Origin: Agromyces sp. Marseille-P2726
GTDB lineage: Bacteria > Actinomycetota > Actinomycetes > Actinomycetales > Microbacteriaceae
NCBI RefSeq assembly: GCF_902809835.1
Contig: NZ_CADDWM010000014.1
Coordinates: 434,001 to 498,000 of the forward strand
Reading direction: 5' to 3'
DNA length: 64,000 bases
The translations under genes were made by a program, and so were the position numbers. Of the stretch, positions 1 to 64,000 are shown piece after piece. Within the stretch, counting starts at the first letter, position 1, and each line of letters begins with the position of its first letter. Below the pieces are notes generated by a model. It saw nothing but the letters and a program-made list of their open reading frames with translations, was not told the DNA's origin and did no database searches.

Positions 1-295
1 CGCGCACGTCACGCTGCGCGGTGACCGCATGTGGGAGTTCCTCGACCGCCTGCTGTCGCTGGCGCTGCCCCGCATCCGCGACTTCCGCGGGCTGTCGGAC
101 CAGCAGTTCGACGGCAGCGGCAACTACACCTTCGGCCTCGTGGAGCAGTCCGTGTTCCACGAGATCGACCAGGACAAGATCGACCGCGTCCGCGGCATGG
201 ACATCACCGTGGTGACCACCGCCAAAGACGACGACGAGGGCCGTGCGCTGCTGAGGCAGCTGGGCTTCCCGTTCCGGGCGAACGCGAACAACTGA
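1..295 (+). CDS. rplE: 50S ribosomal protein L5, C-terminal part (cut by window edge)
   Basis: L5 binds 5S rRNA and helps form the central protuberance of the large subunit. Only about 97 codons of the roughly 185-residue protein are inside the window, and the reading frame is open from base 2. The visible part has the typical C-terminal blocks [15 protein letters not shown] and EQ.VFHEID, and ends [10 protein letters not shown]. It heads the visible part of the spc operon. In many bacteria rpsN follows directly, but here the next gene is rpsH after a 145-base gap. Confidence 0.95.
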
Positions 296-440
296 ATCTC
301 CCGATGCCGCTCGGCCCTGCGCTCGTCGAAGGACCTTCGCGGCATCCACCAAGGTCCGGGCATCCGCCCGGGCCCTCCACCACAGGTCATCACTCGTGGA
401 ACGGGTGCTGAAACCTGGTGAACGTTAGGAAACATCCGTC
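296..440 (+). other. rplE-rpsH spacer with GC-rich hairpin, no rpsN
   Basis: This 145-base gap is too short for rpsN (about 186 bases) and contains no zinc-ribbon S14 frame. It holds a 9-bp stem (353-361 with 366-374, loop ATCC, one G-T pair) made of GGTCCGGGC and its complement. There is no T-run, so this may be an attenuator or processing site rather than a true terminator. A short A-rich purine stretch with AGGAAA precedes the rpsH start. Confidence 0.5.
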
Positions 441-839
441 ATGACGATGACCGACCCGGTCGCTGACATGCTGACCCGCCTGCGCAACGCGAACTCGGCG
501 TACCACGACACCGTGTCGATGCCGAACTCGAAGCTCAAGGCGCACATCGCCGAGATCCTCAGGAACGAGGGCTACATCGCCGGTTTCGAGGTCACCGACG
601 CTCGCGTGGGCAAGACGCTCACCCTGCAGCTCAAGTTCGGTCCCAACCGCGAGCGCTCGATCGCGGGCATCAAGCGCGTCTCGAAGCCCGGCCTCCGCGT
701 GTACGCGCGGTCGACCGAGATCCCCAAGGTGCTCGGCGGCCTCGGCGTCGCGATCCTGTCCACTTCCAGCGGTCTGCTCACCGACCGCCAGGCCGAGAAG
801 AAGGGCGTGGGTGGGGAAGTCCTCGCCTACGTGTGGTAG
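441..839 (+). CDS. rpsH: 30S ribosomal protein S8
   Basis: S8 binds helix 21 of 16S rRNA early in small-subunit assembly, and in many bacteria represses the spc operon by binding its mRNA. The 132-residue length is normal. The N-terminus has the family pattern [14 protein letters not shown], and the C-terminus carries the S8 signature around [14 protein letters not shown] and ends [10 protein letters not shown]. The ATG at 441 follows a purine-rich stretch. rplF starts 4 bases after the stop, so the two are co-transcribed. Confidence 0.97.
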
Positions 840-843
840 TTCC

Positions 844-1380
844 ATGTCACGAATCGGACGACTTCCCATCGACATCCCCGCCGGAGTCGACGTCAATGTC
901 AACGGCTCCGCCGTCGTCGTCAAGGGGCCCAAGGGCGAGCTGTCGCTGACGGTGCCCTCGCCCATCGAGGTGAAGGTCGAAGACGGCCAGGTGCTCGTCA
1001 CCCGTCCCGACGACGAGCGCGACTCGCGTTCGCGTCACGGCCTGACCCGTTCGCTCATCGCCAACCAGATCATCGGCGTCACGCAGGGCTACTCCAAGGC
1101 GCTCGAGATCGTCGGCACCGGGTATCGCGTCGCCCAGCGCGGCTCCTCGGTCGAGTTCGCACTCGGCTTCTCGCACCCCGTGACCGTCGAGCCGCCGGCG
1201 GGCATCACGCTGACCGTCGAGGGCAACAACCGGCTCACGGTCGCCGGCATCGACAAGCAGGCCGTCGGCGAGACCGCCGCCAACATCCGCAAGATCAAGA
1301 GGCCCGAGCCGTACAAGGGCAAGGGCATCCGCTACGCCGGCGAGGTCGTGCGTCGCAAGGCCGGAAAGGCTGGTAAGTAA
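844..1380 (+). CDS. rplF: 50S ribosomal protein L6
   Basis: L6 binds 23S rRNA helix 97 near the factor-binding site. The start is the ATG at 844 giving [15 protein letters not shown], the standard L6 N-terminus; the same frame is open a little upstream but that would add unrelated residues. The product is 178 residues, the family's normal size, and has the C-terminal signature [13 protein letters not shown]. It lies 4 bases after rpsH and 2 bases before rplR. Confidence 0.97.
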
Positions 1381-1382
1381 TC

Positions 1383-1742
1383 ATGGCCGTGAAGAGCAAG
1401 TCGGCTGCGCGTTCGCGCCGCCACATCCGCCTCCGCAAGAAGATCGTCGGCACCGAGCAGCGTCCCCGGCTCGTGGTGACCCGTTCGACGCGCCACGTCT
1501 TCGTGCAGGTCGTCGACGACAGCAAGGGCCGCACGGTGGCCTCCGCGTCGACCATGGAGGCCGACCTCCGCGCGTTCGACGGCGACAAGACCGCCAAGGC
1601 CCGCAAGGTCGGCGAGCTCGTCGCCGAGCGCGCGAAGCAGGCCGGCATCGAGTCGGTCGTCTTCGACCGCGGTGGCAACAAGTACGCCGGGCGAGTCGCC
1701 GCCATCGCCGATGGCGCCCGAGAGGCGGGGCTGAGCCTGTGA
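1383..1742 (+). CDS. rplR: 50S ribosomal protein L18
   Basis: L18 binds 5S rRNA together with L5. The 119-residue length is typical. The N-terminus is basic ([12 protein letters not shown]), followed by [12 protein letters not shown] and the core that ends in a helical segment with [23 protein letters not shown], the L18 C-terminal signature. The stop overlaps the start of rpsE by four bases (GTGA), which suggests translational coupling. Confidence 0.97.
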
Positions 1743-2440
1743 CTGACAACAAGAAGGAGAACGAGGTGGCTGCAGTGGCAGAGGCACCCGTGGAGACCGC
1801 CGCTTCGAGCGCGCCTCCCCAGAACGAGCCGCGCGAGGCCCGTCGTGGCAGCCGCGACCGTGGCCCGAGCCGCGACCGCGGTGGCCGTGACGCCGAGAAG
1901 AGCCAGTTCCTCGAGCGCGTCGTGACCATCAACCGTGTGTCGAAGGTCGTCAAGGGCGGCCGCCGATTCAGCTTCACGGCGCTCGTCGTCGTGGGCGACG
2001 GCAACGGGCTCGTCGGCGTCGGCTACGGCAAGGCGCGCGAGGTCCCGACCGCCATCTCGAAGGGCGTCGAGGAGGCGAAGAAGAACTTCTTCCGCGTGCC
2101 TCGTGTCGGCGCGACCATCCCGCACCCCGTGCAGGGTGAGGCCGCGGCCGGAGTCGTGCTGCTCCGCCCGGCATCCCCCGGTACCGGCGTCATCGCCGGC
2201 GGCCCGGTTCGTGCGGTGCTCGAGTGCGCCGGCATCCACGACGTGCTGAGCAAGTCGCTCGGCTCGTCGAACACCATCAACATCGTGCGCGCCACGGTCG
2301 AAGCCCTCTCGCAGCTCGAGGAGCCGCGTGCGGTCGCCGCACGTCGTGGTCTCGACTACGACGAGGTCGCCCCGGCCCGTCTGCTGCGCGCCGAGGCCCA
2401 GGCGGCGGATGCCGCAGCGGCAGCGAAGGCAGGTGCCTGA
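1739..2440 (+). CDS. rpsE: 30S ribosomal protein S5 with charged N-terminal extension
   Basis: S5 lies in the small-subunit mRNA entry region and affects decoding accuracy. The GTG start at 1739 overlaps rplR. The product has 233 residues against about 165-200 in the family. The excess is a low-complexity N-terminal extension of about 54 residues: first acidic and Ala-rich, then Arg/Gly/Asp-rich ([12 protein letters not shown]). The S5 core begins near [23 protein letters not shown] and has [12 protein letters not shown] short Ala-rich C-terminal tail follows. The extension is probably disordered. Confidence 0.95.
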
Positions 2441-2625
2441 TGGCCAAGCAGCTCAAGGTGACCCAGATCAAGTCCAAGGTCAGCGAGAAGCAGTACCAGC
2501 GCGACACGCTCCGCAGCCTCGGGCTGAAGCGCATCGGCGACTCGGTCGTTCGCGACGACACCCCGCAGAACCGTGGGTACGTCAAGACCGTCGCCCACCT
2601 CGTGAAGGTTGAGGAGATCGACTAA
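2440..2625 (+). CDS. rpmD: 50S ribosomal protein L30
   Basis: L30 is a small peripheral large-subunit protein. The ATG at 2440 overlaps the rpsE stop by one base (TGATG) and gives a 61-residue product starting [12 protein letters not shown], with the family pattern [15 protein letters not shown]. Its own stop overlaps the rplO start by one base (TAATG). The one-base overlaps on both sides mark tight translational coupling within the spc operon. Confidence 0.97.
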
Positions 2626-3293
2626 TGGCTGAGAACGAGAAGAAGGCGGCTGAGGCCGCGGAGCCCGAGAAGGCTCCGAAGAAGGCTGCCGCGAAGCCGG
2701 CCGCCGAGAAGGCGGAGAAGGCTCCCGCGAAGAAGGCTCCGGCGAAGAAGGCCCCTGCCAAGGCTTCGGCGCCCACGGCCGACGACGCGAAGGCCGAGAA
2801 GGCCCCCGCCAAGCGGGCACCGGCGAAGAAGGCCGAGCAGGATGTCGCCAAGCGCGAGCCTGTGCTGAAGGTGCACCACCTTCGTCCGGCGCCCGGCGCC
2901 AAGAAGGACAAGACCCGCGTCGGACGCGGTGAGGGTTCGAAGGGCAAGACCGCCGGTCGCGGCACGAAGGGCTCGAAGGCCCGCAACACGATCCGTCCCG
3001 GTTTCGAGGGTGGCCAGCTTCCGTACCACATGCGTGCACCCAAGCTGCGCGGCTTCAAGAACCCGTTCCGGGTCGAGTACCAGGTGGTCAACCTGGGCAA
3101 GCTGGCCGAGCTCTATCCGCAGGGTGGCGACGTCACCGTCGCCGACCTCGTCGAGAAGGGTGCCGTGCGCAAGAACGAGCGCGTCAAGGTGCTCGGCGAC
3201 GGGGACATCCAGGTGAAGCTCAACGTCGCGGTCGACAAGGTCTCGGGTTCCGCCGAGCAGAAGATCGTCGCCGCCGGCGGCTCGGTCAAGTAG
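2625..3293 (+). CDS. rplO: 50S ribosomal protein L15 with Lys/Ala/Pro-rich N-terminal tail
   Basis: L15 is a late-assembly large-subunit protein. Here it has 222 residues, against about 145-150 usually. Residues 1 to about 78 form a low-complexity tail rich in Ala, Lys, Glu and Pro, with repeats such as [15 protein letters not shown], resembling histone H1-type tails. The L15 body starts at [12 protein letters not shown] (residue 80) and contains [18 protein letters not shown]. The ATG at 2625 overlaps the rpmD stop and no good ribosome site precedes residue 80, so the long form is preferred. L15 is the last ribosomal gene before the secY promoter region. Confidence 0.94.
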
Positions 3294-3309
3294 GCCGGAA
3301 GCCCACCGC

Positions 3310-3364
3310 TTGTACGAGCCTGTCGGGACCTCGCGTATGATTCACGGGGGTCCCGACAGGCTCG
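3310..3364 (+). promoter_or_regulatory. rplO-secY spacer: 16-bp inverted repeat, possible terminator or promoter
   Basis: A perfect inverted repeat (3315-3330 with 3349-3364, half-sequence CGAGCCTGTCGGGACC) encloses an 18-base loop. The loop contains TATGAT (3336-3341), a good -10 hexamer, preceded by TTGTAC (3310-3315) with a rather long 20-base spacer. It may therefore act as a terminator after rplO, a promoter for secY-adk-map, or both. There is no T-run. Confidence 0.45.
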
Positions 3365-3426
3365 AGCCGCATACGGACTGAGTCGAAGCAGCACGACCCG
3401 CTCCCACAGGAGCCACAGGAGGACGA

Positions 3427-4746
3427 GTGTTCAACGCCATCGGGCGGATCTTCCGCACCCCCGATCTTCGCCGCAAGATCGGTTTCACGCTGGGTATCGT
3501 GGCCCTGTTCCGGCTGGGATCATTCATTCCGGCGCCGTTCGTCGATTTCGCCAACGTGCAGACGTGCCTCGCGGCGAGCCAGAGCGCAACCGGCCTCTAC
3601 CAGCTCGTGAACCTGTTCTCGGGCGGCGCGCTGCTCCAGCTCTCGATCTTCGCCCTCGGCATCATGCCCTACATCACGGCGTCGATCATCGTGCAGCTGC
3701 TTCGCGTCGTGATCCCGCACTTCGAGGCCCTCTACAAAGAGGGCCAGGCCGGACAGAGCCAGCTCACGCAGTACACGCGCTACCTCACCATCGCGCTCGG
3801 CGTGCTGCAGTCGACGACGCTCATCACGGTCGCCCGGTCGGGCGCGCTCTTCCCGTCGGCCGACCCCGCGTGCTCCCAGCTCATCTCGAACGACGCCTGG
3901 TACGCCATCCTCCTCATGGTCGTCACCATGACCGCGGGAACCGGTGTCATCATGTGGATGGGCGAGCTCATCACCGAGCGCGGCATCGGCAATGGCATGT
4001 CCCTGCTCATCTTCACGTCCATCGCGGCGACCTTCCCCGGGTCGCTCTGGGCGATCGGCCTGGCCCGCGGCTGGGACATCCTCGCGATCGTCGTCGCCAT
4101 CGGCCTCCTCATCGTGCTCGCGGTGGTCTTCGTCGAGCAGTCGCAGCGGCGCATCCCGGTGCAGTACGCCAAGCGAATGGTCGGGCGGCGCACCTACGGC
4201 GGGAACAACACCTACATCCCGATCAAGGTCAACATGGCCGGCGTGATCCCGGTGATCTTCGCCTCTTCCCTGCTCTATCTGCCCGCGCTCATCGCGCAGT
4301 TCAACCAGCCGGCCGCCGGTGAGGAGCCGCAGCCGTGGGTCGTGTGGGTCACCAACAACCTCACGCAGGGCGACAGCCCGCTCTACGGGCTGCTGTACTT
4401 CCTGCTCATCGTGGGCTTCACCTACTTCTACGTCGCGATCACCTTCAACCCCGACGAGGTGTCCGAGAACATGAAGAAGTACGGCGGGTTCATCCCCGGC
4501 ATCCGAGCCGGCCGCCCCACGGCCGAGTACCTCGACTACGTGCTGACCAGGGTCACGCTGCCCGGCTCGCTCTACCTCGGCCTCGTCGCGCTGATCCCGC
4601 TGATCGCCTTCGTGTGGGTCGGCGCCGACCAGAACTTCCCGTTCGGCGGCGCCTCGATCCTCATCATCGTGGGCGTCGGCCTCGAGACGGTCAAGCAGAT
4701 CGACGCACAGCTCCAGCAGCGACACTACGAAGGCCTGCTCCGATGA
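3427..4746 (+). CDS. secY: Protein translocase subunit SecY
   Basis: SecY is the pore subunit of the Sec translocon in the plasma membrane, working with SecE, SecG and SecA. The GTG at 3427 has a strong AGGAGG (3417-3422). The 439 residues give about ten hydrophobic segments, starting with MFNAIGRIFRTPDLRRKI. The cytoplasmic loop signatures GMSLLIF and GGFIPGIRAGRPTAEYL are present. Its stop overlaps the adk start by four bases (ATGA), so secY, adk and map form one operon. Confidence 0.97.
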   Translation: MFNAIGRIFRTPDLRRKIGFTLGIVALFRLGSFIPAPFVDFANVQTCLAASQSATGLYQLVNLFSGGALLQLSIFALGIMPYITASIIVQLLRVVIPHFEALYKEGQAGQSQLTQYTRYLTIALGVLQSTTLITVARSGALFPSADPACSQLISNDAWYAILLMVVTMTAGTGVIMWMGELITERGIGNGMSLLIFTSIAATFPGSLWAIGLARGWDILAIVVAIGLLIVLAVVFVEQSQRRIPVQYAKRMVGRRTYGGNNTYIPIKVNMAGVIPVIFASSLLYLPALIAQFNQPAAGEEPQPWVVWVTNNLTQGDSPLYGLLYFLLIVGFTYFYVAITFNPDEVSENMKKYGGFIPGIRAGRPTAEYLDYVLTRVTLPGSLYLGLVALIPLIAFVWVGADQNFPFGGASILIIVGVGLETVKQIDAQLQQRHYEGLLR

Positions 4747-5393
4747 CGCACGGTGAGCCGCAGGGCGACGCCCGCTCCGCCCGGTTCCTCATCGTCGGGC
4801 CACAGGGCTCCGGCAAGGGCACCCAGGGTGTGCTCGTCGCCGAGGCGTTCGGCGTGCCGCAGATCGCCACGGGCGACATCTTCCGTGCGAACGTTGCCGG
4901 CGGCACCGAGCTCGGCAAGCGGGTCCAGGCGATCATCGAGTCGGGTGAGCTCGTGTCCGATGAGCTCACCAGTGAGCTCGTGCGCGACCGGTTGAGCCAG
5001 CCCGATGCCGCGGATGGCTTCCTCCTCGATGGATACCCGCGCAATCGCGGCCAGGCCGACGACCTCGACGCGTTCCTCTCGCGCCGCGGGGAGTCGCTCG
5101 ACGCCGTGATCGAGCTGAACGTCCCGCGCGAGGTCAGCATCGAGCGCCTGCGTCAGCGGGCCATCGAGCAGGGCCGCACGGATGACACCGAAGAGGTCAT
5201 CTCCAACCGCCTCGCGATCTACGAGCGCGAGACGGCACCGATCCTCGACCTCTACCGGACGTCGGGCCTCGTGGTCGAGATCGACGGCGTCGGAACGCTC
5301 GACGAGGTCACCGAACGCATCTTCGTCGCGCTCGCAGCACGTGGCCTGCGTCCACGCGAGCACGACAACGGCGACAACGGCGCTGCAGCCTGA
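4743..5393 (+). CDS. adk: Adenylate kinase (short-LID type)
   Basis: Adenylate kinase interconverts ATP + AMP and 2 ADP in the cytosol. The ATG at 4743 overlaps the secY stop; the same frame is open far upstream inside secY, but that part is a shadow. The product has 216 residues with a P-loop GPQGSGKGTQ near residues 18-27, the AMP-binding TGDIFR and DGYPRN motifs, and a short LID without a zinc-binding cysteine cluster, as usual in actinobacteria. A 10-residue N-terminal lead and an acidic Gly/Asn tail are unusual but minor. Confidence 0.96.
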   Translation: MTHGEPQGDARSARFLIVGPQGSGKGTQGVLVAEAFGVPQIATGDIFRANVAGGTELGKRVQAIIESGELVSDELTSELVRDRLSQPDAADGFLLDGYPRNRGQADDLDAFLSRRGESLDAVIELNVPREVSIERLRQRAIEQGRTDDTEEVISNRLAIYERETAPILDLYRTSGLVVEIDGVGTLDEVTERIFVALAARGLRPREHDNGDNGAAA

Positions 5394-5400
5394 CGCCCGC

Positions 5401-6237
5401 GTGTTCCGTCGGTCCCTCTACAAGACCCCGGCCGAGCTTCGCTCGATGCGCGCCGCCGGGGCCGCGACGGCGGCGGCGCTCGCCGAGGCCCGCCGGCTGG
5501 TCGCCCCCGGGGTGACGCCGCTGGAGCTCGATGCCGCTGCCGAACGCGTCATCCGCAACCTCGGCGGACAGCCGAACTTCCAGCTCGTCCCGGGGTATCG
5601 GAATACGTTGTGCGTCTCCGTCGACGACGACGTCGTGCACGGCATCCCGGGCGACCGGGCGTTCCGCCCGGGCGACATCGTCTCGGTCGACGGTGGGGCC
5701 GAGGTCGGCGGGTGGAACGGTGACGCGGCGTTCACCGTCGTCCTCCCCGATCCCGATCGGCCCGGCGTCGTCCTCGCGCGGGAGGCGCTGTCGAACGTCA
5801 CCGAGCAGGCCCTCTGGCACGGGATCGCGGCCCTCGCCGGTGCGCGGCACCTGAACGAGGTCGGTGCCGCCATCGAGGACTTCGTCGAAGCCCACGGCGA
5901 CACGACGACGTACGGCATCCTCACCGACTACGTCGGGCACGGCATCGGACGCAGCATGCACGAGGAGCCGCCCGTGTTCAACTTCCGGGTCGACCGGAAG
6001 GGGCCGGCCGTGCGCCCCGGCCTCGTCGTCGCCATCGAGCCGATGATCGTCGCGGGCTCGATCGACACCTTCGTGCGCGACGACGACTGGACGGTCACCA
6101 CCGCCGACGGCGCCGACGCGGCCCACTGGGAGCACTCCGTCGCGGTGCACGACGACGGCATCTGGGTGCTGACGGCCGAGGACGGCGGGGCCGCAGGGCT
6201 GGAGCCCCTGGGCGTGGTACCGGTGCCGATTCCCTGA
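5401..6237 (+). CDS. map: Methionine aminopeptidase, type I
   Basis: This enzyme removes the N-terminal methionine from nascent proteins. The GTG at 5401 begins MFRRSLYKTPAEL, seven bases after adk; the frame is open upstream but only as an adk shadow. The 278 residues carry the dinuclear-metal ligands Asp97, Asp108, His180, Glu213 and Glu244, plus substrate-contacting His80 and His187. It is the last gene of the secY-adk-map operon. In most actinobacteria infA comes next, but here a mannitol PTS cluster intervenes, and the first gene of that cluster converges on map. Confidence 0.95.
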   Translation: MFRRSLYKTPAELRSMRAAGAATAAALAEARRLVAPGVTPLELDAAAERVIRNLGGQPNFQLVPGYRNTLCVSVDDDVVHGIPGDRAFRPGDIVSVDGGAEVGGWNGDAAFTVVLPDPDRPGVVLAREALSNVTEQALWHGIAALAGARHLNEVGAAIEDFVEAHGDTTTYGILTDYVGHGIGRSMHEEPPVFNFRVDRKGPAVRPGLVVAIEPMIVAGSIDTFVRDDDWTVTTADGADAAHWEHSVAVHDDGIWVLTAEDGGAAGLEPLGVVPVPIP

Positions 6238-6282
6238 TCCTTCCCCGATCCCTCCGCCGCGACCCACCGGCTCGCGCCACGC

Positions 6283-8181
6283 TCACGTTGCGTGCGGCTC
6301 CATGAGGCGAGCGAGCTCCGCGAGAAGACCCGGGTAGTCCGTTGCCCCATCTACGAGTCGCTGCACGTTCTCGCGCTCCGAGAACGTCTCGACGAACTGG
6401 TCGAAGATCTCCTGGAACTCGCCGCGCCCGCTCTCGGCGAAGGCGATGAGCGCCACGACGTTCACCGGGGAGCCACCCCAGTCGATGGGCACCTCGTCGA
6501 CGGCGATCGCGATCGCGGTGCGCCGTGCCGTCATCGTCATGGCATGCGGCACCGCGAGGTATTCGGTGAAGGCGGTCGACGAGAGCCGCTCTCGTTCGAG
6601 GGCGCCGTCGACGTAGGTGCGATCGATGACGCCCGCGGCGATCATCCGGTCGCCCAGCATCCGGATCGCCGCATCCCGATCGAGCCCGCGAAGGCCCCGG
6701 ACGAACAGCTCGGGAGCGATGTACCCGGCGAGGGAGGTCGCGAGCCGCGCCCGCCGTCGCGCCCGCCGCACGTTCTCGACCTCGACGCGGATGCGCTCGA
6801 GGTCGGCCTCCGACGGAAACGGCGGGACGACGATGAGCCGGCCGACGGGTGACGACGGCGGCACGACCGCGACCACGACGTCGACGTCGTGGGCGTCGGT
6901 TCCGTCGCCGTGCTCGATCACCACGACCTCGTCGTCGACCGCCGACCGGACCCGCGCGGCGAAGGTCGTGTGGACGTCGTGGTAGGCCGGCACCGAGACG
7001 GCCAGGCGCACGACCTCACCGCGTGAGCGTCGCCTGTCGAGGAACGCGCCAACGTGCATCGCGATGTACGCGATCTCGTCGTCGTTCATGCCGATGTCCT
7101 CGGTGCGCGCGAGTTCGCCGGCGATGTAGACCGCCAGCTCGTAGATGAGGGGGTAGGCCGCCTTGATCGAGCTCGTGAGCGGATTCCGCGAGAAGCTCGA
7201 CTCGCTCGCCCGGGCCACCAGGTTGTCGACATGGAGGGCGAGCCGATCGATGAAGTCGTCGTCGTCGAGGTCGATGAGGTACGCGGATGACGCGCTCGCC
7301 ACGATCCGGCGCACGAGCGGCGCACTCGGCGAGGCCGTGCCGCCGGCGGCATCCGACTCGGCCGCGTCGCGAGTGCGGGTCGCGGCGCGCGTCTCGAGGA
7401 GCCGAGTGAGGTGCGCGAGATCGGCGGATGCGATCGCGGTGCCGAAGTGCTCGGCCACGAGCCGCGCGAGGAGCTCGGCGAGCGGGCCGCGATCGGGCTC
7501 GGGCGCCGCCGCCGGAGCCGGCATCGTCGGCCCGAGCGGATGGTCGGCCGACACGCGGTCGAGTGCGATCGCGATGTGCAGGAGCACGTCGTTGAGCCCG
7601 TACTCGTTCGGGGCGTAGCCGGTTTCGGCGAGTCCGGCGACGAGGGCCTCGCGGAAGCCGTCGACCCGGGGGAACGCGTCGCGAAGGGTGTCGATCTCGA
7701 CCATCCCACGCGAGGACTCCTCGCGGAACAGTGCGCCGAGGAGCCGCCGACGCGCCGTCTCGGGACCCCGCAGCGTGACGCGGGAGCCATGCCGGGTGAG
7801 TGCCAATCCGGTGCCCTGCAGGCGCTCGCGTACGCGGGTGAGGTCGGCCTCGAAGGTCGAGTCGCTCACGTGGAGTGCCTCGGCCTCCTCGTGCACGTCG
7901 AGCCCCTCTTCGGCGTCGATGAGCGACCGGATGATGCGGACGGTCCGTGCGGCAGGCGAGGTCGACCGACGCGGCGACGCTCGGCGCGCCGCCCACGCGG
8001 CACGATCGAGACGGTAGCCGTTCGGTCCGGACTCGATGATCGTGCCATCGGCATTCGCCCGGGTCGCGTAGTTGCGGATCGTGCGCGGGGTCACTCCGAG
8101 TCGGGCTGCGAGTTCCGACGCGGTGGTCCACCCGTCGCCGCGCGCGAGCGATTCGACGAGTCGCTCCCACTTCTCGGTCAT
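6283..8181 (-). CDS. mtlR: MtlR-type PRD transcription activator (HTH-PRD-PRD-EIIB-EIIA)
   Basis: This is a PTS-controlled activator expected to regulate the divergent mannitol genes. The start chosen is MTEKWERLVESL at 8181; upstream codons in the same frame look non-coding. In 632 residues I see a DeoR-type helix-turn-helix (about 15-60), a second winged segment (85-140), PRD1 (about 160-265, His202), PRD2 (about 290-390, His317 and His376), a degenerate EIIB-like fold (about 393-470) and an EIIA domain (505-630) with His546 in VPHAM. The EIIB-like part has no cysteine, although the family normally phosphorylates one there; the whole protein appears Cys-free. It lies convergent to map. Confidence 0.88.
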   Translation of the reverse strand: MTEKWERLVESLARGDGWTTASELAARLGVTPRTIRNYATRANADGTIIESGPNGYRLDRAAWAARRASPRRSTSPAARTVRIIRSLIDAEEGLDVHEEAEALHVSDSTFEADLTRVRERLQGTGLALTRHGSRVTLRGPETARRRLLGALFREESSRGMVEIDTLRDAFPRVDGFREALVAGLAETGYAPNEYGLNDVLLHIAIALDRVSADHPLGPTMPAPAAAPEPDRGPLAELLARLVAEHFGTAIASADLAHLTRLLETRAATRTRDAAESDAAGGTASPSAPLVRRIVASASSAYLIDLDDDDFIDRLALHVDNLVARASESSFSRNPLTSSIKAAYPLIYELAVYIAGELARTEDIGMNDDEIAYIAMHVGAFLDRRRSRGEVVRLAVSVPAYHDVHTTFAARVRSAVDDEVVVIEHGDGTDAHDVDVVVAVVPPSSPVGRLIVVPPFPSEADLERIRVEVENVRRARRRARLATSLAGYIAPELFVRGLRGLDRDAAIRMLGDRMIAAGVIDRTYVDGALERERLSSTAFTEYLAVPHAMTMTARRTAIAIAVDEVPIDWGGSPVNVVALIAFAESGRGEFQEIFDQFVETFSERENVQRLVDGATDYPGLLAELARLMEPHAT

Positions 8182-8398
8182 GCAGCTCCAGCTCTCGCGG
8201 CGCCACGCGACGCCGTGCGGTCGCAGCCCAGTCAACCATCGGTGGACGCCGGGATGATCGCGCGGGCGCGTTTCCGGGGGTGCGGAACGGATTCGGGTGG
8301 AGCCGGAGCGCACGGGACCAGCAGAATCGACTCGAACGCGGCGGGGGCCGCGGTCGGACGATCGATGAAGACCGGGCGACGCCCGCCGAGGAGGAATC
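8182..8398. promoter_or_regulatory. mtlR / EIIB divergent intergenic region
   Basis: This 217-base spacer separates the divergent mtlR and EIIB genes and should hold both promoters and the MtlR operator. I found no convincing -35/-10 pair; CAGAAT (about 8321-8326) is the only hexamer resembling a -10. A good ribosome site, GAGGAGGAA (8388-8396), precedes the EIIB gene. Confidence 0.4.
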
Positions 8399-8713
8399 GT
8401 GGTGCGCATCATCGTGGTCTGCGGTGCGGGCGCGTCGAGCACGTTCGTCGCCCACCGCATCCGCCGCGCCGCGTCACTTCGAGGCGTCGACGTCCGCGCC
8501 ACCGCGACGAGCGAGGCGGGGCTCGAGCGGGCGCTCGCCGATGCCGACGTGCTCCTCGTCGGTGCCCACCTGAATGATCGGCTCGACGGTCTGCGCGAGC
8601 AGGCTGCTGCGGCATCCGTGCCGGTCGCGATACTGAGCGAATCGGCCGCCTCGGCCGGCGACGGCGAGGAGGCCCTCGACATCGCCCTCGGGTTCGCGGG
8701 AGCGGTGTCATGA
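8399..8713 (+). CDS. Small stand-alone PTS EIIB protein (lactose/cellobiose-like fold)
   Basis: This 104-residue cytosolic protein begins MVRIIVVCGAGASSTF. Cys8 lies in the P-loop-like position where EIIB proteins carry the phosphoryl group. The rest has the alternating beta/alpha pattern of the GatB/CelB-type EIIB fold (ADVLLVGAHLNDRL, VPVAILSES). No partner EIIC or EIIA of the same family is next to it; the mannitol transporter downstream has its own EIIB. A GTG pair at 8399/8402 follows GAGGAGGAA. It is the first gene after the divergent mtlR, so a phosphorelay role toward MtlR, whose own EIIB-like domain lacks cysteine, is an attractive inference. Confidence 0.75.
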   Translation: MVRIIVVCGAGASSTFVAHRIRRAASLRGVDVRATATSEAGLERALADADVLLVGAHLNDRLDGLREQAAAASVPVAILSESAASAGDGEEALDIALGFAGAVS

Positions 8714-8804
8714 GCCCGAACGCGCCGCGTGCCGCCCGATCGACGGGTGAGCCGGTGGGCTACGGTGAACTCGGGAACGGAAGCCAGCGACGGGAACCGG
8801 AATC

Positions 8805-9071
8805 ATGGTGGAACGCACTGTTCGGATCGGATCGACCCACGGCCTGCACGCACGCCCGGCCAAGCTCTTCACCCAGGCGGTCGCCGCATCGGGGTCGTCG
8901 GTCACCATCGAGAAGACCGGTGGTTCGCCCGTCAACGCGGCGAGCATCCTCGCGGTCATCGCGCAGGGCATCGACCACGGCGACGAGGTCACGCTCGTCG
9001 TCGACGGCGGCGACGAGCAGGCGGTGCTCGATCGCCTCGTCGAGCTGCTCAGCACCGACCACGACGAGTAG
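8805..9071 (+). CDS. ptsH: Phosphocarrier protein HPr
   Basis: HPr passes phosphate from Enzyme I to sugar-specific EIIA proteins. The 88-residue product has the active-site block STHGLHARPAKL with His15, and a regulatory-type Ser47 in NAASILAV, the position phosphorylated by HPr kinase in Firmicutes. The ATG at 8805 follows a GGAACCGGAA stretch. ptsI starts 45 bases downstream, so the general PTS genes are embedded in the mannitol cluster. A TACGGT hexamer at 8761-8766 might be its own -10. Confidence 0.95.
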   Translation: MVERTVRIGSTHGLHARPAKLFTQAVAASGSSVTIEKTGGSPVNAASILAVIAQGIDHGDEVTLVVDGGDEQAVLDRLVELLSTDHDE

Positions 9072-9116
9072 CTCGCGGCATCCGTCACCCAGTCGACCGA
9101 ATCGGGAGGGCGAGTG

Positions 9117-10799
9117 ATGGAGATCAGGGGAACGGGCATCGGACAGGGTGTCGCCGTCGGGCCGGTCGTGCGCATGGCCGCGCCGTTGCCGGAGCCCGTC
9201 GACCGACCGAGCCATCTCGACCCCGAGCGTGAGGCCGAGCGCGCGAGAGCCTCGATGTCGGTCGTCGCGGCGGAGCTCGCCGATCGGGGGGCGAAGGCGG
9301 GCGGCGCGGCGCAGGACGTGCTCGAGGCGCAGGCGATGATGGCCGAGGATCCCAGCCTCATCGACGAGGTGACGAAGCTGCTCGCAACCGGCAAGACCGC
9401 CGAGCGGGCCGTCTACGAGGCCTTCGCCGCGTACCGCGACCTGCTGGCAGGCATGGGCGGGTACATGGGCGAGCGCGCCGCCGACCTCGACGACATCTCG
9501 CAGCGCGTCATCGCGCACCTCCAGAAGCTGCCGGCCCCCGGCGTGCCGAACCCGGGGTACCCGTTCGTGCTCGTCGCACGCGACCTGGCACCGGCCGACA
9601 CGGCGATGCTCGACCTCGACCAGGTGCTCGGGCTGGTGACGGTCGACGGCGGGCCGACCTCGCACACCGCGATCCTCGCCCGCGAGAAGTCGATCGTCGC
9701 GGTGGTCGGGGCGACGGATGCCGCGAGCCTCGCCGACGGCGACATCGTCGTGGTCGACGCGGCCAACGACCTCGTGATCGCCCGGCCGAGCGACGCGCAG
9801 GTCGCCGACGCCGAGGCACGCATCGCCGAGCGGGCGGCCATGGAGGCGGCGCCGGTGACGCCCGGCGCGCTGGCCGACGGCACGCCCGTGCCGCTCCTTG
9901 CGAACCTGGGCTCGGCTGACGCCGCCGCCGAGGCGGTCAGGCTCGGCGCCGAGGGCGTGGGCCTGTTCCGCACCGAGTTCCTCTTCCTCGACGCGAACAC
10001 CGCGCCCAGCGTGCGAGAGCAGCAGGAGCACTACACGCGCCTGCTCACGGCGTTCCCCGGCAGGAAGGTGGTCGTGCGCGTGCTCGATGCCGGTGCCGAC
10101 AAGCCCCTCTCGTTCCTGAACGACGCCCCCGAGGACAACCCGGCGCTCGGGCTCCGCGGCATCCGCGCCCTTCGGCACTCCGAGGTGATCCTGCGCGAGC
10201 AGCTGACGGCCCTCGCGGCCGCGGATGCCGCGACCGACGCCGAGCTGTGGGTCATGGCCCCCATGGTCGCGACGGTCGACGAGACCCGCTACTTCACCAC
10301 GCTCGCGAGGGAGCTCGGCATCAAGGTCGCGGGCGTGATGGTGGAGACCCCGTCCGCGGCGCTCATCGCCGACCGTATCCTCGGCGCCTGCGACTTCGCG
10401 TCGATCGGCACCAACGACCTGACGCAGTACACGATGGCCGCCGACCGGCTGCTCGGCACCGTCGCGAACCTGCAGGATTCGTGGCATCCGGCCGTGCTCC
10501 GCCTCATCGGCGAGGTCGGCGCAGCCGGCGCGGAGCTCGGCAAGCCGGTGGGCATCTGCGGCGAGGCTGCGGCCGATCCGCTGCTCGCCGTCGTGCTCGT
10601 CGGCCTCGGCGCCACGAGCCTGTCGATGTCCCCGTCCGCCCTCGCGGACGTGCGCGCATCACTCGCGCGCTACACCCTCGGCGACGCGAAGGCGATCGCC
10701 GAGTCAGCCCTCGCCGCCGACGGCGCGGCCGAGGCGAAGCAGGCGGCCCGTCGGGCCGCCGAATCCGCACCCACCGCCAGCGGCACCACGGTGTCGTGA
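9117..10799 (+). CDS. ptsI: Phosphoenolpyruvate-protein phosphotransferase (PTS Enzyme I)
   Basis: Enzyme I takes phosphate from PEP and phosphorylates HPr. GGGAGG (9104-9109) is best spaced for the ATG at 9117; a GTG three bases further upstream is possible. The 560 residues show the HPr-binding N-terminal helices, the swivelling His domain with catalytic His183 in GGPTSHTAILAR, and the PEP-binding TIM-barrel with GLFRTEFLF, SIGTNDLTQY and the catalytic Cys481 in GICGEAAADP. It is slightly shorter than E. coli EI. An Ala-rich C-terminal tail is present. Confidence 0.95.
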   Translation: MEIRGTGIGQGVAVGPVVRMAAPLPEPVDRPSHLDPEREAERARASMSVVAAELADRGAKAGGAAQDVLEAQAMMAEDPSLIDEVTKLLATGKTAERAVYEAFAAYRDLLAGMGGYMGERAADLDDISQRVIAHLQKLPAPGVPNPGYPFVLVARDLAPADTAMLDLDQVLGLVTVDGGPTSHTAILAREKSIVAVVGATDAASLADGDIVVVDAANDLVIARPSDAQVADAEARIAERAAMEAAPVTPGALADGTPVPLLANLGSADAAAEAVRLGAEGVGLFRTEFLFLDANTAPSVREQQEHYTRLLTAFPGRKVVVRVLDAGADKPLSFLNDAPEDNPALGLRGIRALRHSEVILREQLTALAAADAATDAELWVMAPMVATVDETRYFTTLARELGIKVAGVMVETPSAALIADRILGACDFASIGTNDLTQYTMAADRLLGTVANLQDSWHPAVLRLIGEVGAAGAELGKPVGICGEAAADPLLAVVLVGLGATSLSMSPSALADVRASLARYTLGDAKAIAESALAADGAAEAKQAARRAAESAPTASGTTVS

Positions 10800-10823
10800 C
10801 CCACACCAGCACAGGAGGCAGCC

Positions 10824-12377
10824 ATGACGACGACGTCAGCTGAGGCCAAGCGACCCGGGGGAGCCCGAGTCCACGTCCAGAGATTCGGAACCTTCCTCAG
10901 CGGCATGATCATGCCGAACATTCCCGCGCTCATCGCGTGGGGCATCTTCACCGCGTTCTTCATCGCCGTCGGGTGGACGCCGAACGCGGACCTCGCGACC
11001 ATCGTCGGTCCGTTCATCCACTACCTGCTGCCGATCCTGATCGGCTACACGGGCGGCTCGATGGTCTACGGCATCCGCGGCGGCGTGGTCGGCAGCATCG
11101 CGACCTTCGGTGCGATCGCCGGATCCGACCTGCTGATCGCCCAGGTGAACGCGACCCTGCCCGAGGACAACCAGCTCGGCCAGATCCACATGTTCATCGG
11201 GGCGATGATCCTCGGCCCGCTCGCGGCGTGGACTATGAAGCGGATCGACTCGATCTGGGAGGGCAAGGTCCGGGCGGGCTTCGAGATGCTCGTGAACATG
11301 TTCTCGGCCGGCATCTGGGGCTTCGTCATGGCCATCGTCGGGTTCTACCCGGTCGCGTGGCTCGTGAACGGCATCATGAACGCCCTCTCGGGCGCCGTGA
11401 ACTGGCTCGTCGAGACGAACCTGCTGCCACTGACCAGCGTCATCATCGAGCCGGCCAAGGTGCTGTTCCTGAACAATGCGATCAATCACGGCGTGCTCAC
11501 CCCGCTGGGTCTCTCGGAGGCGGCCCAGGACGGCTCGTCGATCCTGTTCCTGCTCGAGGCGAACCCCGGCCCCGGCGTCGGCCTGCTGCTGGCGTTCACG
11601 TTCTTCGGCATCGGCGCGGCGAGGGCGTCGGCACCCGGGGCGGCCGTGATCCAGTTCTTCGGCGGCATCCACGAGGTGTACTTCCCGTTCGCCCTGATGA
11701 AGCCGATCCTGATCGTGGCGCTCATCGCGGGCGGCATGACCGGGGTCACCACGAACATGCTCCTCGGCGGCGCCCTCCGTGCACCCGCTGCGCCGGGCAG
11801 TATCATCGCGGTGATCGCGCAGACCGCGCCGGGGGCGTACTTGGCGGTCATCCTCTCGGTCGTCCTCTCGGCGGCGGTGACGTTCGCCATCTCGGCGGTC
11901 ATCCTCCGCGCGTCACGGAAGCGCGACCTCGAGGCGATGGCCGTCACGGATGACGCCTTCGGCGCCGCGATCACCCAGACGGAGGCGGCCAAGGGCAAGA
12001 CCTCCGATGCCCTTTCGAACCTGCGCGGCGGCGCCGCGACCCAGGCGGGAGGAGGCGGCGGTCCCGCGACCGGCACGATGAGGGAGATCAAGAACGTCGT
12101 GTTCGCCTGCGACGCCGGCATGGGATCATCCGCGATGGGCGCGAGCGTCCTGCGCAACAAGATCAACAAGGCGGGCATCGAGGATGTCACGGTCGTCAAC
12201 AAGGCGATCGCGAACCTCGACTCGTCGGCCGATCTCGTGATCACGCAGAACCAGCTGACGGAACGGGCACGTCACCAGACGCCCGACGCCGTCCACATCT
12301 CGGTCGACAACTTCATGAACTCGCCGCGGTACGACGAGGTCGTCGAGTTGATCGAGGCGCAGAGGGAGGACCGCTGA
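10824..12377 (+). CDS. mtlA: PTS mannitol transporter subunit EIICB
   Basis: This is a membrane permease that phosphorylates mannitol during uptake. The ATG at 10824 has AGGAGG just upstream (10812-10817). The 517 residues comprise an EIIC membrane domain (about 20-360, starting FGTFLSGMIMPNIPALIAWG and with several hydrophobic helices), a linker, and a C-terminal EIIB domain from about 420 with phospho-Cys429 in FACDAGMGSSAMGAS. The EIIA domain found fused in E. coli MtlA is absent; it is encoded separately by mtlF, as is common in Gram-positive bacteria. Confidence 0.95.
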   Translation: MTTTSAEAKRPGGARVHVQRFGTFLSGMIMPNIPALIAWGIFTAFFIAVGWTPNADLATIVGPFIHYLLPILIGYTGGSMVYGIRGGVVGSIATFGAIAGSDLLIAQVNATLPEDNQLGQIHMFIGAMILGPLAAWTMKRIDSIWEGKVRAGFEMLVNMFSAGIWGFVMAIVGFYPVAWLVNGIMNALSGAVNWLVETNLLPLTSVIIEPAKVLFLNNAINHGVLTPLGLSEAAQDGSSILFLLEANPGPGVGLLLAFTFFGIGAARASAPGAAVIQFFGGIHEVYFPFALMKPILIVALIAGGMTGVTTNMLLGGALRAPAAPGSIIAVIAQTAPGAYLAVILSVVLSAAVTFAISAVILRASRKRDLEAMAVTDDAFGAAITQTEAAKGKTSDALSNLRGGAATQAGGGGGPATGTMREIKNVVFACDAGMGSSAMGASVLRNKINKAGIEDVTVVNKAIANLDSSADLVITQNQLTERARHQTPDAVHISVDNFMNSPRYDEVVELIEAQREDR

Positions 12378-12514
12378 CGATCGCCACCGGATGACCCGCC
12401 GCCCGGGTCGCGACACCGCACTCGCTGCGACGTCCGCGGCCCGGGCGGTCGCGTCATCCGCTCACCCCCACCCGACCCGAATCCAGCACGGCCGACGAAG
12501 AAGGAGCATCACCC
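12378..12514 (+). other. mtlA-mtlF spacer with long imperfect stem-loop
   Basis: This 137-base spacer holds two arms, 12388-12412 and 12435-12460, that are nearly complementary: 8-bp and 9-bp perfect blocks (CGGATGAC, CCGCCCGGG) plus a further 5 bases, around a 22-base loop. It could set the relative expression of the membrane and soluble subunits by mRNA processing or partial termination. AAGAAGGAGC precedes mtlF. Confidence 0.55.
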
Positions 12515-12955
12515 ATGACCGACCAGATCCTGGCACCCGAGAACGTCCTGATCGTGCCGGGCGGCGCCACCCGCGACGAGGCGATCCGCGAGGCGGGGCG
12601 CGTGCTCGTCGAGGCGGGCGCCGTCGAGCCGTCGTACGTCGACTCCATGCTGGAACGCGAATCCACCGTCTCGACCTACATGGGGAACTGGCTGGCGATC
12701 CCGCATGGAACCAACGAGGCGAAGGACCTCATCAGGAAGTCCGCGCTCTCGCTGCTGCGGTACGAGCAGCCGATCGACTGGGGCGGCGAGCCGACGCGGT
12801 TCGTCGTCGGCATCGCGGGCCTCGGCGACGAGCATCTCGAGATCCTGTCGAAGATCGCCATCGTGTTCTCGGACGAGGACCAGGTGAACACGCTGCTCGC
12901 CGCCGGTTCGAGCGACGAGCTCCACGCCCTCCTCTCCGGGGTGAACGACGCGTGA
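12515..12955 (+). CDS. mtlF: PTS mannitol-specific EIIA protein
   Basis: EIIA transfers phosphate from HPr to the EIIB domain of MtlA. The 146-residue product has phospho-His64 in LAIPHGTNEAK, the family signature, and the downstream IDWGGEP and LGDEHLEILSKIA blocks. The ATG at 12515 follows AGAAGGAG. Its stop overlaps the mtlD start by four bases (GTGA), indicating coupled translation with the enzyme that uses the transported product. Confidence 0.95.
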   Translation: MTDQILAPENVLIVPGGATRDEAIREAGRVLVEAGAVEPSYVDSMLERESTVSTYMGNWLAIPHGTNEAKDLIRKSALSLLRYEQPIDWGGEPTRFVVGIAGLGDEHLEILSKIAIVFSDEDQVNTLLAAGSSDELHALLSGVNDA

Positions 12956-14100
12956 AGGCCGTCCATTTCGGCGCGGGCAACATCGGCCGCGGCTTCGTGG
13001 GGCTCCTGCTCCACGAAGCCGGCTACGAGGTGGTGTTCGCCGACGTCGACGCCGAGCTCATCGATGCGCTCGCGGCATCCGGCCGGTACACGGTCCACGA
13101 GGTGGGGGAGGGCGCCCGCGACCGGGTCGTCGACGGATACCGCGCCATCGACAGCAGCACGGATGCCGCGGCGCTCCTCGACGAGCTGAAGACCGCCGAT
13201 GTCGTCACCACGGCCGTCGGCCCGACGATCCTGCGGTTCATTGCGCCGCACCTCGTCATGGCCCTGCGCGAGCGCCTCGCGGATGCCCCGCCGCTCGCCA
13301 TCATGGCGTGCGAGAACGCGATCAACGCGACCGACCGGCTCCGTGACGAGATGGCGTCGCTGTCGAGTCCCGAGGAGTGGCCGACGCTCGCCTCCCGAGC
13401 GGTGTTCGCCAACACCGCCGTCGATCGGATCGTCCCCGGACAGGCCGAGGCGGGGCTCGACGTCACCGTCGAGACGTTCTTCGAATGGGCGATCGAGGAG
13501 GCGCCGTTCGGGTCGCGCGTGCCGCAGATCCCAGGCGCGCACTTCGTCGCCGACCTCGCCCCGTACATCGAGCGGAAGCTCTTCACCGTGAACACCGGGC
13601 ACGCCGCGACCGCCTACTTCGGCTTCGTCGCCGGGCACGAGCGGATCGCCGACGCCCTTGCCGATCCGACGGTCGCCGAGGCCGTCGAGCGTGCGCTTGG
13701 CGAGACCTCCGCGCTCATCGTGGCCAAGCACGACTTCACCGAGTCGGAACAACGGCAGTACCGCGCGACGATCCTCGAGCGGTTCCACAATCCCGAGCTG
13801 CCCGACACGGTCGAGCGGGTCGGACGCCAGCCGCTGCGCAAGCTCGGCCGTCATGAGCGGTTCGTGGGGCCCGCAGCCGAGCTGGCGGCGCGCGGGCTCG
13901 CCGTCGACGGGCTCCTCGGCGCCATCGGGGCTGCGCTGCGGTTCGACGTCCCGTCGGATCCCGAGAGCGTCGAGCTGCAGGAGCTGCTCCGGAGCCGTGA
14001 CGCGCCGACGTTCGTCGACGACGTGACGGGCATCTCGGCGGGGCATCCGCTCGCCGACCGACTGGTCGAGGTCGTCGCGGCGAGACAGGTCGGCGACTGA
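12952..14100 (+). CDS. mtlD: Mannitol-1-phosphate 5-dehydrogenase
   Basis: MtlD oxidises mannitol 1-phosphate to fructose 6-phosphate with NAD+. The GTG at 12952 begins [17 protein letters not shown], the Rossmann NAD-binding signature of the family; the frame is open upstream only as an mtlF shadow. The product is 382 residues, the usual size. The catalytic region includes [16 protein letters not shown], with the conserved Lys/Asn/His positions of polyol-specific long-chain dehydrogenases. It is the last gene of the mannitol cluster; infA follows after about 200 bases. Confidence 0.96.
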
Positions 14101-14306
14101 GCGTCGCGCGGCCGCGCCGCTCGTGCGTGGCCGACCGGCGGCATCCGCGTCTCGACTGGCGAATCGCGCCCGAATCGCCTATAGTTGACCCTTGGTGTTT
14201 CTGCACGCCCGCTTCGGCATGCCCGATGGCCCCGCCAGACGGATCCGTCGTCGTGCGCAACATCATCGCACGACCAGCATCCCAAACCGCAAGCGATAGT
14301 GAGGCT
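14101..14306 (+). promoter_or_regulatory. mtlD-infA spacer with infA promoter candidate
   Basis: This 206-base spacer contains TATAGT at 14180-14185, the best -10 hexamer in the area, followed by TTGACC. A matching -35 seventeen bases upstream is poor (TGGCGA). The predicted 5' leader would be about 115 bases. A promoter is expected here because the mtl cluster separates infA from the upstream spc operon. Confidence 0.5.
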
Positions 14307-14528
14307 ATGGCCAAGAAAGACGGCGTCATCGAGATCGAAGGCTCGGTCATCGAGGCACTCCCGAACGCGATGTTCCGGGTGGAGCTCACGAACGGGCACA
14401 AGGTCCTCGCGCACATCTCAGGCAAGATGCGCCAGCACTACATCCGCATCCTCCCCGAGGACCGCGTGATCGTCGAGTTGAGCCCGTACGACCTGACGCG
14501 CGGCCGCATCGTCTACCGCTACAAGTGA
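14307..14528 (+). CDS. infA: Translation initiation factor IF-1
   Basis: IF-1 binds the ribosomal A site during initiation. The ATG at 14307 gives a 73-residue protein [20 protein letters not shown] that matches the OB-fold IF-1 family end to end and terminates GRIVYRYK. The frame extends upstream to 14127 but that part has no IF-1 similarity. rpmJ lies 68 bases downstream, the usual infA-rpmJ pairing. Confidence 0.97.
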
Positions 14529-14596
14529 GGCCTGCTGGAAAGTAACGGCCCGCGGCATCCCGTGGGTACGAGGACAGCGAGAACCAAGGAACAACT

Positions 14597-14710
14597 GTGA
14601 AGGTCAACCCCTCCGTCAAGCGCATCTGCGACAAGTGCAAGGTCATCCGCCGCCACGGCCGCGTCATGGTGATCTGCGAGAACCCGCGTCACAAGCAGCG
14701 TCAGGGCTGA
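14597..14710 (+). CDS. rpmJ: 50S ribosomal protein L36
   Basis: L36 is the smallest large-subunit protein. The GTG at 14597 encodes 37 residues, [20 protein letters not shown] through HKQRQG. Cys11, Cys14, Cys27 and His32 form the zinc-binding C+ type motif. GTG starts are usual for this gene in actinobacteria. AGGAACAA (14588-14595) precedes it. Confidence 0.96.
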
Positions 14711-14716
14711 ACCGGA

Positions 14717-14743
14717 GGATGAGGCTGCGAAGCAGGCTCATCC
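14717..14743 (+). terminator. Hairpin after rpmJ
   Basis: A 12-bp stem with one mismatch (GGATGAGGCTGC, 14717-14728, with 14732-14743) and a GAA loop lies 7 bases after the rpmJ stop, with an outer AACC/GGTT pairing. There is no T-run, so it may terminate weakly or act as a processing site before rpsM. Confidence 0.5.
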
Positions 14744-14755
14744 GCAGGTTCAGGG

Positions 14756-14792
14756 TCGAGTAGCGCCGCGCGAAGCGCGACGCGTATCGAGA
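14756..14792 (+). repeat. Dispersed intergenic palindrome, copy 1
   Basis: This element begins TCGAGTAGC and ends GTATCGAGA, with a GC-rich self-complementary centre (GCCGCGCGAAGCGCGACGC). It has the same termini as the copies at 15789, 15818 and 40517. It lies between rpmJ and rpsM. Confidence 0.75.
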
Positions 14793-14846
14793 TCCGAGTC
14801 GCACACACAACTGAACACCGCATCGGCAACGTCAGAACTCTTCACC

Positions 14847-14879
14847 GGTCTCGAGACGCGACTTCGTCGCTCCTCGACC
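14847..14879 (-). repeat. Dispersed intergenic palindrome, copy 2 (diverged, opposite orientation)
   Basis: It reads GGTCTCGAGACGCG...CGCTCCTCGACC on the plus strand, so it is a diverged copy in inverted orientation to the one at 14756. The two copies bracket the 54 bases 14793-14846 of the rpmJ-rpsM spacer. Confidence 0.6.
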
Positions 14880-14960
14880 CGCAGAGAGGGACACCTCGGG
14901 TCGGAGGCCCGGGCACCGGCGTTGCTCCACACCTCCACTTCGAATCAGGAGAAGCCACAC

Positions 14961-15341
14961 ATGGCACGTCTGGCAGGAGTCGACATCCCGCGCGAGAAGC
15001 GCGTGGAGATCGCACTGACCTACATCTACGGCGTCGGCCGCACGCGAGCGCTCATCACGCTCGCCGAGACCGGCATCGACGGCAACATCCGCGTGAGAGA
15101 TCTGAGCGACGAGCAGCTCGTCGCCCTCCGCGACTACATCGAGGCCAACTTCAAGGTCGAGGGTGACCTCCGCCGCGAGGTGGCCGCCGACATCCGCCGC
15201 AAGGTTGAGATCGGATCGTACGAGGGCCTGCGCCACCGTCGCGGCCTCCCGGTCCGTGGTCAGCGCACCAAGACCAATGCTCGTACCCGCAAGGGCCCGA
15301 AGCGCACCGTCGCCGGCAAGAAGAAGGCCGGCCGCAAGTAA
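14961..15341 (+). CDS. rpsM: 30S ribosomal protein S13
   Basis: S13 sits in the small-subunit head and contacts the large subunit and P-site tRNA. The start is the ATG at 14961 ([20 protein letters not shown]) with AGGAGAAG upstream; the frame opens earlier but without S13 similarity. The 126-residue product has the helix-turn-helix [11 protein letters not shown] and the C-terminal signature [20 protein letters not shown]. The first gene of the alpha operon, it is followed by rpsK after 32 bases. Confidence 0.97.
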
Positions 15342-15373
15342 CCGCTTGTCGCCAGATCTAGGAGATTTCACAC

Positions 15374-15772
15374 ATGGCAGCACCCAAGTCGGCTACTCGC
15401 AAGCCGCGCAAGAAGGAGAAGAAGAACGTCGCCGTGGGCCAGGCCCACATCAAGTCGACGTTCAACAACACGATCGTCTCGATCACCGACACCAACGGTG
15501 CCGTGATCAGCTGGGCCTCCTCGGGGGGCGTCGGCTTCAAGGGTTCGCGCAAGTCGACGCCGTTCGCCGCGCAGCTCGCCGCCGAGTCCGCTGCGCGCCA
15601 GGCGCAGGAGCACGGCATGAAGAAGGTCGACGTCTTCGTCAAGGGCCCCGGTTCGGGCCGTGAGACCGCGATCCGCTCCCTCCAGGCCGCGGGCCTCGAG
15701 GTCGGCAGCATCAACGACGTGACGCCCCAGGCGCACAACGGCTGCCGCCCGCCCAAGCGCCGCCGCGTCTAG
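15374..15772 (+). CDS. rpsK: 30S ribosomal protein S11
   Basis: S11 forms part of the small-subunit platform. The 132-residue product has a basic N-terminus ([17 protein letters not shown]), the core signature [13 protein letters not shown] and the C-terminal GINDVTP-like block ([21 protein letters not shown]). AGGAGA precedes the ATG. In many bacteria rpsD follows, but here the next gene is rpoA across a spacer filled with palindromic repeats. Confidence 0.97.
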
Positions 15773-15788
15773 TCCTCCGTTCCGGTGA

Positions 15789-15814
15789 TCGAGTAGGCCG
15801 AAGGCCGTATCGAG
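15789..15814 (+). repeat. Dispersed intergenic palindrome, copy 3 (short)
   Basis: A short version, TCGAGTAGGCCGAAGGCCGTATCGAG, keeps the TCGAGTA and GTATCGAG ends around a GGCC-GAA-GGCC hairpin. It directly precedes copy 4 in the rpsK-rpoA spacer. Confidence 0.7.
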
Positions 15815-15817
15815 TTC

Positions 15818-15863
15818 GGTCTCGATACGCGTCCGGCTACGCCGGGCGCTACTCGACCACCGG
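15818..15863 (-). repeat. Dispersed intergenic palindrome, copy 4
   Basis: It reads GGTCTCGATACGCG...GCTACTCGACCACCGG on the plus strand, inverted relative to copy 3. Together the pair fills much of the 170-base rpsK-rpoA spacer, the position where rpsD is found in many other bacteria. Confidence 0.75.
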
Positions 15864-15942
15864 CGCCACGTTCTCTCACAACTCAAGATCCTCGTACCTC
15901 GCAGGTGTCATATAGCGGACACCCTGCCGAAAGGAATCAACA

Positions 15943-16929
15943 GTGCTGATCGCACAGCGCCCGACGCTCACCGAAGAGAACATCTCGGAGTTCCGTTCGC
16001 GTTTCGTGATCGAGCCCCTCGAGCCGGGCTTCGGTTACACCCTGGGCAACTCCCTCCGTCGCACCCTCCTCTCCTCCATCCCCGGCGCCGCCGTGACGAG
16101 CATCCGCATCGACGGCGTGCTGCACGAGTTCTCGACCGTCCCGGGCGTGAAGGAGGACGTGACCGAGATCATCCTCAACATCAAGAACCTCGTCGTCTCG
16201 AGCGAGCACGACGAGCCGATCACGGCCTATCTGCGCAAGCAGGGCGCCGGTGAGGTCACCGCGGCCGACATCTCCGCACCGGCCGGAGTCGAGGTGCACA
16301 ACCCCGAACTCGTCATCGCGACGCTCAACGACTCCGCGAAGTTCGAGCTCGAGCTCACGATCGAGCGCGGCCGCGGCTACGTGTCGGCCAGCCAGAACCG
16401 CAACGAGTACTCCGAGGCCGGTCAGATCCCGGTCGACTCGATCTACTCGCCCGTGCTCAAGGTCACGTACCGCGTCGAGGCCACTCGTGCCGGTGAGCGC
16501 ACCGACTTCGACCGCCTCGTGGTGGACGTCGAGACGAAGCCCGCCATCTCCCCGCGCGACGCCATCGCCTCGGCGGGTCGCACGCTGACCGAGCTGTTCG
16601 GGCTCGCGCGCGAGCTCAACGTCGCGGCCGAGGGCATCGAGATCGGCCCCGCGCCGGTCGACGCCGTGCTCTCCAGCGAGCTGTCCATCCCGATCGAAGA
16701 CCTCGACCTTTCGGTTCGCAGCTACAACTGCCTGAAGCGCGAGGGCATCAACACGGTCTCCGAGCTCGTCGCCCTCTCGGAATCGCAGCTCATGAACATC
16801 CGGAACTTCGGGCAGAAGTCGGTGGATGAGGTCAAGGACAAGCTCACCGAGATGGGTCTCTCCCTGAAGGACTCCGTGCCCGGATTCGACGGCGCCCACT
16901 TCTACACGGGCTTCGACGACGAGAACTAG
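15943..16929 (+). CDS. rpoA: DNA-directed RNA polymerase subunit alpha
   Basis: The alpha dimer scaffolds RNA polymerase assembly, and its C-terminal domain contacts UP elements and activators. The GTG at 15943 follows GAAAGGAA. The 328 residues have the N-terminal assembly domain ([20 protein letters not shown], near 25-45) and an alpha-CTD from about 245 ([20 protein letters not shown], then [14 protein letters not shown]). The length is normal. rplQ follows after 46 bases. Confidence 0.98.
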
Positions 16930-16975
16930 GCGCTCGCCCGCCACACCGACCCCCCACCACTGGAGATAACGAACC

Positions 16976-17530
16976 ATGCCGAAGCCCAACAAGGGTCCCC
17001 GCCTCGGAGGCGGTCCCGCGCACGAGCGGCTCCTGCTCGCCAACCTCGCCGCCGCGCTCTACACGCACGAGCGGATCACCACCACCGAGACGAAGGCCAA
17101 GCGCCTGCGGCCCCTCGCCGAGCGCCTGATCACGTTCGCGAAGCGCGGCGACCTGCACGCCCGCCGTCGCGTGCTGTCGGTGATCGGCGACAAGTCGGTC
17201 GTGCACAAGCTGTTCACCGAGATCGCGCCGCAGGTGGCCGACCGTGAGGGCGGGTACACCCGCATCACGAAGATCGGCAACCGCAAGGGCGACAACGCGC
17301 CCATGGCGGTCATCGAGCTCGTGCTCGAGCCCGTGACCCCGAAGCAGCGCGCAGCCAAGCCGGCCGCCGCTCCCGCCGCCGACGAGGCCCCTGCAGCGGA
17401 GCCCGTGGCCGAGGAGACGCCCGAAGAGGTCGTCACCGAGGGCGAGGCCACGGTCGACGAGGCCGTCGGCGCCGAGGCGTCGGAGGAGTCGGCCGAGGCT
17501 CCGGTCGAGGAGCCTGCCGAGGCCAAGTAG
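16976..17530 (+). CDS. rplQ: 50S ribosomal protein L17 with acidic C-terminal tail
   Basis: L17 lies near the polypeptide exit tunnel. The body (residues 1 to about 121, [20 protein letters not shown] to [12 protein letters not shown]) is ordinary. Residues 122-184 add a low-complexity tail rich in Ala, Glu, Val and Pro. Such Ala/Glu tails are common on actinobacterial L17. A strong hairpin follows the stop at 17546-17577, marking the end of the alpha operon. Confidence 0.96.
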
Positions 17531-17545
17531 CCGCAAGGACTCCGC

Positions 17546-17577
17546 GAGGGCCGCGCTGCATCTGCAGTGCGGCCCTC
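17546..17577 (+). terminator. Terminator hairpin after rplQ
   Basis: A 15-bp stem with a single G-T pair (17546-17560 with 17563-17577, arm GAGGGCCGCGCTGCA) closes a two-base loop 15 bases after the rplQ stop. A T-run is lacking, as is frequent in high-GC genomes. Confidence 0.75.
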
Positions 17578-17602
17578 CTGCGTCCCAGGCGGTGCCCGGC
17601 CG

Positions 17603-17614
17603 TAGGCTGGTCGC
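17603..17614 (+). promoter_or_regulatory. Leaderless promoter of truA
   Basis: TAGGCT (17603-17608) lies exactly 6 bases before the truA ATG (17615) and there is no ribosome-binding site, so transcription probably starts at or next to the start codon. Confidence 0.65.
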
Positions 17615-18538
17615 ATGCCAGGAACCGAGCCCTCCACCGACACGGATGCCGCGGCATCCGTCGTTCGAATCCGGCTCGGCATCGCCTACGACGGCACCGA
17701 CTTCAGCGGCTGGAGCCGCCAGCCGGGGCTCCGCACCGTGCAGGGCGTGCTCGAGGACGCGCTCGCCACGCTCTTCCGGCGCACCGGCACCTCCCCTCGG
17801 CTCACGGTGGCGGGTCGCACCGACGCCGGCGTCCACGCCCTGGGCCAGGTGGCGCACGTCGATGTCGACGAGCACGCCCTCGCTGCGGTCGCGCGCCCGC
17901 GCCGCGGGCAGGACCCCGACCCCACGCGCGAGGCGGCCTTGGCGCGTCGACTCACGGGCATCCTCGGTGCCGACGCCGACGTGGTCGTCACCCACGCGGA
18001 GCGCGCGCCGGCGGGCTTCGATGCGAGATTCTCCGCGAGCTGGCGTCGCTACGAGTACCGGGTCGCCGATGCATCCGCCGTGCGTGATCCCCTCGAACGC
18101 CGTCGCACCGTCGCCTATCCCAGGCACCTCGACGACACGGCGATGGATGCCGCGGCCGTGTCGGTCGTGGGTCTGCACGACTTCGCCGCGTACTGCCGGC
18201 CACGCGAAGGCGCCACCACCATCCGAACCCTGCAGGCGTACCGGTGGACCCGTGACGACGACGGGGTGCTCGTCGCGACCCTGCAAGCCGACGCCTTCTG
18301 TCACTCGATGGTGCGGGCCCTCGTCGGTGCCTGCGTCGCGGTGGGGGAGGGGCGACTCGGTGTCGGCGACCCCGAGGCACTGCTGCACGCCGGGCAGCGC
18401 ACCAGCGCATTCAAGGTGATGCCCGCCAAGGGACTCGTGCTCACCGAGGTCGGGTACCCCGACGACCATGAACTCGAGGCTCGGGCCGCCCAGACGCGGG
18501 CCCGCCGAGAATTGCACGCCGAAGGCATCGTCGGCTAA
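17615..18538 (+). CDS. truA: tRNA pseudouridine(38-40) synthase
   Basis: TruA isomerises uridines in the tRNA anticodon stem-loop to pseudouridine. The ATG at 17615 gives 307 residues. The catalytic Asp70 lies in VAGRTDAGVHALGQ. The conserved N-terminal IAYDGTDFSGWSRQP and the later FHAR-like block (AGFDARFSASWRRYEYRV) are present. The length is at the upper end because of an N-terminal lead and an insertion near residues 88-110 (ARPRRGQDPDPTREA). A rplM promoter overlaps its 3' end. Confidence 0.93.
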   Translation: MPGTEPSTDTDAAASVVRIRLGIAYDGTDFSGWSRQPGLRTVQGVLEDALATLFRRTGTSPRLTVAGRTDAGVHALGQVAHVDVDEHALAAVARPRRGQDPDPTREAALARRLTGILGADADVVVTHAERAPAGFDARFSASWRRYEYRVADASAVRDPLERRRTVAYPRHLDDTAMDAAAVSVVGLHDFAAYCRPREGATTIRTLQAYRWTRDDDGVLVATLQADAFCHSMVRALVGACVAVGEGRLGVGDPEALLHAGQRTSAFKVMPAKGLVLTEVGYPDDHELEARAAQTRARRELHAEGIVG

Positions 18539-18541
18539 GCT
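18512..18541 (+). promoter_or_regulatory. rplM-rpsI promoter overlapping the truA stop
   Basis: TTGCAC (18512-18517) and TAAGCT (18536-18541) are separated by 18 bases. The same TTGCAC hexamer serves as -35 in the groES promoter. It would give a leader of about 150 bases to rplM. Confidence 0.6.
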
Positions 18542-18549
18542 ACCTCTTT

Positions 18550-18594
18550 GGTGCCGCCAGTGCTGCTCTTGCGAGCCGGCCGAACGATGGCACC
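18550..18594 (+). promoter_or_regulatory. Possible L13 leader structure
   Basis: GGTGCC (18550-18555) and GGCACC (18589-18594) can pair to close a 45-base structure at the predicted 5' end of the rplM mRNA. Autoregulatory leaders precede rplM in other bacteria. I could not confirm a match to a known class by eye. Confidence 0.3.
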
Positions 18595-18696
18595 CGAAGA
18601 TGAGCCCTCCACCGGGGCGTTCGAACGCATCGCGGGCGAACACCCCACCGGAGCGGGATTCACGAACCCCTCACTCGATCAGAAAGCAGCACTTCC

Positions 18697-19143
18697 GTGA
18701 CGCGCACCTACACTCCCAAGTCGAACGAGATCCAGCGCGACTGGGTCGTCATCGACGCGACCGACATCGTCCTCGGTCGTCTCGCGAGCCACTCCGCAGC
18801 CCTGCTGCGCGGCAAGCACAAGCCGATCTTCGCGAACCACGTCGACACCGGCGACTTCGTGATCATCGTGAACGCCGACAAGGTGGCCCTCACCGGCCAG
18901 AAGCTCGAGAAGAAGAAGGCGTACCGTCACTCGGGCTACCCGGGTGGGCTGAAGGCCGTGGGCTACGCCGAGCTCCTCGAGAAGAACCCCGTCCGCGCCG
19001 TCGAGAAGGCGATCCGCGGCATGCTCCCGAAGAACTCGCTCGGGCGCCAGCAGCTGAAGAAGCTGAAGGTCTACGCCGGCCCCGAGCACCCGCACGCCGC
19101 GCAGCAGCCGAAGCCGTACACCCTCACCCAGGTCGCCCAGTAA
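18697..19143 (+). CDS. rplM: 50S ribosomal protein L13
   Basis: L13 is an early-assembly large-subunit protein. The GTG at 18697 gives 148 residues: [20 protein letters not shown], then the family signature blocks [24 protein letters not shown] and [19 protein letters not shown]. It is paired as usual with rpsI, which starts 44 bases downstream. Confidence 0.97.
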
Positions 19144-19187
19144 GCCCGGCGCACTCGACCTTCTCGAACTAAGGATTCACAACCACC

Positions 19188-19673
19188 ATGGCGAAGATCG
19201 CAGACCAGATCGACCAGGCTCCTGAGAGCTACACGACCGAGAGCGCGCCCGCGGCGGCTCCCGCCACTCCCCGTCCGGTGCTCAACGTGTCGGGCTCGGC
19301 CGTCGGCCGCCGCAAGCAGGCCATCGCCCGCGTGCGCGTCGTCCCCGGCGCCGGCACCATCACGGTGAACGGACGCGAGTTCGCGGACTACTTCCCGAAC
19401 AAGCTGCACCAGCAGCTCATCACCGACCCGCTCACCGTGCTCGAGCTCGCGGGTTCGTACGACGTGATCGCCCGCATCACCGGCGGCGGGCCGTCGGGCC
19501 AGGCAGGCGCGCTGCGCCTCGCCGTCGCCCGTGCACTCAACGAGATCGACCGCGAGAACAACCGTCCGACCCTCAAGAAGGCCGGGTTCCTGACGCGCGA
19601 CGCACGCGTGATCGAGCGCAAGAAGGCCGGCCTCAAGAAGGCCCGCAAGGCGCCCCAGTTCTCGAAGCGCTAA
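19188..19673 (+). CDS. rpsI: 30S ribosomal protein S9 with N-terminal extension
   Basis: S9 contacts P-site tRNA through its basic C-terminal tail, which here ends QFSKR. The 161-residue product has about 30 extra N-terminal residues (acidic, then Ala/Pro-rich) before the core [18 protein letters not shown]. The S9 signature [19 protein letters not shown] is intact. glmM begins only 15 bases after the stop and may be partly co-transcribed. Confidence 0.96.
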
Positions 19674-19688
19674 GCGCGAGCGTCTCAC

Positions 19689-21050
19689 ATGCCTCGGCTC
19701 TTCGGAACCGACGGGGTCCGGGGCCTGGCCAACCGTGAACTCACGGCTGACCTGGCCCTGGGCCTCGCCCAAGCAGCGGCTGCCGTCCTCACCCAGGGGC
19801 GTCACGCCGACGAGCTCCGGGCGGCAGGACGCCGCCCGACGGCGGTGGTCGCGCGCGATCCCCGCGTGTCCGGTGAGTTCCTCACCGCGGCCGTCTCGGC
19901 GGGTCTCGCCAGCTCCGGCGTCGACGTCCTCGACGCGGGAGTGCTTCCGACGCCCGCGACCGCGTTCCTCATCGACTCCATCGGCGCCGACTTCGGCGTC
20001 ATGATCTCGGCGTCGCACAATCCCGCACCCGACAACGGCATCAAGTTCTTCTCGTTCGGCGGCACGAAGCTGCCCGATGTCGTCGAAGATCGCATCGAGG
20101 CGCACCTGGCCGGCGAGAAGCTCGCGCCGATCGGCGGCGGCGTCGGGCGCATCCGTCGCTTCTCCGACGCCGAGGACCGCTACGTCGTGCACCTGCTGAG
20201 CACGCTGCCGTACCTGCTCGACGGTCTGCACGTCGTGCTCGACTGCGCCCACGGCGCCGCGGCCGGTGTGTCGCCCGAGACGTTCCGCAACGCCGGCGCC
20301 GAGGTGACGGTCATCGGTGCCGATCCCGACGGCCTCAACATCAACGACGGCGTCGGGTCGACGCACCTCGAGCGGCTGCAGGCCGCCGTCGTCGAGCACG
20401 GCGCCGACCTCGGCATCGCCCATGACGGCGACGCCGACCGCTGCCTCGCGGTGGATGCCGACGGCAACGTGGTCGATGGCGACAAGATCATGGCCATCCT
20501 CGCCGTGTCGATGCACGAGCGCGGCACGCTCACCGACGACACGCTCGTCGTCACCGTGATGTCGAACCTCGGCCTGCGTCGCGCCATGGCCGAGCGCGGC
20601 ATCCGCGTGATCGAGACGAAGGTGGGTGACCGCTACGTGCTCGAGGCGCTCTCGGCCAACGGCCTCGCCCTCGGCGGCGAGCAGTCGGGGCACGTCATCA
20701 TGACGGAGTTCGCGACGACGGGTGACGGGGTGCTCACGGGCCTGCACCTGGCGGCCGAGATGGCTCGCACGGGCAAGACGCTCGCCGAGCTCGCGTCAGT
20801 GATGACGGTCTATCCGCAGGTGCTCGTGAACGTGCGTGACATCGACCACCATGCCCTCGGTGACGATGCCGAGATCGCCGCGGCCGTGTCGAGGGTCGAG
20901 GCCGAACTCGGTGATTCGGGCCGTGTGCTGCTTCGCCCCTCGGGCACCGAGCCGATGGTGCGGGTCATGGTCGAGGCATCCGAGCAGGCCATCGCGGAAC
21001 GGCACGCTCAGGCGCTGGCCGCCGTCGTACGCGAACGGCTCGCGCGCTGA
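19689..21050 (+). CDS. glmM: Phosphoglucosamine mutase
   Basis: GlmM converts glucosamine 6-phosphate to glucosamine 1-phosphate for UDP-GlcNAc and peptidoglycan synthesis. The 453-residue product has [13 protein letters not shown] at the N-terminus, the phospho-serine Ser109 in [12 protein letters not shown], the Mg2+ loop DGDADRC and the sugar-phosphate loop [12 protein letters not shown]. It lies right after rpsI, a widely conserved neighbourhood. glmS, which makes its substrate, is 1.2 kb downstream beyond the oppositely oriented coaA. Confidence 0.97.
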
Positions 21051-21055
21051 CGATC

Positions 21056-21091
21056 CGAGTCACCCGATCCTGCCGAGGATCGGGCGACTCG
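21056..21091. terminator. Shared terminator between convergent glmM and coaA
   Basis: A 16-bp stem with one mismatch (21056-21071 with 21076-21091, arm CGAGTCACCCGATCCT, loop GCCG) begins 5 bases after the glmM stop. It can terminate both converging transcripts. Confidence 0.75.
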
Positions 21092-21155
21092 ATGACCTGA
21101 GCGACGGATGCCGCGGTGCACCGAGTTGCGGTGCTCGACGGCGGGCGACGCGAGC

Positions 21156-22112
21156 TCAGAGCTTGCGCAGCAGCACGCTCGACACCGTGTGGTCGGCGCC
21201 CTTTCGCAGCACGAGGGAGGCACGCGAGCGCGTCGGCCGGATGTTCTGCAGCAGGTTCGGCTCGTTGATGGCGTGCCAGATCTGGCGCGCGCGCTGACGC
21301 GCCTCGTCCTCGGTGAGGCTCGCGTAGCGGTGGAAGTACGAGCGCGGGTTCGAGAAGGCCCCGCGCTGCAGCTTCAGGAACCGCTCCTCGTACCACCGGG
21401 CGATGTCGCTCGTTCGCGCGTCGACGTAGATCGAGAAGTCGAACAGGTCGCTCACCGCGAGGCGGTGACCGGGGCCGGGCGGCTGCAGCACGTTGAGTCC
21501 CTCGAGGATGAGCACGTCGGGCCGACGGACCGTGATCTGGGCATCGGGCACGATGTCGTAGGCGAGGTGGGAGTAGAACGGCGCCCGAACCTCGGCAGCG
21601 CCCGCCTTCACCTCGCTGACGAACCGCAGCAGCGACCGGCGGTCGTACGACTCGGGGAAGCCCTTGCGCTCCATGAGACCGCGTCGCTCGAGCTCGGCAT
21701 TGGGGAACAGGAACCCGTCGGTCGTGACGAGCTCGACCCGAGGCGTGTGCTCCCACCTGGCGAGGAGCTCGCGAAGCAGGCGCGCGATGGTGGACTTGCC
21801 GACCGCGACCGATCCGGCGACGCCGATCACGAACGGCGTGGGCTCGAACCGTTCGCGCAGGAACTCGCTCGTCACGGTGCGCAGCGCCTTGGTGCCGCCG
21901 ACGTAGAGGTTCAGGAGACGGCTCAGCGGCAGGTACACCTCGGCGACCTCCTGGAGGTCGAGCGGCTCGCCGAGGCCCCGCAGCTGCACGATCTCGGTCT
22001 CGCGGAGCGGCGCCTCCATGGAGGGGGCGAGGGCAGCCCAGTTCGCCCGGCTGAGTTCGATGAACGGCGAGATCTGCGCGACGTGCGACGACGGGCTCTG
22101 CGGATCCAGCAC
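21156..22112 (-). CDS. coaA: Pantothenate kinase, type I (CoaA)
   Basis: CoaA phosphorylates pantothenate in the first step of CoA synthesis. The 318-residue protein has the P-loop [12 protein letters not shown] at residues 97-108 and the type I blocks ([36 protein letters not shown]). Its length matches the family. The GTG start at 22112 lies 6 bases after a TAGACT box on the minus strand with no ribosome site. It is divergent from glmS. Confidence 0.96.
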
Positions 22113-22124
22113 CGTGTCAGTCTA
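22113..22124 (-). promoter_or_regulatory. Leaderless promoter of coaA
   Basis: On the minus strand TAGACT (22124-22119) is separated by 6 bases from the coaA GTG at 22112, giving TAGACTGACACGGTG. No ribosome-binding site is present. Confidence 0.65.
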
Positions 22125-22138
22125 GTGTTCCGCCTGGG

Positions 22139-22176
22139 CGGGCCCGCGGGGAGCGCAGTGCTCCCCGGGCGGGCCC
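22139..22176. promoter_or_regulatory. GC-rich palindrome between coaA and glmS promoters
   Basis: GGGGAGC (22148-22154) and GCTCCCC (22160-22166) form a perfect 7-bp inverted repeat around GCAGT. It extends outward, with a two-base bulge, into a GGGCCCGC / GGGCGGGCCC pairing. It lies upstream of both divergent leaderless genes, so it is more likely an operator or DNA structure than a terminator. Confidence 0.5.
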
Positions 22177-22218
22177 GGGGGCGCCGGCGCATGCGGCAGT
22201 CGCCCAGTCGGGCGACAC

Positions 22219-22231
22219 TAGAATCGCCTCC
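22219..22231 (+). promoter_or_regulatory. Leaderless promoter of glmS
   Basis: TAGAAT (22219-22224) lies 7 bases before the glmS ATG at 22232, with no Shine-Dalgarno sequence. I see no glmS-type ribozyme. Confidence 0.6.
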
Positions 22232-24082
22232 ATGTGTGGAATTGTCGGATACGTCGGTGAGCGCAACAGCCTCGACGTGCTCATGGGCGGCCTGCGGCGC
22301 CTCGAATATCGCGGATACGACTCGGCCGGAGTCGCGATCGTCGACGACGACGGCGTCATCGAGACGGCGAAGCGCGCCGGCAAGCTCCAGGTGCTCGCCG
22401 ATGACCTGGATGCATCTCCGCTGCACACCGGCACGACCGGCATCGGACACACCCGCTGGGCGACGCACGGCGGACCCACCGACCGCAATGCCCACCCCCA
22501 CCTGGGTGACGAAGGCCGCCTGGCCCTCATCCACAACGGCATCATCGAGAACTTCGCCGAGCTGAAGGACGAACTGCTCGCCGAGGGCTACGAGTTCGAG
22601 AGCGAGACCGACACCGAGGTGGCGGCGGTGCTCCTCGGTCGCGAGTACCGCCGGACCGGCGACCTGCCCGAGGCGTTCCGCGACACGGTGTCGCGGCTCG
22701 ACGGCGCGTTCACCCTGCTCGCCGTGCATCGTGACCAGCCGGGCCTCGTCGTCGGGGCGCGTCGCAACTCGCCGCTCGTCATCGGACTCGGCGACGGCGA
22801 GAACTTCCTCGGGTCGGATGTCGCGGCGTTCGTCGAGTACACGAAGCGGGCCGTGGCGATCGGGCAGGACCAGATCGTGACGATCACGGCCGACGACGTC
22901 GCGGTGACCGACTTCGCGGGTCGCCCGGTCGAGGTCGAGCCGTTCGAGGTCGCGTGGGACGCCTCGGCCGCCGAGAAGGGCGGCTGGTCCTCGTTCATGC
23001 GCAAGGAGGTCTCGGAGCAGCCCGAGGCCGTGGCGAACACCCTGCTCGGCCGCGTGGCCGACAACCAGGTCGTGATCCCCGAGCTCGCCGCATTCGGAGA
23101 CGACGAGCTCCGCGGCATCCGTCGCATCACCGTGGTGGCCTGCGGTACGGCGGCCTACGCCGGCATGGTCGCGAAGTACGCCATCGAGCAGTGGGCGCGC
23201 GTGCCCGTCGAGGTCGAGCTCAGCCACGAGTTCCGCTATCGCGAGCCCGTGCTCGGCGACGACACCCTCGTCATCTCGATCAGCCAGTCCGGCGAGACCA
23301 TGGACACGCTCATGGCGGTCAAGTACGCACGCGAGAACGGCGCACGCACGATCTCGATCTGCAACACCCAGGGCGCGACCATCCCGCGCGAATCCGATGC
23401 CGTGGTCTACACGCACGCCGGCCCCGAGGTCGCCGTGGCGTCGACGAAGGCGTTCGTCGCGCAGATCGCCGCCCTCTACCTGTTCGGCCTGCACCTGGCA
23501 CGGGTCCGTGGCACGCTCGATGCCGAGCAGCTGGCCGATCAGCTCGCCGAGCTGCAGGCGGTGCCCGAGAAGCTCTCGACCGTGCTGGAGCAGGCCGACC
23601 GCGTCGGGCAGCTCGCGCACTGGATGGCCGACACGCGAGCGGTGCTCTTCCTCGGTCGCCACGTCGGCTTCCCCATCGCGATGGAGGGCGCCCTGAAGCT
23701 CAAGGAGCTCGCGTACATCCATGCCGAGGGCTTCGCCGCCGGTGAGCTGAAGCACGGCCCGATCGCGCTCATCGAGCCCGGCCAGCCCGTGTTCGTCGTC
23801 GTCCCCAGCCCTCGCGGCTCGGCGAACCTCCACCCGAAGGTCGTCTCCAACATCCAGGAGATCCGTGCGCGCGGCGCCCGGGTCATCGCGATCGCCGAGG
23901 CCGGAGACGCGGCCGTGCTGCCCTTCGCCGACGAGGTCATCCGGATCCCGCTCGCGGCACCCCTCTTCGAGCCCCTGCTCGCGGTGGTGCCCTTGCAGGT
24001 GTTCGCGATGGAGCTCGCCCAGGCGAAGGGCCTCGACGTCGACCAGCCGCGCAACCTCGCCAAGTCCGTGACGGTCGAGTGA
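22232..24082 (+). CDS. glmS: Glutamine-fructose-6-phosphate aminotransferase (isomerizing)
   Basis: GlmS makes glucosamine 6-phosphate from fructose 6-phosphate and glutamine. The 616-residue product begins MCGIVGYVG, so the catalytic cysteine becomes N-terminal after Met removal. The glutaminase half (about 1-220) has GIGHTRWATHG and HNGIIEN. The two SIS domains follow, with CGTAAYAG, ISQSGETMDT and the C-terminal PRNLAKSVTVE. It is full length. acpS begins 18 bases downstream. Confidence 0.98.
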   Translation: MCGIVGYVGERNSLDVLMGGLRRLEYRGYDSAGVAIVDDDGVIETAKRAGKLQVLADDLDASPLHTGTTGIGHTRWATHGGPTDRNAHPHLGDEGRLALIHNGIIENFAELKDELLAEGYEFESETDTEVAAVLLGREYRRTGDLPEAFRDTVSRLDGAFTLLAVHRDQPGLVVGARRNSPLVIGLGDGENFLGSDVAAFVEYTKRAVAIGQDQIVTITADDVAVTDFAGRPVEVEPFEVAWDASAAEKGGWSSFMRKEVSEQPEAVANTLLGRVADNQVVIPELAAFGDDELRGIRRITVVACGTAAYAGMVAKYAIEQWARVPVEVELSHEFRYREPVLGDDTLVISISQSGETMDTLMAVKYARENGARTISICNTQGATIPRESDAVVYTHAGPEVAVASTKAFVAQIAALYLFGLHLARVRGTLDAEQLADQLAELQAVPEKLSTVLEQADRVGQLAHWMADTRAVLFLGRHVGFPIAMEGALKLKELAYIHAEGFAAGELKHGPIALIEPGQPVFVVVPSPRGSANLHPKVVSNIQEIRARGARVIAIAEAGDAAVLPFADEVIRIPLAAPLFEPLLAVVPLQVFAMELAQAKGLDVDQPRNLAKSVTVE

Positions 24083-24100
24083 CGAGGGGCGGGCGACGTC

Positions 24101-24466
24101 GTGATCGTGGGGATCGGCATCGACGTGGTCGACATCCGGCGCTTCGAGCGTTCCATCGCCCGGACGCCGGCCCTCGTCGAGCGGTTGTTCGCTGAGAGCG
24201 AACGCGGCAGGCCGGCCCGGTCGCTCGCGGCCCGCTTCGCCGCGAAGGAGTCGCTCATCAAGGCGCTCGGCGGTCACGCGATCATCCGGTGGCATGAGAT
24301 GCAGGTGGTGCAGGACGCCGAGGGCAACCCCGACTTCGAGCTGTCGGGCGGGCTCGCCGAGCACGTTCTCCGGCTCGGCATCCGCCACGTGCACCTCTCG
24401 ATGAGCCACGACGCCGGCATCGCGAGTGCCTTCGTGGTGCTCGAGACCGAACGGACGCCGACGTGA
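24101..24466 (+). CDS. acpS: Holo-[acyl-carrier-protein] synthase
   Basis: AcpS attaches the 4'-phosphopantetheine arm of CoA to acyl carrier protein. The 121 residues start at GTG 24101 with MIVGIGIDVVDIRRFER and contain the second magnesium-binding block ARFAAKESLIKALG, which together define the family. It overlaps alr by four bases (GTGA). The glmS-acpS-alr-tsaE run is a compact plus-strand operon. Confidence 0.96.
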   Translation: MIVGIGIDVVDIRRFERSIARTPALVERLFAESERGRPARSLAARFAAKESLIKALGGHAIIRWHEMQVVQDAEGNPDFELSGGLAEHVLRLGIRHVHLSMSHDAGIASAFVVLETERTPT

Positions 24467-25638
24467 ACGACGTGGCGCCGCAGGGCGCCCGGGTAGACGC
24501 CGGCCACGCGGCATCCCGGCCGTTCCGAGAGGCCGTCATCGACCTCGACGCCATCCGCGAGAACGTCGCGGCGCTCACCCAGCAGGTGGCACCGGCGCGC
24601 ACCATGGCGGTCGTGAAGGCCGACGCCTACGGCCACGGAGCGGGGCCGGTCGCCCGCGCTGCGCTCGCCGGTGGCGCCGCATGGCTCGGCGTCGCCGACC
24701 TCGACGAGGCGGTGGCGCTTCGCGATGCGGGCATCGAGGCACCGATCCTCGCGTGGCTGCACGATCCCGAGGCCGCCTTCGCCCGGGCGATCTCCCGCGA
24801 GGTCGAGCTCGGCGTCTCCTCGGTCGGCCAGCTGCGCTCGGTCGCGGATGCCGCGGCATCCGTCGGCCGTCGGGCCACCGTGCACCTCAAGATCGACACC
24901 GGGCTCAGCCGTAACGGGGTCCCTCCCGAGGACTGGCCCGACGCCGTCAGTGCGGCAGCGCGGTTCGAGCGCGATGGGCACCTGATCGTGCGCGGCGTGT
25001 TCACGCACCTCGCGAACACCTCCGATGAGGAGGACGCCGCGCAGCTCGCGGCGTTCACGCGCGCGTTCGCGGCGGCCACGGCGGCCGGACTGAACCCCGA
25101 GGTGCGCCACGTCGCGTCGACCGCCGCGGCCGTGCGCCACCCCGAGGCGCGCCTCGACCTCGTTCGCCTCGGCATCGGATGCTACGGCGTCTCGCCGTTC
25201 GGCGACGGCACGACCGCGGTCGACCTCGGCCTCCGGCCCGCGATGACCCTGCGCGCACGAGTGGCGGCCGTGCGTCGGATCGCCCCCGGCACCGGGGTCT
25301 CGTACGGACACGCCTGGCGGGCCGATCGTCCGACGACGCTGGCGCTCGTGCCCCTCGGCTACGCCGACGGCGTGCCGCGGCAGGCCTCGGACCGTGCCGA
25401 GGTCTGGCTCGCCGGCGCGCGCCGTCGCGTCGTGGGCCGCATCGCGATGGACCAGTTCCTCGTCGACGTGGGTGATGCCGCCGTGGCCGTGGGAGACGAG
25501 GTCGTGCTCTTCGGCGACCCGGCGACCGGCGCACCGACCGCCGACGACTGGGGCGCGGCCGCCGACACCATCGGCTACGAGATCGTCACGCGCATCGGCC
25601 CTCGGGTGCCGCGCACGTACGTCGGCGGCGACGGGTGA
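24463..25638 (+). CDS. alr: Alanine racemase
   Basis: This PLP enzyme makes D-alanine for peptidoglycan. The GTG at 24463 overlaps the acpS stop. In 391 residues the PLP lysine Lys52 lies in MAVVKADAYGHGAG and the second catalytic base Tyr281 in GTGVSYGHAWRA. The C-terminal beta domain has GRIAMDQFLVDVGD. It has about 20 extra N-terminal residues. Its stop overlaps the tsaE start by four bases. Confidence 0.97.
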   Translation: MNDVAPQGARVDAGHAASRPFREAVIDLDAIRENVAALTQQVAPARTMAVVKADAYGHGAGPVARAALAGGAAWLGVADLDEAVALRDAGIEAPILAWLHDPEAAFARAISREVELGVSSVGQLRSVADAAASVGRRATVHLKIDTGLSRNGVPPEDWPDAVSAAARFERDGHLIVRGVFTHLANTSDEEDAAQLAAFTRAFAAATAAGLNPEVRHVASTAAAVRHPEARLDLVRLGIGCYGVSPFGDGTTAVDLGLRPAMTLRARVAAVRRIAPGTGVSYGHAWRADRPTTLALVPLGYADGVPRQASDRAEVWLAGARRRVVGRIAMDQFLVDVGDAAVAVGDEVVLFGDPATGAPTADDWGAAADTIGYEIVTRIGPRVPRTYVGGDG

Positions 25639-26144
25639 TCCGGCTCGACGTCCCCGGCACGGCCGAGATGGAGGCGTTCGGCCGGGAGCTGGGCTCGCAG
25701 CTGCGCGCCGGCGACCTGGTCGTGCTCACCGGCCCGCTGGGTGCGGGCAAGACCACGCTGACACGCGGGATCGGCGCGGGCATGCGGGTGCGTGGCCCCG
25801 TGCAGAGCCCCACGTTCGTGCTCGCGCGAACGCACCCGAGTCTCGCCGACGGCCCGCCGCTCGTGCACGTCGACGCATACCGGCTCGGCGATGCGATGCT
25901 CCTCGACGACCTCGACCTCGACTTCGACCGCTCCGTGGTGGTCGTCGAGTGGGGCGCCGGCCTCGTCGACGACGTCAGCGATTCGCGGCTCGAGATCGTC
26001 ATCGAGCGACCGAGGGGCGAGCACCTCGAGGCGATGGCGGATGCCGCGGCCGCGGACGACCTCGGCGGCGACGAGCCGCGCACGCTCGAGGTTCGCGGCT
26101 ACGGGCCGCGCTGGGCCGGAAGCGTGTACGACGCACCCCAGTAG
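25635..26144 (+). CDS. tsaE: tRNA threonylcarbamoyladenosine biosynthesis protein TsaE
   Basis: TsaE is the ATPase that acts with TsaB and TsaD in making t6A37 of ANN-decoding tRNAs. The 169-residue product has Walker A GPLGAGKTT at residues 33-41, the conserved SPTF block and HVDAYRLGD. The GTG start overlaps alr (GTGA). tsaB follows after nine bases but has its own -10 box overlapping the tsaE stop region. Confidence 0.94.
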   Translation: MIRLDVPGTAEMEAFGRELGSQLRAGDLVVLTGPLGAGKTTLTRGIGAGMRVRGPVQSPTFVLARTHPSLADGPPLVHVDAYRLGDAMLLDDLDLDFDRSVVVVEWGAGLVDDVSDSRLEIVIERPRGEHLEAMADAAAADDLGGDEPRTLEVRGYGPRWAGSVYDAPQ

Positions 26145-26153
26145 GCTTGATCC
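26142..26153 (+). promoter_or_regulatory. Leaderless promoter of tsaB
   Basis: TAGGCT (26142-26147, overlapping the tsaE stop) lies 6 bases before the tsaB ATG at 26154. No ribosome site is visible. Confidence 0.6.
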
Positions 26154-26789
26154 ATGCTCCTCGCGATCGACACGTCGACGGGCACGAGTGTCTCAATCGT
26201 CGATCACGACGGCGCCGGCGGTGGGGTACGCTGCCTGGCCGAGACCGGAACCGACGACACGATGCGCCACGCCGAGGTGATCGGCGGCTTCATCCGCGAT
26301 GCGCTCGCCACCGCCGACGTGCGGCCGGCGCAGCTGTCGGGCGTTGCGGCCGGCATGGGGCCCGGCCCGTTCACCGGCCTGCGGGTCGGGATCGCGGCGG
26401 CGCATGCGTTCGCGCTGGGAATCGGCCGCCCGTTCGTCCCCGTGGTCAGCCACGATGCCGTCGCGTGGTCCTGGTACGCCGACGGCGGCGAAGGCGCGCT
26501 CCAGGTCGTCACCGATGCGCGTCGTCGTGAGGTCGCGGTCTCCGAGTACGACGGCCTCGACGCCGACCGGCTTCCCGTGCGGCGCACCGGCCCAGGGCTC
26601 GCGCCCCGCGACGACGTCCCGCCCGCCCGGGGCATCCGCGTGGATGCCGCCCTCGTGCCGGCGAGCGCCGTCGGCATGCTCGCCGAGCTGGCGTTCGCGG
26701 CGGGCCGGTTGCCGCTCGCCGACGACGCGCCCATCTACCTCAGGGCTCCCGACGTGACGCTCGCCGAGCGCAAGCGGGTCCTGCGGTGA
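26154..26789 (+). CDS. tsaB: tRNA threonylcarbamoyladenosine biosynthesis protein TsaB
   Basis: TsaB is the catalytically inactive TsaD paralogue and scaffold of the t6A complex. The 211-residue ASKHA-fold product begins MLLAIDTSTGTSVSIVDHDG, with GMGPGPFTGLRVGIAAAHAFA, the diagnostic block, near residues 65-85. The C-terminal half is short, as expected for TsaB. rimI follows after 37 bases. Confidence 0.94.
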   Translation: MLLAIDTSTGTSVSIVDHDGAGGGVRCLAETGTDDTMRHAEVIGGFIRDALATADVRPAQLSGVAAGMGPGPFTGLRVGIAAAHAFALGIGRPFVPVVSHDAVAWSWYADGGEGALQVVTDARRREVAVSEYDGLDADRLPVRRTGPGLAPRDDVPPARGIRVDAALVPASAVGMLAELAFAAGRLPLADDAPIYLRAPDVTLAERKRVLR

Positions 26790-26826
26790 AGGCCACGGCG
26801 AGCGCAGCGAGTACGGAGCGCACACG

Positions 26827-27336
26827 GTGAGCGTCCTGATGCGGCGGGCGAAGGTCGAAGACCTCACCGCCATCATGCGCCTCGAACGCGAGACGTTCGT
26901 CGACGACGCATGGCCCGAGAACGCGATGCGGCGCGAGATCGAGAATCCGCACGGCTACTACCTCGTCGCGGTCGACGACGACGCCGACGATCCCGATGAG
27001 CGCCTGCTCGGGTACGCCGGCCTGCTCGCACCGAAGGACAGCGGTCAGGGCGACATCCAGACCATCGCCGTCGCGCCGTTCGCCAGGGGCATGGGTCTCG
27101 GCCGTGGCCTCATGCACGCGCTCATCACGCAGGCCCGCCGTCGGGGCGTCGCCGAGCTGTTCCTCGAGGTGCGCTCCGACAATCCCATCGCGCGCGCGCT
27201 CTACGAGTCGCTCGGCTTCGAACAGATCGGGATGCGTCCGCGGTACTACCGGGGCGGCATCGACGCCGTGCTGATGCGGCTCGAGGTGCCGGCGGCCATG
27301 ACCCGGCCCGCGGCATCCGATGGAGGCGGCGCATGA
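26827..27336 (+). CDS. rimI: Ribosomal protein S18 alanine N-acetyltransferase (RimI-like GNAT)
   Basis: RimI acetylates the N-terminus of S18. The 169-residue GNAT-fold product has the acetyl-CoA loop [11 protein letters not shown] (residues 86-96) after IQTIAVAP, and the C-terminal [23 protein letters not shown], typical of RimI. It begins at GTG 26827 and overlaps tsaD by four bases (ATGA). The tsaE-tsaB-rimI-tsaD order is standard for actinobacteria and supports the call. The exact acceptor protein is inferred. Confidence 0.9.
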
Positions 27337-28385
27337 ACCGCGCTGCGCCCCTCGTGCTCGGCATCGAGACCTCCTGCGATGAGACCGGCGTGGGCATCGT
27401 GCGCGGCACCGAGCTGCTCGCGAACGTCATCGCGTCGTCGATGGAAGAGCACGCCCGGTTCGGAGGGGTCGTGCCCGAGGTCGCCGCACGCGCCCACCTC
27501 GAGGCCCTGGGCCCGACGATCGCCGCGGCCCTCGCCGACGCCGAGATCGAACTTCCCGACGTCGATGCCGTCGCGGTGACCAGCGGGCCCGGACTCGCGG
27601 GCGCGCTCATGGTGGGCGTGGGTGCGGCCAAGGCGCTGGCGCTCGCGCTCGACCGGCCGATCTACGCCGTGAACCATCTCGTCGGGCATGTCGGCGCCGA
27701 CCTCCTCGACGACGAGGCACCGCTCGAGACGCCGACCGTCGCGCTGCTCGTCTCGGGCGGGCACACGTCGCTGCTGCTCGTGCGCGACCTCGTGGCCGAC
27801 GTGGAACTGCTCGGCGAGACGATCGACGATGCGGCGGGCGAGGCGTTCGACAAGGTGGCCAGGCTGCTCGGCCTGCCCTACCCCGGCGGACCCGAGATCG
27901 ACCGGGCAGCGCTCGGCGGCGATCCCGACGCGATCCGCTTCCCCCGCGGTCTCACCCAGCCGAAGGACCTGGCCGCGCACCGTTACGACTTCAGCTTCTC
28001 GGGACTGAAGACGGCCGTCGCACGCTGGGTCGAGCAACGGGAGGCGGCCGGCGAGCCGATCCCCCTGGCGGATGTCGCCGCGAGCTTCCGCGAGGCCGTC
28101 GTCGACGTGCTGGTGTCGAAGGCCGTCGGCGCGTGCGTCGACCTCGGCGTGCCGCGGCTCCTGCTCGGGGGTGGCGTGGTGGCGAACGCCCGGCTGCGTG
28201 AGGTGGCCGAGGAGCGAGCGGATGCCGCCGGCATCGCCCTGCGGGTTCCGCCGCTGTCGCTCTGCACCGACAACGGCGCGATGATCGCCGCGCTCGGCGC
28301 CCAGCTGATCATGGCCGGCCACGGGCCGTCCGACCTGGGATTCGGCGCGGACTCGACGCTTCCGGTCACCGACGTCCAAGGGTGA
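27333..28385 (+). CDS. tsaD: tRNA N6-adenosine threonylcarbamoyltransferase TsaD
   Basis: TsaD transfers the threonylcarbamoyl group to A37 of tRNA. The 350-residue product starts [21 protein letters not shown]. The metal-binding histidines His115 and His119 lie in [11 protein letters not shown], and VSGGHTSL and the [10 protein letters not shown] block are present. The length is usual. It ends the glmS-to-tsaD run; the next gene follows after 144 bases. Confidence 0.97.
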
Positions 28386-28426
28386 CACGGCCGCTTCGAA
28401 GGCTGTGCACGTGATACGCACCGCGA

Positions 28427-28432
28427 TAGTGT
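28427..28432 (+). promoter_or_regulatory. Promoter candidate for the DUF4190 genes
   Basis: TAGTGT (28427-28432) is preceded 17 bases upstream by TGTGCA (28404-28409). It would give a leader of about 90 bases. Confidence 0.4.
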
Positions 28433-28529
28433 GAGCACGAAGAGCCGGATGTCGCTCAGAAGCGCATCCGTACCACCCGCCGCCTGACGCGACGGAGCAT
28501 CCCATCCACAGCATCGAGGGAGAACGACC

Positions 28530-28949
28530 GTGACCGATCCCAATCGCCCCGACCAGCCGGGCACGCCCGTGCCGCCTCCGTCGGCACCGGGGTACAGCGC
28601 GCCCAACGCCGCACCGGCCTACGGGCAGACCGCGCCGGGCTACGGGCAGACCGCGCCGGGCTACGGGCAGCCCACCGGCACGAAGACCAACGTGCTCGCC
28701 ATCGTCTCGCTCGTCGCGTCCATCTCGGGCTTCGTGATCCTGCCGTTCGTCGGCCCCATCGTCGGTGTCATCTGCGGCCACATCTCGCTGAGTCAGATCA
28801 AGAAGACCGGCGAACAGGGCCGCGGCATGGCCCTCGCCGGCCTCATCCTCGGGTATGTCGGCATTGCGCTCGCGATCATCGGCACGATCATCTTCTTCGC
28901 CGTCTTCGGCGCGCTGCTCGCGAACACCGACTTCACGACCACGTACTGA
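28530..28949 (+). CDS. DUF4190-type membrane protein, copy 1
   Basis: Function unknown. The 139-residue product has a Pro/Gly/Tyr-rich N-terminal cytosolic tail (about 1-48) with three AYGQ or GYGQ repeats (YGQTAPG twice), followed by two membrane helices in the DUF4190 pattern. Between them lies GHISLSQIKKTGEQGRGMALAGLILGY, the family signature. A GTG start follows GAGGGAGAACG. It is the first of three adjacent proteins of the same design, which suggests local duplication. Proline-rich tails often mediate protein contacts, but no partner is evident. Confidence 0.85.
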   Translation: MTDPNRPDQPGTPVPPPSAPGYSAPNAAPAYGQTAPGYGQTAPGYGQPTGTKTNVLAIVSLVASISGFVILPFVGPIVGVICGHISLSQIKKTGEQGRGMALAGLILGYVGIALAIIGTIIFFAVFGALLANTDFTTTY

Positions 28950-28989
28950 GCACTGACTGTCGACCCCTCTCACACGAAAGGCGAACGCC

Positions 28990-29528
28990 ATGAGTGATCC
29001 CAGGAACCCCGACGAGCCGAGGGTGCCCGAGGAGCCCACCATTCCGACCGAGCCCGACCGGCCCGTCGTGCCGCCGGCACCAGAGGAGCCGACGGTGCCG
29101 TCGGAGCCAGAGCCGACCTTCCCGAGCCAGCCCGAGCCCGGTCCCGCGTATCCGACCGACCCACCTACGGCGCCCCCCGCCAGCCCGGGTACGGTGAACC
29201 GGGATACGTCGCTCCGGCGTACGGCACGTCGGCACCGGCGCGGCCGACCCCCGTCTTCAGCCTGATCTCGTTGATCGCGGGCATCGTCGGACTCGTCGGG
29301 TTCTTCGTGGTGTTCATCCCGATCGTGGGCGGCGTCATGCAGCTCATCATCCCGGCAGCCGCGGTGGTCCTCGGCTTCATCGGCCGCAAGCGTGAACCGG
29401 CCGCGAAGGGCATGTGGCTCACGGGCATCATCCTGGGCTTCGTCGGCCTCGCCATCGCCGTGCTCTCGATCATCTTCTGGAGCATCGCCTTCGCCAACAT
29501 CCCGTTCTCCACCGACCCGACGTTCTAG
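28990..29528 (+). pseudogene. DUF4190-type membrane protein, copy 2, frameshifted
   Basis: The first frame (28990-29265) has a Pro/Glu-rich tail (PEEPTIPTEPDRP...) and then loses sense. A second frame (open until 29528) encodes RQPGYGEPGYVAPAYGTSAP, a joined PTPVFSLISLIAGIVG and two membrane helices ending IPFSTDPTF. The two frames meet at about 29155-29166: restoring one C in the ACCCACC stretch would fuse them into one 179-residue protein of the same design as copy 1. So this is a one-base deletion, a sequencing error, or less likely a programmed shift. Each part alone would be a broken gene. Confidence 0.75.
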
Positions 29529-29535
29529 GGGATCG

Positions 29536-30060
29536 ATGTCCGACCGCGAGGGGGTCTCGCCCGACGGCGAGGCCCCCGACCGTTCCCCCGGTGCAGATCC
29601 CGCACCGGGGATCCCGCCGACGCAGCCGACGGCGCAGCCCGGCACGCAGCTGCCTCAGCCGCGAGATGCTTCCGCCGACGTCGATCCGTCGGCCCGCGAG
29701 TTCGACGTCCCCTTCGACACGGGCGAGCTGCACCGGCTGCCGACCGGCCAGCTCCTCATCGTGCACCGGCCCGACCAGGCGGGCGCGGCAGCCGACGCCG
29801 AGGAGGAGGACACGCAGCGACGCATCTACAGCTGGGTCGCCGCCATCGTCGGCACCATCGGCGCCATCGCGTCGCTCTTCGTCGGGTGGATGCTGCCGCT
29901 GTCGATCGCGGCGATCGTCTTCGGCGTGCTCGGGCTGCGACGCGAGGAGGAGGGACGCATGCTCGCCTTCGTCGGGATCGGCACGGGAATCACCGGTCTC
30001 GTCTTCTCGGCCGTGTGGATCGGCTACTACGCGATCGTCTTCGACGCGCTCCCGCGCTGA
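29536..30060 (+). CDS. DUF4190-like membrane protein, copy 3
   Basis: Function unknown. The ATG at 29536 (MSDREGVSPDGEAPDR) follows the second copy by 7 bases. The 174-residue product has a long Pro/Asp-rich tail to about residue 95 and then two hydrophobic helices (WVAAIVGTIGAIASLFVGWM; FVGIGTGITGLVFSAVWIGYY) with a charged RREEEGRM turn between. It is more diverged than copies 1 and 2 but has the same tail-helix-helix plan. Confidence 0.75.
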   Translation: MSDREGVSPDGEAPDRSPGADPAPGIPPTQPTAQPGTQLPQPRDASADVDPSAREFDVPFDTGELHRLPTGQLLIVHRPDQAGAAADAEEEDTQRRIYSWVAAIVGTIGAIASLFVGWMLPLSIAAIVFGVLGLRREEEGRMLAFVGIGTGITGLVFSAVWIGYYAIVFDALPR

Positions 30061-30104
30061 CTCGAGGGGGTCGCACCGTGCCGGGGCCGGGGCCGAACGG
30101 GCCG

Positions 30105-31295
30105 CTATCCCAGTCGCTCGACGAGGAGCGCCACGTGCCGGCCCGATTCGCGCGTCAGGACGATCGTGGCGCTCTCATCGCCGCGCAGCTTGAGGCGGGT
30201 TCGGAGGGCCGCCGGATCGACGTCGACGCCGCGCTTCTTGATCTCGAGCGTGCCGACCCCCCGGGCATGGAGGGCCTGGCGCAACTGCCGTTCGTCGGCC
30301 GGCAGGTGCTCGAGCACGCGGAACCCGCGTGCGAAGGGTGATTCGAACTCCGTGTCGGTGGTCAGGTATGCGATGCCCGGGCTGAGCATCCATGCGCCGT
30401 TCGCCCGCGCGAGGTCGCCGATGAGGCGAGCTCGGATGACGGCACCGTCGGGTTCGTAGATGTAGTCGCCGATCGGGCCGACGGGGGCATCTTCGCTGTC
30501 GGCCGGCGCCGTGAGCTCGGCCGCGCTCTCGCCGCGCACGACGAGCGCGGCACGACCGACACCGGGCCGGGCCACCGCGCCCTGCCAGACGCCCAGCTCC
30601 AGGACGTCTCCGTCGACCGAGATCCACTGGGCCTCGGCCCCCGCCGGGATGACGCGGCGATCGGTGCCGGGACCGAGCTTCACGCCGACGGGCAGGCGAT
30701 CGGCCAGCCCGAATGCGAAGTCGAGGCTGGGGGAGTACTCGGCGGCGTCCGCGATGCGACGTGTCGTGCCGCCCGCGGTCGTGCGGCGCGCCGGATCGAG
30801 GAAGGCGCCGCCGATGCCGCTGAGCGAGACGTCCTCGGCTCGTGCGTGCAGCACTCGGACGCGAGGGAAGGGCGTGAGGTTGTAGGCGGCGATGGCCGCG
30901 GTGATCTCGTCGGCCTCGACCGCCGTGACCTCGAGGTCGATCGCCGCGAGGGCGAGGGCGTCACCCCCGATGCCGCACCCGAGGTCGGCGACGTGCTCGA
31001 TCCCGGCTCTCGCGTAACGGCCCGCATGCAGCGCCGCGACCCGCCGGCGGGTGGCCTGCTCGAGCCCCGCCTCGGTGAAGAGCATGCGCGAGGCGAACTC
31101 GCCGAACTTCGCCGCCGCTCGCGCCCGCAGCTTCGACTGGCTGAGCACGGTCGCGACGAGGCCGGGCGGATGCCCCTGACGGCGCAGGTCTGCCACGGTC
31201 TTCACCACGTCGGCCGTGGTATCCCATGCGGGGAGGCTGTCGAGGAGTCGGAGTCCCTCGGGCGAGAGGAGTTCGACGAGCTCGGCGCGGTCCAC
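30105..31295 (-). CDS. Class I SAM-dependent methyltransferase with THUMP-like C-terminus
   Basis: The 396-residue product has the SAM motif I VADLGCGIGGDALAL at about 103-115 and a catalytic-type LDPARR at 167-171. The C-terminal 70 residues (FRVLEHLPADERQLRQALHARGVGTLEIKKRGVDVDP) match the THUMP-like fold of actinobacterial proteins of this class. A nucleic-acid (probably RNA) target is inferred from that domain, not shown. It is convergent with the DUF4190 genes and starts at a GTG 6 bases after a TAGCGT box. Confidence 0.8.
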   Translation of the reverse strand: MDRAELVELLSPEGLRLLDSLPAWDTTADVVKTVADLRRQGHPPGLVATVLSQSKLRARAAAKFGEFASRMLFTEAGLEQATRRRVAALHAGRYARAGIEHVADLGCGIGGDALALAAIDLEVTAVEADEITAAIAAYNLTPFPRVRVLHARAEDVSLSGIGGAFLDPARRTTAGGTTRRIADAAEYSPSLDFAFGLADRLPVGVKLGPGTDRRVIPAGAEAQWISVDGDVLELGVWQGAVARPGVGRAALVVRGESAAELTAPADSEDAPVGPIGDYIYEPDGAVIRARLIGDLARANGAWMLSPGIAYLTTDTEFESPFARGFRVLEHLPADERQLRQALHARGVGTLEIKKRGVDVDPAALRTRLKLRGDESATIVLTRESGRHVALLVERLG

Positions 31296-31307
31296 CCGGC
31301 AACGCTA
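31296..31307 (-). promoter_or_regulatory. Leaderless promoter of the THUMP-like methyltransferase
   Basis: On the minus strand TAGCGT (31307-31302) is followed after 6 bases by the GTG start at 31295, giving TAGCGTTGCCGGGTG. Confidence 0.6.
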
Positions 31308-31351
31308 GCATCGGCCCGATGGCGGTCGGCCGGAAGCCGAGCCTTCCAGGG

Positions 31352-31378
31352 CTGGCACTCACGTTGCACGAGTGCCAA
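31352..31378. promoter_or_regulatory. CIRCE-like operator 1 of groES
   Basis: CTGGCACTC-N9-GAGTGCCAA is a variant of the HrcA operator TTAGCACTC-N9-GAGTGCTAA. The 9-base spacer contains TTGCAC, the -35 hexamer of the groES promoter. Confidence 0.7.
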
Positions 31379-31392
31379 ATCGCCCCTAGACT
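31364..31392 (+). promoter_or_regulatory. groES promoter
   Basis: TTGCAC (31364-31369) and TAGACT (31387-31392) are separated by exactly 17 bases. The -35 lies within operator 1, and the expected start point falls at the edge of operator 2. Confidence 0.75.
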
Positions 31393-31396
31393 CGAT

Positions 31397-31423
31397 TTAG
31401 CACTCTCACAGTGAGGGTGCTAA
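31397..31423. promoter_or_regulatory. CIRCE operator 2 of groES
   Basis: TTAGCACTC-N9-GGGTGCTAA matches the HrcA-binding CIRCE consensus with one mismatch, directly downstream of the -10 box. HrcA repression of groES is inferred. Confidence 0.85.
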
Positions 31424-31451
31424 TCAGTCTTCATCAAGAAAGAGGTCAAAC

Positions 31452-31748
31452 GTGTCGGTTTCCATCAAGCCGCTCGAGGATCGCATCGTCATCAAGCAGG
31501 TCGAGGCAGAGCAGACCACCGCGTCGGGTCTCGTGATCCCCGACACCGCCAAGGAGAAGCCGCAGGAAGGTGAGGTCGTGGCGGTCGGCCCCGGCCGCAT
31601 CGACGACAACGGCAACCGCGTTCCGCTCGACGTGGCCGTCGGCGACCGGGTCCTGTACTCCAAGTACGGCGGCACCGAGGTGAAGTTCGGCGCAGACGAG
31701 TTCCTCGTCCTCTCCGCGCGCGACGTGCTCGCGGTCGTCGTCCGCTAG
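31452..31748 (+). CDS. groES: Co-chaperonin GroES
   Basis: GroES caps the GroEL folding chamber. The 98-residue product starts at GTG 31452 ([20 protein letters not shown]) with AAAGAGG upstream. It has the mobile loop [17 protein letters not shown] and the GroES core VVAVGPG. groL, which usually follows, is absent: the next gene is an EamA permease, and a terminator lies right after groES. Two CIRCE-type operators flank the promoter, so it is a single-gene heat-shock unit. Confidence 0.97.
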
Positions 31749-31766
31749 TCGACACGACATCGTTCC

Positions 31767-31799
31767 GAGGCCCGGACGCCCATGCGGCATCCGGGCCTC
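31767..31799 (+). terminator. Terminator after groES
   Basis: A 14-bp stem with one mismatch (GAGGCCCGGACGCC, 31767-31780, with 31786-31799) and a 5-base loop begins 18 bases after the groES stop. Confidence 0.75.
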
Positions 31800-31819
31800 G
31801 TCGCGTCTCGTGCGGGGCG

Positions 31820-31831
31820 TAGTCTGAACCG
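31820..31831 (+). promoter_or_regulatory. Leaderless promoter of the RarD-type permease
   Basis: TAGTCT (31820-31825) lies 6 bases before the GTG start at 31832 (TAGTCTGAACCGGTG). Confidence 0.65.
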
Positions 31832-32788
31832 GTGTCATCGCGTTCCGAAACCGACCTGCCCTCGGCCGGGCCCCGACACGCGCTGAGCCGCTCGGGCCTC
31901 GCATTCGCGGTCAGCGCGTACGGCCTCTGGGGATTCCTGCCGATCTACTTCATCGCGCTCGAACCCGCCGGCCCGATCGAGATCGTCGCATGGCGGGTGC
32001 TCCTCTCCCTCGTCTTCTGCGCGATCCTCATCGCGGCGACTCGCGCCTGGCGTCCGTTCGCGCTCCTCCTCCGTGATCGGCGGATCGTGCTCATCATGGG
32101 GCTGGCCGGGGCGCTCATCTTCATCAACTGGCAGACCTACGTGTTCGCGGCGCTCACGGGGCAGGTGGTCGAGGCCGCCCTCGGGTACTTCATCAACCCG
32201 ATCGTCACCGTCTTCCTCGGGGTGCTGGTGCTGCGGGAGCGTCTCAACGCCACCCAGTGGACGGCGGTCGGCATCTCCATCGTCGCCGTCATCGTGCTCG
32301 GCGTCGGGTACGGGCAGCTGCCGTGGATCGCGCTCATCCTGGCGTTCTCGTTCGGTTTCTACGGCCTCATCAAGAAGCGGGTCGGTCCGCGGGTCGACGC
32401 CGTCGCCGGCCTCACGCTCGAGACGGCATGGCTGGCTCCACTCGCGGTCGCGCAGTTGGTGTTCGTCGCGATGACCACGGGCCTCACGATGGGCACGGTG
32501 AGCCCGTGGCACACGACGCTCCTGCTGCTCGCCGGTGCCGTCACGGCCGTGCCGCTGCTGCTGTTCGCCGCGGCATCCCGTCGCCTTCCGCTCGTCTACA
32601 TGGGGTTCATCCAGTACTTCGCGCCGTTCATCCAGTTCTTGGTGGGCGTGGTGGTGCTGCAGGAGCCCATGCCGCTCGAGCGATGGATCGGGTTCGGCCT
32701 GGTCTGGGTGGCCCTGCTGGTGCTCACGTTCGATCTCGTTCGCGGCATGCGGACGTCTCGAAGGGCCGCGGCGGCGGAGCCGATCTGA
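31832..32788 (+). CDS. rarD: EamA family transporter, RarD type
   Basis: This 318-residue plasma membrane protein has about ten hydrophobic helices arranged as two EamA repeats and begins after a hydrophilic lead with GLAFAVSAYGLWGFLPIYF, the RarD pattern. The conserved NWQTYVFA, FINPIVTVFLG and QYFAPFIQFL blocks of the RarD subfamily are present. The substrate of this subfamily is not settled (chloramphenicol sensitivity in E. coli). It is transcribed alone from a leaderless GTG. Confidence 0.88.
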   Translation: MSSRSETDLPSAGPRHALSRSGLAFAVSAYGLWGFLPIYFIALEPAGPIEIVAWRVLLSLVFCAILIAATRAWRPFALLLRDRRIVLIMGLAGALIFINWQTYVFAALTGQVVEAALGYFINPIVTVFLGVLVLRERLNATQWTAVGISIVAVIVLGVGYGQLPWIALILAFSFGFYGLIKKRVGPRVDAVAGLTLETAWLAPLAVAQLVFVAMTTGLTMGTVSPWHTTLLLLAGAVTAVPLLLFAAASRRLPLVYMGFIQYFAPFIQFLVGVVVLQEPMPLERWIGFGLVWVALLVLTFDLVRGMRTSRRAAAAEPI

Positions 32789-33025
32789 GAAGTCGGCATG
32801 GCGCCCCCGAACGAGGGCCACGCAATCATCTGCTGCGATGACCCGCATGTGCGCTGATTCTGTGCGTCGGCTGGCACAACGGTGTCGGAGAGGTAACGAT
32901 TCGTGCGGTGTTACACGGTTGTGACCGCAGCGACTTGTTTCCGATTGGGGCGGGCAATACTGTCAAACACACGGCGTCACCAGACGCTGATTTTGTGTAC
33001 CAGTCCTTCAGTCCCAAGGAGCAAC
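32789..33025 (+). promoter_or_regulatory. Spacer with promoter of the substrate-binding lipoprotein
   Basis: TTGTTT (32935-32940) and TACTGT (32958-32963) are separated by 17 bases, giving a leader of about 55 bases. AAGGAGC (33017-33023) precedes the ATG. The first 140 bases contain no recognisable element. Confidence 0.6.
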
Positions 33026-34318
33026 ATGAGCGTATTCGCGAAGGCCACGGCCTCGCGCTCGGCTCGCGCAGCATGGACGGGGGTCGCCCTCGCCGGCGTC
33101 AGTGCCCTCCTCCTCACCGCGTGCAGCACGGGCGCCCCGGCCCCCGCCGAATCGGATGAACCGACCGAGGCCGCCGGCGACGCCCTGCCGATCGAGGCCG
33201 GCGAACGTGACCTCACCCTCAAGATCGGCACCCTGCTTCCGCAGAGCGGCAACCTCGCGTTCCTCGGACCGCCCGAGGAGGCAGGTGTTGCGGCCGCCGT
33301 CGAGGACGTCAACGATGCCGCCCAGGGAATCACCGTCGAAGCCGTCTACCGCGACTCGGGTGACACCACCACCGACATCGCGACCGTCTCGACCACCGAC
33401 CTCCTCTCGCAGGATGTCGCGGCGATCGTCGGGGCGGCCTCGTCGGGTGTCTCCTTCACGGTCATCGACCAGATCACCGCGGCTGGTGTGGTGCAGTTCT
33501 CGCCGGCGAACACGTCGCCCGACTTCACCGATTACGACGACAACGATCTGTACTTCCGTACCGCTCCGTCCGACCTCCTGCAGGGTGAGGTGCTGGGCAA
33601 CCAGATCGCCTCCGATGGCGCATCGACCCTCGGTCTCATCGTCATCAACGACCCCTACGGCACCGGCCTGGCCGAAGCGACCAAGGCGGCGTTCGAGGCG
33701 GCCGGCGGCGAAGTGGTCGCCGAAGAGCTCTACAACACCGGTGACTCGAACTTCGACGCACAGGTGGCCGCGATCACCGCGGCCAACCCCGACGCCGTCG
33801 CGGTCATCACCTTCGACGAGTCGAGGGTCATCGTCCCGGCCCTCGTGGGCGCGGGCCAGCCTGGTGACTCGCTCTACTTCGTCGACGGAAACCTGTTCAA
33901 CTACACCGCGGACTTCGCACCCGGCCTGATCACCGGGTCGAAGGGCACCCTGCCCGGGCCGAAGCTGGAAGACGACTTCCGCGACCGCCTGCTCGCGGTC
34001 GACCCGGCACTGACCGAGTTCGCCTACGGCCCCGAGTCGTACGACGCGGTCATGCTCATCGCCCTAGCCGCGTACGCGGCGAACAGCGCAGACCCCGCTG
34101 ACTTCGCTCCGTACATCCGGCAGGTCTCGGGTGGCACCGGCGACGGCGAGAAGGTCTCCACCTTCGCCGACGCCGCCGCGCTCCTCGCTGAGGGCCAGCA
34201 GATCGACTGGGACGGCCCCTCGGGCCCGATCACGCTCGACGAGGCCGGCGACCCCACCGAGGCGAGCATCGGTGTCTACGAGTACGCAGAGGACAACACG
34301 TTCTCGCGTATCAACTAG
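33026..34318 (+). CDS. ABC transporter substrate-binding lipoprotein, branched-chain amino acid/amide type
   Basis: This is a membrane-anchored receptor of a Liv-type ABC importer. The 430-residue product has a basic N-terminus, a hydrophobic stretch and the lipobox LLTAC with Cys33, then an acidic Pro-rich linker and a type I periplasmic-binding fold (IGTLLPQSGNLAFLGPPEEA; VYRDSGDTTT; VINDPYGTGLAEATK). The frame is open upstream, but the ATG at 33026 has the ribosome site. It converges on the transporter genes livF-H on the other strand. Leucine-type amino acids are the best guess; short-chain amides or urea are possible. Confidence 0.87.
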   Translation: MSVFAKATASRSARAAWTGVALAGVSALLLTACSTGAPAPAESDEPTEAAGDALPIEAGERDLTLKIGTLLPQSGNLAFLGPPEEAGVAAAVEDVNDAAQGITVEAVYRDSGDTTTDIATVSTTDLLSQDVAAIVGAASSGVSFTVIDQITAAGVVQFSPANTSPDFTDYDDNDLYFRTAPSDLLQGEVLGNQIASDGASTLGLIVINDPYGTGLAEATKAAFEAAGGEVVAEELYNTGDSNFDAQVAAITAANPDAVAVITFDESRVIVPALVGAGQPGDSLYFVDGNLFNYTADFAPGLITGSKGTLPGPKLEDDFRDRLLAVDPALTEFAYGPESYDAVMLIALAAYAANSADPADFAPYIRQVSGGTGDGEKVSTFADAAALLAEGQQIDWDGPSGPITLDEAGDPTEASIGVYEYAEDNTFSRIN

Positions 34319-34334
34319 TACGCACCTCGCCTGG

Positions 34335-34362
34335 AAGGGCCCCGGCTCCGGCCGGGGCCCTT
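34335..34362 (+). terminator. Terminator after the substrate-binding lipoprotein
   Basis: A perfect 12-bp stem AAGGGCCCCGGC (34335-34346) with 34351-34362 and a TCCG loop is followed by T-rich TCGC. It begins 17 bases after the stop codon. Confidence 0.85.
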
Positions 34363-34469
34363 TCGCATGCCCGGTCTCCGGCCGGGGCCCTTTCGCGTGC
34401 CCGGCTCCGGCCGGGGCCCTTTCGCATGCCCGGTCTCCGGCCGGGGCCCTTTCGCGTGCCCGGTCTCCG
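34351..34469 (+). repeat. Four tandem copies of the terminator's 3' half (about 30 bp each)
   Basis: The unit is GCCGGGGCCCTTTCGC + (A or G)TGCCCGG(T)CTCCG, at 34351-34380, 34381-34409 (29 bases), 34410-34439 and 34440-34469. The variants CATGCCC and CGTGCCC alternate. Each unit keeps the GCCGGGGCCCTTT arm and T-run. A C-rich low-complexity stretch follows to about 34519. Confidence 0.9.
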
Positions 34470-34680
34470 TCCCCCGTCGCCCGTCCCTCTCCGTCGCCGT
34501 CCCCCGGTCCCCGGGACCCTCGCCACATCGTCGAGGGTGCCCGAAACGTCGCCGCCGCGCCGGTCGCCAGCGGCCGGAGACGTCGTTTCGAGCACACTCG
34601 GGGAACCGGCACGGCAATCGCCACGCGCGAGCCGACGTGCGAAGGCTCCTGAACGGTCGCGGGCGAAGCCGGATGGAATG

Positions 34681-34715
34681 ACGAAGGGCGGATGCCGCGG
34701 CATCCGCCCCTTCGT
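34681..34715 (-). terminator. Terminator of the liv operon (minus strand)
   Basis: A 17-bp inverted repeat with one bulged base (ACGAAGGGCGGATGCCG, 34681-34697, with 34698-34715) lies 12 bases past the livF stop. It contains the self-complementary GGATGCCGCGGCATCC motif seen elsewhere in the window. Between 34520 and 34680 I see no gene. Confidence 0.75.
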
Positions 34716-34727
34716 GGACCGGGTTGC

Positions 34728-35495
34728 TCAGTCCTGGCCGAGCGTGCCCAGGTACAGGCCGATGACCTTCGGGTCGTTCAGCAGGTCGCGACCCGTTCCG
34801 GTGTAGGCATCACGGCCCTGGTCGAGCACGTAGCCGCGGTCGCAGATCTGCAGGCAGCGACGGGCGTTCTGCTCCACCATGATGGTCGTCACGCCCGCTC
34901 GGTTGATCTCCTTGACGCGCAGGAACGCCTCGTCCTGGCGGACCGGTGAGAGTCCGGCCGACGGCTCGTCGAGCAGCAGCACGTGGGGGCCCATCATGAG
35001 CGCTCGCGACATCGCGACCATCTGCCGCTCACCGCCCGACAGTGAGCCGGCGCGCTGGGTGAGTCGCTTGCCGAGCTCGGGGAAGATGTCGACGACGAAC
35101 GCGAGCCGCTCCTTGAGCCCCTTGGGCTTCTGGAAGAGGCCCATCTCGAGGTTCTCCTGGATGGTCAGCGAGGGGAACACGTTGTTCGTCTGGGGGACGA
35201 ATCCGACGCCCTTGGCGACGAGCTTGTTCGCCTTGAGGTTCGTGATCTCCTCGCCGTTGAGGCGGATCTTCCCCTCGCGCACCTTCACGAGCCCGAAGAT
35301 CGCCTTCAGGAGGGTCGACTTGCCGGCACCGTTGGGGCCGATGATGCCGATCAGCTCACCCTGCCTCGCCACGAGCGAGCACGAGTTCAGGATGTTCACG
35401 CCTGGCAGGTAGCCCGCTGTGACGGTGTCGACCTCGACGACCGTGTCGGTCTCGGCTTCGAGCACCGCGCTGGCGGTGGGTTCACTGTTCGTCAT
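34728..35495 (-). CDS. livF: Branched-chain amino acid ABC transporter ATP-binding protein LivF
   Basis: This is one of the two ATPases of a Liv-type importer. The 255-residue product has Walker A GPNGAGKST, the Q-loop VPQTNNVFPSLT, the ABC signature LSGGERQMVA and Walker B LLLDEPSAGLS, plus the LivF-type EQNARRCLQICDRGYVLDQG. About 16 additional N-terminal residues precede the core. It overlaps livG by 14 bases. It is the last gene of the minus-strand operon livH-livM-livG-livF. Confidence 0.93.
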   Translation of the reverse strand: MTNSEPTASAVLEAETDTVVEVDTVTAGYLPGVNILNSCSLVARQGELIGIIGPNGAGKSTLLKAIFGLVKVREGKIRLNGEEITNLKANKLVAKGVGFVPQTNNVFPSLTIQENLEMGLFQKPKGLKERLAFVVDIFPELGKRLTQRAGSLSGGERQMVAMSRALMMGPHVLLLDEPSAGLSPVRQDEAFLRVKEINRAGVTTIMVEQNARRCLQICDRGYVLDQGRDAYTGTGRDLLNDPKVIGLYLGTLGQD

Positions 35496-36396
35496 CGATG
35501 AGCTCCTTCAACACCTCGACGTTCTCCGTGTCGGTCGCGCCGAGGTCGGTGTCGTGATGCGCACCGAGGTACGCGTCGATCACGGCCGGGTCCTCCATGA
35601 CCGTGTGCGGATCGCCCTCTGCGACGATCCTGCCCTCGGCCATCACGATCACCCAGTCGGCGATGTGGCGCACCATGTGCATGTCGTGCTCGACGAAGAG
35701 CACCGTCATGCCCTGCGACTTGAGATCGAGGATGTGATCGAGGAGCGACTGCGTGAGGGCGGGGTTCACGCCCGCCATCGGCTCGTCGAGCATGACGAGG
35801 GTCGGGTCGCTCATGAGCGCTCGGGCCATCTCGAGGAGCTTGCGCTGTCCGCCCGAGAGGCTCGCCGCGTAATCCTCCTTCTTGGCGTCGAGCTTGAAAC
35901 GCACGAGGAGTTCCTCGGCCTTGGCCTCGATCTCGTCCTCCTGCTTGCGCCAGACGAACGGCAGGATCGAACGGAACAGGCTCTCACCGGTCTGCCCCTT
36001 GGCACCCAGCTTCATGTTGTCCATGACGGTGAGCAGGCCGAGCGCCTTCGTGAGCTGGAAGGTGCGGATGAGCCCCATCCTGGCGACCCGATAGGCAGGC
36101 ACGTGGGCGAGCGATCGACCGTCGAACTCCCACTTGCCCTCGTCGGGCTTGTCGAACCCCGTGAGCAGGTTGAAGAACGTGGTCTTGCCGGCACCGTTCG
36201 GGCCGATGAGGGCGGTGATGGCGCCACGCGGGATCTCGACGTGGTCGACATCGACCGCCGTGAGCCCCCCGAAGGTGCGCTTGACGCCGTCGGCGGTGAG
36301 GATCGGGTCGACCTTGCGGACGCCCGGCTCGGCTTCGCCGACGTGGAGGCCGGTGCTCTTGACCGGCTTGGCCGTGGGAGTGACGTTACTTGACAA
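35482..36396 (-). CDS. livG: Branched-chain amino acid ABC transporter ATP-binding protein LivG
   Basis: The second ATPase of the importer. In 304 residues I see Walker A GPNGAGKTTFFN, the LivG-type RTFQLTKALG block, the signature LSGGQRKLLEMARAL and Walker B VMLDEPMAGVNP, then FVEHDMHMVRHIADWVIVMAEG. It has a longer N-terminus (about 35 residues) and an acidic C-terminal tail (about 25) compared with E. coli LivG. The start overlaps livM by 11 bases. Confidence 0.93.
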   Translation of the reverse strand: MSSNVTPTAKPVKSTGLHVGEAEPGVRKVDPILTADGVKRTFGGLTAVDVDHVEIPRGAITALIGPNGAGKTTFFNLLTGFDKPDEGKWEFDGRSLAHVPAYRVARMGLIRTFQLTKALGLLTVMDNMKLGAKGQTGESLFRSILPFVWRKQEDEIEAKAEELLVRFKLDAKKEDYAASLSGGQRKLLEMARALMSDPTLVMLDEPMAGVNPALTQSLLDHILDLKSQGMTVLFVEHDMHMVRHIADWVIVMAEGRIVAEGDPHTVMEDPAVIDAYLGAHHDTDLGATDTENVEVLKELIDDEQ

Positions 36397-37369
36397 AGGC
36401 CAGCTCCTTCTTGTTCCCGAAGATGCCCTGAGGCCTGAATATGACGATCAACATGATCGCGATGCCGACGAGGATGAACCGGAGCTGACCGGCCTGCACC
36501 TGCGTCATGAACGGGAACCAACCCACCTCGACCGCTCGGGCGACGAAGCCCGAGAAGAAGGACAGCAGCACCCAGAAGATCATCGATCCCACGATGGGTC
36601 CGAAGATCGTGGCGGCCCCGCCGAGCAGCAGGATCGCGTAGATGAAGAACGTGAGCGACGTCTGGTAGTTCGCCGGCACGACCGCGCGCGGCATGATGAA
36701 GATCATACCCGCGAACGTGCCGTAGACCCCACCGAGGATGAGGCTCTGCATCTTGTAGGAATAGACGTTCTTGCCCAATGCGCGCACCGCGTCCTCGTCC
36801 TCGCGGATGCCCTTGATGACGCGCCCCCAGGGGCTGCGCATGATGAGCCACGTGAGCAGTGCGAACAGCACCACGAGCGTCCAGCCGACGATGCGGATCC
36901 ACCAGTCGAACGCGTTGTAGGTGAAGGGCCCGAACCCGTAGGTGCCCGGTGGGATCGGGTTGAGGGCGGCGAGACCGGTCTTGTAGCCCTGGAGGCCCGT
37001 CGCCGACCCGGTGATCGCGTCGAACGTGTTCGTCGTGAAGATGAGCCGCAGGATCTCGGCCGCGGCGATCGTCACGATCGCCAGGTAGTCGGCTCGCAGA
37101 CGCAGGGTCGGGATACCGAGGATCAGGGCGAAGATCACGGATGCCCCGATCGCGACGAGCACGGCCGCCCACACCGGGAACCCGAAGCTCAGGGTGGAGA
37201 TGGCGTATCCGTACGCACCGAGCGCCATGAAGCCCGCCTGACCGAAGTTCAGGAGGCCCGTGTAGCCGAAGTGGATGGCCAGGCCGAGTGCGGCCAGCGC
37301 ATACGCGGCGGTCGTGGGGCTGATGAGCTCCTGTGCCGCGTTGGAGAAGATCGTAATCCAGTCGATCAT
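36386..37369 (-). CDS. livM: Branched-chain amino acid ABC transporter permease LivM
   Basis: This is a membrane subunit with roughly nine to ten hydrophobic segments over 327 residues, starting MIDWITIFSNAAQELISPTT. The conserved LNFGQAGFMALGAYGYA block and the EAA-like loop region SPWGRVIKGIREDEDAVRALGKNV identify it as LivM. The C-terminus ends in LFRPQGIFGNKKELAF-type sequence. It lies 12 bases downstream of livH, with GGAGGACC upstream of the start. Confidence 0.92.
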   Translation of the reverse strand: MIDWITIFSNAAQELISPTTAAYALAALGLAIHFGYTGLLNFGQAGFMALGAYGYAISTLSFGFPVWAAVLVAIGASVIFALILGIPTLRLRADYLAIVTIAAAEILRLIFTTNTFDAITGSATGLQGYKTGLAALNPIPPGTYGFGPFTYNAFDWWIRIVGWTLVVLFALLTWLIMRSPWGRVIKGIREDEDAVRALGKNVYSYKMQSLILGGVYGTFAGMIFIMPRAVVPANYQTSLTFFIYAILLLGGAATIFGPIVGSMIFWVLLSFFSGFVARAVEVGWFPFMTQVQAGQLRFILVGIAIMLIVIFRPQGIFGNKKELAFVK

Positions 37370-37381
37370 GGTCGGTCCTCC

Positions 37382-38740
37382 TTAGCCGATTCTCTCGCGG
37401 CGACCGAGGATGCCCTGCGGTCGGAACAGCAGCACGACGATGAGCACGACGAGCGCCCCCACGTACTTCATGTCGGACGGGATCCAGAGGGTCGACATCT
37501 CGATGAACAGGCCCACGATGAGTGAGCCCACGAGCGCGCCGAACGCCGTGCCGAGTCCGCCGAGCACCACCGCCGCGAAGATCAGCAGCAGGATCTGGAA
37601 GCCCATGTCCCAGCTCACACCCGGGCGGAAGTACGCCCAGAGGACGCCGGCGAGGCCGGCGAGCGCCGCACCCGAGACCCAGACGATCCGGATGACCCGG
37701 TCGACGTCGATGCCGCTGGCGGCGGCGAGGCTGGCGTTGTCGGCGACTGCGCGCGTCGCCTTGCCGATGCGGGTGCGCAGCAGGAAGTAGGCGACCGCGA
37801 CGAGCACGACGATGCTCGTCGTCATGCTCGCGATGTCGATCCACGACAGGGAGATGGGTCCGAGCTGGATGTCGGACGGAGCGGTGGCACCGGGCAGCTG
37901 CTGGGTGCCACCGCCGTAGATGAACTGGTACGTGTACCGAAGGGCCAGCGAGAGGCCGATGCTCACGATCATGAGGGGGATGAGGCCGACGCCTCGACGG
38001 CGCAGCGGTTTCCAGAGCCCCGCGTCGAGCACCCAGCCGAGGAGTGCGCTCAGCACGATGGCGATGGCGATCGCGATCCAGATCGGCAGGGCGAGGTCCA
38101 CCCCGAAGGTCAGCACCATGAGGGCGCCGAACGTGACCATCTCGGCGTGCGCGAAGTTCGAGAGTCCGGTCGTGCCGAAGATGAGGGACAGCCCGATCGC
38201 GGCGAGCGCAAGAAGCAGGCCGAAGTTCAGCCCGTTGACGAGCCGGATGAGCACCTGGGCGAACAGCCCGGTCGTCTGGCGTTCACCCTCGCCGATGAAG
38301 AAGTTGACCGCCTTGATGCCGGTGAGCCCGAACTCCGCCTCCACGGTGGCGCCGCCCTCGGTGACGGCGACACCCTCGGGCAGGGTGTCCTCGTCGAGCG
38401 TGACCTCGTACGTGGCCCTCTCGGGCACTCCGATGCGCCACTTGCCCTCTGCGTCGGTCTCGGTCTCTGCCTCGAAGCCGTTGCCCTCGACGGTGATGCG
38501 AACGCCCTCGAGCGGTTCGTCCTCGAAGGTGACGTTGCCGGTGAAGAAGTTCTCGAACTCCTCCTCCTCAGCAGGCGCTGTCGGCTCCTCGGTCTGCTCT
38601 GCTGCCGGGGCCGGACTCACTTCCTCCGCCATCGCAGGGGACGCTGCGATGCCGGACAGGGTGAGTGCGGACAACAGGATTCCGAGGAGTATGAGCCACC
38701 TCCCGGGTGACCGTCGGGCGACTGTTTGAGTGGGTTCCAC
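37382..38740 (-). CDS. livH: Branched-chain amino acid ABC permease LivH with fused exported beta domain
   Basis: The C-terminal part (about 157-452) is a LivH permease: LNFGLLLALAAIGLSLIFGTTGLSNFAHAE, the EAA-like RTRIGKATRAVADNASLAAASGID, and LFRPQGILGRR at the end. Ahead of it lies a signal peptide (1-38, ending ASPAMA), an acidic Pro/Glu linker (39-66) and a beta-rich segment (67-150) resembling carboxypeptidase-regulatory-like domains (GNVTFEDEPLEGVRITVEGNG; TDAEGKWRIGVP). The total of 452 residues compares with about 300 in ordinary LivH. GGAGG (38744-38748) supports the GTG start. The extra domain would face outward and could contact the lipoprotein receptor; that is inference. Confidence 0.88.
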   Translation of the reverse strand: MEPTQTVARRSPGRWLILLGILLSALTLSGIAASPAMAEEVSPAPAAEQTEEPTAPAEEEEFENFFTGNVTFEDEPLEGVRITVEGNGFEAETETDAEGKWRIGVPERATYEVTLDEDTLPEGVAVTEGGATVEAEFGLTGIKAVNFFIGEGERQTTGLFAQVLIRLVNGLNFGLLLALAAIGLSLIFGTTGLSNFAHAEMVTFGALMVLTFGVDLALPIWIAIAIAIVLSALLGWVLDAGLWKPLRRRGVGLIPLMIVSIGLSLALRYTYQFIYGGGTQQLPGATAPSDIQLGPISLSWIDIASMTTSIVVLVAVAYFLLRTRIGKATRAVADNASLAAASGIDVDRVIRIVWVSGAALAGLAGVLWAYFRPGVSWDMGFQILLLIFAAVVLGGLGTAFGALVGSLIVGLFIEMSTLWIPSDMKYVGALVVLIVVLLFRPQGILGRRERIG

Positions 38741-40468
<1,728 letters not shown>

Positions 40469-40516
40469 TCGGGCGCCGAGCGAGGAGCAGCCCCGGGTGC
40501 ACGCGGCTGATGCCGC

Positions 40517-40561
40517 GTCTCGATACGCGTCGCGCTGCTCGCGGCGCTACTCGACGACCGG
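40517..40561 (-). repeat. Dispersed intergenic palindrome, copy 5
   Basis: GTCTCGATACGCG...GCGCTACTCGACGACCGG on the plus strand has the same ends as copies 1-4. It lies between guaB and the minus-strand patB. Confidence 0.75.
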
Positions 40562-40630
40562 GTCGTCGCGCTGCGCGCGGCGCTCCTCGACGACCGGTGG
40601 GCGCGCGGCGCTCCGCGACGACCGGGTGGG
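40562..40630 (-). repeat. Two decayed partial copies of the dispersed palindrome
   Basis: Two truncated repeats of the right-hand portion (GCGGCGCTCCTCGACGACCGG at 40578-40597 region, and GCGGCGCTCCGCGACGACCGGG ending at 40626) follow copy 5 directly, up to the patB stop. Confidence 0.55.
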
Positions 40631-41782
40631 TCAGCGCGCCTCCGCGAGCCGCATCACCGCCTCCGCCAGCACCTCCGGCGTGCAGGCGAAGTTGAGTCTC
40701 GCGTGTCCCCGGCCGACGGATGCCCCGAAGTCGGGTCCGCTCGTGAGCGCGACCCTCGCGTGCTCGAGCGCGTAGACCGCGGGGTCGTCACCCCAGCCCA
40801 GCGCTGACAGGTCGAGCCACGCGAGGTAGGTGGCATCCGGCATCCGATAGCGGACGCCCGGCAGCTCGTCGGCGAGGAGGTCGGCGAGTAGGCGACGGTT
40901 GTCGTCGAGGCTCGCGAGCACGCCGTCGAGCCAGTGGCCGCTCTCGCGGAACGCAGCGACCGTGGCAATGGCGCCGAACTGGCTCATGCGCCACGAGACC
41001 TCCTCGGGCATCGCCGCACGTACCGCATCCCCGCGGGCACTCGCCGTGACGATGAGCGCGGCCTTCAGTCCGGCGATGTTGAACGCCTTGGTCGCCGCGG
41101 TGACGGCGACGCCCCACTCGCGCGCGGCATCCGACACCGTGAGGAACGGCGTGTACGGGCTCGCCGGTCGCGCGAGCGGGCCGTGGACCTCGTCGGCGAC
41201 GATCGTGACGCCGAAGCGCGCGGCAAGATCGGCGAGCGCGGCGAGCTCGACCGGCGTCGGATTGATGCCGATGGGGTTGTGCGGGTTGCAGAGCACCATG
41301 GCGCGGGCACCGGCCGCGAAGGCGGCCTCCAGGCCCGCGAGGTCGAGCGACCAGCCCTCGTCGATGCCCCCGCGCATGGGCACCTCGACGACGGTGCCGC
41401 CGGCCTCCGCGACCAGGGCGGAGAACGGCGGATAGACGGGCGGTGTGATGACGATGCCGTCGCCGGGATCCGTGACGCGCCGCAGCACCTCGACGATGCC
41501 CATGCTCACGTCGGCCGTGCACGTGGTGCGGGCCGGGTCGACATCCCACCCGAGGCGTGCGGCGGCGAACGCCTGGAACGACTCGGCGACGTGGTGCCCG
41601 CCGGCCGCATACCCGGTGTCGGATCGCTCGATCGCCGCGTGCAGCGCGTGCGCGATGGGCTCCGCGAGCGGGTAGTCCATCTCGGCGACGGGTAGCGGTA
41701 GCACGTCGGGCGGGAACGCCCGCCACTTCGCGCTGGTGCGAGTGCGGAGGACGTCGATCGGGTCTGCGGCGATGCGTTGCAT
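40631..41782 (-). CDS. patB: MalY/PatB family PLP-dependent aminotransferase (cystathionine beta-lyase type)
   Basis: This is a fold type I PLP enzyme of 383 residues. The PLP lysine Lys232 lies in AATKAFNIAGLK, preceded by VADEVHGPL, the MalY/PatB signature (usually SDEIH). The substrate region PLPVAEMDYPLAEPI near 29-43 and CNPHNPIG are typical. Family members cleave cystathionine or related C-S compounds; some are regulators. The exact substrate is unknown. It is convergent to guaB and divergent from the ABC-F gene. Confidence 0.85.
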   Translation of the reverse strand: MQRIAADPIDVLRTRTSAKWRAFPPDVLPLPVAEMDYPLAEPIAHALHAAIERSDTGYAAGGHHVAESFQAFAAARLGWDVDPARTTCTADVSMGIVEVLRRVTDPGDGIVITPPVYPPFSALVAEAGGTVVEVPMRGGIDEGWSLDLAGLEAAFAAGARAMVLCNPHNPIGINPTPVELAALADLAARFGVTIVADEVHGPLARPASPYTPFLTVSDAAREWGVAVTAATKAFNIAGLKAALIVTASARGDAVRAAMPEEVSWRMSQFGAIATVAAFRESGHWLDGVLASLDDNRRLLADLLADELPGVRYRMPDATYLAWLDLSALGWGDDPAVYALEHARVALTSGPDFGASVGRGHARLNFACTPEVLAEAVMRLAEAR

Positions 41783-41856
41783 GCCTCCAGCTTGCCCTCC
41801 GTCGACAGGACCCCGAACACCGCAGGATGCGAGGTGGCGACGGATCCCCCGCAGCG

Positions 41857-41862
41857 GTAGTC
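41857..41862 (+). promoter_or_regulatory. Promoter candidate for the ABC-F gene
   Basis: TAGTCT (about 41857-41862) belongs to the same TAGNNT class as the leaderless promoters but lies 54 bases before the ATG at 41917, so a short leader is expected. Confidence 0.4.
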
Positions 41863-41916
41863 TGAACGGCTGCCTCAGCGCGCCGCGGCGGATGTCGCGA
41901 ATCGAACGGATCCACC

Positions 41917-43617
41917 ATGGGCTTCATCGACGTCAACGGCGTCTCCTTCTCCCTGCCCGACGGGCGCCCGCTGCTCGCCGACCTCGCCTTCCGCGTGACG
42001 GAGGGGAAGACGACCGCGCTCATCGGCGCGAATGGCGCGGGCAAGTCGACCCTGCTCCGGATCATCCGGGGCGACCTCCGCCCCGACGAGGGCAGCGTGC
42101 AGGTCGAGGGCGGCCTCGGGGTCATGGACCAGTTCGTCGGCACCGGGCGCACGGCTCCCGTGGCGGAGGAGACGGTGGCGGGGCTGCTCGTGTCGGTGGC
42201 GCCGAGGCGCATCCGAGAGGCGGCGCTCGAGCTCGAGGCATCCGAGAACGCACTCATCGAGCGCGATGACAACGAGACCCAGATGCGGTACGCGTCGGCG
42301 CTCGCCGAGTACGCGGAAGCCGGCGGCTACGAGCAGGAGGTGGTGTGGGACCACTGCACCGTCACAGCCCTCGGCATCCCGTTCGAGCGCGCGAAGTGGC
42401 GCGACCTCGCCAGCCTTTCGGGTGGCGAGCAGAAGCGCCTCGCCCTCGAGGCGCTGCTGCGCGGGCCCGAGCAGGTGCTGCTGCTCGACGAGCCCGACAA
42501 CTCGCTGGACGTGCCGGGCAAGCGCTGGCTCGAGGCGCAGCTCCGGGCGACGCCCAAGACCGTGCTGCTCGTGTCGCACGACCGCGAACTGCTCGCCCGA
42601 GCCGCCGACCGCATCGTGACGCTCGAGCTCGGGGCCGCGGGCAACACCGCGTGGGTGCACGGCGGCAGCTTCGAGGGCTACCACGAGGCTCGCGAGGCGC
42701 GCTTCGCCCGGCTCGACGAGCTGCGCCGCCGCTGGGACGAGCAGCACGCCGCGCTGAAGACGCTCGTCGCGACCCTGAAGGTGAAGGCGACGTACAACGA
42801 CGGCATGGCATCCCGATACCAAGCTGCCGTGACGCGCCTGCGCAGGTTCGAGGATGCGGGGCCGCCCGAGGAGCGCCCGCCCGACAAGGCCGTGTCCATG
42901 CGACTGCGCGGATCGCGCACGGGCAAGCGCGCCGTGGTGTGCGAGCGGCTCGAGCTCACCGGTCTCATGCGCCCGTTCGACCTCGAGGTCTGGTACGGCG
43001 ACCGCGTGGCGGTGCTCGGGTCGAACGGCTCGGGCAAGTCGCACTTCCTGCGGCTGCTCGCCGGCGGCGGCACGGAACCCGATCGCCTGCTCGGGCATGT
43101 GACCACCGTCGGCGAGACCCTCGCCCGCGTGCCGCACGAGGGCCGAGCCGTGCTGGGTGCGCGCGTCGTGCCGGGATGGTTCGCGCAGAACCACGAGCAC
43201 CCCGAGTTCGTCGGACGCACACTCCTCGACATCCTGCATCGGGGCGATGCAGATCGCGAGGGCATGGCGCGCGAGGCGGCGAGCTCGGCGCTCGACCGGT
43301 ACGGGCTCGCGGGCTCCGCGCTGCAGCGCTTCGAATCGCTGTCGGGCGGCCAGCAGGCGCGGCTGCAGATCCTGCTGCTCGAGCTCTCGGGCGCGACGCT
43401 GCTGCTGCTCGACGAGCCCACCGACAATCTCGACCTCGTCTCGGCCGAGGCGCTCGAGGACGCGCTCGAACGGTTCGACGGCACGGTGCTCGCGGTCACG
43501 CACGACCGCTGGTTCACGCGCAGCTTCGACCGGTTCCTCGTGTTCCGCTCCAACGGCGAGGTCGTCGAGACCGACGCGCCCGTCTGGGACGAGGCACGCG
43601 TCGTCCGCGCTCGCTGA
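41917..43617 (+). CDS. ABC-F family ATPase
   Basis: ABC-F proteins have two fused ABC ATPase domains and no membrane part; they act on the ribosome. In 566 residues, domain 1 has Walker A GANGAGKST (37-45), the signature LSGGEQKR (about 167-174) and LLLDEPDNSLD. Domain 2 has GSNGSGKS (about 368-375), LSGGQQAR and LLLDEPTDNLD. An intervening arm (about 250-300) is rich in Arg/Glu. Whether it is a housekeeping translation factor or an antibiotic-protection type cannot be told from sequence alone. It stands alone. Confidence 0.9.
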   Translation: MGFIDVNGVSFSLPDGRPLLADLAFRVTEGKTTALIGANGAGKSTLLRIIRGDLRPDEGSVQVEGGLGVMDQFVGTGRTAPVAEETVAGLLVSVAPRRIREAALELEASENALIERDDNETQMRYASALAEYAEAGGYEQEVVWDHCTVTALGIPFERAKWRDLASLSGGEQKRLALEALLRGPEQVLLLDEPDNSLDVPGKRWLEAQLRATPKTVLLVSHDRELLARAADRIVTLELGAAGNTAWVHGGSFEGYHEAREARFARLDELRRRWDEQHAALKTLVATLKVKATYNDGMASRYQAAVTRLRRFEDAGPPEERPPDKAVSMRLRGSRTGKRAVVCERLELTGLMRPFDLEVWYGDRVAVLGSNGSGKSHFLRLLAGGGTEPDRLLGHVTTVGETLARVPHEGRAVLGARVVPGWFAQNHEHPEFVGRTLLDILHRGDADREGMAREAASSALDRYGLAGSALQRFESLSGGQQARLQILLLELSGATLLLLDEPTDNLDLVSAEALEDALERFDGTVLAVTHDRWFTRSFDRFLVFRSNGEVVETDAPVWDEARVVRAR

Positions 43618-43645
43618 GTCGCAGTCCGTGGAGGGCACGGTTCGG

Positions 43646-43657
43646 TAGGGTTGACGG
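43646..43657 (+). promoter_or_regulatory. Leaderless promoter of the GuaB3-type gene
   Basis: TAGGGT (43646-43651) lies 6 bases before the GTG at 43658 (TAGGGTTGACGGGTG). Confidence 0.65.
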
Positions 43658-44782
43658 GTGACCCAGGAGATCGAGATCGGCCGCTCGAAGCGGGGCCAGC
43701 GCGTCTATGCCTTCGACGACATCGCCATCGTTCCGAGCCGTCGCACCCGCGACCCCGAAGACGTCTCGATCGCCTGGTCGATCGATGCGTACCAGTTCGA
43801 CATCCCCTTCCTGGCCGCGCCCATGGACTCGGTCGTCTCGCCGCAGACGGCCATCATGATGGGCCGACTCGGCGGTGTCGGCGTGCTCGATCTCGAGGGG
43901 CTCTGGACCCGCTATGAAGACCCCGAGCCGGTGCTCGCCGAGATCCGCAACCTCTCGTCCGACCGGGCGACCGAGCGTATGCAGCAGCTCTACTCGGAGC
44001 CGGTCAAGCCCGACCTCGTAACGGCTCGACTCGCCGAGATCCGCGCCGCGGGCGTCACCGTGGCGGGGGCCCTCTCGCCGCAGCGCACGCAGGAGCTCTA
44101 CGAGACCGTGGTCGCGGCGGGCGTCGACCTGTTCGTCATCCGCGGCACCACGGTCTCTGCCGAGCACGTCTCGAAGAACCAGGAGCCGCTGAACCTCAAG
44201 AAGTTCATCTACGAGCTCGACGTGCCGGTCATCGTCGGCGGCGCGGCGACGTACACGGCGGCGCTGCACCTCATGCGCACCGGAGCTGCGGGCGTGCTCG
44301 TCGGCTTCGGCGGAGGGGCTGCATCGACCACTCGCCCGACCCTGGGCATCCACGCCGCGATGGCCACGGCGGTGGCGGATGTCGCTGGAGCGCGCCGTGA
44401 CTACCTCGACGAGTCGGGGGGTCGCTACGTGCATGTCATCGCCGACGGCGGCGTGGGCAAGTCGGGCGACATCGTCAAGGCGATCGCCTGCGGCGCCGAC
44501 GCGGTCATGCTGGGCGCCGCGCTGGCACGCGCGACGGACGCTCCCGGCGGTGGCTACCACTGGGGCCCCGAGGCGCATCACTCGAAGCTCCCTCGCGGGC
44601 AGCGCGTGCAGGTCGGGCAGGTCGCCTCGCTCGAGGAGGTGCTGTACGGGCCGGCCCCCGCCGCCGACGGGACTGCGAACCTCGTCGGCGCCCTGCGACG
44701 CTCGATGGCGACCACCGGGTACTCCGACCTGAAGGAGTTCCAGCGCGTCGAGGTCGTCGTCGCGCCCTACCCCGGCGCGTAG
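43658..44782 (+). CDS. guaB3: GuaB3 family IMP dehydrogenase-related protein
   Basis: An IMPDH/GMP-reductase-fold protein of 374 residues without CBS domains. The N-terminus (RGQRVYAFDDIAIVPSRRTRD) and the barrel blocks match the actinobacterial GuaB3 group. At the position of the catalytic loop, GFGGGAASTTR replaces [11 protein letters not shown], so the active-site cysteine is serine (Ser223). It is therefore unlikely to have ordinary IMPDH chemistry; a regulatory or different nucleotide-binding role is inferred. It is transcribed from a leaderless GTG and lies between the ABC-F gene and glpD. Confidence 0.88.
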   Translation: MTQEIEIGRSKRGQRVYAFDDIAIVPSRRTRDPEDVSIAWSIDAYQFDIPFLAAPMDSVVSPQTAIMMGRLGGVGVLDLEGLWTRYEDPEPVLAEIRNLSSDRATERMQQLYSEPVKPDLVTARLAEIRAAGVTVAGALSPQRTQELYETVVAAGVDLFVIRGTTVSAEHVSKNQEPLNLKKFIYELDVPVIVGGAATYTAALHLMRTGAAGVLVGFGGGAASTTRPTLGIHAAMATAVADVAGARRDYLDESGGRYVHVIADGGVGKSGDIVKAIACGADAVMLGAALARATDAPGGGYHWGPEAHHSKLPRGQRVQVGQVASLEEVLYGPAPAADGTANLVGALRRSMATTGYSDLKEFQRVEVVVAPYPGA

Positions 44783-44810
44783 CACCGACCGGAGGCCGAG
44801 CCTCCCGATC

Positions 44811-44861
44811 ACCTCCGAACCGAGCGCAGCAGCCCGCGAGCGATCGGAGGTCGGGTAGCGT
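44811..44861 (+). promoter_or_regulatory. glpD promoter with flanking inverted repeat
   Basis: TAGCGT (44856-44861) is the -10 candidate. ACCTCCGA (44811-44818) and TCGGAGGT (44844-44851) form an 8-bp inverted repeat around the -35 area, a possible operator. No clear -35 is visible. Confidence 0.4.
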
Positions 44862-44913
44862 TGAAGGCGATCGCGCGGCCATGCCCAGTGGCCGCGGAAA
44901 CGGGGTTACGACG

Positions 44914-46644
44914 ATGGCCAAGCAGAGGTCGGTGACGCGTTCGACGAAGCTCGGATCCGAGGAACGAGCGGCCGCGATCGCTCGTCTCAAGGAGAAGGAG
45001 CTCGACATCGTCGTGGTGGGCGGCGGCATCGTCGGCACCGGCGCCGCGCTCGATGCCGTCACGCGCGGCCTGTCGACCGGGCTGCTCGAGGCCCGCGACT
45101 GGGCGTCGGGCACGTCGAGCCGATCCTCGAAACTCGTGCACGGCGGCATCCGGTACCTGGAACAGCTCGACTTCCGCCTCGTGCGCGAGGCGCTCATCGA
45201 GCGAGGGCTGCTGCTCCAGCGCATCGCACCGCACCTCGTGAAGCCCGTGCGGTTCCTCTACCCCCTGAAGAAGCGGTTCTTCGAGCGCCTCTACATCGGC
45301 GCCGGCATGCTGCTCTACGACATCTTCAGCTACACGGGCGGCCGCCCGCCCGGCGTGCCGCACCACCGTCACCTGTCGAAGCGGCAGGTGCTACGGGCCA
45401 TCCCGTCGCTCTCGCCCGACGCGCTCGTCGGCGGCGCCACGTACTACGACGCGCAGGTCGACGACGCCAGGTACGTCGCGAGCCTCGCGCGCACCGCGAG
45501 CTTCTACGGTGCGCACGTCGCGAGCCGCGTCAAGGTCGAGGGCTTCCTGAAGGTGGGCGAGCGGGTGGTCGGCGTGAAGGCCCACGACCTGCAGACCGAC
45601 GAGCACTTCGAGGTGCGGGCCAAGCAGGTCGTGAACGCGACCGGCGTCTGGACCGACGACACCCAGCGCATGGTGGGCGAGCGCGGCACGTTCAAGGTGC
45701 GTGCCTCGAAGGGCATCCACCTCGTGGTGCCGCGCGATCGCATCCAGTCGGCCATGGGCATGATCTTCCGCACCGAGAAGAGCGTGCTCTTCATCATCCC
45801 GTGGGGGCGGCACTGGCTCATCGGCACCACCGACACCGACTGGAACCTCGACAAGGCGCATCCGGCCGCGACCGCCGCCGACATCGACTACCTGCTCGAG
45901 CACGTCAACTCGGTCATGCGCGTGCCCCTCACGCGCGAAGACGTCGAGGGCGTGTTCGCGGGACTGCGGCCCCTGCTCGCGGGTGAGAGCGACCAGACCT
46001 CGAAGCTGTCACGCGAGCACATCGTCGCGCACACGGTGCCCGGACTCGTCGTCGTGGCCGGCGGCAAGTGGACGACCTACCGCGTGATGGCGAAGGACGC
46101 CATCGACGCGGCCGCCGACGCACTCGACGGCAAGGTTCCCCCGTCGACCACACAGGACATCCCGCTCCTCGGCGCCGAGGGCTACCAGGCAGCCTGGAAC
46201 AAGCGCGGCAAGATCGCCCGCGCGTTCGGCGTGCACAAGGTGCGCATCGAGCACCTCCTGACCCGCTACGGCACCATGACCGATGAGCTCCTCGCCCTGA
46301 TCCGCGAGGACCCCGAGCTCGGCGAGCCGCTCCCGGGCGCCGATGACTACCTCGCCGCCGAGGTCGTGTACGCGGCATCCCACGAGGGAGCGCTGCACCT
46401 CGACGACGTGCTCGCCCGTCGCACGCGCATCTCGATCGAGGCGTGGGACCGAGGCGTCTCCGCGGCACCCGTCGCGGCGAAGCTCATGGGCCGTGTGCTC
46501 GGCTGGGATGCCGACCGCGAGGCGCTCGAGGTCGAACGGTACCTGCAGCGCGTGGCCGCCGAGCGCGCATCGCAGGAGCAGCCCGACGACGAATCGGCCG
46601 ACCGGGCGCGGCTGGAGGCGCCCGACATCGTCAAGGTCGACTGA
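44914..46644 (+). CDS. glpD: Glycerol-3-phosphate dehydrogenase (FAD-dependent, aerobic)
   Basis: GlpD oxidises glycerol 3-phosphate to DHAP at the membrane and passes electrons to quinones. I chose the ATG at 44914 (MAKQRSVTRSTKLG); an ATG at 44881 in the same frame is possible, and neither has a strong ribosome site. In 576 residues the FAD-binding Rossmann VVVGGGIVGTGAALDA is at about 33-48, with SSRSSKLVHGGIRYLEQ, GATYYDAQVDDARYV and the C-terminal DAO domain. It is normal in length. No glpF or glpK is adjacent. Confidence 0.92.
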   Translation: MAKQRSVTRSTKLGSEERAAAIARLKEKELDIVVVGGGIVGTGAALDAVTRGLSTGLLEARDWASGTSSRSSKLVHGGIRYLEQLDFRLVREALIERGLLLQRIAPHLVKPVRFLYPLKKRFFERLYIGAGMLLYDIFSYTGGRPPGVPHHRHLSKRQVLRAIPSLSPDALVGGATYYDAQVDDARYVASLARTASFYGAHVASRVKVEGFLKVGERVVGVKAHDLQTDEHFEVRAKQVVNATGVWTDDTQRMVGERGTFKVRASKGIHLVVPRDRIQSAMGMIFRTEKSVLFIIPWGRHWLIGTTDTDWNLDKAHPAATAADIDYLLEHVNSVMRVPLTREDVEGVFAGLRPLLAGESDQTSKLSREHIVAHTVPGLVVVAGGKWTTYRVMAKDAIDAAADALDGKVPPSTTQDIPLLGAEGYQAAWNKRGKIARAFGVHKVRIEHLLTRYGTMTDELLALIREDPELGEPLPGADDYLAAEVVYAASHEGALHLDDVLARRTRISIEAWDRGVSAAPVAAKLMGRVLGWDADREALEVERYLQRVAAERASQEQPDDESADRARLEAPDIVKVD

Positions 46645-46655
46645 ACCGGGGCCGA

Positions 46656-46661
46656 TAGACT
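46656..46661 (+). promoter_or_regulatory. Promoter candidate for the KhtT-like gene
   Basis: TAGACT (46656-46661) begins 12 bases after the glpD stop, with a leader of about 30 bases. GAGGAG (46684-46689) is the ribosome site before the ATG at 46699. Confidence 0.45.
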
Positions 46662-46698
46662 TGACCGCGACGCACTCGAGACCGAGGAGTCCGCGCAC

Positions 46699-47211
46699 AT
46701 GATCGAGGTCCGCCGGGTGGATCTGCCCGGAGTCGGTGTCCTGCACTCCTTCGTGACCCGCGACAACCGCGAGATCTCCGTCGTCGTGCAGCGCACCGGC
46801 CAGAGCGACCTCATCGTGCGTCCCGAAGACGACGACGACGAGGCCAAGGCGACGACGGCACGGCTCGAACCCGACGAGGCCCGCACCCTCGCCGAGCTCC
46901 TCGGCGGAACGCGCATCACCGAATCGATCGCCGACCTCGACGCCATGCCCGGGGTGCCGATCGGCTGGGTCGCCGTCGATCCCGGCGACCGCATCGACGG
47001 ACGCGAGCTCGGCTCGGTCGAGGCGCTCAACGATTCCGCGGTCACCGTCGTGGCGGTGGTGCGTGGCGACGAGGTGCAGGTGACGCCCCCGCCCAGCTTC
47101 CGCATCCAGGCGGGCGACATGCTCGTCGCCGCGGGGGCGCCCGACCGCATCGCCGAGGCGTTCCGTGCCGCTGGTCACCCGGGTCCCGAAGCCGAAGAGC
47201 CCGGGGCCTGA
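46699..47211 (+). CDS. Cation:proton antiporter regulatory subunit (KhtT-like, TrkA-C domain)
   Basis: This is a cytosolic 170-residue protein. The N-terminal part (1 to about 70, VRRVDLPGVGVLHSFVTRDNREISVVV) resembles KhtT. The C-terminal part (about 77-160) is a TrkA-C (RCK_C) nucleotide-sensing fold: GWVAVDPGDRIDGRELGS, then PPPSFRIQAGDMLVAAGAPDRI. Such proteins gate a K+/H+ antiporter encoded next door. None is present here; the next gene is SURF1, with a one-base overlap (TGATG). The partner would be elsewhere or lost. Confidence 0.8.
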   Translation: MIEVRRVDLPGVGVLHSFVTRDNREISVVVQRTGQSDLIVRPEDDDDEAKATTARLEPDEARTLAELLGGTRITESIADLDAMPGVPIGWVAVDPGDRIDGRELGSVEALNDSAVTVVAVVRGDEVQVTPPPSFRIQAGDMLVAAGAPDRIAEAFRAAGHPGPEAEEPGA

Positions 47212-47990
47212 TGCTGAAGATGATGCTGCGCCCCCGGTGGGTGCTCGCGCTGCTGCTTGCCCTCGCCGTTGCGGCCGGGTTCGCCCTGCTCGGCCAGTGG
47301 CAGCTCGACCGGGCGATCGAGCAGGCGGTGGTCGACGAACGGCCGACCGAGGAGGTGCGGCCGCTCGGCGAGGTCGCGCAACCCGACGGATTCACCACGC
47401 AGGCCGCCACGGGGCAGCGGGTCGAGGTCGCCGGTTCATTCGTCCGGGGTGACACGGTCATCGTCGAGGGCCGACTGAACGAGGGCGAGACCGGGTACTG
47501 GGTGGTCGCCCACTTCGAGGTCTCGGATGCCGCACCGGGCGGCCTGCCCGTCGCCCTCGGCTGGGCGCGCGACGCCGACACCGCACGCGAGGCCGCCGTC
47601 CGCTTCGACGCCGGCGCGGGCGGCGAGACCGACGTGGTGGGGCGCTTCCTGCCGAGCGAGGCTCCGGTGCTGCCCGGCGAGGGCGACGATCCGTTCGCCA
47701 TGCAGACGGTCGCCGTGGCGCAGCTCATCAACGTCTGGGCCGACTTCGACGATCGGCCCGTGTACTTCGGATACGTCACGTCGACCGAACCCGCGGCGGG
47801 ACTCGAAGCCATCTCGTCACCACCGCCCGAGGCATCGGTGGAACTCAACTGGCTCAACGTCTTCTACGCCGTCGAGTGGGTCGTGTTCGCGGGGTTCGCG
47901 GTGTTCCTGTGGTACCGGCTCGTGCGTGATGCGGTCGAGCGCGAGCGCGACGAGGCGGAGGCCGAGACGGCGGGAACGCCGCAGGGCTGA
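47211..47990 (+). CDS. SURF1 family cytochrome oxidase biogenesis protein
   Basis: SURF1 proteins assist heme a insertion into cytochrome c oxidase. The 259 residues have one N-terminal membrane helix (about 9-29) with the family block LLGQWQLDRAIEQA, a periplasmic beta-rich domain, and a C-terminal helix (about 222-242, VEWVVFAGFAVFLWYRL). A charged tail follows. Three ATG codons are possible at 47211, 47220 and 47223; I chose the one overlapping the previous stop (TGATG). Actinobacterial SURF1 is often near oxidase genes, but not here. Confidence 0.85.
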   Translation: MLKMMLRPRWVLALLLALAVAAGFALLGQWQLDRAIEQAVVDERPTEEVRPLGEVAQPDGFTTQAATGQRVEVAGSFVRGDTVIVEGRLNEGETGYWVVAHFEVSDAAPGGLPVALGWARDADTAREAAVRFDAGAGGETDVVGRFLPSEAPVLPGEGDDPFAMQTVAVAQLINVWADFDDRPVYFGYVTSTEPAAGLEAISSPPPEASVELNWLNVFYAVEWVVFAGFAVFLWYRLVRDAVERERDEAEAETAGTPQG

Positions 47991-48055
47991 CCGGACCCGT
48001 TCCGCCTGGGGCGAACCCCGCCCGCACGCACGCGCGGCAGGCGCATGATCGTGGT

Positions 48056-48982
48056 GTGGACGATGTGGTGGATCCCCTCGACGCCTACTCGACGGTGGTC
48101 ACGCGGGTCGCGAGCACGGTGCTGCCGAGTGTCGCGAGCCTTGCGGTGCGCTCGTCACGTGGTGGCGGCGCCGGCAGTGCGAGCGTCATCTCCGACGACG
48201 GAGTGCTGCTGACGAGCGCGCACGTCGTCGCCGGAGCGCGATCGGCCGAGGCGACGTTCGGAGACGGCACCTCCGCGAGCGTCGACGTGATCGGCCGCGA
48301 CGTGCTCTCCGACCTCGCCGTCCTCCGGGCACAGGGGCCGGTGCCGCCGCCGGTGCTGTTCGGCGACGCGGCCGGCCTTCGGGTCGGGCAGCTCGTCGTG
48401 GCGCTCGGCAATCCGATGGGCCTCGCGGGCAGCGTGACCGCCGGCATCGTCTCGAACCTCGGCCGATCGCTGCCGACCGCGTCGGGCCGCGTCATCGATG
48501 AGGTGATCCAGACGGATGCCGCGCTGAATCCCGGGAACTCGGGCGGCGTGCTCGCCGACGGCGCGGGCCGGATGGTGGGCGTCAACACCGCCGTCGCCGG
48601 GATCGGACTCGGACTCGCGGTACCCATCAACCGAGCCACGCGCGACATCATCGCCACGCTCACGCGCTCCGGCCGCGTGCGCCGTGCCTGGCTCGGCATC
48701 GTCGGCGCGAAGGTGCAACTCGCCCCCGAGCTGGCGGCGAGGATCGGATCCCCGACCGGACTGCAGGTGGCGGGAGTCGCACGCGACAGTCCGGCGGAGC
48801 TCGCCGGGATCCACCGCGGCGACATCGTGGTCTCACTCGACGGCAACGACGTGGTCACGTCGACGTCGATCCAGCGGCTCATGGTCGAGGATGCGATCGA
48901 CCGCCAGGTCGAGATGACCGTCTGGCGCAATGGCGCGCTCGTCGACGTGTTCGTGGTGCCTCGCGAACTCGTCGATGCGTGA
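48056..48982 (+). CDS. HtrA/DegP-like serine protease (S1C) with PDZ domain, apparently cytosolic
   Basis: The protease domain has the full triad: His56 in LTSAHVVAG, Asp86 in LSDLAVL and Ser162 in [12 protein letters not shown] domain lies at about 220-300 ([32 protein letters not shown]). The 308-residue product starts [20 protein letters not shown] and has no signal peptide or membrane anchor, while most actinobacterial HtrA homologues carry an N-terminal helix. The GTG at 48056 lies 6 bases after CATGAT, a weak form of the leaderless box. An in-frame upstream start with an anchor is not visible. Confidence 0.85.
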
Positions 48983-49011
48983 ACGCGGGCCCTCGCCGTC
49001 ACGCCGACACG

Positions 49012-49023
49012 TAGACTTGACGC
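49012..49023 (+). promoter_or_regulatory. Leaderless promoter of the DUF3817-guaA operon
   Basis: TAGACT (49012-49017) lies 6 bases before the ATG at 49024 (TAGACTTGACGCATG). Confidence 0.65.
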
Positions 49024-49479
49024 ATGCCCCTCGAGCCGAAACCCGCCGATCTGCCGCGCATTCGCGGGGCGCTCCGCTTCTACCAGGTCGCCTCGATCAT
49101 CACCGGCGTACTGCTGCTCGCGCTCTGCGCCGAGATGCTGATGAAGTACGCGTTCGGCCTCGAACTCGAGCTCGGTGGTCCGCAGGGCTTCCTCGCCTTC
49201 GTCCCGAGCGACACGGTCACGGCGGTGAACCTCTCGACCGGCATCCTGATCGTGCACGGCTGGTTCTATGTCGTGTACCTCTTCAGCGACTTCCGTCTCT
49301 GGAGCCTGATGCGCTGGCCGTTCGGCCGGTTCATCCTCATCGCCCTCGGCGGGGTCATCCCGTTCCTGTCGTTCTTCCTCGAGGTGCGGATCGCGCGCGA
49401 GGTGCGCGCCTACCTCGAGCGGCGCGAGGCCGAGGTCGCGAACGTGGCTCGGCCGGCCGAAGCGGAGGCTCAGCCGTGA
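49024..49479 (+). CDS. DUF3817 membrane protein
   Basis: Function unknown. The 151-residue product has about three membrane helices in the DUF3817 pattern: [19 protein letters not shown], a loop, [17 protein letters not shown] and [22 protein letters not shown], with a charged tail. It overlaps guaA by four bases (GTGA). DUF3817 next to guaA is a recurring actinobacterial arrangement, suggesting a shared expression unit rather than a shown functional link. Confidence 0.85.
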
Positions 49480-51137
49480 GCGATCTGGGTCAGTCCACCG
49501 ATCTGGGTCAGTCCACCGAGCTGGGTCAGTCCACCGAGCTGGGTCAGTCCACCGAGCAGGAGCAGCTGACCGAGCAGCGCCCCGTGCTCGTCGTCGACTT
49601 CGGCGCGCAGTACGCGCAGCTCATCGCGCGACGCGTGCGCGAGGCATCCGTCTATTCCGAGATCGTGCCGCACACCATCACCGTTGACGAGGTGCGCGCG
49701 AAGAACCCCGTGGGCATCGTGCTGTCCGGCGGGCCGTCGTCGGTGTACGAGCCGGGCGCGCCGGCACTCGACGAGGGCATCCTGCGGCTCGGCGTGCCGA
49801 CCCTCGGCATCTGCTACGGGTTCCAGGTGATGGCGCAGCAGCTGGGCGGCGAGGTGGCGCACACCGGGCACCGGGAGTACGGCTCGACCGCGGTCACGGT
49901 GCGCACCGACGACGAGAACGCCCTCCTCGGGGGCCAGCCCGAGCACCAGACCGTGTGGATGAGCCACGGCGACTCGGTCGCGGTCGCACCGCAGGGCTTC
50001 GAGGTGTTGGCATCGACCGCCACCACCCCGGTCGCGGCCTTCGCCAGCGATGAGCAGGGCATCTACGGCGTGCAATGGCATCCCGAGGTGAGGCACTCGC
50101 CGTACGGACAGGACGTCATCGAGAACTTCCTGCACCGGGCGGCGGGCATCCCCGCCGACTGGAACCCCGGCAACGTCATCGCCGAGCAGGTGGCGCGCAT
50201 CCGCGAGCAGGTCGGCTCGGCGCGCGTCATCGCGGGCCTGTCGGGTGGTGTCGACTCGGCCGTCGCCGCCGCGCTCGTGCACGAGGCCGTCGGCGACCAG
50301 CTCGTGTGCGTGTTCGTCGACCACGGCCTGCTGCGCAAGGACGAGCGTCGCCAGGTCGAGGAGGACTACGTCGCGGCGACCGGTATCCGGCTCGTGACCG
50401 TTGATGCGGTCGACACCTTCCTCGACGCCCTCGCCGGGGTGACCGATCCCGAGGAGAAGCGCAAGATCATCGGGCGCGAGTTCATCCGCGCCTTCGAGCG
50501 CGCCGAGCGCGACCTCGTCGCCGAGGCATCCGCCGACGGGCAGCCGATCCGCTTCCTCGTGCAGGGCACGCTCTATCCCGACGTCGTCGAATCGGGGGGC
50601 GGCACCGGCACCGCGAACATCAAGAGCCACCACAATGTCGGCGGCCTGCCCGAAGACCTGCAGTTCGAGCTCGTCGAGCCGCTGCGCACGCTCTTCAAGG
50701 ACGAGGTGCGCGCCATCGGTCGCGAGCTCGGGCTGCCCGAGGCGATCGTCGGCCGGCAGCCGTTCCCCGGACCCGGGCTCGGCATCCGAATCGTCGGTGA
50801 GGTGACGCGCGACCGCCTCGAGGTGCTGCGCGAAGCCGACGCCATCGCGCGCGCCGAGCTGACCGCGGCCGGACTCGACGAGCAGATCTGGCAGTGTCCG
50901 GTCGTGCTGCTCGCCGACGTGCGATCGGTGGGTGTGCAGGGCGACGGGCGCACGTACGGGCACCCGATCGTGCTGCGGCCGGTGTCGTCGGAGGACGCCA
51001 TGACGGCCGACTGGACGCGCCTGCCGTACGACGTGCTCGCGCGTATCTCGAACCGCATCACGAACGAGGTGCGCGAGGTGAACCGGGTCGTGCTCGACGT
51101 CACGTCGAAGCCGCCCGGCACCATCGAGTGGGAGTAG
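49476..51137 (+). CDS. guaA: GMP synthase (glutamine-hydrolysing), with N-terminal repeats
   Basis: GuaA converts XMP to GMP. The GTG at 49476 overlaps the DUF3817 stop. The first 35 residues consist of a hexapeptide (D/E)LGQST repeated four times, then EQEQLTEQ. The enzyme proper starts at [19 protein letters not shown]. The glutaminase domain has catalytic Cys113 in LGICYGFQ; the ATP pyrophosphatase domain has the P-loop SGGVDS (256-261). The C-terminal dimerisation domain ends in PGTIEWE. With 553 residues it is about 30 longer than usual because of the repeats. It is the last gene of the DUF3817-guaA operon. Confidence 0.96.
49482..49553 (+). repeat. 18-bp minisatellite in the guaA N-terminus (4 copies)
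   Basis: The unit (GAT or GAG)CTGGGTCAGTCCACC occurs four times without interruption. Copies 1-2 start with GAT and copies 3-4 with GAG; otherwise they are identical. The unit length is a multiple of three, so copy-number change keeps the frame. Confidence 0.95.
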
Positions 51138-51369
51138 GCGGGTTCGTCATCACTCCAGTCGCCCGCGGATGGTGGTTCTGCTTCGCCTCTCGTGCGGTAC
51201 TCGACGAAGACTGACGCAAGCCTCCGCGATGTCTGACAGGATTTGTTCGCGGGTTTGAGATCTCGAGGCTCACCGTCCTGGATCCGGAGCGTCTGCACTG
51301 TCCGTGCGCACGCCGCATTCGTCCGGGGTCACCGATGCCTCCGTGGAGTCGGGAGGACGGTGAGAGATC
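51138..51369. other. guaA to 51370 spacer, nothing recognised
   Basis: In these 232 bases I see no gene, tRNA, terminator-grade hairpin or member of the dispersed repeat family. GGGAGGA (51350-51356) lies 13 bases before the next start. Confidence 0.5.
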
Positions 51370-52218
51370 GTGACAGGGGTCATCCGAGTGCTCGCGATAC
51401 TGCTCGGGTTCATCTGGTTGGCGCTCGGGTACGGCATCGTCGACCTGTCCGTGATGCTGACCTGGGATGTCGAATTCCTGCCGCTCCTTCCGCTCGAGGC
51501 AAGTTGGGGTGCGGTGGTCACCTTCTTCGTGGCGATGCCGTTCGTGGTGGTCGCGGTTCGGCCGGTCCGCTGGGCCGACCTCGTTGTCATGTCCGCGCTC
51601 GTGGTGATCGCCCTGTGCATCGGGTCGCTCTTGACCGGCGAGACGAGTGGACTCTGGCTCGCGGCGGCAGTTGCGGTGACCGGCGGCGGCATCGCGATCC
51701 CCGGCATCGTCGGCATGCGTGGCGGTGAGTTCGGCCCCGGCGTGCACTGGCGACCCGGGCTGGATGTTCCGTTCGCGGTGCTCGCCGTTGCCGGGATCCC
51801 GCTCTGGGGCATCTTCGTGCGAGACGCGGCGACATTGGCGGACCAGTCGCCGTCGGACATCACGCTCGGGATCGACCATTGGCCGATTCACGTCGCGGCC
51901 GGCGTGCTGGTCCCCGCCGGAGCCGTGCTCGCGGCCTCGGTGGGCCGCCTGCGCACGCTCGCGGCGGTGGCCACGGCGCTGACGGCGACCTGCATCGGTG
52001 CGGCGATGGCGGTCTCGCAGTCGTACCCGGTGGCGACCGCGTCGGCCCACTGGAGCGTGCTCGTGTTGGTGTGGGGCGCAGCAGTCCTGCTGGCCGCGAT
52101 GCGGGCGATGGCTCTTCAGGGGCGACCGAGCGCCGAGCCGATCCAGCGTGGTGCTACTCCGTCGCCTGGCGTCGCTGCTTCGAACGGAGACGCGAGACGG
52201 TCGTCGCACGGCGGCTGA
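51370..52218 (+). CDS. Membrane protein of unknown function
   Basis: I do not recognise this gene. The GTG start at 51370 gives 282 residues with about seven hydrophobic segments: near 5-25 (VLAILLGFIWLALGYGIVDL), 45-65, 70-90, 95-112, 130-150, 170-190 and 200-240. The C-terminal 35 residues are hydrophilic and Ser/Ala-rich. Its codon use looks slightly less extreme in GC than its neighbours. The start is somewhat far from the possible ribosome site, so a nearby start cannot be excluded. Confidence 0.65.
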   Translation: MTGVIRVLAILLGFIWLALGYGIVDLSVMLTWDVEFLPLLPLEASWGAVVTFFVAMPFVVVAVRPVRWADLVVMSALVVIALCIGSLLTGETSGLWLAAAVAVTGGGIAIPGIVGMRGGEFGPGVHWRPGLDVPFAVLAVAGIPLWGIFVRDAATLADQSPSDITLGIDHWPIHVAAGVLVPAGAVLAASVGRLRTLAAVATALTATCIGAAMAVSQSYPVATASAHWSVLVLVWGAAVLLAAMRAMALQGRPSAEPIQRGATPSPGVAASNGDARRSSHGG

Positions 52219-52428
52219 GGACGAGCCGCGTGTGCTCGTCATGGTGGAATCCTCCCCTTGCGGCGGAATACGTCTGGTGAGGATTCGGCCGCGCGAGTGG
52301 GATTCCGCCGCCTCCGCCGGCGCCGCTGGAGCCACCGTCTCGGGGGCTCGGCTCGCGGCATCCGTCGACGGAAATGCGGAACGGCCGCCCGCGGGCGGCC
52401 GTTCACGTGAGAGGAGACGCTGCGGACG
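52219..52428. other. Spacer downstream of two convergent genes
   Basis: These 210 bases contain one copy of GCGGCATCC (about 52358) and, at the end, the strong hairpin at 52379-52404. I see no further gene. Confidence 0.5.
52379..52404 (-). terminator. Terminator of the YccA gene
   Basis: A perfect palindrome, 12-bp arm GAACGGCCGCCC and its complement with a two-base GC loop. It lies 25 bases past the end of the minus-strand YccA gene and could also stop the converging plus-strand transcript. Confidence 0.75.
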
Positions 52429-53241
52429 TCAGTCGCTGGACTGCATGATCGCGAGCATCCGCAGGATCTCGAGGTACAGCCAGATGACGGTCACCATGAT
52501 GCCGAAGGCGCCGGTCCACGAGTACTTCTTCGGGGCGCGGTTGCGCACGCCCTGCTGGATGAAGTCGAAGTCGAGCACGAGCGAGTACGCGGCCATGATG
52601 ACGACGAACACGCCGATGATCAGGCCCAGCGGGATGCCGAAGATGTCGGCGCCGCGGAGACCCCACGGGTCGTCGGTCGCGCCGAACAGGATGAGGCCGA
52701 AGTTCACGAGCGAGAACACCAGGTAGCCGACCATCGCGATGAGGAAGATCTTCGTGGCCTTCTTCGATGCGCGGATCTTGCCCGAGGCGAAGAGCGCGAG
52801 GGTGACGCCGACCACGACGAGCGTGGCGATGACCGCCTGGGCGACGATTCCGCCGCCGAAGGCCATCTCGTACCACGCCGAGATGCCGCCGACGAAGACA
52901 CCCTGGACCCCGGCGTAGGCGAGCACGAGGGCCGGCGACGGCTCCTTCTTGAAGATGTTCACGAGCGCGAGCACGAAGCCGACGATGCCGGCACCGATCC
53001 ACAGGAACGGCAGCGGAGCGGCGGCGAACCAGCCGATCGCCGCGCCGACCAGCAGCAGGCCGAACGAGACGGCGGACTTCTGCAGCGCGTCGTCGTACGT
53101 CATGACCTCGCGGTCGGGCAGCGTCGCGGGCTGGTCGTACATCTCCTGGAGCTGCTGCGCCGAGACGTCTTGGGCGGCGGCGACGGCACCCTGCGACGAG
53201 AAGGCGGGGTTCCGCTTGAATGCGGGGTTGTCGAGAGCCAT
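52429..53241 (-). CDS. Bax inhibitor-1/YccA family membrane protein
   Basis: Seven hydrophobic segments over 270 residues match the BI-1/YccA family, with the cytosolic N-terminal tail MALDNPAFKRNPAFSSQG typical of actinobacterial members. A conserved Asp-rich segment (SLVLDFDFIQQGVR) and the C-terminal WLYLEILRMLAI fit. Roles proposed for the family include membrane-protein quality control and Ca2+ leak; none is established here. GAGGAA precedes the ATG. It is divergent from the GDPD gene. Confidence 0.9.
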   Translation of the reverse strand: MALDNPAFKRNPAFSSQGAVAAAQDVSAQQLQEMYDQPATLPDREVMTYDDALQKSAVSFGLLLVGAAIGWFAAAPLPFLWIGAGIVGFVLALVNIFKKEPSPALVLAYAGVQGVFVGGISAWYEMAFGGGIVAQAVIATLVVVGVTLALFASGKIRASKKATKIFLIAMVGYLVFSLVNFGLILFGATDDPWGLRGADIFGIPLGLIIGVFVVIMAAYSLVLDFDFIQQGVRNRAPKKYSWTGAFGIMVTVIWLYLEILRMLAIMQSSD

Positions 53242-53385
53242 GCTGTGATTCCTCTTTCGGCTGTCGTCGGTGAGAGGGGGAATCGCGCGGACGATGCATC
53301 CGCTCGTTGTTCCAACTTACCGGACTCACCAGTGGGAACACCGCGAGTTCTCGCCTCATTCCCGAGGATGCCGGCGGCCCGTCAC

Positions 53386-53397
53386 TACGCTTGGCCC
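53386..53397 (+). promoter_or_regulatory. Leaderless promoter of the GDPD gene
   Basis: TACGCT (53386-53391) lies 6 bases before the ATG at 53398 (TACGCTTGGCCCATG). Confidence 0.6.
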
Positions 53398-54465
53398 ATG
53401 CAGCACGACATCGGCTCGCGTCCGCTCGTGATCGGGCATCGCGGCGCGCCGGGCTATCGACCCGAGCACACCCGCTCGGCGTACGAGCTGGCGTTCGCGC
53501 TCGGCGCCGAGGCGGTCGAGCCCGACATCGTGGCCACGCGCGACGGCGTGCTGGTGCTGCGGCACGAGAACGAGATCTCAGGCACGACGGATGTCGCGAG
53601 CCGCCCCGAGTTCGCCTCGCGGCGCACGACGCGCCGCATCGACGGCCGACTCCTGACCGGTTGGTTCACCGAGGACTTCACCTGGGCCGAGCTGTCGACC
53701 CTCCGTGCGCGGGAACGGCTCGGCGCACTGCGGCAGGCCAGCATGAGCTTCGACGGACGCTACCCGATCCTGCGCCTGCGCGACCTGTTCGAGCTCATCG
53801 ACACCGCGGCCGACGAGCAGCGCCGACGCATCGGCATGGTCGCCGAGTTCAAGCACGCGACGCACTTCGCCTCGCTGGGGCTGCCCCTGGACGAGCTGTT
53901 CGCCGCGGAGCTCGACGACGCCGGCTGGGGGCGCGGGGACTCGCGCCTCGTCATGGAGGCGTTCGAGCTCGACGTGCTCGACCGGCTGGGCGGTCGCGGC
54001 ATCCATGGGGCTCGGGTCTTCCTCATCGAGGCGACCGGGTCGCCCGCCGACCTCGTGCTCGAGCACGGGCGCGCGGCACCGAGATTCGACGAGTTCGTGA
54101 CGGAGGCGGGCCTGCTGCGGCTGGCGGGTCGCGTCGACGGCGTGAGCGTGGACAAGGCCAGGCTGCTGCCCTCCGCCGAGGGCGTCGCTTCGGGGAGCAG
54201 GGGCAGTGCCCGGCAGCAGAGGCCCCTCGAGGGCTCCGAGCTGGTCGACGCCGCCCACTCCGCCGGCCTGCGCGTCTTCGCGTGGACGCTCCGCCCCGAG
54301 AACCGATTCCTGTCGCCCGCGTTCCGCCGCGGCACCGCCCGGGCCGCGTTCGGCGACTGGCTCGGCGAGTTCGAGCGGGTGATCTCGACGGGCGTCGACG
54401 GCATCTTCGTGGATCATCCCGATCTCGGGCTGGAGGCGCGCGCCGCGGCATCCGCCCGCTCGTGA
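53398..54465 (+). CDS. Glycerophosphodiester phosphodiesterase family protein
   Basis: This enzyme class hydrolyses glycerophosphodiesters to glycerol 3-phosphate and an alcohol. The 355-residue product starts MQHDIGSRPLVIGHRGAPGY. Catalytic His14 and His56, and metal ligands Glu41 and Asp43, are in place (HRGAPGYRPEHT; AVEPDIVATRDG; LRHENEIS). The frame is open upstream but without similarity. No signal peptide is visible, so a cytosolic enzyme is likely. It feeds the same pool that GlpD uses, but the two are not adjacent. Confidence 0.88.
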   Translation: MQHDIGSRPLVIGHRGAPGYRPEHTRSAYELAFALGAEAVEPDIVATRDGVLVLRHENEISGTTDVASRPEFASRRTTRRIDGRLLTGWFTEDFTWAELSTLRARERLGALRQASMSFDGRYPILRLRDLFELIDTAADEQRRRIGMVAEFKHATHFASLGLPLDELFAAELDDAGWGRGDSRLVMEAFELDVLDRLGGRGIHGARVFLIEATGSPADLVLEHGRAAPRFDEFVTEAGLLRLAGRVDGVSVDKARLLPSAEGVASGSRGSARQQRPLEGSELVDAAHSAGLRVFAWTLRPENRFLSPAFRRGTARAAFGDWLGEFERVISTGVDGIFVDHPDLGLEARAAASARS

Positions 54466-54509
54466 AGCCGCCGCCGTTCGGGGCCGGGCGGGGTGTCGGA
54501 TGCCGCGCC

Positions 54510-54524
54510 TAGACTTGTGAGGAC
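54510..54524 (+). promoter_or_regulatory. pcrA promoter (near-leaderless)
   Basis: TAGACT (54510-54515) lies 9 bases before the ATG at 54525. GAGGA (54519-54523) also overlaps, so a very short leader is expected. Confidence 0.5.
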
Positions 54525-56990
54525 ATGACGCTGATCCTCGACCCCGACGAGCCGACCGGCTGGCGCGAGGCGCCGCCCGCAGCATCCGCGACCGGCTCCC
54601 GCCTCACCGACGGGCTGAATCCCGAGCAGCGCGAGGCCGTCGAGTACCGCGGCCAGGCCCTGCTCATCGTCGCCGGCGCCGGGTCGGGCAAGACCCGCGT
54701 GCTCACCCACCGCATCGCGAGCCTCATCGAGAGTCGCGAGGCATGGCCGAGCCAGATCCTCGCGATCACGTTCACGAACAAGGCGGCCGCCGAGATGCGC
54801 GAGCGCGTCGAGGCGCTGCTCGGCGACAGCGCGAGCGGGATGTGGATCTCGACCTTCCACTCCGCCTGCGTTCGAATCCTTCGACGCGAAGCGCAGGCGC
54901 TCGGGTTGAGCTCGACGTTCACCATCTACGACTCGGCCGATCAGCGCACCATCCTGAAGCGCATCATCAAGGAGCTCGACGCCGACACCCTCGGCTTCAC
55001 GCCCGCGAGCGCCCAGGCGAAGATCTCGAAGCTGAAGAACGAGCTCGCCGATGTCGAGTCGTACGCGCGCAACGCCAACACGAACGACCCGCAAGAGGTC
55101 ATGTTCCTCGAGATCTTCCGGCAGTACACGCGGCGCCTGCGCGAGGCGAGCGCCCTCGACTTCGACGATCTCATCTCCGAGACGGTCTACCTCTTCCGCG
55201 CGTTCCCGAGGGTGGCCTCGCTCTACCAGCGGCGGTTCCGGCACATCCTCGTCGACGAGTACCAAGACACGAATCATGCCCAGTACGCGCTCATCCGCGA
55301 GCTCACGCGACCGATCCCGGCCGACCGAGTCGCCGAGATGGGGCAGCACGGCGTGAACGTGCAGGCGATGACGGATGCCACGGGCGGCATCCCCGGGGCC
55401 AGCCTCACCGTCGTCGGCGACTCCGACCAGTCGATCTACGCCTTCCGCGGCGCCGACATCCGCAACATCGTGGAGTTCGAGCGCGACTTCCCCGGCGCGA
55501 AGGTCGTGCTCCTCGAGCAGAACTACCGCTCGACGCAGAACATCCTGAGCGCAGCGAACGCCGTCATCTCGCACAACTTCGACCGCAAAGACAAGAAGCT
55601 GTGGACCGCGGTCGGCGACGGCGAGAAGATCACGGGCTACACCGGGTACACCGCCCACGACGAGGCCCAGTTCGTCGCCGACGAGATCGAGGCCCTGCAC
55701 CGCTCGGGTGTCGCGTACCGCGACATCGCCGTGTTCTACCGCACCAACGCGCAGACCCGTGCGCTCGAAGAGATCTTCGTGCGGTCCGCGCTGCCGTACC
55801 GCGTCGTCGGAGGCACCAAGTTCTACGAGCGCGCCGAGATCAAGGACGCGATGGCCTACCTCACCGCGGTTGCCAACCCCCTCGACGAGCTCGCGCTGCG
55901 GCGCATCCTGAACACCCCCAAGCGCGGCATCGGCCCGGCGACCGAGACCGCGCTCGCGAGCTTCGCCGAGCAGAACGGCATCTCGTTCCGGGAGGCCATG
56001 CGCAACGCCGACGCGTTGGGGCTGGGGCCCAAGGTCACCGGCGCCATCACTGGGCTCGCGAAGGTGCTCGACGAGGCCGCGGCCATGCTCGTGCCGACCG
56101 CCGATGCCGTGGCCGCCGGTACCACCGAGGGGGCGGCGAAGGTCTCCGACGTGCTCGTGTTCCTCGTCGAACGCTCCGGCCTGCTGGCCGCGCTCCGCGC
56201 CAGCCGCGACCCGCAAGACGAGACTCGCGCTGAGAACGTCGAGGAGCTCGTCGCCCAGACCCGCGACTTCGACCGCGAGAACCCGGGTGCGACGCTGGTC
56301 GACTTCCTCACCCAGGTGTCGCTCGTCGCGGCCGCCGACGAGATCGACGACGCGTCCGGAACGGTGTCGCTCATGACCCTCCACACGGCGAAGGGACTCG
56401 AGTACCACGCCGTGTTCCTGACCGGCCTCGAAGAGGGCCTGCTTCCCCACCAGATGTCGGCGACCGAGCCGGGCGGCCCGGCCGAGGAGCGTCGCCTCTT
56501 CTACGTCGGCATCACGCGGGCACGCAAGCGCCTGTACCTCTCGCTCGCCATGAGCCGGGCGCAGTTCGGCGAGGTCGCCGTGGCGATGCCCTCGAGGTAC
56601 CTGCAGGAGATCCCCGAGCACCTCGTCGACTGGCGTCAGTCCCCGGGCATGGCGACCTCCCGGGGCGGCACGCAGCCGCGCGCGCTCAACGCACGTCGCG
56701 GCCCCGGGCAGGGCGGGGTGTGGGGCACGCGCGACCGCGACCTCGATCGGTTCAGCGTCACGAAGTCGCAGAAGCCGAAGACGGAATGGGCCAACCGGGT
56801 CACGGGCACCGTGCGCGACAACGGCGATCTCACCCTCGAGGCCGGCGACCGCATCCGCCACGTCGACTTCGGCGAGGGCCGCGTCACGCAGGTCACCGGC
56901 GAGGGAACGAAGCGCGTCGCGCATGTGAACTTCGAGACGTCGGGGCAGAAGAAGCTCCTCATCAAGATCGCGCCGATCGAGAAGCTGTAG
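54525..56990 (+). CDS. pcrA: ATP-dependent DNA helicase PcrA/UvrD
   Basis: PcrA is a 3'-5' SF1A helicase in repair and replication-restart. In 821 residues I see Q-motif LNPEQREAVE (31-40), Walker A VAGAGSGKTR (49-58), motif II VDEYQDTNHAQY, motif III GDSDQSIYAFRGA, motif IV EQNYRSTQNIL, motif V VSLMTLHTAKGLEY and motif VI YVGITRARKRLYLS. The C-terminal Tudor-like segment (VTGTVRDNGDLTLEAGDRIRHVDFGEGRV, then KKLLIKIAPIEKL) is typical of PcrA. An insert near 245-275 (MGQHGVNVQAMTDATGG) is seen. It is full length. Confidence 0.96.
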   Translation: MTLILDPDEPTGWREAPPAASATGSRLTDGLNPEQREAVEYRGQALLIVAGAGSGKTRVLTHRIASLIESREAWPSQILAITFTNKAAAEMRERVEALLGDSASGMWISTFHSACVRILRREAQALGLSSTFTIYDSADQRTILKRIIKELDADTLGFTPASAQAKISKLKNELADVESYARNANTNDPQEVMFLEIFRQYTRRLREASALDFDDLISETVYLFRAFPRVASLYQRRFRHILVDEYQDTNHAQYALIRELTRPIPADRVAEMGQHGVNVQAMTDATGGIPGASLTVVGDSDQSIYAFRGADIRNIVEFERDFPGAKVVLLEQNYRSTQNILSAANAVISHNFDRKDKKLWTAVGDGEKITGYTGYTAHDEAQFVADEIEALHRSGVAYRDIAVFYRTNAQTRALEEIFVRSALPYRVVGGTKFYERAEIKDAMAYLTAVANPLDELALRRILNTPKRGIGPATETALASFAEQNGISFREAMRNADALGLGPKVTGAITGLAKVLDEAAAMLVPTADAVAAGTTEGAAKVSDVLVFLVERSGLLAALRASRDPQDETRAENVEELVAQTRDFDRENPGATLVDFLTQVSLVAAADEIDDASGTVSLMTLHTAKGLEYHAVFLTGLEEGLLPHQMSATEPGGPAEERRLFYVGITRARKRLYLSLAMSRAQFGEVAVAMPSRYLQEIPEHLVDWRQSPGMATSRGGTQPRALNARRGPGQGGVWGTRDRDLDRFSVTKSQKPKTEWANRVTGTVRDNGDLTLEAGDRIRHVDFGEGRVTQVTGEGTKRVAHVNFETSGQKKLLIKIAPIEKL

Positions 56991-57030
56991 CGCCGGTCGC
57001 CGTGACCTGAGGCGGGGGTCGCCGTCGGGC

Positions 57031-57846
57031 TCAGGTGGAGAGTCGCGCGATGAGCGCCATGGCGTCGAACGGCGCCCGCACCTTGATGTCGTTGTCGAAG
57101 TACACGTACACGTCGCGGCCGTCGTCGAGGTGCGCGCGGCACCACGCCGCCCAGCGGTCGAGCGACGGGTCGTCGTAGCCCGAGGCGTACAGCTCCTCCT
57201 CGCCGTGCAGGCGCGCGTACGCGAAGTCCGCCGTGGTCCAGTCGATGCGCGGGTACTTGCCCGCGGTGTCGGCGGTGACGGATGCCGCGCGGTGGCGCTC
57301 GAGCATCCGGCGCCAGGCGTCCGTCTCGAAGCTCGGATGCCGCACCTCGACCGCGTGCCGGAGGGGCGCGTCGACTCCCACCGAGAACGACGATCGCCCC
57401 TCCATCCGCTCGTCGTGCCGGGACGCCAGCGCCGCGGCATCCGCTCGCGATCGCGGCAGCCGATGGAGGAACGCGTCGAGCAGCCCCTCGTCGAACTGGA
57501 GCGTCGGCGGGAGCTGCCACAGGATGGGCCCCAGCTTCGCGCCGAGGTCGAGCACGCCCGACGCGAAGAAGTTCGCGAGCGGCGCGTCGATGTCGCCGAG
57601 TCGCTTGATGTGCGTGACGAAGCGCGGACCCTTCACCGCGTACACGAAGCCGGCGGGCGACGTGTCGCGCCACCGCGCCCAGTTCGAGGGCCGCTGCAGC
57701 GAGTAGAAGGAGCCGTTCACCTCGATCGAGGTCAGCCGTTCCGCCGCGTACGCCAGCTCGTCGGCCTGGCGCAGGCCCTTCGGATAGAAGACGCCGCGCC
57801 AGGGCCGGTACAGCCAGCCCGAGATGCCGATCCGCGCCTCGGCCAT
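57031..57846 (-). CDS. DUF72 domain-containing protein
   Basis: A TIM-barrel-like DUF72 protein of 271 residues, function unknown. The N-terminal MAEARIGISGWLYRPWRGVFYP, then EVNGSFYSLQRPSN and FVYAVKGPRFVTHIKRL are the family signatures; the C-terminus has VYVYFDNDIKVRAPFDA. It begins 3 bases after the VIT1-like gene ends, so the two form a minus-strand pair. It is convergent with pcrA. Confidence 0.92.
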   Translation of the reverse strand: MAEARIGISGWLYRPWRGVFYPKGLRQADELAYAAERLTSIEVNGSFYSLQRPSNWARWRDTSPAGFVYAVKGPRFVTHIKRLGDIDAPLANFFASGVLDLGAKLGPILWQLPPTLQFDEGLLDAFLHRLPRSRADAAALASRHDERMEGRSSFSVGVDAPLRHAVEVRHPSFETDAWRRMLERHRAASVTADTAGKYPRIDWTTADFAYARLHGEEELYASGYDDPSLDRWAAWCRAHLDDGRDVYVYFDNDIKVRAPFDAMALIARLST

Positions 57847-57849
57847 GGA

Positions 57850-58569
57850 TCAGACGGCCACGCCGAGCAGCGCTCCGATGGCCCAGGTCGCCGCGAGTGC
57901 GAGGGCCCCGCCGATGGTGACGCGGAGCACGGCTCGTGTCCGGGGAGCACCGCCGATCCAGGCGCTCGTCCAGCCCGTGACGGCGAGCGCGACGATCACC
58001 GCGACGAAGGTCGTCGGGATCCGCCACTCGGGAGGCGGCAGCAGGATGGCGAGCATCGGGAGCACCGCGCCGATGAGGAACGAGAGGGCGGATGCCCCGG
58101 CCGCGTGCCAGGGGCTGACGACGTCGTCCTGGTTGATGTGCAGCTCCGCCTCGAGGTGCGCGGCGAGGGCGTCGTGCTCGGTGAGCTCGCGTGCGACGAC
58201 CCGGGCGGTCTCGCGCGACAGGCCCTTCTCGCGGTACAGCTGCTCGAGTTCCTCCAGCTCATGCTGCGGCATCGTGTCGAGCTCCCGACGCTCCTTCGCG
58301 ATGAGCGCGCGCTCGGTGTCGCGCTGGGTCGACACCGAGACGTACTCGCCGAGCCCCATCGAGGTCGCACCCGCCAGCACCGACGCGACACCGGCGATCA
58401 GGATGGCCGCGACATCCGTCGTCGCAGCAGCGACGCCGACCACCAGGGCCGCCACCGAGACGATGCCGTCATTCGCGCCGAGCACGCCCGCGCGAAGCCA
58501 GTTGAGCTTCGAGTGCACCGAGACGGCATGCGGGTCCGCGCGGTGGATCGGTTCTCCGGTGGCGGTCAT
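57850..58569 (-). CDS. VIT1/CCC1 family transporter (Fe2+/Mn2+ type)
   Basis: Members move iron or manganese across membranes. The start chosen is MTATGEPIHRADPHAVSVHS at 58569, since upstream codons of the same frame look non-coding. The 239 residues have VIT1-type helix 1 LNWLRAGVLGANDGIVSVAALVVGVAAA, SMGLGEYVSVSTQRDTE, a charged cytosolic helix bundle (about 90-150, with Glu clusters suited to metal binding) and three more C-terminal helices. It is complete. Confidence 0.9.
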   Translation of the reverse strand: MTATGEPIHRADPHAVSVHSKLNWLRAGVLGANDGIVSVAALVVGVAAATTDVAAILIAGVASVLAGATSMGLGEYVSVSTQRDTERALIAKERRELDTMPQHELEELEQLYREKGLSRETARVVARELTEHDALAAHLEAELHINQDDVVSPWHAAGASALSFLIGAVLPMLAILLPPPEWRIPTTFVAVIVALAVTGWTSAWIGGAPRTRAVLRVTIGGALALAATWAIGALLGVAV

Positions 58570-58786
58570 CTGGCCAGTGTCGCACCGCTCCCGAGCGTTC
58601 ACCAGCATGGTGAGGCTGGGCCTTGCCCGTGTGACGCGGCCGGCTCGGAGGGGTGGATGAGGGGGAGTACGATGGTCGTCGGCCCGCATGTCTCGACATC
58701 GAGAGAGTCGGCGTTCGCACGACAGGCCGGGCCTCACCCACCAGCCCTGTGCGCGATCGCGCGTGCGGACCGATTGGAAGTAGAGC
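58570..58786. promoter_or_regulatory. VIT1-sucC divergent spacer
   Basis: TACGAT (58668-58673) is a possible sucC -10 with a leader of about 105 bases; a -35 is not clear. CACCAGCATGGTG (58600-58612) is a short inverted repeat upstream of the VIT1-like gene. TTGGAAG (58774-58780) precedes sucC. Confidence 0.4.
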
Positions 58787-59953
58787 GTGGATCTTTACGA
58801 GTACCAGGCCAAAGACCTGTTCGAGCGCTACGGGGTTCCGGTGCTTCCGGGCATCGTGGCCGACACCCCCGAAGAGGTCCGCGCCGCGGCCGAGCAGCTC
58901 GGCGGCGTCGTCGTGGTCAAGGCGCAGGTGAAGACCGGCGGCCGCGGCAAGGCCGGCGGCGTCAAGGTCGCGAAGAACCCCGACGAGGCCGAGGCGGCGG
59001 CCCGCGACATCCTGGGCCTCGACATCAAGGGCCACGTCGTCAAGCGGGTCATGGTCGCCGGTGGTGCCCGCATCGCCCAGGAGTTCTACTTCTCGGTGCT
59101 GCTCGACCGCGCGAACCGCTCGTACCTCTCGCTCACGAGCGTCGAGGGCGGCATGGAGATCGAGCAGCTCGCCGTCGAGAAGCCCGAGGCGCTCGCGCGC
59201 ATCGAGGTCGACCCGATCGACGGCATCACGCCCGACAAGGCCCGCGAGATCGCGGAGGCCGCGAACTTCCCGGCCGAGCTCGTCGACAAGGTCGCCGACG
59301 TCTTCGTGAAGCTCTACGACGTCTACAAGTCCGAGGACGCGACGCTCGTCGAGGTCAACCCGCTCATCCTCTCCGAAGACGGCGAGATCATCGCGCTCGA
59401 CGGCAAGGTCACCCTCGACGAGAACGCCGAGTTCCGTCACGCCGGGCACGCCCTCCTCGAGGACAAGGCCGCGGCCGACCCGCTCGAGGCGAAGGCCAAG
59501 GAGCTCGACCTCAACTACGTGAAGCTCGACGGCCAGGTCGGCATCATCGGCAACGGCGCGGGCCTCGTCATGTCGACCCTCGACGTCGTGGCCTACGCCG
59601 GCGAGAACCACGGCGGTGTGAAGCCCGCGAACTTCCTCGACATCGGCGGTGGCGCCTCGGCCGAGGTCATGGCCAATGGGCTGTCGATCATCCTGGGCGA
59701 CCCGCAGGTGGAATCGGTCTTCGTCAACGTCTTCGGCGGCATCACCGCGTGCGACGAGGTCGCGAAGGGCATCGTGGGCGCGCTCGCCGAGCTCGGCAAG
59801 GAGGCGAACAAGCCCCTCGTCGTGCGGCTCGACGGCAACAAGGTCGAAGAGGGCCGCCGAATCCTCGAGGAGGCGGCGCACCCGCTCGTGACCCTCGCCG
59901 AGAACATGGACCAGGGCGCCGACAAGGCCGCCGAGCTGGCGAACGCCGCGTAG
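58787..59953 (+). CDS. sucC: Succinate-CoA ligase subunit beta
   Basis: SucCD makes succinate and ATP or GTP from succinyl-CoA in the TCA cycle. The GTG at 58787 starts [20 protein letters not shown]. The 388-residue product has an ATP-grasp domain ([31 protein letters not shown]) and the C-terminal ligase domain with [14 protein letters not shown]. It pairs with sucD 15 bases downstream. Confidence 0.97.
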
Positions 59954-59968
59954 AGAAGGATTCGAACC

Positions 59969-60871
59969 GTGACCATCTTTCTGAACAAGGACAACAAGGT
60001 CATCGTCCAGGGCATCACCGGCGGCGAGGGCTCCAAGCACACGGCTCGCATGCTCGCCGCGGGCACTCAGGTCGTCGGCGGCGTGAACGCCCGCAAGGCC
60101 GGCACCACGGTGCTGCACAAGGACAAGGACGGGAACGCGGTCGAGCTGCCCGTCTTCGCCTCCGTCACCGAGGCCATCGAGCAGACGGGGGCGGATGCCT
60201 CCATCGTGTTCGTGCCGCCGGCATACACGAAGGATGCCGTGATCGAGGCGATCGACGCCCAGATCCCGTTGCTCGTCATCATCACCGAGGGCGTGCCCGT
60301 GCAGGACTCGGCCGAGTTCTGGGCCTACGCCAAGGAGCAGGGCGAGAAGACGCGCATCATCGGGCCGAACTGCCCGGGCATCATCAGCCCCGGGGAGTCG
60401 CTCGTCGGCATCACCCCGGCGAACATCACGGGCAAGGGCCCGATCGGCCTCGTCTCGAAGTCGGGCACGCTGACCTACCAGATGATGTACGAGCTGCGCG
60501 ACCTCGGGTTCTCGACCGCCATCGGCATCGGCGGCGACCCGATCATCGGCACCACGCACATCGACGCGCTCGCCGCGTTCGAGGCCGACCCCGAGACCAA
60601 GGCCATCGTGATGATCGGCGAGATCGGCGGCGACGCCGAGGAGCGGGCTGCCGACTTCATCAAGGCGAACGTGACCAAGCCGGTCGTCGGCTACGTCGCC
60701 GGCTTCACCGCACCCGAGGGCAAGACGATGGGCCATGCCGGCGCCATCGTGTCGGGATCGGCCGGCACCGCGCAGGCGAAGAAGGAGGCGCTCGAGGCCG
60801 CCGGCGTCAAGGTCGGCAAGACGCCGTCCGAGACGGCACGGCTGCTGCGCGAGGTGTACGAGGCGCTGTAG
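59969..60871 (+). CDS. sucD: Succinate-CoA ligase subunit alpha
   Basis: The alpha subunit carries the phosphohistidine: His256 in [11 protein letters not shown]. The GTG start is at 59969. The 300 residues have the CoA-binding N-terminus ([18 protein letters not shown]) and the blocks [13 protein letters not shown] and SKSGTLTYQ. Full length. A strong terminator follows. Confidence 0.97.
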
Positions 60872-60880
60872 GCGCGCGAT

Positions 60881-60925
60881 CACGGAACGAGCCCCGCAGG
60901 TGATGCCTGCGGGGCTCCTTCCGTG
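60881..60925 (+). terminator. Terminator after sucD
   Basis: A 20-bp stem with a single mismatch (60881-60900 with 60906-60925, core GAGCCCCGCAGG) and the 5-base loop TGATG begins 10 bases after the sucD stop. Confidence 0.85.
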
Positions 60926-60938
60926 AGATGGTGAATCC

Positions 60939-61523
60939 ATGGGCGAGTCCTCACCGGATGCCTCGGGCCCGTTCGATCCCGACGCGGCATCCGTTGTCGC
61001 GAAGAAGGGCGAGCGCGCGAAGCCGACGTTCGCGACGGAGCTCGTGCGCACGACGTTCGTCACCGAGGAGTCGGTGTACGGTGTCATCCTCGTGTCGGGC
61101 ATGATCGTGGTGGCGGGCGGGCCCGAGTCGAACTCGTTCGCCGTGTTCTGGAAGGTCGTCGGCACCGTCATCGTGTTCTGGGCGGCCCACGTCTACGCGG
61201 GCACGGTGGCCCGCCACGGCGGCCTCGGCGACGAGCGCGACCGCGGCCTGGGCGACGCATTCCGGGCGTCGCTGCGGCGCTCCCTCGGGCTGCTGGCCTC
61301 GGCGCTCATCCCGTCGTTCATCCTCCTGCTCGGAGCCACCCGCGCGGTCCCCGACCAGGTCGCGATCTGGGCGGCCCTGTGGGCCGGCGTGGTCGTGCTC
61401 GCCGTGCTCGGGTGGATCGCGTTCTCTCGCCGCGGGTCGTCGTGGCTCGGCCGCATCGCCGGGTCGCTCGGCACGGCCGCGTTCGGCATCGCGATGATCC
61501 TGATGAAGGCGTTCATCCATTGA
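60939..61523 (+). CDS. Small membrane protein of unknown function
   Basis: I do not recognise this gene. The 194-residue product has a hydrophilic N-terminus (about 1-40), then four hydrophobic segments: VILVSGMIVVAGG, VVGTVIVFWAAHVYAG, LGLLASALIPSFILLLGA and a last pair from about 140 to 190 (IWAALWAGVVVLAVLGWIAF; GSLGTAAFGIAMILMKAFIH). An Arg/Asp-rich loop (RHGGLGDERDRGLGDAFRAS) lies between helices 2 and 3. It follows the sucCD terminator and precedes another membrane protein on the same strand. Confidence 0.7.
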   Translation: MGESSPDASGPFDPDAASVVAKKGERAKPTFATELVRTTFVTEESVYGVILVSGMIVVAGGPESNSFAVFWKVVGTVIVFWAAHVYAGTVARHGGLGDERDRGLGDAFRASLRRSLGLLASALIPSFILLLGATRAVPDQVAIWAALWAGVVVLAVLGWIAFSRRGSSWLGRIAGSLGTAAFGIAMILMKAFIH

Positions 61524-61575
61524 GGGTGATGCGCAGGAGTCCGCTCCGCGGTAGTTTTCCTCCAGAGGGGCGGGG

Positions 61576-63021
61576 GTGGTCGCCATGTCGAGTGCCGAAC
61601 TCGAGGCCAGGATCGCAGAGCTCGAAGCCGAGAACACGCGCCTGCGCGAAGGCGCCTCGGTCAGGTCATCCGATGAACCGGTCCGCTCGCGGCGGGGCTG
61701 GGGGCGCACCGCCGTGGCGATCGCACTCGTCGTCGTCGGGCTGCTCCTCGCGCCCGTCGCAGTGATCAGCGCGTGGGCGCGACTCGAACTGGTCGACACC
61801 GACCGGTTCGTGGCGACGTTCGCGCCGCTCGCCGAGGAGCCGGCGGTGCAGGACTACATCGGCGACCAGGTCACCGCCGCGATCGAGGAGCAGGTCGACA
61901 TTCCGACGCTCACGTCCGACCTGTTCGACGGCATCCGCGCGCTCGACCTGCCGCCGCGTGCCGAGCAGGCGCTCGGACTGCTCGAGGGCCCGGCCACGCA
62001 GGGCCTGCAATCGCTCGTCTCGGGAATCGTGGATCGAGTGGTGACGTCACCCGCGTTCGCGGACATCTGGGCCGCGGCGCTCCGAGCCAGCCACCGGCAG
62101 TTCGTCGCGGCGATCCAGGGCGACCCCGACGCCGCGCTCTCGATCGAGGACGGCACCATCGCCATTCAACTCGGTCCCATCATCGAGGCGGTGAAGCAGC
62201 GGCTCGAGGACCAGGGCGTCGGATTCGCCTCCGCCATCCCGGTGGTCGACCGGAGCATCGCGGTGGCCACCAGCGACTCGATCGCGCTGGTGCAGACCGT
62301 GTACAACCTCGCGGTGGCGGCGGGCACGTGGCTGCCGTGGATCACCCTCGCGCTGCTCGTCGCGGGAGTGCTGGTCGCACGACGGCGCGCAACGGCGCTC
62401 GTGTGGACCGCGGGCGGCCTGGCGCTCAGCATGATCATCCTCGCGAGCGGTGTCGGCATCGGGCGGGCCTTCTTCATCGGCGCCGTGAGCCCGTCGATCA
62501 TGCCGCAGGCCACCGCGGTGGAGCTCTACGACGGGCTGGTGGAACTCATGCTGTCGACGGTGCTCGCGATCTTCGTGCTCGCCCTCTTCGTCGCCGTCAT
62601 CGCGTGGCTGTCCGGACCGTGGCGGCCGGCACGAGCGGTGCGCGGGTTCGCCGACTCGGGGTTCTCGGCCGTTCGGCGAAGTGCCGCGGCGCACGGCGTG
62701 ACGACGGGCGCGTTCGGCGTCGCCCTCGACCGGTGGCGCGTGGCCGCGTACGTCGTGATCGCGGTCGTCGCCTCGCTCGTCATCCTGTTCAACCGTCCGG
62801 TGACGACGTCGCTCGTCGTCTGGACCGTCGTGATCGCCCTCATCGCCGTCGCCCTCGTCGAGCTCCTGCGTCGGCCGGCCACCGAGGTCGCCGCGTCGCG
62901 GGTGCGCGCTGGCGGGGATGCCGACGGCAACGGCGTCGGCTCGGTGCGAGGGCCCGACGAGGCGCAGTTCACCGAGGTCGTGGGTCCGAGTCCGGGCGAC
63001 CCAGCACGTCGCGGCCTCTGA
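61576..63021 (+). CDS. Membrane protein with N-terminal coiled coil, unknown function
   Basis: Function unknown. I chose GTG 61576 with AGAGGGG (61564-61570) upstream; the ATG at 61585 (MSSAELEARIAELEAEN) is equally possible. The product is about 480 residues: a short coiled coil (about 5-28, heptad ARIAELEAENTRLREG), one membrane helix (about 45-65), a roughly 180-residue segment outside the membrane with repeated Gln/Ala/Ile helices, three to four further helices (about 250-420) and a Gly/Asp-rich tail. The layout suggests a signalling or envelope protein, which I cannot identify. Confidence 0.7.
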   Translation: MVAMSSAELEARIAELEAENTRLREGASVRSSDEPVRSRRGWGRTAVAIALVVVGLLLAPVAVISAWARLELVDTDRFVATFAPLAEEPAVQDYIGDQVTAAIEEQVDIPTLTSDLFDGIRALDLPPRAEQALGLLEGPATQGLQSLVSGIVDRVVTSPAFADIWAAALRASHRQFVAAIQGDPDAALSIEDGTIAIQLGPIIEAVKQRLEDQGVGFASAIPVVDRSIAVATSDSIALVQTVYNLAVAAGTWLPWITLALLVAGVLVARRRATALVWTAGGLALSMIILASGVGIGRAFFIGAVSPSIMPQATAVELYDGLVELMLSTVLAIFVLALFVAVIAWLSGPWRPARAVRGFADSGFSAVRRSAAAHGVTTGAFGVALDRWRVAAYVVIAVVASLVILFNRPVTTSLVVWTVVIALIAVALVELLRRPATEVAASRVRAGGDADGNGVGSVRGPDEAQFTEVVGPSPGDPARRGL

Positions 63022-63037
63022 GCGACGCCGCCCGGGA

Positions 63038-63052
63038 TAGGCTCCGGGAGGA
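63038..63052 (+). promoter_or_regulatory. Promoter of the DUF6350 gene (near-leaderless)
   Basis: TAGGCT (63038-63043) lies 9 bases before the ATG at 63053. GGGAGGA (63045-63051) overlaps the short gap. Confidence 0.45.
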
Positions 63053-64000
63053 ATGAGACGCACGACGATCGCCCTGCTGGCCGCCCTCGAGGCATCCATT
63101 GCAGCGCTCATCGGACTCGGCCTGATCGTCGTGCCCCTCATGCTGCTGTGGGCCATGCACTTCGAACTCGCGCTCGGTGGCGACGTGCTGCTCCGGGCCG
63201 CGGCCGACGTGTGGCTGCTCGGCCATGGTGTCGATCTCATGGTGCAGGTCGATCCCGTCACCGCCGGCCGCATCGGCCTGCCCCGAGCCGGGGACCCGTT
63301 CCCCATCACCATCGCCCTGCTCGGGTTCGCACTCATCACCGCAGCCTTCGGATGGCGCATCGGACGCCGCTCCGCCGCCGGCGGCCACTCGTTCACGGGC
63401 GTCGTCGCCGCGATCGCGCTCTACGCGGCGATCGGCGCCGCGCTCGCGCTCGCCGCGGGCGCCGATGCCGCGCGTGCCGAGGTGTGGCAGGGTGCCGCGC
63501 TCCCGGCGTTCGTGATCGGGCTGGGCGCCGTCGTGGGCGCAACCGCCGATTCCCTGCGGACCGAGTCGTCGACGGATGCCGCGACCAGCCACGTGCGCCG
63601 TTGGCTCGTGCGCATTCCCGCCTCACTGCGCTGGTGCCTGGCCGCCGCGGCGAGGGTCGGCGCGGGCGCGGCCCTCGGCGTGCTCGGGCTCGCCGCCGTG
63701 CTCGTGGCGGTGCTGGTCGCGCCCGACTACGCGACGATCGCGGGCCTGTACCAGACGCTCGATGCCGGGATCGACGGAGGGATCGCGCTCACGGTGGCCG
63801 AAGTGGCGCTGCTGCCGAACATCGTCGTGTGGGCCGCGTCGTGGCTCCTCGGGCCCGGATTCGCGATCGGCTCCGACACGCTGGTCTCGACCGGTGGAAC
63901 CCTGCTCGGACCGGTGCCGGGCATCCCGATCCTGGGTGCCCTTCCCACCGGGGCACCGGCCCTCGGCGCGCTCTGGCTCATCGCGCCCGTCCTGCTCGGG
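63053..64000 (+). CDS. DUF6350-type membrane protein, 5' part (cut by window edge)
   Basis: The frame is open from ATG 63053 (MRRTTIALLAALEASIAALIG) to the end of the window with no stop: 316 codons visible. It has repeated hydrophobic segments, a typical loop around GRIGLPRAGDPFPIT and several Gly/Ala-rich helices. The position downstream of sucCD and the pattern match the DUF6350 family of actinobacteria, which often precede purN/purH. Function unknown. Confidence 0.75.
   Translation, partial: MRRTTIALLAALEASIAALIGLGLIVVPLMLLWAMHFELALGGDVLLRAAADVWLLGHGVDLMVQVDPVTAGRIGLPRAGDPFPITIALLGFALITAAFGWRIGRRSAAGGHSFTGVVAAIALYAAIGAALALAAGADAARAEVWQGAALPAFVIGLGAVVGATADSLRTESSTDAATSHVRRWLVRIPASLRWCLAAAARVGAGAALGVLGLAAVLVAVLVAPDYATIAGLYQTLDAGIDGGIALTVAEVALLPNIVVWAASWLLGPGFAIGSDTLVSTGGTLLGPVPGIPILGALPTGAPALGALWLIAPVLLG

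Follow-up and report, generated by a model that had tools for sequence, protein, structure and literature searches.

To our knowledge, permeases of the LivH family are usually regarded as membrane parts without added domains. A sequence-only reading of 64,000 nucleotides of Agromyces sp. Marseille-P2726 (the window, meaning the whole stretch that was analysed) had proposed that one such permease is made as a fusion, with a signal peptide and an exported beta domain ahead of its membrane part. The locus raises the question of whether this extension is real, how widely it is kept and what it may do on the outer face of an importer. The features concerned are listed below by window position, with the basis of each assignment in brackets.

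An extended LivH-type permease in a livHMGF operon

37382..38740, minus strand: livH-type permease gene, 452 aa, GTG start, stop codon included in the range
38744..38749, minus strand: Shine-Dalgarno sequence GGAGGT, 3 bases ahead of the GTG (read directly)
38627..38740, minus strand: signal-like sequence, residues 1-38, with a cleavage-like site A36-M37-A38 (helix 13-31 in the AF2 model; rule-of-thumb signal check on relatives)
38552..38626, minus strand: acidic linker of low conservation, residues 39-63 (pLDDT, dN/dS, gap share)
38285..38551, minus strand: predicted transthyretin/CnaB/CarboxypepD_reg-like beta-sandwich domain, residues 64-152 (Pfam and structure models)
38267..38284, minus strand: short tether from the beta domain to the first membrane helix, residues 153-158 (AF2 model)
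37385..38266, minus strand: permease membrane domain BPD_transp_2, residues 159-452 (Pfam and AF2 model)
36386..37369, minus strand: livM-type permease (family searches)
35482..36396, minus strand: livG-type ATPase (family searches)
34728..35495, minus strand: livF-type ATPase (family searches)
33026..34318, plus strand: livK-type substrate-binding lipoprotein, convergent with the operon (PF13458; 430 aa from ATG; lipobox-like LTAC)

The profile PF02653 (BPD_transp_2) matches LivH residues 167-437 with an E-value of 1.9e-43 and 149 bits against a gathering score of 26.8, which places the protein in that family. The operon with LivM, LivG and LivF and the nearby LivK-like receptor give it a LivH-type context. 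Two equivalog profiles fell below their cut-offs: NF008011 (LivH, high-affinity branched-chain amino acid permease) scored 116 bits against 379 and assigns no substrate, and TIGR03409 (UrtB) scored 131.9 against 250.3. No equivalog cut-off is reached, so the substrate, probably branched-chain or similar amino acids, is a tentative assignment.

The livM, livG and livF genes lie downstream of livH, all on the minus strand, and a divergent guaB gene, which we take to encode IMP dehydrogenase, lies upstream. The order livH-livM-livG-livF recurs in 125 of 128 domain-bearing loci (at least 6.5 kb each), and 111 of the 128 also have the convergent livK downstream, an arrangement that reaches far beyond the genus; divergent guaB is found in 64. 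Among the loci without the full arrangement, several end too early or yielded no livK, and L071 has a different order. In the window, the gap separating the convergent livK and livF genes contains a GC-rich tandem array (34341-34469, a 30-base unit in 4.4 copies).

Three permease paralogues in the same genome (L002-L004) are ordinary, with 289, 291 and 293 aa at their chosen starts, and match the permease part only. The extra domain is thus excluded as a general trait of LivH-type permeases.

The extension is part of the gene

The residue limits given by the sequence-only reading (length 452, signal 1-38, beta domain 67-150) are correct by the open reading frame, Pfam and the AF2 model. Immediately 5' of the GTG start stands GGAGGTGCA, and this nine-base sequence recurs ahead of the start in 17 of 24 other same-genus loci. 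Among 80 named relatives, which are the best 80 matches and hence near relatives, no other start in the open frame has a longer Shine-Dalgarno match than the chosen one in 79, and in 71 of these none equals it; the single exception is L198. This comparison is independent of our start-choice rule, which favours hydrophobic N-termini and makes a second count, a signal-like N-terminus in 180 of 182 rows by the rule-of-thumb check, partly circular. A domain profile of our own finds the domain in all 80 named relatives (worst E 2e-17).

Among the window's gene and six sequences from Agromyces, dN/dS amounts to 0.30 in the domain and 0.23 in the permease, and reaches 0.55 in the signal and 0.80 in the linker (39-62). 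At each position the commonest residue takes an average share of 0.55 within the domain, 0.71 within the permease and 0.15 within the linker across 182 aligned rows, which include near-duplicates (some genomes twice) and L068, a row with a false start and no domain. Another 12 of 194 rows, shorter than 400 aa by the start rule, were left out; domain sequence is present in four of these (L026, L105, L108, L111). The domain profile misses L026 because its chosen start falls inside the gene, but the domain can be read in that locus. In L026, from the same-genus genome G006, signal region and domain lie in different frames, through an assembly error or a broken gene.

The sequence-only reading had itself named translation from a start after residue 150 as evidence that would speak against the fusion; the Shine-Dalgarno comparison in 79 of 80 relatives and the dN/dS of 0.30 in the domain contradict it. 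A mis-called start, with the permease truly beginning near residue 150 and the upstream frame a chance or separate unit, could appeal to a PF13620 match under the Pfam gathering score. Set against the conserved Shine-Dalgarno sequence and start, the presence of the domain in every one of the 80 named relatives, the purifying selection and a confident predicted fold, it is extremely improbable. The first three of these grounds led us to exclude a chance frame or wrong start, and the domain in relatives' genomes excludes an oddity of a single genome or an assembly fusion.

A predicted beta-sandwich, probably on the outer face

A domain search of the N-terminal region, proposed in the sequence-only reading, returned PF13620 (CarboxypepD_reg) at residues 67-119 with an E-value of 3.1e-6 and 27.9 bits, under the gathering score of 32.3; the same profile matches 16 of 16 diverse alignment members at E<=0.1. 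PF13715 also matches LivH (E 0.00049, 20.5 bits) under its cut-off of 32.2, so the domain does not qualify as a member of that family of SusC N-terminal extensions (NTE). SdrD_B was weakly matched by 5 of the 16 diverse members (best E 0.0094), and a PDB sequence search gave no match at E<=1.

The AF2 model of LivH, built on 74 aligned sequences, has a mean pLDDT of 86.3. It contains a helix at 13-31, strands at 64-149 and a permease part with nine longer helices; the first permease helix spans 159-191. Block means of pLDDT are 91-96 for residues 61-120, 76 for 121-130 and 67 for 151-160, which is a weak spot, and values lie below 50 across residues 33-57. Modelled alone, the beta domain has a mean pLDDT of 90.4 and eight strand elements. 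Its closest structural match is a TIE protein (Z 11.1, rmsd 2.7 over 86 residues), followed by SdrD (Z 10.7 and 10.6), duck carboxypeptidase D domain II (Z 9.8) and the transthyretin-like domain of human carboxypeptidase D (Z 9.2). Foldseek matches include the SusC N-terminal domains 9hfj (with the whole LivH model) and 6ytc (with the domain model); the whole model recovers mainly domain matches, plus PsaBC for the permease. The structural match spans most of the domain, and residues 64-152 are predicted to be a transthyretin/CnaB-like beta-sandwich.

The top structural matches are mostly cell-surface or pilin beta domains (TIE protein, SdrD, UafA, SpaD, BcpA). Together with the weak SdrD_B matches, they invite the idea of a wall or surface spacer, a stalk like the CnaB or SdrD B domains that would make room for the receptor or touch the thick cell wall. 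However, a single domain at short membrane spacing in most rows makes a poor stalk, and likeness within this fold class is widespread, Z being 8 or higher for 298 of 1000 aligned chains; we consider a spacer unlikely. Because the fold class is so widespread, a shared fold gives no evidence of function.

Within the domain, conservation peaks mostly at glycines, prolines and positions that probably belong to the core (G68, G99, P106, Y111, L120, P121, G150). Few polar positions are conserved above 60% (T95, D96, E107, T114, D116, E117, T119, N146, E151), and some of these presumably form the turn pattern of the fold family; we saw no catalytic-looking set among the conserved polar positions in 181 rows (L068 excluded). 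The small number of such positions argues against an enzyme, and with no catalytic-looking set the domain is most likely a non-enzymatic accessory module. Transthyretin-like folds may nonetheless bind ligands or be enzymes, 5-hydroxyisourate hydrolase being among the structural matches of the domain model, and the domain could be imagined to sample substrate or carbohydrate at the transporter mouth. The scarcity of conserved polar positions and of any catalytic set speaks against such a ligand-binding or sensing domain, which we hold to be quite improbable.

The Arg/Lys-rich stretches 244-249 and 322-330 and the C-terminus share one side of the modelled helices, the cytoplasmic one if the N-terminus is outside. 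Residues 39-158 contain 31 acidic (D/E) and 6 basic (K/R) residues. From the charge pattern of the modelled helices and the positive-inside rule, we infer that the N-terminus of LivH is outside, and a signal sequence ahead of an exported domain agrees with this orientation. The linker has a mean gap share of 0.59 at positions 39-64 of the 182-row alignment. The residues separating positions 152 and 164 number at least 10 and at most 54, with all three quartiles at 11, in the 181 rows without L068, which are biased to close relatives. A spacing of about 11 residues suggests that the domain sits close to the transporter mouth, though not rigidly everywhere; a tether of up to 54 residues in some lineages counts against a rigid docking geometry throughout. 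The proposed fusion of a signal-like sequence and a carboxypeptidase-regulatory-type beta domain to a LivH-type permease is supported, with the domain probably outside.

In family f30 (loci L064, L065 and L208-L211), the open frames run to about 520-617 aa, the domain is present and the permease profile match starts late. The late match suggests a further insertion inside the membrane part.

The fusion is conserved across the class and beyond

The closest named relatives of LivH (best 80 matches) come from Agromyces, then Cryobacterium, Microbacterium and other Microbacteriaceae. In a first sample of 40 genomes, our own included, 30 match at E<=1e-60. G033 is the sole one of these without the domain, and its LivH keeps the signal and the acidic stretch despite the loss; G006, also among the 30, has the frame break ahead of the domain described above.

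For the class, we searched a sample of 393 genomes with a full-length LivH profile at E<=1e-60. It matches 168 genomes, and those without a match lack a close LivH orthologue. The alignment begins at profile position 42 or earlier in 150 of the 168, the domain starting at about position 43. The remaining 18 consist of 7 domain bearers, all of which match the domain profile (G103, G233, G273, G297 and G403, with loci L205, L209, L210, L211 and L208; G221, L071; G383, L065), 4 genomes of one genus with a signal-like start and no domain (G087, G307, G350, G384) and 7 short paralogues. Over the whole set, 157 genomes carry the domain, 4 have orthologues with the signal only, and 7 have short paralogues with neither. 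At the level of the phylum, 32 of 198 sampled genomes match at E<=1e-50. The alignment starts at residue 86 or before it in 24 of them, is cut by a contig end in 1 and covers the permease only in 7. Outside the class lie 21 of the 24 N-terminally complete matches.

The actinobacterial survey that the sequence-only reading had called for thus finds the domain in 157 of 168 matching class genomes and in other classes of the phylum. That reading had named absence from most orthologues as counter-evidence, and the same 157 genomes and 80 of 80 named relatives contradict it. Nor did the view of the domain as an oddity of a single gene hold, as the trait is conserved in the orthologue group. As far as sequences tell, the fusion is a real and ancient one, and almost every close orthologue that we examined in the class retains it. 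Its retention there and in other classes implies a standing job on the outer face.

Gain and loss of the domain

We built permease trees by a quick method. In the tree of the permease part only (80 rows), 61 bearers and 5 non-bearers nested among them are separated from 14 domain-less rows with an SH-aLRT of 99.9, and three changes suffice to explain the presence and absence of the domain. The loss in G033 (L207) falls deep among the bearers. A group of four genomes, all of one genus (L068, L069, L120 and L206), branches near the base of the clade, so domain loss and ancestral absence are inseparable there. By eye, a signal-like N-terminus is present in all five in-clade non-bearers (L068, L069, L120, L206, L207). 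Since the export signal is kept in all five, it looks more basic than the domain, and the existence of five sampled orthologues without the domain shows that it is not indispensable.

We also looked at LivK in these loci. Its linker length has no clear pattern with domain loss (98 loci with the domain, 6 without; a crude lipobox finder misread some rows). The LivK lipobox looks degenerate, with Val before Cys and a possible signal peptidase I site, in L069, L120 and L219. The fourth domain-less locus of the same genus, L068, has a normal LivK lipobox; this is a single clade, so the pattern is not evidence.

What the domain may do

We then propose a model for LivH as the permease of a five-part ABC importer, LivHMGF plus the lipoprotein LivK. 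The signal sequence would take the N-terminus of LivH across the membrane and would probably be cleaved at A-M-A. The beta-sandwich would thereby be placed on the outer face, and the first permease helix would then take the chain into the membrane from the outer side; in most rows, about 11 residues would separate the domain from the membrane. There, at the transporter mouth, the domain may help to hold or orient the loaded receptor, in a manner comparable to MalF-P2, or it may steady the first helix.

The sequence-only reading had suggested that the domain docks the lipoprotein receptor. A docking partner should co-diverge with LivK beyond the co-divergence of the whole operon, and we applied a partial Mantel test to 97 non-redundant loci out of 103 holding all genes. 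No special domain-LivK co-divergence appeared in these 97 loci (partial r 0.05, permutation p 0.21), against 0.34 for permease-LivK, and the test lends the docking proposal no support. The permease-LivM value is 0.51. For the domain, partial r is 0.22 with its own permease (p 0.001), 0.20 with LivF (p 0.001), 0.09 with LivG (p 0.04) and 0.00 with LivM (p 0.52). The LivF value has no obvious meaning; it shows that the test is limited and suggests that it carries rate noise. The LivK result makes receptor handling less likely; we give this function rather less than even odds, narrowly ahead of biogenesis or stability.

The co-divergence with its own permease, and the signal-like N-terminus kept in the five domain-less orthologues, would also suit a role in biogenesis, with the signal driving the first helix in from outside and the domain mainly aiding the folding, stability or quality control of LivH. 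However, the same-genome paralogues L002-L004 and several domain-less relatives manage without such an N-terminus, and a pure insertion aid needs no constrained folded domain of 85 residues. We regard biogenesis as somewhat unlikely.

Our tentative preference, held at less than even confidence, is for an exported, non-enzymatic accessory module at the transporter mouth. It is tempting to go further and see a phylum-wide, undescribed accessory domain of LivHMGF importers whose task at the cell surface is to handle the lipoprotein receptor, with a single gain close to the root of the orthologue group and one or more later losses that spared the signal; taken as a whole, this fuller account is doubtful. 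The domain offers a direct way to ask how receptors meet transporters in bacteria without a true periplasm.

Comparison with known systems

The titles and abstracts among the open-licence PMC matches listed hold no description of the fusion, which agrees, within open-licence papers, with the statement of the sequence-only reading that no role has been described. The domain is a conserved accessory domain on a common importer type for which we found no prior description. In the excerpted part of one source, livH and livK of Clavibacter michiganensis are merely listed as down-regulated in a rel mutant (PMC12455917).

Two ABC importers offer parallels for extracytoplasmic domains on the membrane subunit, each described here from excerpts of its source. 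MalF-P2, an extracytoplasmic part of a permease subunit, makes contact with the maltose-binding protein (PMC3150292). It comprises MalF residues 91-271 and is no N-terminal fusion behind a signal, and receptor contact is shown for MalF-P2 whereas it is proposed for LivH. In GlnPQ, extracytoplasmic substrate-binding domains are linked N-terminally to the membrane domain of the importer (PMC8025302); these fused domains are the receptors themselves, whereas the LivH receptor is a separate lipoprotein.

The LivH domain also parallels the unexplained N-terminal domain of SusC importers. In the Bt1763 SusC, the PF13715 NTE precedes the barrel, and the excerpted text terms its function unknown; deletion of the NTE gave no growth on levan at about 25-50% expression, with the mechanism left open there (PMC7782687). 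Like LivH, the SusC proteins of Bacteroides carry a carboxypeptidase-regulatory-like, seven-stranded domain ahead of the membrane part of a nutrient importer, as far as the excerpts go. In contrast to LivH, SusC is an outer-membrane barrel of another transporter family, energised by TonB, with the domain ahead of the TonB box. The likeness is one of fold only.

Another parallel in design is UrtB of Sinorhizobium meliloti pSymA (L227, 1709-3322), a protein of 537 aa with PF02653 at 245-519 that is annotated only as UrtB. Like LivH, it has a LivH-type permease behind a signal-like start and an extra N-terminal region, and its aligned permease part is 28% identical to LivH. The extra region differs: it spans about 210 residues, is weakly HEAT-like (E 0.0041, under the cut-off) and is not the beta domain. 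Methylovirgula UrtB has 302 codons with the stop; of seven actinobacterial UrtB matches, six have open frames of 295-321 aa and one falls in a frame of 788 aa. Agrobacterium livH, considered as a candidate UrtB, encodes a permease of ordinary length. Judged by its sequence, S. meliloti UrtB is a separate case of similar design with a different N-terminal region. This suggests that permeases of this type can accommodate exported domains at their N-terminus, and do so in at least two unrelated ways, in LivH here and in Sinorhizobium UrtB.
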